A stretch of 28,977 bases of DNA from a virus. The position numbers and the translations under genes are program-made. The notes beneath the pieces were generated by a model. That model made no database searches. It saw only the letters and a program-made list of their open reading frames with translations, and had not been told where the DNA came from. The stretch is taken from IMG/VR virus record IMGVR_UViG_3300034106_003220, positions 1 through 28,977 of that record. One strand, written 5' to 3'. Numbering within the stretch: the first letter of the stretch is position 1; each line of letters starts with the position of its first letter. Of this stretch, positions 1-28,977 are shown piece after piece.

Positions 1-170
1 ACCTGCTCGATGGCCTCAAGGCGATGACCTCGGACCAGGTGCTGCTGCGCTGCAACGCCCCCACCACCCCCGCCGTGCTCTCCCCCAGCGGCGACGAGAA
101 CGACTTCACCTACCTGGTGATGCCGATAGTGGCGCGGGACATCCTGAAGGCCTCCCAGGTCAGGGCTTGA
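1..170 (+). CDS. dnaN: DNA polymerase III beta subunit (sliding clamp), C-terminal fragment
   Basis: The reading frame enters from the left edge (codons start at base 3) and ends at TGA 168-170, giving the last 55 residues. They contain LLDGLKAM, LLRCNAPTTPAVLSP and FTYLVMP, the end of a beta-clamp third domain; the final LVMP is the conserved element that normally lies within a few residues of the C-terminus. The clamp is a ring-shaped dimer that holds the replicative polymerase on DNA. The wording is closest to my recollection of cyanobacterial DnaN. Here about 14 extra residues follow MP, where bacterial clamps stop after about 3 to 5, so the tail is unusual. The gene lies next to a phage early operon and could be phage-borne or a flanking host gene. 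The family call is firm; ownership is not. Confidence 0.85.
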   Translation, partial: LLDGLKAMTSDQVLLRCNAPTTPAVLSPSGDENDFTYLVMPIVARDILKASQVRA

Positions 171-295
171 TGTGGCGCTATTGTTTTCCTCTCGCCTCGG
201 CGAGCTGCCTGCGGGGAGTGCTTCAGCTCCTCAAACGCCGCAGTGCTGACAGAGCTGCGGATACGGCAGAACGGGGGGGTCCGCGCGGGCCCCTC

Positions 296-325
296 TTGAC
301 ACCACCCCATCAGGTGGATTATTGT
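296..325 (+). promoter_or_regulatory. Putative sigma70-type promoter of the early operon
   Basis: A perfect -35 hexamer TTGACA (296-301) is followed after 18 bases by TATTGT (320-325), a 4/6 match to the -10 consensus. It lies about 60 bases before the first small gene and points into the early cluster. The spacer holds a short inverted repeat, CCACC (302-306) and GGTGG (313-317). The call rests on consensus matching alone. Confidence 0.5.
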
Positions 326-332
326 TGATCCA

Positions 333-342
333 TCACCGGTGA
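333..342. promoter_or_regulatory. 10-bp perfect palindrome, candidate operator
   Basis: TCACCGGTGA is a perfect 10-bp palindrome starting 8 bases past the putative -10 box, about where transcription would begin. A dimeric repressor bound here would block the early promoter. No second copy was noticed in the window and no repressor gene is visible, so the role is an inference from position and symmetry. Confidence 0.35.
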
Positions 343-382
343 GGCCTGAGCGCCCCGGCGATCAACCCCAAGCTTTCCAACC

Positions 383-763
383 ATGAACACCACCGCCCGC
401 GCGGCGCGATTCGTTGCCGTCGCCTGCGTTTTTATCTGCCTACTTCTCCTGAGGGCCGCCCGCTTCACCTGGGCCCATCGGGAACAGATTCGCGCTGCCG
501 CGATCACAGCCTACGCCGCTTGCCGCCTGGCGGCCGAGTGGGCCTGGGAGCGTCGGTCTGCCTGCCTCGTTGCCGCAGTTGCCGCCTGTGACGCCGGCCG
601 CCTGTGCCGGGCTGAGCTGGAGGCCCTTAGCGCCCGCTCCGCTGAGCTGGTGCACGCGCAACCAATGCCGGCCCTAGCCCCGATCTTGGCGCCACTGGTG
701 GCCCTGCGCGAGGCGCTGGAGCGCCTGGTGACGCGGTTGTATCCAGGCGCTGCGATCGGCTGA
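383..763 (+). CDS. Hypothetical small membrane protein
   Basis: This 126-residue protein begins MNTTARAARF and has one clear hydrophobic segment at about residues 9-23 (FVAVACVFICLLLL), followed by alanine-, arginine- and leucine-rich helices to the end. That suggests an N-terminal membrane anchor or uncleaved signal with a helical cytoplasmic part. It is the first gene after the putative early promoter, and the 212-base leader before it holds no other supported gene. No family was recognised. Cysteines are unusually common (six). No Shine-Dalgarno sequence is obvious. An opposite-strand ORF covers the same bases but has the low-complexity look of a shadow. Confidence 0.6.
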   Translation: MNTTARAARFVAVACVFICLLLLRAARFTWAHREQIRAAAITAYAACRLAAEWAWERRSACLVAAVAACDAGRLCRAELEALSARSAELVHAQPMPALAPILAPLVALREALERLVTRLYPGAAIG

Positions 764-779
764 GCTGGTGCAAGGAAAA

Positions 780-804
780 TCCCCTGGGAGCTCACGCCAG
801 GGGA
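780..804 (+). other. Hairpin between the first two early genes
   Basis: TCCCCTGG (780-787) and CCAGGGGA (797-804) form a perfect 8-bp stem with a 9-base loop, 14 bases after the stop of the membrane-protein gene. No T-run follows on the + strand, so a simple intrinsic terminator is unlikely. It could be an mRNA stability or attenuation element before the coupled gene run. Confidence 0.45.
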
Positions 805-825
805 CACCGCTCCACCGCAAGGAGC

Positions 826-1443
826 ATGCCCTTGCGCCTCAAGCTGTTGCGACTGCGCAACCGCTGCGCTACTGTTTGCACAACCGAACACCAACCCACC
901 ATGCTCCGCACCCCCATGGCCCTACCGCTGGCAAGTTGCCAGCCGGGCGCGATTCACAGAACCCTCTACGGCCGGGCCTGGCATGGCCACGGCGACAGGG
1001 TGAACCCTGACACTCAGATGTTCGAGGAGGCCCAGTTCACCCTGACCGGCACCCCCCGCCCGGGGGATGACCTTTGGATTGATGCCAACGCCATTGGTAT
1101 CCCAGGTGCCGCCCTTCAGCCCTGGCCAACCCTTGACGATCTTGAGCGTGGGATCGCTGAATGCCGCGCTGCCCTGGCGAGCACCCCACGGTTCCACGCC
1201 GCAGCCGCCAGGGCAGTAGCCGGGACAGCGTGCTGGAGGGCTCAGCGGGCTGTCCAGGAGGCTCGTATTGCCGTTGCTGAGGCGGAAGCAGCCGCCGAAC
1301 GGGAGCGGCAGGAGGAGGTTCAGCGAGGCGAGGACTGGCTTGCGGCTATGGACGCCGCAAAGGATCAGCCCGACCTCAGCGACCTCAGCTGGGATGAGCA
1401 CCCAGCCCTTACTCCCGCCCAATGCAATCCAAGTCTGCGATGA
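826..1443 (+). CDS. Hypothetical phage early protein with a charged coiled-coil C-terminus
   Basis: The protein is 205 residues from ATG 826, or 180 from ATG 901. The start is unsure: AAGGAG (819-824) sits only one base before ATG 826, too close for a normal ribosome site, and the first 25 codons look atypical. The middle (TPRPGDDLWIDANAIG) resembles a compact beta segment. Residues about 140-175 are rich in Glu, Arg and Ala and probably form a helix or coiled coil. The stop overlaps the next start as ATGA. No family was recognised; the reading frame is supported by its place in a run of coupled genes. Confidence 0.6.
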   Translation: MPLRLKLLRLRNRCATVCTTEHQPTMLRTPMALPLASCQPGAIHRTLYGRAWHGHGDRVNPDTQMFEEAQFTLTGTPRPGDDLWIDANAIGIPGAALQPWPTLDDLERGIAECRAALASTPRFHAAAARAVAGTACWRAQRAVQEARIAVAEAEAAAERERQEEVQRGEDWLAAMDAAKDQPDLSDLSWDEHPALTPAQCNPSLR

Positions 1444-2540
1444 CACTCACCACAGCGCCAGATCCGACTCAACCCGGCCCCGATTGGGAAGGACCGGAGC
1501 CAGAGACCGCAGCCCTCGTTCCAGTCCACGAAGCTAAGGCCATCACCAAATGGGAGGCCTTGGCGCATCGGATCGCCAAGGCCTCCCAGGAGGCCGAAGG
1601 GAAGGTGTTCCACTACCGAACGCCAAGCGACAACGAAGCCGCCCGTTCTTACATCGCGAACCTCCGCCGGCTGAAGGGCGACATCGAGCGAGCCCGCGAG
1701 GATGCCAAAGCCGTGCATCTACAGCGTGGCCGCGAAGTGGACAGCACCGCCAAGGACCTCAAGTCGGCCGTCCAAGACCTAATCGAGCCCCATCAGCGCG
1801 AACTGGACAAAATCGTTGCCGAGGAGAAGTTCCGGATCGCCCAGCACCGCGGCACCCTCGATCGCATCGCCGCCCTGGCCGAGGGGGTGACCACCAGCGC
1901 CGAGGCTGAGGCCCGCCTGCAGCAGCTCGCCACCATCGACACCAGCGGCCTGGAAGATTTCCGCGCTGCTGGCGAGGCCCGCCATGCCGAAGCCGAAGCG
2001 CAGCTGCTGACGCTCCGCGACACCCTGCGCCAGCAGGAGGCCGATCAGGCCGAGCTGGCGGCCCTCCGCGCCGATCGCGCCGCCAGGGAACAGGCCGAGC
2101 GTGATGAGCGCATTCGGCAGGAGGCCGTTGAGGCCGAGCGCCAGCAAGCCGCCGAAGCCGCTCAGCGCGCGGAAGCCGAGCGCCAGGCCGAGCAAAAACG
2201 GCAACGCCTGGAAGCGGAGGGGCAAGCCAACAGGGAGCGGGAAAAAGCCCGGGCCGCCCTTGCCGCCGCCGAAACCGCCCGCCAGGCCCAGGAGGCAGCC
2301 GAGCAGCGGGAGCGCGAGGCCATCGCTACCGCAGAGGCCGCCCGCGCCGCAGAGGAAGCCCGCCAGGCAGCAGAGGCCCTCCGGATCCAGCAAGCGGAGG
2401 AGGCTCAGCGCCTGCGCCGCAATGCGCTATGCGATGAGCTGACTGCCTTGATTGAGCAGCACAAGCCATCAAAGCTTGCCGAGCTAATCATCAGCGGCGA
2501 GCTTCATCCTGCGATCACCATCGACTGGAGCAAGGTATGA
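1440..2540 (+). CDS. TolA-like coiled-coil phage protein
   Basis: This is a 366-residue protein from ATG 1440, whose ATGA overlaps the upstream stop; an in-frame ATG at 1422 would add six residues. Residues about 30-110 carry the layout of a phage family that contains RRLKGDIERAREDAKAVHL and a following DL-E-PHQRELDKI helix. The centre (about 190-330) is a long Ala/Glu/Arg/Gln coiled coil, which draws database labels such as TolA. The end, KLAELIISGELHPAITIDW, is a small folded cap of the kind seen in those proteins. In other phages such genes sit near recombination or single-strand-annealing genes, but the function is unknown. It is cytoplasmic, with no signal or membrane segment. Confidence 0.75.
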   Translation: MTLTTAPDPTQPGPDWEGPEPETAALVPVHEAKAITKWEALAHRIAKASQEAEGKVFHYRTPSDNEAARSYIANLRRLKGDIERAREDAKAVHLQRGREVDSTAKDLKSAVQDLIEPHQRELDKIVAEEKFRIAQHRGTLDRIAALAEGVTTSAEAEARLQQLATIDTSGLEDFRAAGEARHAEAEAQLLTLRDTLRQQEADQAELAALRADRAAREQAERDERIRQEAVEAERQQAAEAAQRAEAERQAEQKRQRLEAEGQANREREKARAALAAAETARQAQEAAEQREREAIATAEAARAAEEARQAAEALRIQQAEEAQRLRRNALCDELTALIEQHKPSKLAELIISGELHPAITIDWSKV

Positions 2541-2872
2541 ACAACACCGAAACTGAAATCGACGGGCTCCTCCAAGCCCTAAGCATCATCTGCCCCAACC
2601 GCCCCGGCGACACCCTCAACGCCCCATTGGTGCGGCGGCTGCATCTCCTATTCCAGGCCGCCAGGGCCATTGCGGCAGCCTTGCCGGACAACGGCGGGCT
2701 TGGTGTGGCCGATGCTGCTGACCTCACCGTGCAGGCCTACGCCACGGCCGACCACGTACGCGCCAATGCGAACCAGCATCTCCCCCCGACCACCAACCTG
2801 GCGGGGATTATTCAGCTCCCCGCCGGCTATTCGCTTCACAGGTTCAGCGAAGCCGCCGCAGAGGCCCGATGA
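2537..2872 (+). CDS. Hypothetical early protein
   Basis: The 111-residue protein starts at an ATG that overlaps the coiled-coil gene's stop as ATGA, and its own stop overlaps the next start the same way, which strongly supports the frame. Residues about 10-45 look helical (RRLHLLFQAARAIAAALP). The C-terminus reads LPAGYSLHRFSEAAAEAR. No membrane segment, metal site or known motif is visible. It was not recognised. Confidence 0.65.
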   Translation: MNNTETEIDGLLQALSIICPNRPGDTLNAPLVRRLHLLFQAARAIAAALPDNGGLGVADAADLTVQAYATADHVRANANQHLPPTTNLAGIIQLPAGYSLHRFSEAAAEAR

Positions 2873-2994
2873 CAGACACCTGCACCATGATCGCAGCAGC
2901 GATCATGCTCACCACATCACTATCCGCCGTTGCTGGCGGCCTGGTGTTGGTGTTCCTGGTTAACCACATCGCCACCCCCGAAACCAATGCTTAA
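2869..2994 (+). CDS. Small single-pass membrane protein (41 aa)
   Basis: This short frame begins at ATG 2869, overlapping the upstream TGA as ATGA, and ends at TAA 2992-2994. It encodes 41 residues with a polar start (MTDTCTM) and an almost continuous hydrophobic stretch at about residues 8-31, then HIATPETNA. The overlap at both ends (8 bases with the dCTP deaminase start) places it in the coupled run and argues that it is translated. Function is unknown; small phage membrane proteins can act in host takeover or superinfection control, but nothing here shows that. Confidence 0.55.
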   Translation: MTDTCTMIAAAIMLTTSLSAVAGGLVLVFLVNHIATPETNA

Positions 2995-3598
2995 AAACGA
3001 TCACTGGATCAAGAAGCAAGCCGCCGCCGGCATGATTGCGCCGTTTGAGCCGCGCCTGGTGCGGGAGGTGACGTACGAAGACCGGGATGCGATGGTGTCA
3101 CGCCAGCGCCCCGTCCTCAGCTACGGCACCAGCTCCTACGGCTACGACCTGCGCCTCTCGGAGAAGGAGTTCCTGATCTTCCGCCACGTCCCCGGCACGG
3201 TGATGAACCCCAAGCGGTTCAACCCCGACAACCTGGAACACACGCCACTGCATCACGACGCAGATGGCGACTATTTCATCCTGCCGGCCCATTCCTACGG
3301 GCTTGGCGTGGCCCTGGAGCGCCTGCGGGTTCCCGCCACGACCACGGTGATCTGCCTGGGCAAGAGCACCTACGCCCGCCTCGGCATCATCGTCAACACC
3401 ACCCCGGCCGAGGCCAGCTGGGAGGGGCACCTAACCCTTGAGTTCAGCAACTCCAGCGGCGCCGACTGCCGCGTCTACGCCAACGAAGGCGTGTGTCAAC
3501 TGCTGTTCTTCGAGGGGGAACCATGCGAGACCACCTATCAGGATCGGGCTGGCAAATATCAGGGTCAGGGTGAACATGTCGTTGTGGCTAAGGTTTGA
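2987..3598 (+). CDS. dcd: dCTP deaminase
   Basis: The 203-residue protein starts at ATG 2987 (MLKNDHWI), 8 bases inside the previous gene. It deaminates dCTP to dUTP, feeding dTTP synthesis in the cytoplasm; the family forms trimers with the dUTPase fold. Visible signatures are SSYGYDLRLS (about 49-58), the substrate-site segment GKSTYARLG (about 125-133), and WEGHLTLEFSNSS with the catalytic glutamate at about E152. The length and the MNPKRFNP insertion match cyanobacterial enzymes better than the shorter E. coli form. No fused dUTPase motif was found, so the product is probably dUTP. Upstream in-frame TTG starts are rejected because they would cover the 41-aa gene. It probably tunes the nucleotide pool during phage replication. 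Confidence 0.93.
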   Translation: MLKNDHWIKKQAAAGMIAPFEPRLVREVTYEDRDAMVSRQRPVLSYGTSSYGYDLRLSEKEFLIFRHVPGTVMNPKRFNPDNLEHTPLHHDADGDYFILPAHSYGLGVALERLRVPATTTVICLGKSTYARLGIIVNTTPAEASWEGHLTLEFSNSSGADCRVYANEGVCQLLFFEGEPCETTYQDRAGKYQGQGEHVVVAKV

Positions 3599-3861
3599 TG
3601 ATGACAAGTATTATCGAACGCATCCTGAAGCGTTTTGGATACATTAAGCTAACAGCGTCAGCGGATGATACTGACGGTTGGATCCGATCCAGGCTTCCAA
3701 CCGAAGCCGATGCCGATGAGGATGGCGATGTTTACATCAAATGCAGAGCTGTTTACCATAGCAGGCTTGCATGGGGATGGAGGAATAGTGGCGCCGCGTG
3801 CATTAACTACAAACAGATCGTTCCTTTTCAACCATGGAAACCAATGAGCGGCAAATCATGA
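3598..3861 (+). CDS. Hypothetical phage protein
   Basis: The 87-residue protein starts at ATG 3598, sharing one base with the dcd stop (TGATG); a second ATG follows directly. It contains RLPTEADADEDGDVYI (about 32-47) and ends with IVPFQPWKP. This layout, a 'PTEADAD..GDV' strand and a closing 'PW.P', recalls a small, widespread phage family of unknown function. The gene is visibly less GC-rich than its neighbours. The stop overlaps the next start as ATGA. Confidence 0.65.
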   Translation: MMTSIIERILKRFGYIKLTASADDTDGWIRSRLPTEADADEDGDVYIKCRAVYHSRLAWGWRNSGAACINYKQIVPFQPWKPMSGKS

Positions 3862-4811
3862 ACATTCTATACAGGGCAACAAAGTCCGAATGGGAGATTG
3901 TCCGCCGCAAGGCCAAAAACGATTGCGCAACGGATTCCGTCCTCCTTGAAGTAGCCGACCGCGTTACCGCCCTAGAAGAGGATGATCACAAACAGCGCCT
4001 TGTTGCTTTGCATCACGAACAGCGCATCGCCGCCCTGGAAGCCGCCGCCACCACACAGCCAGCGCCCGCCGCCGACCATTTCCGTGGCGTCACGGAAATG
4101 GTGGCCACGGATGAGGAGCTGATCGAGACGTTTTACGTAGGCGCACGTGGCGCTTCGGCGATCCCAGGCTTTCGCGCCGTCTACGACCACGGCCGCCAGC
4201 ACAGCGCCCAGCCCCGCCAGAAAGAGGAAATGGTTCCCGTGCTGTGGGTACGGAGAAAACCCGGTCTAGGTTGCAATGCCTCGGTTCTCGCATGGATCCC
4301 CAGCGTCGAAGATCTACCCATTGGGGAATACATTCTGTACGCCTTCCCTGGCGCAGCCCAGCCCCGCCAGGAGGAGCCTCCCGCCCCGTCACCCACCTAC
4401 GAGCTCACCGACGTAGCCCCTTTGCTCTGGGTGTTGTTTAATCACCTGGGTGCAGGCAGCCCGGTAGGACAGCCCATCAGGCGCTACCTGGGCATGGGGC
4501 AGCACGACCGCATGACCGACAAGCAAATGGACGCGGCAACCCGCTGGGCCCGTGAATCAATGAGCGTTCAGGATTGCCTAGACGGCATCCCTGTCCACGG
4601 GTCGGCCACCGTTGAGCCCACCCCACCGCCTTCGCCTGCTGGTGATCCAGTGGCGGTGCCGTCGGGGCTTGTTGAGCGCGTGCTCAGACGGCTACCGTCC
4701 GGCACTGATCCCGTGTTCGCCCGTCAAGCGATACTTGAAATTGCGGAATGGGCCGATGAAGAGGGCTTATTTCGCACCAGACGCAGGCTGCGTGAAGAGG
4801 CTGACCGATGA
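3858..4811 (+). CDS. Hypothetical early protein with repeated linker motif
   Basis: From ATG 3858 (ATGA overlap) the product has 317 residues; an in-frame ATG at 3834 would add eight. The N-terminal 60 residues are helical and charged. The middle has EELIETFYVGARG and a strand segment VPVLWVRRKPGL. Residues about 170-320 include TDKQMDAATRWARESM and RQAILEIAEWADEEG, both likely helices. The linkers HSAQPRQKEE and GAAQPRQEEP come from an exact 15-base direct repeat (4206-4220 and 4356-4370), which suggests modular duplication. No catalytic motif was recognised. Its stop overlaps the next gene. Confidence 0.65.
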   Translation: MNILYRATKSEWEIVRRKAKNDCATDSVLLEVADRVTALEEDDHKQRLVALHHEQRIAALEAAATTQPAPAADHFRGVTEMVATDEELIETFYVGARGASAIPGFRAVYDHGRQHSAQPRQKEEMVPVLWVRRKPGLGCNASVLAWIPSVEDLPIGEYILYAFPGAAQPRQEEPPAPSPTYELTDVAPLLWVLFNHLGAGSPVGQPIRRYLGMGQHDRMTDKQMDAATRWARESMSVQDCLDGIPVHGSATVEPTPPPSPAGDPVAVPSGLVERVLRRLPSGTDPVFARQAILEIAEWADEEGLFRTRRRLREEADR

Positions 4812-5020
4812 CCAGCCCCCTCTCCCCCGCCGCCATCACCGTGGCAGGCGGCTTATTAGCAGCACGGGTGACCTATTCCCCCACCGCTTGGCGACTGGCC
4901 CGCCGCAATGGTGAGCTGATTCTTCAGGCTGGGAGCCGATGGGTGCAGGGCCGTGAGAGCGGCATCGAATGGAACGATGTTCCGACCGTGAACCTGGACG
5001 AGCTGGAGGCCAATCGATGA
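4808..5020 (+). CDS. Hypothetical small protein
   Basis: The 70-residue product starts MTSPLSPAAITVAGG and ends VNLDELEANR. It overlaps its neighbours by ATGA at both ends. A mildly hydrophobic segment occurs near residues 8-22, followed by strand-like RNGELILQAGSRWVQ. No known family was recognised. The coupling at both ends is the main evidence that it is a gene. Confidence 0.6.
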   Translation: MTSPLSPAAITVAGGLLAARVTYSPTAWRLARRNGELILQAGSRWVQGRESGIEWNDVPTVNLDELEANR

Positions 5021-5208
5021 CTAAATCCTTCTCCCCCGCCGCGCAGGCTGTAATGCATGCGTTTATCAATGTTCCGCTGGGTTCTTGCTACTATCCCGCC
5101 TATCGCCGCCGCCAGGTCGCCGCCGCCCTCCGCGCTGCTGCCCACCACCTGCCGAACGATCGCCGCGTGTTGGCCGCCATCGCCGCCAAGCTGGAGGGCG
5201 ACGTCTAG
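5017..5208 (+). CDS. Hypothetical small helical protein
   Basis: The 63-residue product from ATG 5017 (ATGA overlap) reads MTKSFSPAAQAVMHAF and ends VLAAIAAKLEGDV. A start at 4969 is rejected because it would run back into the preceding gene. The pattern 'SPAAQAV..AF', then 'VAAALRAAAH', then 'LAAIAAKLEG' recalls a small helical family that turns up repeatedly in phage and prophage early regions of cyanobacteria; this is from memory and was not checked. Function is unknown. Its TAG shares a base with the next GTG start. Confidence 0.65.
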   Translation: MTKSFSPAAQAVMHAFINVPLGSCYYPAYRRRQVAAALRAAAHHLPNDRRVLAAIAAKLEGDV

Positions 5209-5432
5209 TGAAAACCGTTCCCCTCACGTGCGCTCATTGCGGCTTCCGATCCAGGAAGCATGAATGTGAGCGAACCAGGCGGATCCCATCTGATGTTGGC
5301 CAGGTCAGGATGCACAGTTGCGCACGGTGCCATCGGGTCTGGGAGACGTTCCAGGCCGATCCCGTAAACCTTCCGCCGGGTCGCGTCTCCTGGACGCGGT
5401 CGGGCGTGATCGTGAGTCCTGGTGATGACTGA
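5208..5432 (+). CDS. Small zinc-ribbon-like protein
   Basis: The 74-residue product begins at GTG 5208, which shares the G of the upstream TAG; this coupled start is preferred to upstream starts that would overlap the previous gene. It has two CxxC knuckles, CAHC at residues 7-10 and CARC at about 36-39, with an aromatic HRVWETF segment after the second. That is the layout of a treble-clef or zinc-ribbon protein that binds one zinc ion. Such small phage proteins often bind nucleic acid or the host transcription machinery, but no specific family was recognised. Confidence 0.65.
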   Translation: MKTVPLTCAHCGFRSRKHECERTRRIPSDVGQVRMHSCARCHRVWETFQADPVNLPPGRVSWTRSGVIVSPGDD

Positions 5433-5667
5433 ACCCCGCCGCTTGCTCACCAAGGAAGAGGCGGCCGATGCCTTGGGCGTCAGCGTCAGCCACATCAATC
5501 GCTTGATCGCCGAAGCTGACGCCAACCGTCGCAGCCGCTGGCGGTGGGGCCGTGAGCTGATCAACCTCGCCCCCGTCAACGCCCAGCGCCGGATGGTGCG
5601 GGTGAACGTGGGGGCTATCGTCCCCGGAGCCATACAGAATCAACCCATTGCCACCACCGCGCCATGA
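5425..5667 (+). CDS. Excisionase-like helix-turn-helix protein
   Basis: The 80-residue protein starts at ATG 5425, overlapping the zinc-ribbon gene by 8 bases. Residues about 6-35 (LLTKEEAADALGVSVSHINR) match the MerR/AlpA-type winged helix-turn-helix of phage excisionases: 'T.EEAA..LGVS...I.RLI'. A later basic segment and a short strand (QRRMVRVNVGAIV) could form the wing. Excisionases bend DNA at att sites and push the integrase toward excision; the integrase lies 270 bases away on the opposite strand. It could instead be a transcription regulator of the same fold. The DNA-binding fold is firm, the excisionase role moderate. Confidence 0.72.
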   Translation: MTEPRRLLTKEEAADALGVSVSHINRLIAEADANRRSRWRWGRELINLAPVNAQRRMVRVNVGAIVPGAIQNQPIATTAP

Positions 5668-5936
5668 AGATTGTCATCAACAACGAGTACGGCGGCTACT
5701 CCCTGTCGGAAGCCGCCTATCAAGAGCTTGGCCTTGAGTGGGACGGCTATGGTTTTGCTGGCAAAATCAAACGCAATGATCCCAGTCTTGTTGCCTGCGT
5801 CGAAAAGCTGGGGGAACGCGCAAGCGGCAGCCTTGCATCGTTGATAGTTGTCGAGATTCCCGACGATGTTGAATGGGAAATTGAGAGCTACGACGGCAAC
5901 GAATGGGTTGCTGAGAAGCACAGAACCTGGCGCTGA
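5664..5936 (+). CDS. Conserved phage hypothetical protein
   Basis: The 90-residue product overlaps the helix-turn-helix gene as ATGA and stops at 5936, the base before the integrase stop codon. The N-terminus MKIVINNEYGGYSLSEAA, then KRNDPSLVACVEKLGE, then VEIPDDVEWEIESYDGNEWV define a widespread phage/prophage protein of unknown function. The final residues EWVAEKHRTW are typical. It is small, acidic and soluble, with no membrane segment. The family resemblance is strong although no activity is known. Confidence 0.85.
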   Translation: MKIVINNEYGGYSLSEAAYQELGLEWDGYGFAGKIKRNDPSLVACVEKLGERASGSLASLIVVEIPDDVEWEIESYDGNEWVAEKHRTWR

Positions 5937-6938
5937 TTACTCCCCCATCAACGCCCTCTCCGCCGCCTCCGCCACCGCATGCGGCTGGATGTGCGCCCGG
6001 TAGGTGCGGGAGTGCTGAGTCGCTGAATGCCCCATCAGCCTGGCAGCGGTGTAGATGTCCAACCTGCTACCACCCTCCCGCCACAGCCTGCCGGCAAACG
6101 CATGCCGGAGCGCATAGGGTCGCCACGGGAGGCCTAGCCGGCGCAGCTCCTTGCTCAGCCACTTCGCCACCGCGTCGACCCGATCGTGCGCCGCTCCCTG
6201 GAGGGTTGGCCGCAGCCGCCGATCATGCAGCCGGAACCGATCCACCCACTCGCGAGGCAGCGGGATCACGGTGCGAAAGCCCGTCTTCGTGGCGTCTTGG
6301 ACCTGGCAGTAATCCCGTTCGATCAGCACCGCCCCCTCGATCTCGTGGGGGCGCAAGCCATAGGTGGCCATCATGCCGAAGTACCAGCCGGCTGGCCCCG
6401 CGCTCTCAACCCAGGCCACGATCTGGTCATCGGTTGGAACTGGCACTAGCTCGGCCTGTGAATAGGTTGGAACTGGCATTTCCGGAAACGGCACAGCAGC
6501 CAACCGCGAAAGATGCCGTAGCAGATAGAACAGCTCCTTGTAGCTGCAGCTATTGCGGCTGTAACGCTCAAGTGCTGCGGCAATGCTTTCCGTTGTGCAT
6601 TCACTATCTGGCGGGATCCGTCGAAGTCGCCCCATGTAGTTGATCTCCCACGTGGTCTCACTGGTCCGCCCCAGCACCACCCGAGCTCGGTAGAGCTTGG
6701 CGATTGCCTCCCGCCAGGTCAACCCCTCGGATTGATCGCTCCAGTAGGCCCAGCTGAACGAACCCTCGCGCAGCTGCCGCTCCAGGGTCTGCAGCTGCTT
6801 GGCTGCCGCCCTGCGGTTGACCGGCGTGTCGTCCATCCGCAAGGCGATCCGTGCCTGCGCCAATCCCGGCCGTCCATCACGCCTGGGCACCCTGGCCAGC
6901 AGGTAGAGCCGGCCCCGGTAGATGTTGAGCGATGCCAT
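5937..6938 (-). CDS. int: Tyrosine recombinase / phage integrase
   Basis: The 333-residue protein (MASLNIYRGR) carries out site-specific strand exchange between attP and attB. The catalytic domain shows R196 in ATYGLRPHEI, a likely lysine near K219, R278-H279 in YALRHAFA, H304 in LMGHS and nucleophile Y313 in RTYRAHI. The usual first histidine of HxxR is Tyr275, a tolerated variant in the family. Residues about 70-150 form the core-binding domain, and the first 60 probably recognise arm-type sites. Its stop abuts the convergent early operon with no gap, so the two messages may interfere. Repeats about 60 to 105 bases before its start are candidate binding sites. Confidence 0.95.
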   Translation of the reverse strand: MASLNIYRGRLYLLARVPRRDGRPGLAQARIALRMDDTPVNRRAAAKQLQTLERQLREGSFSWAYWSDQSEGLTWREAIAKLYRARVVLGRTSETTWEINYMGRLRRIPPDSECTTESIAAALERYSRNSCSYKELFYLLRHLSRLAAVPFPEMPVPTYSQAELVPVPTDDQIVAWVESAGPAGWYFGMMATYGLRPHEIEGAVLIERDYCQVQDATKTGFRTVIPLPREWVDRFRLHDRRLRPTLQGAAHDRVDAVAKWLSKELRRLGLPWRPYALRHAFAGRLWREGGSRLDIYTAARLMGHSATQHSRTYRAHIQPHAVAEAAERALMGE

Positions 6939-7244
6939 GGGAGCGAATACGACGCGGACGGGATGAGCGGTCTCAGCCGATGAAAACCGCGTGCATCACG
7001 GTTGCACGTGCTGACACTTGCTGAGCCTTGCTGACACTTGCAACGGGCTCCATCATGCGCCCAGTCCTCTTGCGCTGCAGTCAGTTTCAGCGATTCGCCT
7101 TGCTAGGACTGCTGCGTACAGATCCTCCGAGATTTCGCGAATATCGTATTTCCAGCCCAGTCACCGCAATGGTTTTCGGCGATGGTGCATTTCTGTTCAC
7201 CCTGCGCCCCGCGCCTCGCGCCCACTTCCTGGCAACCTGAAGCC
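6939..7244. other. Intergenic region beside int; candidate attP and control region
   Basis: These 306 bases separate the integrase start from the small + strand gene at 7245 and hold no supported ORF. They contain the tandem repeats at 7001-7044 and the perfect 8-bp palindrome TTCGCGAA (7134-7141). Position next to the integrase makes this the best place for attP. No tRNA-like core was seen. The core site cannot be fixed without the integrated junctions. Confidence 0.45.
7001..7044. repeat. Three tandem 10-bp repeats framed by an inverted repeat
   Basis: CTGACACTTG (7011-7020), CTGAGCCTTG (7021-7030) and CTGACACTTG (7031-7040) are contiguous; the outer two are identical and the middle differs at two positions. 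The block is framed by GTTGCA (7001-7006) and TGCAAC (7039-7044). A 10-bp step, about one helical turn, puts three protein monomers on the same DNA face, as expected for integrase arm sites or excisionase sites. Assignment to a protein is inference. Confidence 0.6.
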
Positions 7245-7430
7245 ATGGCCGATCTCCCTGTTACCGACGTGACCACCCGCCAGGACGGGGGAGTGGCGTG
7301 GCGAATCTGCTCCGGCGGGGTCTGCGTGGTGGAGTCCACGATCCCACGAGCTCAGGCCTGCTTTGAGGCCCTGTGCCGCTCCCGCGGTATCGAGCCCCCG
7401 CCGTGGCCTCAGGCTGGCGGCGCCTCCTGA
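7245..7430 (+). CDS. Hypothetical small protein
   Basis: From ATG 7245 the product has 61 residues, MADLPVTDVTTRQ, with strand-like VAWRICSGGVCVVES and a helical IPRAQACFEALCRSRG before a Pro-rich tail. It is the only + strand gene between int and the late region and converges on the endolysin gene, overlapping its last 22 bases. The frame is open further upstream, but the added residues look like non-coding sequence. No family was recognised. Four cysteines could hint at a metal site. Confidence 0.45.
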   Translation: MADLPVTDVTTRQDGGVAWRICSGGVCVVESTIPRAQACFEALCRSRGIEPPPWPQAGGAS

Positions 7431-8584
7431 TAGACGCTGACCCAGATCCGCCCGAGCAGCAGCAACGGCAGCACGCGATCGCGAATGTCCTCGTTGTGCA
7501 TCCGGATGCAGCCCAGGGTCGGGTGCAGCTCTTGCCGCGGCGCCCAGGCCCCGGGAAAGCCGCAAGCCGTGCCGCCGCCATGGATCATGATCCCATCGCG
7601 CCCGTTGCGGCTTCCGGGGCCCTCCTGGCCCTCCTGGCCCATCAAGTCGAGCGAATACCAGCCGTAGGACTGCCGCTCCTCGCTGAACCGCTCTGAGGGG
7701 TCATCGTCGTAATCGCGGTGGACCTTGCCGACGAGGTAGAGGCCGGGTGGTGTGTCGCTACCGGTGGTGTTCCACTCCGATTCTCCGCCCTGCCCACGGC
7801 ACAGGCATGGCACCTGCCAAACCTTGACGCCATCGTGGGTGTAAGCCGTGATGGTCTGGTTCACGTCGTTGGCGATCAGGTGGTGATCGCCTGGCTTCAG
7901 ATCTGGCCGCTTGCCGGGTCCGACCATGCGTCCCGCCACCGCAGGAGCTGACGCCTGTCCAGCGAACAATGCCCCCTCGGCCCGCCGCCGCCGCCGAAGG
8001 CCGGCTTCCACTGAGCTGCCAGGGTTGACGTAGAGCATCAGGGTCTTGGGTACAGCTGGCCAATCAGCGGCCCGCACCACCGAGGTCAGGGTGTTAAATC
8101 CTTCGCTGCCGAACCACGCCGCACCGCAGTTGTAGCTGAAGCTAACAAGCGCAGCGCGTTGATTCTGGGTCATCCGGCCCCATGTCGGGATCCGCTTGGC
8201 CTGCACCTGCCAGTCACCCGTAAGCCTGGTGATCAGCAGCGAATCAGCTTGAGCCTGGGTGATTCGATCGCCCTGTTTCACCCGTTGACCGTTGGAGTAG
8301 GTGGTGGTGCCCCACCCAATCGTCCACGGTTCTCCACCACTGGCGGGATCGGGGTAGGCCGCCAGCCTGCACCCCTCGAACTCCTGGACGATCTTGAGGC
8401 ATTGAGCCAGCCAACCACCTTGATCAGCTACCGGCGCCTCGGTAGCCGGCGGGTTTGTGCCGTTGAAGGTGACCCAGAACTCATCCCGTTGCTGTGATGT
8501 CAGCAGCTGATCAACGGCGCGAAACGCGGCGAGCTGACGGGGTTGGTTGGTGAATTGAGCTGCTGCTGAAGCAAGATCCGGCAT
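7409..8584 (-). CDS. Endolysin: GH24 lysozyme fused to an L,D-transpeptidase-like (YkuD) domain
   Basis: From ATG 8584 the product has 391 residues. The frame is open to 8776, but that part lies over the holin-like gene. Residues about 60-205 are a T4-type GH24 muramidase: E70 in VQEFEGCRL, D79 in AYPDP and T88 in WTIGWGT fit the E-D-T triad, followed by SYNCGAAWFGS. After a linker, residues about 233-385 match a YkuD domain: IMIHGGG (H335), then PTLGCIRM with the nucleophile C359 and R361. The usual Ser-His before Gly-Cys is Thr-Leu. The lysozyme should cut peptidoglycan glycans at lysis; the second domain could rework or trim the peptide stems. No signal peptide is evident, so a holin would be needed. 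It is last in the lysis cassette. Confidence 0.9.
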   Translation of the reverse strand: MPDLASAAAQFTNQPRQLAAFRAVDQLLTSQQRDEFWVTFNGTNPPATEAPVADQGGWLAQCLKIVQEFEGCRLAAYPDPASGGEPWTIGWGTTTYSNGQRVKQGDRITQAQADSLLITRLTGDWQVQAKRIPTWGRMTQNQRAALVSFSYNCGAAWFGSEGFNTLTSVVRAADWPAVPKTLMLYVNPGSSVEAGLRRRRRAEGALFAGQASAPAVAGRMVGPGKRPDLKPGDHHLIANDVNQTITAYTHDGVKVWQVPCLCRGQGGESEWNTTGSDTPPGLYLVGKVHRDYDDDPSERFSEERQSYGWYSLDLMGQEGQEGPGSRNGRDGIMIHGGGTACGFPGAWAPRQELHPTLGCIRMHNEDIRDRVLPLLLLGRIWVSVYQEAPPA

Positions 8585-8627
8585 GACGGGGAGCACCGTT
8601 GCGGCAGGTTTCCGGCAGCGGACCGGC

Positions 8628-8831
8628 TCAGGGCTCGGCCCCAGGCCCACCAGGGGGGCGGGCGAGCAGGGTCCCGAGGCTGGCAGAAGCTGCCAGGGCG
8701 CCCATTGAAGCTTGCCGCCATTGATCAGTGCATTCTGCCCCGCGTCCGCCGCAAAACAGGGGAGCGCCGAACCCACCTAGCGCGGAGATGACTGCGCAAC
8801 CCACTAAGGCCCTGACGATGGTGTTGCTCAT
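8628..8831 (-). CDS. Putative holin-like membrane protein
   Basis: The 67-residue protein starts at ATG 8831, overlapping the upstream stop as ATGA. It has two modestly hydrophobic segments, about residues 5-27 (IVRALVGCAVISALGG) and about 43-57 (MGALAASASLGTLLA), separated by a short polar loop with two cysteines. Size, two-span topology and place just before the endolysin fit a small holin that forms the membrane lesion. No holin family was recognised by sequence; the second span is short, so this is a contextual call. Confidence 0.5.
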   Translation of the reverse strand: MSNTIVRALVGCAVISALGGFGAPLFCGGRGAECTDQWRQASMGALAASASLGTLLARPPGGPGAEP

Positions 8832-9304
8832 GGCTTGGCGTGGGGCGGTGAGATTGTCTGCTGCGGTGCCGGTTGATTGATCAGCGAGGGTAGCACCGCC
8901 TGACCAAGTGCAATGATTGACGCAGCAATGGCAACGGACAGTGTTAGGTAGAACTGCAGTGTTGATACGCCATTTTTCTTCTCTTTGTCACCACCTATTC
9001 TTTCTGCTTCGCCTTTCTCAAGTGTGGCTACCTTGCTTGACAGCTCTTGAATTAACCTAGCGTTTTCGCCTCTTGTTGTATCATTGATGACTAATGTGCT
9101 TACCTTGCTGGATAGCTCTTGAAACTGTTCAAATGTAACCATCCTGCGTTCAATATCAAGCTGCCTACTCTCCAGCTGATCCACGCGCTGTAGGTACCTT
9201 GTGGCTTCGCGCCGACTGTCCTGTAAGGACAAATGCACGGCCTCCATCAAGCCTTCGAGCTTGGCGAGGCGGTTGTAAAACGGTAAAAGGTCAGATTCTC
9301 TCAT
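8828..9304 (-). CDS. XhlA-like coiled-coil membrane protein of the lysis cassette
   Basis: The 158-residue protein starts at ATG 9304 behind a full Shine-Dalgarno sequence. Residues about 10-100 form a coiled coil with two near-identical heptad blocks, QELSSKVSTL and QELSSKVATL. A hydrophobic span follows at about 120-140 (FYLTLSVAIAASIIALG), and then a short Pro/Gln-rich tail. An N-terminal coil with a C-terminal span is the layout of XhlA-type proteins, which act with holins and endolysins. A spanin-like role is possible but there is no lipobox. The gene is visibly more AT-rich than its neighbours, suggesting a separate origin. Confidence 0.6.
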   Translation of the reverse strand: MRESDLLPFYNRLAKLEGLMEAVHLSLQDSRREATRYLQRVDQLESRQLDIERRMVTFEQFQELSSKVSTLVINDTTRGENARLIQELSSKVATLEKGEAERIGGDKEKKNGVSTLQFYLTLSVAIAASIIALGQAVLPSLINQPAPQQTISPPHAKP

Positions 9305-9307
9305 CCG

Positions 9308-9315
9308 ACCTCCTT
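9308..9315 (-). promoter_or_regulatory. Consensus ribosome binding site
   Basis: The - strand reads AAGGAGGT, a perfect anti-16S match, three bases before ATG 9304 (GGAGG to ATG spacing of 4 bases). Most genes here start by overlap coupling with no such site, so this marks an independently and strongly initiated gene at the head of the lysis cassette. Confidence 0.7.
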
Positions 9316-9340
9316 ATGTTGTTATTGCGACGGCGGCTGG

Positions 9341-10519
9341 TCATGCGCTGACTGCCGCCTGGATTTGAAACCCGGTGGTGTCGACCGTGGCAACATTGGC
9401 CAGCCTACCGGATGCAAACTGACCCAGGGCTGTTACAACGTTGGCCGACGTCAGGACAGCAGTGCCAACGGTATTGTCAACTGCGACTCCTAGGGCGACA
9501 CTGCCCGCAGCAGGAACAGCCATTGTTCCCGTGATCTCTAGGTTGGGTCCGTAGACGGTCCCGCTGCGCGTATTCGCAGCGGCCGGATAGTTGCCGCTGG
9601 GCAGCGCATCCGCTGGGTATAACGATCTAACCGTCGCTCCCGTAGACGTCCAGACCTGATAATACGTCGCAGGCTGAGCGGGCGTAAATCGCCAGCTCAG
9701 GGCCACTACCGGATTTACGTTATTCGATGAAATCAGGAACGGTCCTGATAGCTGGGTATTCTGGCCAATCACGCCAGCATCAACCGCTGGCCGGAATGTA
9801 GACGCCTGCACTATTCCATTGATCCTGACAATTCCAATTGTGCTGTTGTTGACAATGGCTGCGCCAGAGGAGCTGCCGGTTGACCCGGCTGTGATGTTCC
9901 CCGTTGTGATCCATGTTCCCGCAAATGCGGCATTGGCCACCAGCCCGTAAGAAGTAGCACCGCCGCTCGTACTTCCGGTTATGTTGCCGGTGTGGTTTAT
10001 CACCGCCCCAGCTCCCGCCGAAAGGGACACTCCAGATATGTTAAATCCAGAAGCCGCAGAGATCGACCCTGTTATGTTCAGGGTGCCAACAAAGCTGTTG
10101 GCAATGGTCAGGGAAGCAAAGCTTGCCGCTGTGTAGTTGCCAACCAGATTTATGGTTCCATTCCCGGTTATGTTTATCGCCGTAGCCCCAGAGGCTGGGG
10201 CTACGGAATTGGTTGCCGTTAAAGTAGCAGTCTGGCCTACCGTTAGGCTAGTGGTTACGCAACTTGCCGTAGTAACGCCTTGAATGATTCCGCTTGCGTT
10301 GGTGCATGTGAGGTTAGCTCCGTTCGTTAAAACGAAGCTGCCGCCAGCGCTGATGCTGGTTCCCGCAGCATTGCTGATCGCCTGAACTGTCCTGGTATCG
10401 CTGACAGGGATGGTAAACCCATTGGAGAAGGCGACATCCCCGGATCCAGGGACGTTCCCGCCAACCCACGTAGATCCAAGGCCAAAATCCCCGGCCTGAG
10501 TAGCTCTGATGTCAGCCAT
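9341..10519 (-). CDS. Beta-rich tail fibre / spike-like protein
   Basis: From ATG 10519 (MADIRATQAGDFG) the product has 392 residues. The start overlaps the upstream gene by 8 bases. Residues about 10-50 (STWVGGNVPGSGDVAFSNG) open like many phage surface proteins. Residues about 60-230 hold loosely repeated short strands (TGNGTINLVG, VGTLNITGSI, TWITTGNITAG), rich in Gly, Ser, Thr, Asn and Ala, as expected of a parallel beta-helix. The C-terminal third changes character and could be a receptor-binding or trimerisation part. It lies between the collagen-like fibre and the lysis genes. The receptor is unknown. Confidence 0.65.
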   Translation of the reverse strand: MADIRATQAGDFGLGSTWVGGNVPGSGDVAFSNGFTIPVSDTRTVQAISNAAGTSISAGGSFVLTNGANLTCTNASGIIQGVTTASCVTTSLTVGQTATLTATNSVAPASGATAINITGNGTINLVGNYTAASFASLTIANSFVGTLNITGSISAASGFNISGVSLSAGAGAVINHTGNITGSTSGGATSYGLVANAAFAGTWITTGNITAGSTGSSSGAAIVNNSTIGIVRINGIVQASTFRPAVDAGVIGQNTQLSGPFLISSNNVNPVVALSWRFTPAQPATYYQVWTSTGATVRSLYPADALPSGNYPAAANTRSGTVYGPNLEITGTMAVPAAGSVALGVAVDNTVGTAVLTSANVVTALGQFASGRLANVATVDTTGFQIQAAVSA

Positions 10520-10844
10520 TGGTCCCCCCAAGGATGTACTGTTGTCCTGCAGTCTCGATTGCTGACAGAAAAGCGGCTAAGCGTGGATTCGTTTGTGCCT
10601 GCGTCCTGGCATTGCCAAACACCATGGTCATGCGACCCACCTGTGTCTCGATGCCATCCTCATCAGTGACCGTGTAGGGAGTTAGGACATCCACGCCATC
10701 GCCGGTGACTCGATACGGGGTCAAGGTCACCACCAAACCCACCTCCATATCGAGCCCGACTGGGCGTGTGCTCAGCGCTAGCTCAACGCTGAAATACGGG
10801 TATTCAATCCCGTTGTACAGTGGCTGTGGGTTTGGAATAGCCAT
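10512..10844 (-). CDS. Hypothetical fibre-associated phage protein
   Basis: From ATG 10844 (MAIPNPQPLYNG) the product has 110 residues. The frame is open to 10949, but that part would run over the end of the collagen-like gene and looks unnatural. Strand patterns YFSVELALST and MEVGLVVTLTPYRV suggest a beta fold, and the C-terminal half (RLAAFLSAIETAGQQY) is helical. The gene sits two bases after the collagen-like fibre stop and overlaps the next fibre, so it may be an adaptor or chaperone. No family was identified. Confidence 0.6.
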   Translation of the reverse strand: MAIPNPQPLYNGIEYPYFSVELALSTRPVGLDMEVGLVVTLTPYRVTGDGVDVLTPYTVTDEDGIETQVGRMTMVFGNARTQAQTNPRLAAFLSAIETAGQQYILGGTNG

Positions 10845-10846
10845 GA

Positions 10847-12376
10847 TCAGTAGGCGTGGGTCGTGCGGCCTGTCCAGGTGACAGCCGTGATAGTGCTGCT
10901 GCCGGTCTGGACCCCGGCAGCACTGAACTGGGTCCTGGTGATTGACCACACGGCCGCAGCCTCGCTGGAACCAGCCGGGGCCTTGCCGACATAGACCGTG
11001 TTCGCGGTAGACGTGGAGTCGATGCGCACGGCTGTGGAGCTGCCACCGCCAGTACCCGAGGCGCCGGTGTCACCTCGGGGGATTGTGAAATTGAAAACGG
11101 CGGCAGAGCTGGTGCCGCTGTTGGTCACGCTTGCCAGCGATCCAGCTGCTCCAGTGGTGACCGTGCCGATTTCGACGGTGGCTGCGGCTCCAGTCGCCCC
11201 GGTGGCGCCGGTGGCCCCGGTGGTGCCCGCCGCCCCGGTGGCCCCGGTCGGGCCCTGCGGGCCCTGGGCGCCGGCAGTGCCGACCAGGGACGCCAGCCAC
11301 TGCGCCTCAGTGCCGGAGAACCCATTGGCCACAGCCACCTGGTAGGCGCTGCTGCCGGCAGCGCCGGCCGGCCCTGTTGCCCCAACTGGTCCGGCCGGAC
11401 CCTGTGGGCCGGCGGGGCCCTGTGGCCCTGTTGCCCCGGTGTCGCCATTCAAGCCCTGAGGCCCTTGGGGCCCAGTAGCGCCTGTTGCTCCGGTTGGCCC
11501 CGCAGGGCCTGCCGGACCAGTGGGTCCCTGGGCGCCGACCAGGGACGCCAGCCATTGCGTGCGTGTGCCGGTAAACCCCTGAGCAACAGCTACCTCATAG
11601 GCGTCGCTGCCATTCGTTCCGGCGGGGCCAGCAGGGCCAGTTGCTCCTGTGTCGCCCTTGGCCCCAGCTGGTCCTGTCGCTCCAGTTTGGCCAGCAGGGC
11701 CTTGAGGACCAGTGGTCCCGGTCGGGCCAGCAGGGCCTTGCGGGCCCTGGATTGGCCCCAGGTTCACCCACGCAGAACCGCTCCAGACGTGGACATCGCC
11801 TGTGCCTGTGACCTTGTAGGCATCACCGATTGCAGCGCCCTGGATCGTGCTCAGAGCCGCAACCGTTGCGACGGTGCCACGGATCACGAATCCGGTGCCG
11901 TCTGCTCCAGCAGGGCCTGTGGCGCCGGCCGGCCCCTGAGCACCAGCAGGGCCTTGAGCGCCAGCAGGGCCTTGAGCGCCAGCAGGGCCAGCAGGGCCGG
12001 CAGGGCCCTGGGGACCAGTCGCTCCAGTGTCGCCCTTCGCGCCCGCTGTCCCTGCTGCTCCAGCAGGGCCCGCCGCCCCGGTGGCCCCGGTCGGGCCCTG
12101 CGGGCCCTGTGGGCCGGCGGGGCCCTGGGCCCCGGCAGCGCCGATGGTGGTGTCGGTGATCGTCAGGTTGGCGCCGAGCGCCAGATGCCGCAGGCGTCCG
12201 GCTGAGTGGTCCCAGAACACCAACCGATCAGCACCCGCCCCGGGGTCATCGGCTGTCAGCTGCTGCCCCGTCAGCCCCAGCACGTCGGCCACAGTGGCGC
12301 CCAGGCTTACCGAAACACCACCCCCGCCGGTCCCCGGAGGGCCAGGAATGCCAGGGATCAGAACTTCGACGATCAC
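10847..12376 (-). CDS. Collagen-like tail fibre protein
   Basis: The 509-residue protein starts at GTG 12376, overlapping the upstream stop as GTGA. Residues about 80-430 contain long Gly-X-Y runs ([14 protein letters not shown] and similar) that should form trimeric collagen triple helices. They are broken by two copies of a globular insert, [21 protein letters not shown] and [21 protein letters not shown], a repeat common in phage fibres. Another insert near 160-205 contains [18 protein letters not shown]. The last 80 residues are non-collagenous and may be the tip. The coding DNA is repetitive and prone to length changes. Its role is host adsorption. Confidence 0.9.
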
Positions 12377-12735
12377 GGCGCATCCCTCGAAACACGGACT
12401 TCGGCGACGACCGCGCCTTTGATTACGTAGAAACTGTCCCCGACTGGTGGGAATAGGTGCAGATCGTGAATCGCTTTCCCCGCTTTAGTGGGGATCACCA
12501 GCGTCTGCTGAGCCGTCAGCCTGCCGCGCACCTGCCCGTCGAGACGATCAGGCCAATCCACGGCCACCTCTGCATATTTCTTCCGCCGCTTGGGATCCCA
12601 GATCTCCCAGTTCGCGCTGTATCCGGTGAGGGGAACTGGAGGATTGCCCTCCAACTCCTCGCTCTTCAACCTCAGGTGCAGCTCAGCTGGTGCACCTTGC
12701 TCGATCGGGAAAGCGTAGGTTTCTGGGAGCGCCAT
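12373..12735 (-). CDS. Fibre-adaptor / baseplate-like beta-sandwich protein
   Basis: The 120-residue protein begins [20 protein letters not shown]. The order 'intake of a polarised strand, [14 protein letters not shown], then [16 protein letters not shown], then HDLHLF..., then a closing strand EVRVSR' matches a recurrent phage protein, often placed just before a tail fibre, that binds it to the tail. It overlaps the collagen-like fibre start by 4 bases and follows the 61-residue gene after 3 bases. This is a call from pattern and context, with no catalytic motif. Confidence 0.6.
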
Positions 12736-12738
12736 GCC

Positions 12739-12924
12739 TCAGCTTTCCGGCTCCCAGGCCTCATTAACCTCCGGCGTCGCCGGGTTGTCGCCGCGGAACT
12801 TCCCGCCAGCGGCGCGAGCTCGCTTGGGCTCCTGACCCTGACCCTGCTCCACCCCTGGCGGGTCCTGGCCCATGGCCCGCAGCGTGTCGGCTACGGTCAT
12901 CCCTGGGCAGATCGAAACGTTCAT
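12739..12924 (-). CDS. Hypothetical small phage protein
   Basis: The 61-residue protein (MNVSICPGMTV) has a helical start (TVADTLRAMG), a Gln/Pro/Gly linker and ends GKFRGDNPATPEVNEAWEPE. The closing 'GKF..D.P.TPEVNEAW' recalls small phage structural-region proteins; function is unknown. GAGG lies 7 bases before the ATG. It is separated from the decoration-like gene by a strong hairpin, so its expression may be tuned independently of the head genes. Confidence 0.6.
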   Translation of the reverse strand: MNVSICPGMTVADTLRAMGQDPPGVEQGQGQEPKRARAAGGKFRGDNPATPEVNEAWEPES

Positions 12925-12945
12925 CTCGGTGCCTCAAATGGTGAA

Positions 12946-12963
12946 GGGGCCCTGTTGGGCCCC
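12946..12963 (-). terminator. GC-rich hairpin after the head genes
   Basis: GGGGCCC (12946-12952) and GGGCCCC (12957-12963) form a perfect 7-bp G/C stem with a 4-base loop, 5 bases past the decoration-like gene's stop in the direction of transcription. On the - strand only a weak TTCACCATTT follows, so this may be a leaky terminator or an RNA-protecting stem. On the + strand GGTTTTC follows. Confidence 0.45.
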
Positions 12964-12968
12964 GGTTT

Positions 12969-13451
12969 TCAGCACATCGCCAGCGGCTGAATCATCACGG
13001 TGTTGGTCCCAGCGGGAACCGCCACGCCGTTAGATCCGGTGCCAGCGGTAGCCCGGACAGCCACCACCCGCACGTCGCCGGTGAGGCTGCCAGCGGTAGC
13101 GACAGCCTTGCGGATCTGATCACCGCCGAGGATCACCTCGGTCGCGGGCTGGCCGGCCGTAACGGTGATTGTTGCGATGGGGGCGTAGGTGCTGGCACCC
13201 GTCAGGTCCCCACCCTCGGGAACATGAGCAGCCTCGATGATCCAGCCCCCGGCGGAGTTGCTGGACTGCGGTGAAGCCAAGATGCGAATTGCGTTGTTGG
13301 CTTCGAGGCGGGTGTTCAGCAGCAGGGCTGCACCGGTGCGAGTAGCAGCAGGTCGGCCCTTGGTGCCGCCAGCGACAGCACCCACCAGGACGGTGGATGC
13401 GTCAAGGAGAAACCCCCTGCGATTAGGTAGGCCGGTTGATCTTTGTCCCAT
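12969..13451 (-). CDS. Capsid decoration-like / head structural protein
   Basis: From ATG 13451 (MGQRSTGLPNRR) the product has 160 residues; GGAGG lies 10 bases upstream. Longer starts to 13556 overlap the major capsid gene and are rejected. Residues about 15-150 alternate strands and Gly/Ala turns (ILASPQSSNSAGGWIIEA, APIATITVTAGQPATEVIL) and end in VMIQPLAMC. Its place directly after the capsid gene and its beta-rich makeup suggest a decoration or cement protein. The sequence family was not recognised. Confidence 0.6.
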   Translation of the reverse strand: MGQRSTGLPNRRGFLLDASTVLVGAVAGGTKGRPAATRTGAALLLNTRLEANNAIRILASPQSSNSAGGWIIEAAHVPEGGDLTGASTYAPIATITVTAGQPATEVILGGDQIRKAVATAGSLTGDVRVVAVRATAGTGSNGVAVPAGTNTVMIQPLAMC

Positions 13452-13474
13452 GGTTGAGTGTCCTCCGAGGTGAA

Positions 13475-14398
13475 TTAGGCGATGACAGCCGCGTTGGTGA
13501 CGCCATGCAGCCGCGCCACGGAACGACCGTGGTAGATAGCAAGTCCGGCGTACCACTCCAGGCGGGTGCGGTTGACCGGGGCGTCATCAACCTCGCCAAG
13601 GGGCCTGATGCTGGGGCCAAACTGCTGGCCGACGCGACCTTGGATAGCGGTGGTCAGCAGATCACCGAAGGAGATGCAATAGACACTGGTGGAACTGCCG
13701 GATTCTGTAAACGGCTGAACCTCTTGGTTTTGCCCGTTGACCATCGTACGAACGATCAGGCAATCGTTATACGTGGCAACACGGCGGCCAAACTGATCGC
13801 GGTCGTGCACGATAAATCCGCTCTTTGTGGTGTCGCGGCTGGCAGCGTTGAGGAGTCGGGCAATGGTCCGGTTCATTACCAGGACTTTTTGTTGTCCGCC
13901 AGCCGCATCGCATGCGTCAATCAGCTCGTCGAGCTTCGTCAGCGACAAAGCGCCGCCGGCACTGATGGCCTGGCTTGAGCCAATCGGAACGCGCTTCTTG
14001 AGGCCATCAAACTCGCGAGGATTGAGGGTTTCATCGCCATTGATGAACTTGTCTTCAAAGGCCATCCGCATGGACTGAATGCCCATGGTGACCTGCTTGG
14101 CGATCTCTCCTTCGCCTTGGGTGTTGATGATCGACGTGTCCACGTCAATGTCACCGCCCATCATTTTCCAGGCTTCAAACTGGGGATTGATCACCCCATA
14201 GCCGCTTGGCAGAACTTCGTTGACTCCACGAAATGCGACCGACGGGAGTTCAGCGGTCTGGTTGTACTGGACTCCTCCGTTCTCCACATTTTCAAATGGG
14301 ATGATGCCGAGGAGTTCGCCTTGTGAAAGCTCATTGATGAGAGCACGGCGGAGCGGGTCTACTTCGCTCTTCCGCGCCTCCAGGAAAGTGAGGCCCAT
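13475..14398 (-). CDS. Major capsid protein (HK97-like fold)
   Basis: The 307-residue protein (MGLTFLEARKSEVD) forms the icosahedral shell. Features seen: an N-terminal helix, ELSQGELLGIIPFENVENGG, then PSVAFRGVNEVLPSGYGV, a likely E-loop to A-domain transition, then FINGDETLNPREFDGLKKR, and a C-terminal LEWYAGLAIYHGRSVARL ending in ITNAAVIA-like sequence. These match a well-spread family of roughly 300-residue capsid proteins annotated in siphophages. There is no N-terminal delta domain or protease; a separate scaffold gene lies upstream. A structured RNA candidate ends 12 bases before its ATG. Confidence 0.88.
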   Translation of the reverse strand: MGLTFLEARKSEVDPLRRALINELSQGELLGIIPFENVENGGVQYNQTAELPSVAFRGVNEVLPSGYGVINPQFEAWKMMGGDIDVDTSIINTQGEGEIAKQVTMGIQSMRMAFEDKFINGDETLNPREFDGLKKRVPIGSSQAISAGGALSLTKLDELIDACDAAGGQQKVLVMNRTIARLLNAASRDTTKSGFIVHDRDQFGRRVATYNDCLIVRTMVNGQNQEVQPFTESGSSTSVYCISFGDLLTTAIQGRVGQQFGPSIRPLGEVDDAPVNRTRLEWYAGLAIYHGRSVARLHGVTNAAVIA

Positions 14399-14409
14399 GA
14401 ATACCGGGT

Positions 14410-14473
14410 GCAGGTTGGATGAACGGCGTCACGCCGGGGCGTGGGGCATCCCGCCTCCACGCCCTCAACCTGC
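14410..14473 (-). promoter_or_regulatory. Candidate three-way RNA junction before the capsid start
   Basis: Three nested stems fit in 64 bases: P1 14410-14417 with 14466-14473 (GCAGGTTG/CAACCTGC, 8 bp), P2 14424-14428 with 14432-14436 (5 bp, 3-base loop), and P3 14437-14444 with 14457-14464 (GGGCGTGG/CCACGCCC, 8 bp). P2 and P3 abut and could stack. The element fills the gap between scaffold and capsid genes and may set capsid translation. GC-rich DNA makes chance pairing possible. Confidence 0.45.
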
Positions 14474-14482
14474 CCAGCGCCT

Positions 14483-15301
14483 TTAAGCCGTTTTCCTGGC
14501 GTTGCGCAGCCCCATCTGAAGCAGCTGGCTTGTCTTGAGTCCGTCGAGCTGTTCAGGCGTTGTCACCCGGCCATCGCGTCCCGCACGCACACCGGAACCG
14601 CTACCGAAGCGAGGCTTGAAGGACACGCCATGCACGGGATCGTCGCGAAGCTTCTGGAACAGATCAGCCGGCGTGATGCGCTTCCCGGTCTCGGTATCGA
14701 TCTGCGGATTGCCCGTCGCATCGATCAGGTGAATCCCCCGCTCGTCCTCCGCAAACTGGCCGCCAAAGACCTGCCAGAGGTAGTCGAAGGGAGTGCTGCC
14801 ATCAATGCTGCTGGCCTCCGATCGGCCTTCATTGGCGAGGTAGATCCGCTCTGTCTTGACCTTGAGCGCAGCCCGTTCGGCGTCTCGTGTCTTGGCCTCC
14901 AGGTCCGCCGTGCGCTTGGCAAGGATCGCCTCGTGCTTTGCTTCAGCCTCCCGAACCCTGGCATTCGCCAACTGCTCTGCTGTGTCCGCGCGATCCTGCG
15001 CTTCCTGCACCCTCTGCTTGGCTTCCTCTAGGAGCTTGGGGTTCTTGTCTCCAACCTCCGCAAGCTCCCGCCTGAGTCGCTTGAGTTCAGCTGCCTCCGC
15101 GCGTCGTTGCTCACGTTCAGAAGTCAGCGCCTTACGCAATCCGGCCAGGTCATCGGTGCCGGTATCGTTGGGCCCGCCAGAGGCTGAAGGATCGGTTCCG
15201 CCGCCGTCGGCTTCATCGGCTGGCTGCTGATCGACTGTGAACAGGGGCAGCAGATCAGGGATCTCCCCTGTGAGCTTGCTGCGGTAGAGATTGAACGGCA
15301 T
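14483..15301 (-). CDS. Scaffolding protein
   Basis: The 272-residue protein (MPFNLYRSKLTGEIPD) has an acidic, disordered N-terminus, a long central coiled coil (about 55-155; rich in Glu, Ala, Arg and Lys) and a C-terminal part with LRDDPVHGVSFKPRFGSGSG and GLKTSQLLQMGLRNARKTA. A coiled coil followed by a basic C-terminal capsid-binding helix is the standard scaffold layout, and the gene lies just before the major capsid gene. It would guide procapsid assembly and then leave. No protease motif is seen. Confidence 0.8.
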   Translation of the reverse strand: MPFNLYRSKLTGEIPDLLPLFTVDQQPADEADGGGTDPSASGGPNDTGTDDLAGLRKALTSEREQRRAEAAELKRLRRELAEVGDKNPKLLEEAKQRVQEAQDRADTAEQLANARVREAEAKHEAILAKRTADLEAKTRDAERAALKVKTERIYLANEGRSEASSIDGSTPFDYLWQVFGGQFAEDERGIHLIDATGNPQIDTETGKRITPADLFQKLRDDPVHGVSFKPRFGSGSGVRAGRDGRVTTPEQLDGLKTSQLLQMGLRNARKTA

Positions 15302-15307
15302 TGGGCA

Positions 15308-15454
15308 TCACGCCACGGTGCCCTTTAGCTTTCCGTTCTCACGTTGTTCGGTCATCCGCAGCCGATTGGAGGCAATGCGCAGTTGGGCGATTTCGATCAA
15401 GGCGGCCTGTTGATCGGTCAGGGTGATGGGCTGCGGCCGTGGTGTTTCGTTCAT
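15308..15454 (-). CDS. Small protein between AT-rich gene and scaffold (48 aa)
   Basis: The 48-residue protein starts at ATG 15454, overlapping the upstream stop as ATGA, and ends 6 bases before the scaffold ATG. It reads MNETPRPQPITLTDQQ, then a helical AALIEIAQLRIASNRL and a basic end. The tight coupling on one side and close spacing on the other argue that it is translated. A Leu-rich amphipathic helix suggests dimerisation. Function is unknown; capsid-assembly helpers are sometimes this small. Confidence 0.55.
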   Translation of the reverse strand: MNETPRPQPITLTDQQAALIEIAQLRIASNRLRMTEQRENGKLKGTVA

Positions 15455-16500
15455 GGCAGTTCAGAACCAGGGATGACCTGCTGGTAGCCGCTGAGAGCAA
15501 CAGCTGTTGGCCGCTGGTAAATCTTGGACTCTTCCCAATACGCAAAAATGTCCACCCTTGACCCGGCTGCTGTGTAATCAAGGATGCCTTGACTGGAATC
15601 CTCCTTTCTTAATCTCACTAAGCACTCGCCGGTGTCGGTCTGATTGGATTCAATGATGACATACTTGTTGCCGCCTATTTCCGCAAGCCTTCCATCAAGC
15701 TGATTTGAGCCTAGAACCAGATCGAACTTATTTGAAACCGTCTGATAGCTTTTGATCTTGACTACGTGTTGACCTTGAAAGACATCGACATCAAGAATAC
15801 CAGTGCTAACGCGCTCGTATCCACTTCCTGAGAACACCTGCTCTGTGCTTCCAGTAAGCACTAAATCAATCTGCGACCTTCTGACTTCAGGAAAGCCTAA
15901 ATACCTCCCTCCATACGCGCTTAGAAACGCTGCTACCCTTTGAATCCATTGCGGTCTATACGATGTTTGGTATATGGCTTCTACTTGTTCATTTGTAAAA
16001 CCAGTAGTAAGTGGATCATAGCCGAACCACGAACCCGGGTCTCCTGGAATCTCGGCCGAAGGCGGGAACACCCCTTCATCGCTATATTTGTACCACACTT
16101 TATACACGCGAGTGCTTTGATCAAAATACGAAGTTTCAGGCTCAGCTAAAATTATAGGCGTTATCAGGCTTTTTAGTATAGTTGACTTTTGCGTGAGTTC
16201 AGTGCCAACTACGTTATTCCATCTACTCACTAAATTAAATCCCAATTCCCAGGCCGTCGTTACATATACAATCCGCTTATCCCCCTTATACTCCTCTGCG
16301 TCTACATTCGTCGCATAACGCGGTCTACTCCAGTGTCGATCACTTGCGCCAAACATGCGAAACTGTGGCTTTGGCCGCGTGGACGGCCTCCGCTTACTGC
16401 TCTCGCCCAGTTTTCGACGATTTTCAAGGATTCTAGCCTTTACCGCCTCCAAAATGGCAAATGGTACCTCTTCTAGCGTGATGTTGACAGCTGGGCTCAC
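15451..16500 (-). CDS. Hypothetical structural-region protein, AT-rich gene
   Basis: The 349-residue protein starts at GTG 16500 (GTGA overlap) and ends by ATGA overlap. Residues about 1-45 form a basic helix (ILEAVKARILENRRKLGE). The rest is strand-rich, including KRIVYVTTAWELGF, TSYFDQSTRVYKVWYKY and YVIIESNQTDTGECLVRL, with many aromatic residues. No known family was recognised. A 60-base sample (15961-16020) is only about 35% G+C against a clearly GC-rich surround, so the gene looks foreign. It lies between tail and head modules and could be a head-tail joining or surface protein. Confidence 0.65.
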   Translation of the reverse strand: MSPAVNITLEEVPFAILEAVKARILENRRKLGESSKRRPSTRPKPQFRMFGASDRHWSRPRYATNVDAEEYKGDKRIVYVTTAWELGFNLVSRWNNVVGTELTQKSTILKSLITPIILAEPETSYFDQSTRVYKVWYKYSDEGVFPPSAEIPGDPGSWFGYDPLTTGFTNEQVEAIYQTSYRPQWIQRVAAFLSAYGGRYLGFPEVRRSQIDLVLTGSTEQVFSGSGYERVSTGILDVDVFQGQHVVKIKSYQTVSNKFDLVLGSNQLDGRLAEIGGNKYVIIESNQTDTGECLVRLRKEDSSQGILDYTAAGSRVDIFAYWEESKIYQRPTAVALSGYQQVIPGSELP

Positions 16501-16892
16501 AACTTTGCGACAAAAGTGTGCTCATAAAGCTTTGCCTGACTTGCTGCCAGCACCACAGGCACATCGAGGATGTCCACTGAATGGGGCTTGGTGCGACCTG
16601 CCACCTTGATCACCACGGCGTCATAGGTGAACCCGGCGCCGCTGCCCTTGAACTGGCCTGCAATGGTTGGCGCCGCAAACTTGCCAGTCGTGGCGTTGTA
16701 GGTGCCGCTGCCAATGGTGCCCGTGATCGGCAGATAGCCGTTGGTGGTTGGCAGCTCTGCAGCCTCCCACTCTGCCAACGTGCTGTTGATCGTTAAGCTG
16801 CCTTTTATGGCTGCAAAGATCTTGAATGCCTTGCCCGCAAAGGCATAGGCGTAGATGAACTCAAGTTCACCTGGGGTTACTGTTTGAGCCAT
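16497..16892 (-). CDS. Hypothetical tail / structural protein
   Basis: From ATG 16892 (MAQTVTPGELEF) the product has 131 residues, starting 2 bases after the previous gene's stop. Strand-like and Gly/Thr-rich stretches (YLPITGTIGSGTYNAT, GAGFTYDAVVIKVAGR) suggest a small beta-sandwich. The first residues and AYAFAGKAFKIFAAIKG are helical. Its neighbours are phage structural genes and it is coupled to both, so a minor tail or surface part is likely. No named family was identified. Confidence 0.6.
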   Translation of the reverse strand: MAQTVTPGELEFIYAYAFAGKAFKIFAAIKGSLTINSTLAEWEAAELPTTNGYLPITGTIGSGTYNATTGKFAAPTIAGQFKGSGAGFTYDAVVIKVAGRTKPHSVDILDVPVVLAASQAKLYEHTFVAKL

Positions 16893-16894
16893 GA

Positions 16895-17329
16895 TCAAAC
16901 AGGCTTACGGAAGCGGATGATGCCTTCGGCATTCCACCGAACCGTAAATAGTTGATTCGCTGGCGTCGTCTTGGTGCCGTCGAAGTTGATTGCCGCCACT
17001 GGTGGGATATTTGCGTCGGTGGTATTCACCAGCAGCGCATGGGTTGCCGACAGTGGAGACGATCCGGCAGTCCACTGAACATCATCTGCATCGAATCGCG
17101 AATCAGTCGTGTTCGCCTGCGCGAAGTTCACGTTTTGAAGCGTGGCCCCGCCAGTGGTGTAACCATTGCCGCTGGCCACCTCGGTGTAGGTGATCTGCGA
17201 CAGCTGGGTATGCGTGGTGTTGATTGTCAACGCCGTGCACAGGATGAGCTTGTAGGTGTCGCCAGCCGCGTTGGCGCCAGATGCGAACCTGTTTATGGTG
17301 TGGTCGTAAAGCGTGATGGTCTCGGCCAC
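16895..17329 (-). CDS. Conserved phage structural protein
   Basis: The 144-residue protein starts at GTG 17329 (MAETITLYDHTINRFASG). The run 'LYDHT...NAAGDTYKL.LCTA', then 'GYTTGGATLQNV', then SRFDADDVQWTA, 'NTTDANIPPVAAINFDG' and finally 'VRWNAEGIIRF' matches a small, widely occurring phage family often found in virions or beside tail genes. The fold looks all-beta. It follows the tail hub gene after a 60-base gap with a bulged GC-rich hairpin. The exact virion role is unknown. Confidence 0.75.
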   Translation of the reverse strand: MAETITLYDHTINRFASGANAAGDTYKLILCTALTINTTHTQLSQITYTEVASGNGYTTGGATLQNVNFAQANTTDSRFDADDVQWTAGSSPLSATHALLVNTTDANIPPVAAINFDGTKTTPANQLFTVRWNAEGIIRFRKPV

Positions 17330-17389
17330 AAGCGAGGGGCGGAAGCTGCCTTAGCTTTCCGTGGCCCCATGGGCCGATCCATTGAGTAA

Positions 17390-20300
17390 TTAGAACGCGC
17401 CTGGCGGGGTGAAACCGTCTGCCTGCAGCGCCACGGGGGAGAAGCGCAGGTCATCGATGTATCCAGACATTCGCCCGTCGGGATCAGCGCCGATGTAGAG
17501 AATCCTGCTTGCTGCGGACCATGCCGGCTGGGCTGTTGTCCGCACGGCCGATCCGTTTACAGCCAGCGTCAGCGTGCTGCCATCACCAACAAGCCTGATA
17601 TGTGACCATGTGTTGTAAGAGGCAATCCCTGGGCTTGATTCCCAAATGTCGCTCCAACTATTTAGAGCAGCCGATCCCACGAGGATCCGCACTCCAGTTC
17701 CTACCATCATAACAGTAAACAGTGTAATGTTAAATCCAGATCTATAGCCAAACACGCTATTGTATCCGCCAGTTGAGACGTTGTAAACCCAGCATTCAAT
17801 GGTAAAGGATTTACCGCTTGGGTCAAGCAGTGTTGAAGATGGTGTTTGCAGATACGCGGCGCCCGATCCTTGATTAAAATAAGCAGAAGCTCCGCCGTAC
17901 TTGCTTTGAGCGGTTGAGATCAGAGGATAGTCGCCGCTATTAGCCGTCCTTGTGATAGTGAAATTATTTGGACTGTCATCCGTAAACGTTGTCGATCCAT
18001 TCGACCCGTCCATGCGCAATAGCAACACCGGAGCAATCGGTATCTCAACGGCTGGCGTTGGCGCCACAACGTCAACCACGGCAACCGGCACATCAATCAC
18101 AACCGGCACCTCAACGGCTGGCGCCATGGCGTAGATATTCACCGTTGCCGACGGCACGTCAATCAGGGCCGGTACTTCAATCACTGGCACCAGTGCGTCG
18201 ATGTTGACCATCGCGGCCGGGATACTTGCGATCACGTTGATTTCAGTTGCTGGCGCCAATGCCACAACCTCAACCACGGCCGTCGGAATCTCAACCGAAT
18301 AGAACGCAGGGCTCACCACTGAATCACCGGTGACGCTGATACCGGTTTCGCTGATCACTGGTTCCAAGAACAGCTCATAGGGGTATTCCACCGTGTCGCC
18401 GGTAACACTGATGGCCGTCTCGCTGGTTACTACCTCCAGCGTTGGCCCGACGATATGGGGCTGATCCCGCCAGGAGGAGAACACGTCGACCCCGTTGGCG
18501 GGCAGCGCTGCAAAAGTCGGCCCCGGAGCGGTGGGGTCAAACCCGGCCGGGATGCTGATCGTGTTGGCCTTGGCGTAGTTGGCTTCCGTGGTGCCGTCGT
18601 CGAGCTGGTTCAGGCCTGCGGGGGGCACTGGCAGCCGCACCCAGCTCACTGCTGGCGGGTTGGCCCCGTAGTAGCCGGTGACCCCAAGCAGCATCAGATC
18701 GGCCGACACCACCATGCCATCACCATCAAAGGCATAGCTGATCGAATCGGTCAAGAATGCCGCCTCGATGCCGGCCTGACGGACATAGACGGGCGCCATC
18801 GGTAACGACGGCATTTCATCGAACCCTGTGACGATATTGCACCCATAGGCGTGGCCAATATCAAGGGCATTTTCAAGTGCACCAAACCGCTGAGCGGCGC
18901 CATTGGATCCCGCCCTGAATCCATTCACCTTCCCTTGCGCATTGACGATATACATATCATCTGGAGAGTACGGCATGCTGTAGACAGCGACCTTTGTAGT
19001 GTCTGAGTTGGTGTACTGCTGCTCATCAAAAACAGCACGGGCGATAAACGTGCGCTCTGATGTTGTGGTGTATTCTGCTCCTGACTTATTTTTGCTGGCT
19101 GAGTCGATAACCTGTGGACTTGGCGATGTAAGCGCTTCTGGCGGAGATTCCTCATTCTGAGCTCTATCTGCTGCTAGCTCCTGATCGGTTGGCTTACTTG
19201 GTAGCGCAAGCCTACCGGTTTCATTTTGAACCTCCGTGCCTTCAAATACCAAAGCAACCGCACCCGCAGCAACCCTGGCCACGATTGTCGGATCAACATC
19301 AATCAACTCTTTGGCTTTACCGATGAAACCGGCGATGTCTTGCTTGCCTTCTGCGTTAACACCGCGTGCCATCCATCGGCTTGTTTTGACCTGGGTATAG
19401 TCGCGCCCCTGCGCTGTCTTAAACGCTAGCGTAGTTCTAATGGTGCGTTCTGAAAGAATCTGTTTTTCCCCGGACGGTTGATAGCCGGCGTAGCTATACA
19501 ACTGCAACCCGCCAGCGAACTGGGCTTCGCTGATGTACTGCTCTGTCGTTTCCTCAAACAGCACTGGCCCGTCGGTGCCAACGTAGTATTTGTAGTAAGT
19601 GATATTTTCCGACTTCGCTCCGCCACTTGGCAACCCGCGACCATTTTCAAGGCACCACGCCACATAGGCCTGGTTCACAGATGCAATGGTCGCCCAGGTT
19701 GTATCTGTCTTTTTCAACAGCACATCTCGCTGTTGCTGCTTGCCGCCGGCATCTTCGTAGAGGATAGATTCATATTCGCTTCTACTACTTGCTCGCGTCG
19801 TACTTGTCAGTGTTACCCTGCGCTCAACTTTGGTATTGTTAACCACGGGCGCATAGCTGATCTCAATCTTGTTTGGCGGTGAGATTGTTTCGCTTTCGGT
19901 CCAGTCGGACCCCGGTGATATTGGGTCATTGGGGTCCGCTGGGCTGCCACCACCGCCACCACCGCCACCACCGCCAGGAGATGCGGGGTCCTCCGGGTTG
20001 AACTTGATCTGAATAGCCGAATATCGCACAGTGTAATAATCTGCCGGCTCCGCCCCTGTGGTGATCGGATCAATGCTGATCAGGTTGTAATCACGCAGGA
20101 TTGGCCCCTTGCCGCCCTTGGCCAGGTTCATCCTGACGATCTGGAAGCTTTCATCTGGCAGGATTCGGCCATAGCAGCATTCCGACCGGATCAGATCACC
20201 CATCACCTGGATGTAGCCCTGTGACAGATCAATGCTGTTCCTGAGAACGCTGAACGACAGCTGCTCGCTGGTTCCGGCCAGTGTCAGCCCAAGCTTGCCG

Positions 20301-20740
20301 AGGCAGTGAAGCAGCATCTGATGTGTATAAATCGGCCGTGGTGCGATCCTGTTAATCGCCTCTTCCGAGAATCCGGCGTTTCGCGTTTCGGTGTACCACG
20401 ACGGCGTGTAATAGTTGGCGAAATACTGCGCCTGGTCCTTGCGTTCCTTCATCAACGTCAGCTTGCAGCCGACCTCAACCTCTGACCGCCGCTCCTTGAC
20501 GAACGTCACCGCGCGAATCACCCGCAACGGGATCGGGAACCGCGTCACCGTGCCTCGCTGGGGGCTGGCCACCAGCAGCTCGACCAGGGCGCCCCGCGCC
20601 GGGTTCACGATCCCGTCGAATTGAAGCCTGCCGGACCACATCACCAGGCCCGAGCGGTCGCTGATGTGGTTGCAGCCCAGGTCACCCGACACGATCGGGC
20701 CGAGGTTGCAGGCGACGATCCGGCGCAGATCAACCGCCAT
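17390..20740 (-). CDS. Tail hub / tip protein with repeat stalk and LamG-like C-terminus
   Basis: From ATG 20740 (TGATG overlap with the upstream stop) the product has 1116 residues. Extensions to 20839 run into the distal-tail gene. Residues about 1-230 resemble a tail hub with RRSEVEVGCKLTLMKER and helix-strand segments that follow. Ten consecutive glycines (about 256-265) form a hinge. After a long middle section, residues 768-815 hold two 24-residue repeats and 818-905 four 22-residue repeats, leading to a LamG/concanavalin-like domain at about 905-1116 (FTIECWVYNVSTGG, YIDDLRFSPVAL). It probably reaches out from the tail tip to bind host surface sugar or protein. Confidence 0.8.
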   Translation of the reverse strand: MAVDLRRIVACNLGPIVSGDLGCNHISDRSGLVMWSGRLQFDGIVNPARGALVELLVASPQRGTVTRFPIPLRVIRAVTFVKERRSEVEVGCKLTLMKERKDQAQYFANYYTPSWYTETRNAGFSEEAINRIAPRPIYTHQMLLHCLGKLGLTLAGTSEQLSFSVLRNSIDLSQGYIQVMGDLIRSECCYGRILPDESFQIVRMNLAKGGKGPILRDYNLISIDPITTGAEPADYYTVRYSAIQIKFNPEDPASPGGGGGGGGGGSPADPNDPISPGSDWTESETISPPNKIEISYAPVVNNTKVERRVTLTSTTRASSRSEYESILYEDAGGKQQQRDVLLKKTDTTWATIASVNQAYVAWCLENGRGLPSGGAKSENITYYKYYVGTDGPVLFEETTEQYISEAQFAGGLQLYSYAGYQPSGEKQILSERTIRTTLAFKTAQGRDYTQVKTSRWMARGVNAEGKQDIAGFIGKAKELIDVDPTIVARVAAGAVALVFEGTEVQNETGRLALPSKPTDQELAADRAQNEESPPEALTSPSPQVIDSASKNKSGAEYTTTSERTFIARAVFDEQQYTNSDTTKVAVYSMPYSPDDMYIVNAQGKVNGFRAGSNGAAQRFGALENALDIGHAYGCNIVTGFDEMPSLPMAPVYVRQAGIEAAFLTDSISYAFDGDGMVVSADLMLLGVTGYYGANPPAVSWVRLPVPPAGLNQLDDGTTEANYAKANTISIPAGFDPTAPGPTFAALPANGVDVFSSWRDQPHIVGPTLEVVTSETAISVTGDTVEYPYELFLEPVISETGISVTGDSVVSPAFYSVEIPTAVVEVVALAPATEINVIASIPAAMVNIDALVPVIEVPALIDVPSATVNIYAMAPAVEVPVVIDVPVAVVDVVAPTPAVEIPIAPVLLLRMDGSNGSTTFTDDSPNNFTITRTANSGDYPLISTAQSKYGGASAYFNQGSGAAYLQTPSSTLLDPSGKSFTIECWVYNVSTGGYNSVFGYRSGFNITLFTVMMVGTGVRILVGSAALNSWSDIWESSPGIASYNTWSHIRLVGDGSTLTLAVNGSAVRTTAQPAWSAASRILYIGADPDGRMSGYIDDLRFSPVALQADGFTPPGAF
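18026..18289 (-). repeat. Four tandem 66-bp (22-aa) repeats in the tail hub stalk
   Basis: The protein repeats four times with exactly 22 residues per unit and the pattern [IV]P.A.V....A..P..E..... Examples are the starts IPTAVVEVV, IPAAMVNID, VPSATVNIY and VPVAVVDVV. Valine and isoleucine alternate as in a beta-solenoid or extended stalk. The units lie just before the LamG-like domain. Confidence 0.85.
18296..18439 (-). repeat. Two tandem 72-bp (24-aa) repeats in the tail hub
   Basis: LEVVTSETAISVTGDTV and LEPVISETGISVTGDSV begin two 24-residue units directly before the 22-residue repeats. They share the core SETxISVTGD. Two different repeat lengths side by side suggest that the stalk grew by separate duplications. 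Confidence 0.8.
19946..19975 (-). repeat. Glycine tract from a triplet repeat
   Basis: Ten glycine codons in a row (GGC and GGT in a regular GGC-GGT-GGT pattern) form a 9-bp-period simple repeat. At protein level this is a flexible hinge; at DNA level it is a slippage-prone tract that could vary in length in 3-base steps without breaking the frame. Confidence 0.85.
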
Positions 20741-21483
20741 CAGACCTGCCCTAGCTCCAGCGTGATCAGATGGCGTGTGACACGGGCGCCGGCCACGATC
20801 ACCGGTGTCTGCTCGGTCGTTGGAGGCGACACCGGCCACCAGGAGCCAACTGCTGGCGTGGCTGCGATCTGCTGCTCATACCAGGTCCGGATGGTGGCTC
20901 CGGCGTTGGCCGCATGGGTCCAGCCCTGCACCTTGCGCAGTCGGGTCGCCATCAGGGGGCCCCGAATCACATGGGTGCCTGTGGCCGCCAGCTCCATCCG
21001 AGGCCCGTCCTGGTAGGCCTCCACCGCTGCGGTGAGATTCAGGGTCAGCCCAGTAATCGAGTAGGTGCCATAGGTGGATTCGTTGTCCTGCAGCTGCTGC
21101 GAAATCTCATCGCTGCGGGTCAGCACCGCCAGTTGCTGCGCCGCGTCGATCAGCTCGAACGAAACCGACAGCATGCCCCCTGCAGCTGCTGCCGCTGGTG
21201 GGGAGGTGAACCACGCCGGCACATTGGACCAGGTGAGCCCGTAGGCTTTGCCGCTGGTGGTGACCGTGGTGCCGACCGACAGCGACACCATCGTGTCGGG
21301 TTCGGCGATCCGAGCCGCCCGCCAGGTGAGATAGATGTTCTCTAGCGCCAGCCACTCCGATGGCCGCATGATTGCTTTCACGGGCCAGCGCCGCGCCGTT
21401 CGCCCATTGAGGCTGTCGCCCGCATGGCCGTAGGGGAACTCCTGAAGCGCTCGGATCGTCAGCCCGCCAACCGTGATCGCCAT
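20740..21483 (-). CDS. Distal-tail-like protein
   Basis: The 247-residue protein starts at ATG 21483 (MAITVGGLTIRAL), 4 bases after the tape-measure stop. Strand-rich segments such as DTMVSLSVGTTVTTSGKAYG and AGGMLSVSFELIDAAQQ and a final TRHLITLELGQV suggest the beta fold of distal-tail or tail-completion proteins, normally found between tape measure and tip genes, which is where this sits. No motif specific to one family was seen, so it is a call by position plus fold guess. Confidence 0.6.
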   Translation of the reverse strand: MAITVGGLTIRALQEFPYGHAGDSLNGRTARRWPVKAIMRPSEWLALENIYLTWRAARIAEPDTMVSLSVGTTVTTSGKAYGLTWSNVPAWFTSPPAAAAAGGMLSVSFELIDAAQQLAVLTRSDEISQQLQDNESTYGTYSITGLTLNLTAAVEAYQDGPRMELAATGTHVIRGPLMATRLRKVQGWTHAANAGATIRTWYEQQIAATPAVGSWWPVSPPTTEQTPVIVAGARVTRHLITLELGQV

Positions 21484-21487
21484 GGGA

Positions 21488-24400
21488 TCACCTCAGCCGT
21501 TGAATCTGCTGCATCACCTGGCTTGCGGTGGGGCCTGTCCGTTGCTGCACGTGGATGCTCCAGTCCCGCCGGGCCAGGGCGCCGACTTCCTGCCGAAGCT
21601 TTCCAACCTCGAGGGCCAGCTCAGCAACGCCGGCCGGCGCCGCGGCACCTGTGGCGATCGTGGCGCCTGTGGCTTGGATCCGTGCGCTGATCCCGGCCGG
21701 GATCACAGTTCCACTGGAGGGTGCCCGCCAGAGGCTGTTGGCCGGGGCGTCGATGGGCATCAACCGCCCGGCTGCAAGCAGCATCTCCTGACCGAGCTCG
21801 TTGACGCGATAGGTTTCGCCGGCCTCCACGGGGCCCCCAGTCCATCGGGAACCAGGGAGGTTCGCTGCTTGCTGCAGGTAGCCATAGAAGTCCCGGGCAG
21901 AGCTGGCGGCGCTGCTCATGCTGCCGCTGACCGATTGAAACTTGCCTTCGAGGTTGATCCCCTTGATGTCGTTCGCGTAGCCGCCAGCCTGCGCCAGGTA
22001 CTCGGCGAAGCCCTGGGCGCCCTGAAGGAGCGCCGGGGCCTTGTCGCCGGTCTGGGTGAAGGCCTGCGCCAGTGCTGCGGCCGGGCTTGCGGCATCCGAG
22101 GCCTTCCGCGCTGTGTCGTCGAATCCGACCTTGGACTGATCGAGGAGGGCGTTCATCTCCGCCACGGCGGTGTTCACCTCCGCCTGGCTGCGCCCAACCG
22201 CCAAGGTGCCTTGGCTGTTCTGGCCGATGGCCAGGCCGGCATCGGCGGCGATCCGCCGGTAGCGATCCTGCTCATCAGCCGTGAGCTTGGCGTAGGTGGC
22301 CACGCCGCTGAGCCCGCTGGCCATGCCAGAGATGGCCTCCAGCGTGCCATTCGCGGCGATCTTGAACCCCTTCGCCGCGGCTTCGGCCTGCAGGTTGTTG
22401 CGTGCGGTTTCGGCCGTGAGCTGGCTGATGGCCGCTTCAATCGGCTGGGTGCTGGCCGTCAGGGCCACCTGCTCCCGCGCGATGGTGAGCGCCTGGGCCT
22501 GTTTGTCGACCACATCCTGCAGGCTGGCCCGCTTGGCCTGATCGGTTTCCTTGGCCAGCTCGGCCTCCGCCTTCAGTAGATCGAGCTGTGCTGTGTTCAC
22601 CGCCTTCTGGCCCTCCAGTCGGGCCTTGGCCTGGTTGATCTCCAGGATCCGCTGCTCTAGGGACTGCTGGAGCAGCAGGTTCTGATAGCGGGCTGATAGC
22701 GCAGCACGATCCAACCGATCAACCTCATCGCGCTTGGCCTTCAGAATGTCTTCCCCTGCGCCGATCTCCTGGAGCTTCGAGAGCTCGAACTGCAACCTGG
22801 CCCGCACCACGCCGTAGCGCGACTGCTCCACGTCACTTAGGCCCTTGGCCAGCCCCACCAGGGATTGACTGATGGCGATGCGGTTCTGAAGGCGGCTGCT
22901 CAGCAGCTCCTCCGCCTGGATCGTTTGCCGGATCGGCCCCAGGCGATCAACTGCCGCCGCGGTTGCCGCCCTGGTCTCAGCGGTGAGCGCCTTCAGGGCT
23001 GCTGCGGCCTTGCGGGAGCCCCGCTCCTCATCGTCCGCGGCTTTGGCGAGGATCTTGAGCTGACTCGCCAGCCTGTCATCACCGGAGCGATCGGCTTCCA
23101 CTGCGCGACCGCGCAGGGTTGAGGCCTGCGCCTTAGCAATGTCGGCGATCTTCTGCAGTTGATCGATGTATTCCTTGGCCTGGGTTTTCTGCTGATCAGT
23201 GATGAACCGCGAACCCCGCAGCGACGAATAGAAGGCAAGCGCAGACTGCTGAACCTTGGTGAATCCGCCCTGCATCTTCTCAAACTCTTGCGAAGTGCGC
23301 AGCATGGTGAGCTCTTCGCGGCTGTTGCGGATCCACGTCAAGATCAGTGGCCCGGTATCCCTGGCAGCCTTACCCTGATCGCTGATGGCTGCGGCTGCCT
23401 TCTTGGTGGACTTCTCAACCTGCCCGACAATCTCATCTAGTGCTTTCTGTGATGCCGCAAAGTCGTTAGTCGCATCACCGGCGCCACTGAGTAGATACTG
23501 AATGCCCGCTATCGCTCCCGCGATCACGGCAAACCTTAAAACTACAACGGCCATGGAGGCTGCAAGCTTACCAAAGCCGACCGCGTACCCACCGATCGCG
23601 GACAACATGCCTTCTGTTTGTACGGCCTTGCTAAAGATAATCCACTCAATTTTAGCGGCAACGATTGCCTTAGTAAAAACGCCGGTGAATATCCTGGACA
23701 TCTCAAGTATCTCTCTACCGGCTGTTTGGATCATGTCATATGTCAACGCCCGTTTGAATATCGCGTATGCTGCCGTAGCGGCAACAGTGGCGGTGGTGAA
23801 TAGGCCCAGGGAGATGGCGGTGTACTTGATCGGATCCGGTAGCCCCGCCACGGCGCCCACGGCGGCATTGGCCAGGTTCAGCAGCGGCAACAGGGCTGTA
23901 GCCCCGACCTTGCCGACTGAGTTTCCGAGGCTGTCCAGGGTGCCGCCCAGCTGCTTGGTGACCATCTCGAAGCCCTGCATGGCATCGCGGGCTGTGTCGG
24001 TCGCCCCCTTGGTGTTCGCCATGGTGGCGCTGAGGGTCTTGATCTCTTCAACCGTCAGCCCCAGCAGCGAAAGCCACTTGGCCCCATCGTCCTCCCCGCC
24101 GAATAGGTTGGCGGCCATGCGGATCTTGGTCGCCGGATCCAACTGCCCAAACGCTGCCTTGAGCTTCAGCAGCGTTTCTTGCATCGGCTTGAGCGTGCCG
24201 TCGACGTTGTAAATGTCGAGGTTCAGCGCCTTCATCGTCCTGGCTGCTGCAGCCGCCTGACCAGTGAGATCCCCCATACCCTTGCCGGCCTGGGGGGCAG
24301 CGGACGCCAGCTTTGACAGGCCATTGCGCAGGGTCACGCCAGCCTCTGCCGCGGGGATGCCGGCGTTGGCCAACAGGCCCACGGCTACCCCGAGCTCTTC

Positions 24401-25369
24401 AATCGAGACCCCGAGGATCTTGGCGACGGGGCCCGCGTACTTGAATGCCATGCCCATCTCGCTGGCGCTGGTCGCCGAAGCGTTGGCCCCCTGCACCAGG
24501 GCATCCACAACCCGGGTCGCGTCGCCGGCCTGAAGCCCGAAGATCTTGATTGATGCCGCCGTCACCTCAGCCATGCGGGAGTAGGCGGTTCCGGTGGCCT
24601 CCGCCCCCCGCACGATCGCCGCGAGCGCCTGGGTGGCCTGGGTGACGGTCATGCCGCCGCGGACTAGCTCTGTCGTCAGCTGGGCGACTTCCTGCTGGGT
24701 GCCGGCCGCCTCGATGCCGACCTTGTCGATGGCCTGCGCGAGCTTGTCGTAACCGCCTGACTCACCGCCGGCAGCAGCGGCTTTCCTGATCTCGGTGTCA
24801 AGGGCCGCGTAGCCGCCGACGAACTGCTGCAGCTTGGCGAAGGCAGCACCGAGGGCGCCCATCACGCTGTTGGTGAGGCTGAACGCGATGCCCTGGATCA
24901 CGCCATCGAGCAGGCGGAACTGATCAGCCGATTCGCCGGCCTTCTGCAGCTCTCGTTCCGTGTCGCGGACGGCGGCCTGCAGCTCCCTGAATCGCTGGCT
25001 GCCGATAGCGACCCGCTCCAGCTCGCCGCGGAGATCGCCCAGGCGGGCATTCAGCGCAACGATGCTGGAGGGATCAGCCTGCAGGGTGACCTTCTGGCGC
25101 TTGAGTTCGTTGATCCGCCGTCCGAGATCCTCGATGTCGCGCTGGGCTTTCTTGTACTCGCTGGAATCGACCGGCAGCTTGGCCTGAACCGCCTTCAGTG
25201 CTCGGATCTGGCTTGCCAGGACACCGATGTTCTTCTCTGCGTCAGTGATGCCGGCCCCCAACCCCCTCCCGATCGCCTCGCCGGCCCGCTGCGCCTCCCC
25301 TGGCAGACTGCGGAAACCCTTGAGAACTTCGCTGAAATCTGCGCCTGCTGTTACAACGAAGTCGCTCAT
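21488..25369 (-). CDS. Tail tape measure protein (TP901-like)
   Basis: The 1293-residue protein begins MSDFVVTAGADFSEVL, overlapping the previous gene as ATGA. It sets the tail length and is ejected with DNA. Residues about 45-145 are coiled coil. Residues about 215-480 match the TP901-type core (TELVRGGMTVTQATQALAAI, GVSIEELGVAVGLLANAGI, AEAGVTLRNGLSKL). Two hydrophobic segments follow at about 515-625 (ISLGLFTTATVAATAAYAIF; VVVLRFAVIAGAIAGIQYLL). The rest is long helical coiled coil. At about 0.15 nm per residue, typical of the family, the tail would be near 190 nm. The part near 23500-23780 is clearly more AT-rich, suggesting a swapped membrane section. Confidence 0.95.
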   Translation of the reverse strand: MSDFVVTAGADFSEVLKGFRSLPGEAQRAGEAIGRGLGAGITDAEKNIGVLASQIRALKAVQAKLPVDSSEYKKAQRDIEDLGRRINELKRQKVTLQADPSSIVALNARLGDLRGELERVAIGSQRFRELQAAVRDTERELQKAGESADQFRLLDGVIQGIAFSLTNSVMGALGAAFAKLQQFVGGYAALDTEIRKAAAAGGESGGYDKLAQAIDKVGIEAAGTQQEVAQLTTELVRGGMTVTQATQALAAIVRGAEATGTAYSRMAEVTAASIKIFGLQAGDATRVVDALVQGANASATSASEMGMAFKYAGPVAKILGVSIEELGVAVGLLANAGIPAAEAGVTLRNGLSKLASAAPQAGKGMGDLTGQAAAAARTMKALNLDIYNVDGTLKPMQETLLKLKAAFGQLDPATKIRMAANLFGGEDDGAKWLSLLGLTVEEIKTLSATMANTKGATDTARDAMQGFEMVTKQLGGTLDSLGNSVGKVGATALLPLLNLANAAVGAVAGLPDPIKYTAISLGLFTTATVAATAAYAIFKRALTYDMIQTAGREILEMSRIFTGVFTKAIVAAKIEWIIFSKAVQTEGMLSAIGGYAVGFGKLAASMAVVVLRFAVIAGAIAGIQYLLSGAGDATNDFAASQKALDEIVGQVEKSTKKAAAAISDQGKAARDTGPLILTWIRNSREELTMLRTSQEFEKMQGGFTKVQQSALAFYSSLRGSRFITDQQKTQAKEYIDQLQKIADIAKAQASTLRGRAVEADRSGDDRLASQLKILAKAADDEERGSRKAAAALKALTAETRAATAAAVDRLGPIRQTIQAEELLSSRLQNRIAISQSLVGLAKGLSDVEQSRYGVVRARLQFELSKLQEIGAGEDILKAKRDEVDRLDRAALSARYQNLLLQQSLEQRILEINQAKARLEGQKAVNTAQLDLLKAEAELAKETDQAKRASLQDVVDKQAQALTIAREQVALTASTQPIEAAISQLTAETARNNLQAEAAAKGFKIAANGTLEAISGMASGLSGVATYAKLTADEQDRYRRIAADAGLAIGQNSQGTLAVGRSQAEVNTAVAEMNALLDQSKVGFDDTARKASDAASPAAALAQAFTQTGDKAPALLQGAQGFAEYLAQAGGYANDIKGINLEGKFQSVSGSMSSAASSARDFYGYLQQAANLPGSRWTGGPVEAGETYRVNELGQEMLLAAGRLMPIDAPANSLWRAPSSGTVIPAGISARIQATGATIATGAAAPAGVAELALEVGKLRQEVGALARRDWSIHVQQRTGPTASQVMQQIQRLR

Positions 25370-25800
25370 TCAATCCCCTCCAGCACGACAGCGGGATTTG
25401 TCCAGCTGATCACCACCTGCTCAAGCACCCCCAGCCCCTCCCCTGGTGGGTCGGCCTGAAGCCCCATCGCGGTGGCGCCGGGTAGCAGGGCGATCACGCG
25501 CTGAGCCACGGTCTGCAGTTCGCCCAGGGCATCCCAGGCGATCACGTAGATCCGCCAGGTTGGGTTCAGCATCGTGTCCCCGCCCAGGGTGAGCTGTGGC
25601 GCCAGGCCCGGCATCCGGGTGATGGTGATCTCGATGCCGCCGGCCACGGTGCCAGGCGGGAGGTTCTCGTTGGCCGCGAGCACCGAGATCGCCGGCAGGC
25701 TGGACCCGCCAGGAGAGAGGTAGGTGCCAAGCTCGGCGCTGATCACCGGATCGGCGGCCAGTAGGTCGTAGATCTCCTGTGAACTGGTGGGCGTGGTCAT
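25366..25800 (-). CDS. Tail terminator / completion-like protein
   Basis: From ATG 25800 the product has 144 residues: MTTPTSSQEIYDLLAADP. The pattern is a helix, a strand LPAISVLAANENLP, then GIEITITRMPG and TWRIYVIAWDALGELQTVAQ with a helix QRVIALLPG, then strands to the end. This alpha/beta layout and size fit tail-terminator proteins, which cap the tail tube. It lies between tail tube and tape measure genes. An upstream TTG (25818) would add six residues. Confidence 0.6.
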   Translation of the reverse strand: MTTPTSSQEIYDLLAADPVISAELGTYLSPGGSSLPAISVLAANENLPPGTVAGGIEITITRMPGLAPQLTLGGDTMLNPTWRIYVIAWDALGELQTVAQRVIALLPGATAMGLQADPPGEGLGVLEQVVISWTNPAVVLEGIE

Positions 25801-25841
25801 GCTGGAGCTTTCCGGCAACCTGCCTCAACTGCTCACCGCTC

Positions 25842-26087
25842 ATGGGGTCCCGTCAGCTGCTGCCGCTTCACTGGCAGTTCCGGTATCGGCACGTTGAGGC
25901 GATGATCAACGCGGCGGGTCCCGGCGATCTGGAAAGCCTGCGACAGCTGGCGCTGCGGGTGCTGGAGATGGCGGAAGTCAACCAGGCTCAAGCTTTGCTG
26001 ATGGCCCGGCAGCAGCTCCCAAGGCAAAACGCCCCGGCATCCGAAGACGCCGAGGCGGTGAGTCGCACGTTGTGCGGCAATGATTAG
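25842..26087 (+). CDS. Reverse-oriented small helical protein, likely moron
   Basis: This 81-residue frame (ATG 25842 to TAG 26085-26087) runs opposite to the surrounding tail operon and fills the 283-base gap between the tail tube stop and the terminator gene's start, overlapping the former by 4 bases. It reads MGSRQLLPLHWQFRYRHV, then a natural helix DLESLRQLALRVLEMAEVNQ and a polar tail. The amino acid pattern is coding-like. No Shine-Dalgarno or promoter is obvious. It is probably an extra gene expressed on its own, perhaps in the prophage state. No family was recognised. Confidence 0.55.
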   Translation: MGSRQLLPLHWQFRYRHVEAMINAAGPGDLESLRQLALRVLEMAEVNQAQALLMARQQLPRQNAPASEDAEAVSRTLCGND

Positions 26088-26917
26088 CTGGTGAAGTCCA
26101 GCTCGTAGGGCCCGTAGACCTTGATCCCGCTGGAGAACTTCACCACCGAACCCACGGCGGGGTTCTCCTGGAAGTTGGTGAAGCGGCCATAGCCGTAGGT
26201 GGCCTCATCGAAGCCGCGCGGGCCGACGCGGGCCCACTTGATCATCAGGCCTTCGCTGACGCTGTCCTTGCTGGCGATGCGGAACAGGTGATAGGCGGCA
26301 TCGCGGTGATCCAGGTTGGCCTCAAGCGCCCACGACAGGCTCTTGCCCGTTGCGATGCTGATATCAAAGCCCTGCGCCTCATCGTCGTAGTCGCGCACCG
26401 ATTCCTCGGTTTCGGACTCGTTCGGCGCGGCATTGGTGAGGCCCAGGAACCGCACCGGTGCATCGGTGCCGTCCAGCGCCAGGAAGGAGCTCACCAGCTT
26501 GCCTTTGCTCACCGTGGCCTCGGCCTGGTTTGTTGCCGTGACGGCGAAGCTCAGCGTGAACGGTGCCGACGCGGTGACAGCTGTCACCGTGAAGTTGCCG
26601 TTGAGCTTCGTGAAGGGTGCCGGCATTTGGGCGACGCTCACCGATGCGCCAGCGGCGATCCCATGGGCGGCGCCAAAGGTCAGGGTGCCGACGTTGGAGG
26701 CGATAGCGGCCTTGGTGGGGGTTCTTGCGGTGCCGGTTGCGATCTTGAGCGTGGATCCAGTGCCGGTCTTAATCACCGTGGCGTCGTTGCTCAGCAACGT
26801 GGCGATGTCCATGAAATCGGACAGCTCACCGTTGAGAGTGCCGAAATCAATCGCCGTGGGTTTGATGATCTGGATGTAGAACTTGTAGCCGAATCCCCTG
26901 GTGTACTGCTTGGCCAT
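26084..26917 (-). CDS. Major tail tube protein with inserted beta domain
   Basis: The 277-residue protein starts MAKQYTRGFGYKFYIQII. The start and end (ALDGTDAPVRFLGLTNAAPNES, EESVRDYDDEAQGFDISIATG, KSLSWALEANLDHRDAAYHL) fit tail tube proteins with a strand-rich fold. Residues about 70-140 form a separate Ig-like or surface insert (IASNVGTLTFGAAHGIAAGASV, FTVTAVTASAPFTLSF). It sits between tail chaperones and the tail terminator, as usual. The insert may decorate the tail outside. Confidence 0.78.
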   Translation of the reverse strand: MAKQYTRGFGYKFYIQIIKPTAIDFGTLNGELSDFMDIATLLSNDATVIKTGTGSTLKIATGTARTPTKAAIASNVGTLTFGAAHGIAAGASVSVAQMPAPFTKLNGNFTVTAVTASAPFTLSFAVTATNQAEATVSKGKLVSSFLALDGTDAPVRFLGLTNAAPNESETEESVRDYDDEAQGFDISIATGKSLSWALEANLDHRDAAYHLFRIASKDSVSEGLMIKWARVGPRGFDEATYGYGRFTNFQENPAVGSVVKFSSGIKVYGPYELDFTS

Positions 26918-26957
26918 GTGCTGACGGAATGGTCAGCGCTAGTGATCCCGGATCGGT

Positions 26958-26977
26958 TAAGCCACAGCAGCGGCTTA
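26958..26977. other. Short hairpin before the tail tube gene
   Basis: TAAGCC (26958-26963) and GGCTTA (26972-26977) form a 6-bp stem with an 8-base loop in the 217-base gap upstream of the tail tube gene. There is no T-run. GTTAAGCC recurs at 27012-27019 in the same gap. Function is unknown. Confidence 0.3.
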
Positions 26978-27019
26978 GGAATCAGCCGGAAAGCTTGCAG
27001 CAACTGAGAGCGTTAAGCC

Positions 27020-27349
27020 GTGGCTGGGTGCTACCCAAAAGGCGTTTGCCACTGCCCCCAGAGCCGCAGCCGCCCGTTTCAGGCGCGGGTGTGGTTTCAG
27101 GGGCGGTATTGGAGCCTGGGCTATTTCCAGACGATCACAGAGGCGGAGCTGGAGGCGGCTCGGGTTCGTGCGGAGCGGGATGAGTGGAAAGCGATGCGGC
27201 TTCCGCCGCCCACACTGCTGCGGCTTCGGCAGCGGCAGGGACTGCCAGCCACGCCGCAGGCTCTGAATCCCCAGGCCAGCGAAACGCCCGCACCTGCCCC
27301 GCCGCCTCGTGTTCAGCGACCAGGAACCCCTGCCAGCCTTGCGGCGTAG
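27020..27349 (+). CDS. Small AP2-like domain protein in reverse orientation
   Basis: The 109-residue frame begins at GTG 27020, just after an in-frame stop, so it cannot extend further. Residues about 6-55 read YPKGVCHCPQSRSRPF followed by QARVWFQGRYWSLGYFQTIT and EAELEAARVRAERDEW. The 'W/Q ARV..G....LGYF.T..EAE.A' layout matches an AP2 DNA-binding domain, as found in many phage homing-endonuclease-like proteins. No HNH nuclease motif follows; the C-terminal half is Pro-rich, antisense to the chaperone gene, and probably degenerate. It looks like a remnant or small moron inside the tail operon. Confidence 0.5.
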   Translation: MAGCYPKGVCHCPQSRSRPFQARVWFQGRYWSLGYFQTITEAELEAARVRAERDEWKAMRLPPPTLLRLRQRQGLPATPQALNPQASETPAPAPPPRVQRPGTPASLAA

Positions 27350-28372
27350 CGCGAGGCGCCAGCAACACGGCATCGTCGGCGATCAAGGCCAGCTGCCGCG
27401 GCGGCGGCTGATCCCGACCGGCCCGCTCCAGCGGCTCATAGGCCACCAGGGCGAACGACGGCAGCAGATCGGCCTGAATCAGGGCCAGCATTGCGGCGCC
27501 AGCTTCCGCCGGGGGCCGCTCACCCTCCTGCGGCTGCCGGAACAGGCAGTAGTCGGCAAGCGGCGGGATGGTGGTCCCTTCGCGGGCGTGCATGGCCTCG
27601 AACCGCCGCGCCAGGGCAGCGATGGGGAGCTCAGCCCACTCCAGCTGTTGGGCTAGCCACGCTTCACCTTCCTCGATCGCGCGGTTGATGTAGTCGATCC
27701 CGAGCTCACCGAATCGTTCGGGGCTGAACTCGAGAGCATTGGGCCAGAGTCGCCGGCATCGCCAGAAGAGGCCGTCCCAGTCGGTGGGTTCAGCCCGCCA
27801 GCTCCCGGCCCGAGCTTTCCCAGGGTTTCGACCATCCCATCGACCATCTCCTCAGGCGTCTGCTCTGGCTGGTTGGCGGTGCGTTCATCCATGGCGAACG
27901 CCAGCACGGCGGTTTGCACGGGTTCCGGCAACCCGTCGGTGTCGTCGTCGGTCCAGGCCTCGCAACCCTCCAGGCGGGAGGTGATCAGGGCGGTGATCGT
28001 GCGTTGGCGCTGCAGCGCGTAGGCGTCCTGCAGCTTGCAGCTGAGATCAGCGATCAGGGCGGCGTGCTGGATCAGGGCCCGCTGCTCGATCGGCTCCAGC
28101 GGGATCGGGATCCCCATGCGGGTGCTGATGATGCGGATCGCGATCCGCTGCGCCTGGGTTTCCTCGATGCCTTCACCCAGCAGGGCATCAGCGAGGCGCG
28201 AGGATTCGCGGTACATCACCGCCTGGTACTCGTGCTCACGGATGTGCGCCAGCTCCCGGCCCTTGAGGCAGCCGAGCACGGGGAACACCAGGGTGCAGTC
28301 CTGGCCATCGACCGTGGCGGAGACGCTGCGGGTCCTGATCGTCGGGGCGACGACCCACGGGAGCTGGGGCAT
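27135..28372 (-). CDS. Tail assembly chaperone, -1 frameshift fusion (G-T-like)
   Basis: Two frames join here: 186 residues in the first frame, then a -1 slip at 27815-27821 and 226 further residues, giving about 412. The second part runs without a stop from 27815 to 27135 and contains natural sequence (DWDGLFWRCRRLWPNALEF, GIDYINRAIEEGEAWL, LPSFALVAYEPLERAGRD) upstream of the first ATG (27593). In lambda-like phages the fused product binds the tape measure while the short form is made in excess. The last 20 residues overlap the AP2-like gene and may have been altered by it. Confidence 0.85.
27653..28372 (-). CDS. Tail assembly chaperone, unshifted product (G-like)
   Basis: The 239-residue zero-frame product (MPQLPWVVAPTIRTRSV) is the main form, made when ribosomes do not slip. 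Residues about 20-60 (CTLVFPVLGCLKGREL) are strand-rich; residues about 70-165 are helical (ALIADLSCKLQDAYALQRQR). After the slip codons (185-186) the remaining 53 residues are Ser/Gly/Pro/Thr-rich and end in KVKRG, typical of a low-constraint tail past a frameshift. It acts with the fused form to coat the tape measure during tail assembly. The gene starts 35 bases after the upstream stop. Confidence 0.82.
   Translation of the reverse strand: MPQLPWVVAPTIRTRSVSATVDGQDCTLVFPVLGCLKGRELAHIREHEYQAVMYRESSRLADALLGEGIEETQAQRIAIRIISTRMGIPIPLEPIEQRALIQHAALIADLSCKLQDAYALQRQRTITALITSRLEGCEAWTDDDTDGLPEPVQTAVLAFAMDERTANQPEQTPEEMVDGMVETLGKLGPGAGGLNPPTGTASSGDAGDSGPMLSSSAPNDSVSSGSTTSTARSRKVKRG
27815..27821 (-). 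promoter_or_regulatory. -1 programmed ribosomal frameshift site GGGAAAG
   Basis: On the - strand the heptamer is read in frame as G GGA AAG, the X XXY YYZ type, at codons 185-186. It is identical to the slippery site of phage lambda's G/T genes. The -1 frame is open from 27851 to 27135. A possible 5-bp stem (AGCTC/GAGCT) begins at the heptamer's last bases; the stimulatory structure, if any, is unclear. Confidence 0.85.
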
Positions 28373-28407
28373 GGGTGAGCGGTGGGGAGCTGCGGGAGGT
28401 TTCCGGG

Positions 28408-28962
28408 TTAGCGGCGGCGGCGGCGGGAAGATCGCGTCCGCCTACCCCCGATGCGCGGATTTGCGCCATAGAAATTGCCTGCCCTATCAAGTGTTAAAAT
28501 TGACTTCTGCATTTTATTCAGCCGACTCCGCTCTGGCGAATTTTTCTTTTTTGGCCCCGAAGTGTCAATGGTTTTTAGTAAGTCTATCATTTCGTTGCGT
28601 ACAGTCGATCGCTTTTGCCATGCTCTATCCATTCTTGCTTTTAGCCGTTGAGCTTGTTTGGAAAACTGGCTTGGCGCCGTTCTCAACGTGGTTAACTGTT
28701 TAACAGCGACCCTATCAATACCTCCCGTTAAAAGGTTGCCCTGTCTGTTGATGATCCTTTTCCTGGTTAATACTTGCCTTGATGAGACTCCCAACCTCTC
28801 TATAAGTCTTAGTGTTCTTTCTCTGTGCCTAGATCTTGCTCGTTTTTTAATTACCGCAAACGACGCTTTTGACTTGGTTGGTACTGGCGTGGTTGCCAAC
28901 GTGTTCTGTCGTGCCGCTTGGCCGCCTGACTTCTTCCTCCCAACCCTCACCGCACCCGCCAT
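28408..28962 (-). CDS. Basic hypothetical phage protein, AT-richer gene (5' end may be open)
   Basis: From ATG 28962 the product has 184 residues, MAGAVRVGRKKSGGQAAR, strongly basic throughout and ending in five arginines. The frame has no stop before the window edge (28977), so the true start could be upstream. Residues about 95-135 look helical (FSKQAQRLKARMDRAW). The gene is clearly less GC-rich (about 47% in 28501-28560). It lies ahead of the tail chaperones, where head-tail joining or tail completion genes are normal. High charge suggests nucleic-acid contact. No family was recognised. Confidence 0.6.
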   Translation of the reverse strand: MAGAVRVGRKKSGGQAARQNTLATTPVPTKSKASFAVIKKRARSRHRERTLRLIERLGVSSRQVLTRKRIINRQGNLLTGGIDRVAVKQLTTLRTAPSQFSKQAQRLKARMDRAWQKRSTVRNEMIDLLKTIDTSGPKKKNSPERSRLNKMQKSILTLDRAGNFYGANPRIGGRRTRSSRRRRR

Positions 28963-28977
28963 CTTCGGCAGCTTGGC

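Follow-up and report, generated by a model that had tools for sequence, protein, structure and literature searches.

The tail region of this phage sequence raises the question of whether two overlapping open reading frames on the minus strand are two genes or a single gene whose second half is reached by a backward slip of the ribosome. The window, meaning the whole stretch of DNA that was analysed, is the 28,977-base IMG/VR virus record IMGVR_UViG_3300034106_003220 (positions 1 to 28,977). An earlier note on this DNA had proposed a lambda-type -1 frameshift joining the two frames into one tail chaperone. The comparisons described below favour this reading, and with a probability of about 0.88 the pair represents tail assembly chaperone genes that are expressed via programmed -1 ribosomal frameshifting. 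The features of the pair, all on the minus strand, are as follows.

27653 to 28372 (-): zero-frame ORF, putative 'G-like' chaperone, ATG at 28372, 239 aa
27815 to 27821 (-): slippery heptamer GGGAAAG, G GGA AAG in the zero frame; in-phase site kept in relatives
27135 to 27815 (-): -1 frame extension, putative 'T-like' domain, 226 aa after the slip, match to phrog_34388
27653 to 27851 (-): stretch open in two frames, 199 nt overlap; -1 frame under selection 3' of the heptamer

The zero-frame codons at the heptamer read CTG GGA AAG, which places G GGA AAG in the phase that had been claimed for it, and the identity with lambda holds as well, GGGAAAG being found in equal phase at 10109 of NC_001416. 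From 27815 the -1 frame runs for 226 codons to a stop at 27135, and its openness, described previously as starting at the heptamer, in fact begins already at 27851. The earliest ATG, GTG or TTG of this frame in the ORF listing is at 27593, 74 codons 3' of the heptamer, so that a gene caller would lose 74 residues of T, as had been anticipated. Residues 1-186 of the G-like ORF are encoded before the slip, and the remainder is a Ser/Pro/Thr-rich tail that is predicted to be disordered. The predicted fusion would thus comprise 412 aa (186+226), compared to 239 aa for the zero-frame product.

The bare heptamer is not unusual in the window, where GGGAAAG occurs 4 times regardless of phase against 4.29 expected; the argument therefore depends on phase, frame and conservation. 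Within the overlap, an in-phase X XXY YYZ site was found in 30 of 31 representative loci, while codon shuffles gave an expectation of 3.2. Glycine is encoded by GGA in none of the 22 other Gly codons of the window's pair, but the heptamer does contain this codon. Compared with its closest relative (96% identity), the window has 11 nucleotide changes from the heptamer to the first ATG; 8 of them affect a third codon position in the -1 frame, and the changed codons are synonymous in 8/11 cases in the -1 frame and in 1/11 in the zero frame. Several pairs of freshwater relatives show a like tendency. Since changes favour its third positions and synonymous codons, the -1 frame is, judging from these substitutions, protein-coding ahead of any start codon. 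A Shine-Dalgarno-like sequence is also enriched 5' of the heptamer; the Glu-rich codons of this stretch may alone explain the enrichment.

Relatives were searched with the -1 protein and not with the heptamer, and because they were found through that protein the conservation of the heptamer among them is not circular. A tblastn search with the -1 protein led to the cultured phages PSS2 and S-CBS2, an alignment-based scan of IMG/VR yielded 62 loci, an S-CBS2 query added further loci and the alignment query also found one cyanobacterial metagenome-assembled genome (MAG). Altogether about 70 related loci keep the arrangement, five of them in cyanobacterial genomes and others in the cultured phages PSS2, S-CBS2, S-CRES1 and S-CRES3. 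Clustering of 35 sequences left 31 groups at 90% identity and 25 at 70%, and 5 of 386 host-phylum genomes drawn, the MAG included, contained a match. In 30 other loci G homologues with a conserved LPF/W.V.P N-terminus were present.

In every locus the upstream ORF is placed such that a -1 shift out of its frame enters the second frame, and in all loci except L049 and L050 an X XXY YYZ site lies in phase at the junction. In PSS2 and S-CBS2 the homology begins 5' of where the second gene has been annotated to start, reaching the 3' end of the first gene; reading the -1 frame backward, the junction with the first gene is the slip site. The junction heptamer is G GGA AAG in PSS2 and S-CRES3 and A AAA AAG TAA in S-CBS2 and S-CRES1. 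Many marine members have a zero-frame stop immediately 3' of the heptamer, and most freshwater members, the window included, carry GGGAAAG. In the four cyanobacterial genomes other than this MAG, five loci were found: one has G GGA AAC, one G GGA AAG and two G GGA AAA, whereas the fifth has a run of A in which C CCA AAA overlaps A AAA AAA. Each of these sites is in phase. The sole lineage that departs from the heptamer with both frames kept, the outcome singled out in the earlier note as damaging, is that of L049 and L050, which has the non-canonical G GAA AAG and whose sister L041 has GGGAAAG. As to a stop or a conserved start before 27593, none of the loci examined has the -1 frame closed at the junction, and the first ATG/GTG/TTG is not conserved, its position ranging between -150 and +330 nt relative to the start of the match. 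The conserved YWxLKRxFPGDPEF block of T stands 5' of any plausible start. What has been observed directly is how the sequence is arranged, that this arrangement is conserved and that selection acts on it. The two apparently separate genes of this cyanobacterial-type phage are almost certainly one.

In the proposed mechanism, most ribosomes would stay in the zero frame until its stop at 27653, producing the 239-aa G-like protein. In a minority, the P- and A-site tRNAs on GGA AAG would slip back one base to GGG AAA, and these ribosomes would resume at GCT (27815) and end at 27135, giving the 412-aa G-T fusion. Across the family, the two residues preceding the shift are GK or KK, and EK in one lineage. 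In lambda, the binding partner of G is the tape measure protein and that of T is the tube protein, with a ratio of ~30:1 (PMC5009743). By analogy, the window's proteins would attach to the tape measure protein through their G part, the T domain would bring in the major tail protein and the frequency of slipping would set the G:GT ratio. The slip, its frequency and these binding roles are what we infer from the comparison.

A downstream RNA structure could contribute to such a slip. In the window no structure downstream of the heptamer stands out (z -0.92), and RNAalifold found no consensus among nine marine sequences. Pairing between the stretch after the heptamer and the FFPGD codons is better with a sequence's own partner than with swapped partners (p ~0.005, relatedness not controlled), and in about half of the marine lineages this stem has an energy below -16 kcal/mol. 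For a stimulatory stem in marine members, these pairing data are suggestive only.

The pair shares a tail operon with the genes for the major tail and tape measure proteins, which follow it on the same strand.

26084 to 26917 (-): candidate major tail (tube) protein, phrog_38654 tail protein (E 8.7e-36); downstream of the pair
25366 to 25818 (-): 150-aa tail-operon protein, blastp matches to S-CRES3 gp82 (E 1e-17), S-CBS2 gp018 (1e-16) and PSS2 gp066 (1e-9)
21488 to 25369 (-): tail length tape measure protein, PHROGs 4704, 1533 and others; Pfam PhageMin_Tail (E 2.8e-35)

The major tail candidate is 42% identical over 127 aa (E 3e-33) to S-CRES3 gp83, annotated as 'major tail protein'. Homologous pairs in the same operon order as in the window are PSS2 gp064/gp065, S-CBS2 gp015/gp016, S-CRES3 gp79/gp80 and S-CRES1 gp72/gp73, each annotated as two genes of which the second is truncated. 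The gene order of the family is G, T, an antisense gene, then the 150-aa protein and the major tail protein in either order, and then the tape measure protein. The resemblance to lambda G/GT thus includes GGGAAAG in equal phase, a short protein with a -1 extended version, a second frame that has no conserved start of its own and a location in the tail operon near the tube and tape measure genes. The order in lambda is V (major tail), G, T, H (tape measure), whereas in the window, S-CBS2, S-CRES1/3 and the freshwater relatives the cyanophage pair stands ahead of the major tail gene. A place between the major tail and tape measure genes is usual for lambda-type chaperones but does not define them. 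The label 'lambda-type' consequently suits the slip site and the two-product layout, but not the position of the genes. The T domain of the window is also larger, with 226 aa compared to 144 for the lambda T ORF, and has a beta-rich C-terminal half. The lambda chaperones do not occur in virions.

The antisense gene after T varies among members. In S-CBS2 (L008 6578-7042), S-CRES1/3, PSS2 and most marine loci, T is directly followed by an HNH endonuclease gene of the opposite strand, which overlaps T's end or abuts it; a conserved HNH gene occupies this place in 21 of the compared loci (47-100% identity). Freshwater members instead carry a short ORF, likewise antisense, that includes an AP2-like stretch (FQARVWFQGRYWSLGYF..EAE); in the window it lies at 27020-27349 (+) and overlaps the T frame at its 3' end. 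This ORF gives weak matches to PHROG HNH-endonuclease profiles, in their C-terminal or middle part (E 3e-4), and its reading is kept in L012, L015, L017 and partly in L018. Another antisense frame (..AMINAAGPGDLESLRQLALRVLEMAEVNQAQALLMARQQL..), at ~25900-26087 (+) between the tube and 150-aa genes, is similar in L012 and L015 and possibly a small conserved gene; it had no PHROG match. On the other side of the pair, at 28408-28977 (-), the window contains a strongly basic ORF of at least 184 aa with a GC content of ~0.5 vs 0.67-0.72, and in L012 this place is taken by tandem basic ORFs starting MARTYKRD.RGRFASGGG. This stretch is possibly an insertion between the connector genes and G.

Profile searches gave most information for T. 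The T domain of the window matches phrog_34388, a family of 'unknown function', with E 1.4e-16, and the T domains matched in 31/31 cases. As the matches begin at T residues 44-50, aligned to profile positions 3-10, phrog_34388 was probably built from truncated proteins. The tail chaperone family Phage_tail_T (Pfam PF06223) was matched, below threshold, by the T domains of 9 of 31 family members (best E 6e-4), the individually viewed matches spanning T residues 42-98. When whole records were searched with PF06223, the sole match was the T gene in PSS2 (E 3e-5) and likewise in S-CRES3 (E 0.004). The curated cut-off of 25.9 bits was not reached, the best viewed score being 21.4 (PSS2) and single members scoring 17.6 and 17.1. 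The Pfam search returned no PF06223 match for the window's own T and no credible match for G, the NCBIfam search none for T, and the PHROGs search none for any G. PF06223 also matched nothing at E 0.001 in 292 host-phylum genomes, and the Pfam model therefore does not reach the T family in that phylum. With hhalign, comparisons to lambda G, to lambda T and to an alignment of eight lambda-like T proteins were weak and gave nothing firm, so that profile comparison provides no convincing sequence similarity of lambda G or T to the cyanophage family.

The AlphaFold model of G consists of a beta-hairpin followed by helices, with pLDDT >90 for most of residues 11-160 and under ~55 past residue 190, and its disordered tail begins near the slip point at 186. 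The model of T (pLDDT 87.6) has helices first and a beta-rich half after them. Against the PDB the G model gave no E below 0.8 and a best Z of 5.8, to unrelated helical proteins, and the T model had a Z no higher than 3.5 with solved structures, none convincing. In a BFVD structure search the best matches of both G and T were unnamed viral proteins; the near-consecutive accession pairs A0A346A5Z9/A0A346A600 and A0A510E8E6/A0A510E8J5 occurred in both the G and the T lists, with weak scores. The designation as a tail chaperone made in the earlier note is nevertheless very probably right, as the tail operon, the annotation in S-CRES1/3 and the weak Phage_tail_T similarity agree on it, while the fold matches did not support it.

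Three other explanations were weighed against a frameshifted tail chaperone. The frameshift could be real and the fusion be another morphogenesis or virion protein that is made in two lengths, rather than a chaperone of tube and tape measure proteins. Such a protein would be in keeping with the lack of a solved-structure match for either half, with the weak lambda profile comparisons and with a pair placed before the major tail gene and not after it. On the other hand, the similarity to Phage_tail_T, sub-threshold as it is, recurs and is unique in two genomes, and the relatives' annotation is that of a tail assembly protein. In addition, the gap between the major tail and tape measure genes of S-CRES3 is only ~75 nt, and for this reason no second chaperone pair fits there. 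A different virion protein is accordingly unlikely.

Doubts about the frameshift itself carry far less weight. The second frame would be a separate gene if its translation began at an internal or non-standard start codon or relied on termination-reinitiation, and a separate gene is how the annotators of PSS2, S-CBS2 and S-CRES1/3 called it. Yet in nearly all relatives the conserved N-terminal block of T is 5' of any ATG/GTG/TTG, the starts are not conserved, codon conservation in the -1 frame extends to the heptamer and an in-phase heptamer would be left unexplained, all of which makes independent translation very improbable. Slippage of RNA polymerase on a run of A or G, which would generate mRNAs of altered length in place of ribosomal slippage, might be imagined for those relatives that have an A run (A AAA AAG, longer in L095), but the GGGAAAG of the window and most freshwater members contains no long homopolymer, and a phase requirement for the heptamer is a prediction of tandem tRNA slippage. 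Hardly any credence can be given to a polymerase origin.

If the frameshifted chaperone is accepted, its interest is mainly one of annotation, as the principle is textbook knowledge since lambda. Annotation programs miss the slip, and for this reason the frameshifted protein is shortened and often unnamed in public phage genomes. In the public genomes of PSS2, S-CBS2, S-CRES1 and S-CRES3 the second half has been given a wrong start; in S-CRES1/3 it is annotated as 'tail assembly protein' and cut at an internal start. A likely function would be gained for phrog_34388, a PHROG family of unknown function, and the lambda-type frameshift would be extended to widespread cyanobacterial phages and to loci in cyanobacterial genomes, with the slip site kept despite strong divergence. 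A literature search found no report of a frameshift in these phages; the papers that first described the PSS2 and S-CBS2 genomes were outside its matches, and an earlier mention is possible. The chaperone family, the annotation error and the gene order seem to be undescribed so far. Perhaps, though this is doubtful at present, cyanobacterial phages have a tail chaperone class of their own, characterised by a pair before the tube gene, an enlarged T with a beta-rich C-terminal part, frequent A AAA AAG plus stop in marine lineages and a downstream stem-loop in about half of these. In that case the role in assembly or the control of frameshifting could differ from lambda's, and the deviant gene order and larger T domain merit structural study.

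Elsewhere in the window, a 455-aa ORF at 7409-8776 (-) appears, by eye only, to combine a muramidase with an L,D-transpeptidase-like domain (EGCRLAAYPDPASGGEPWTIGWG..; ..MIHGGGTACGFPGAWAPRQELHPTLGCIRMHNEDI), and downstream in the structural region, at 10847-12376 (-), lies a collagen-like Gly-X-Y repeat protein. An integrase-like ORF at 5937-6938 (-) adjoins a small helix-turn-helix-like ORF at 5422-5667 (+), both likewise identified by eye, which suggests that the phage may be temperate.
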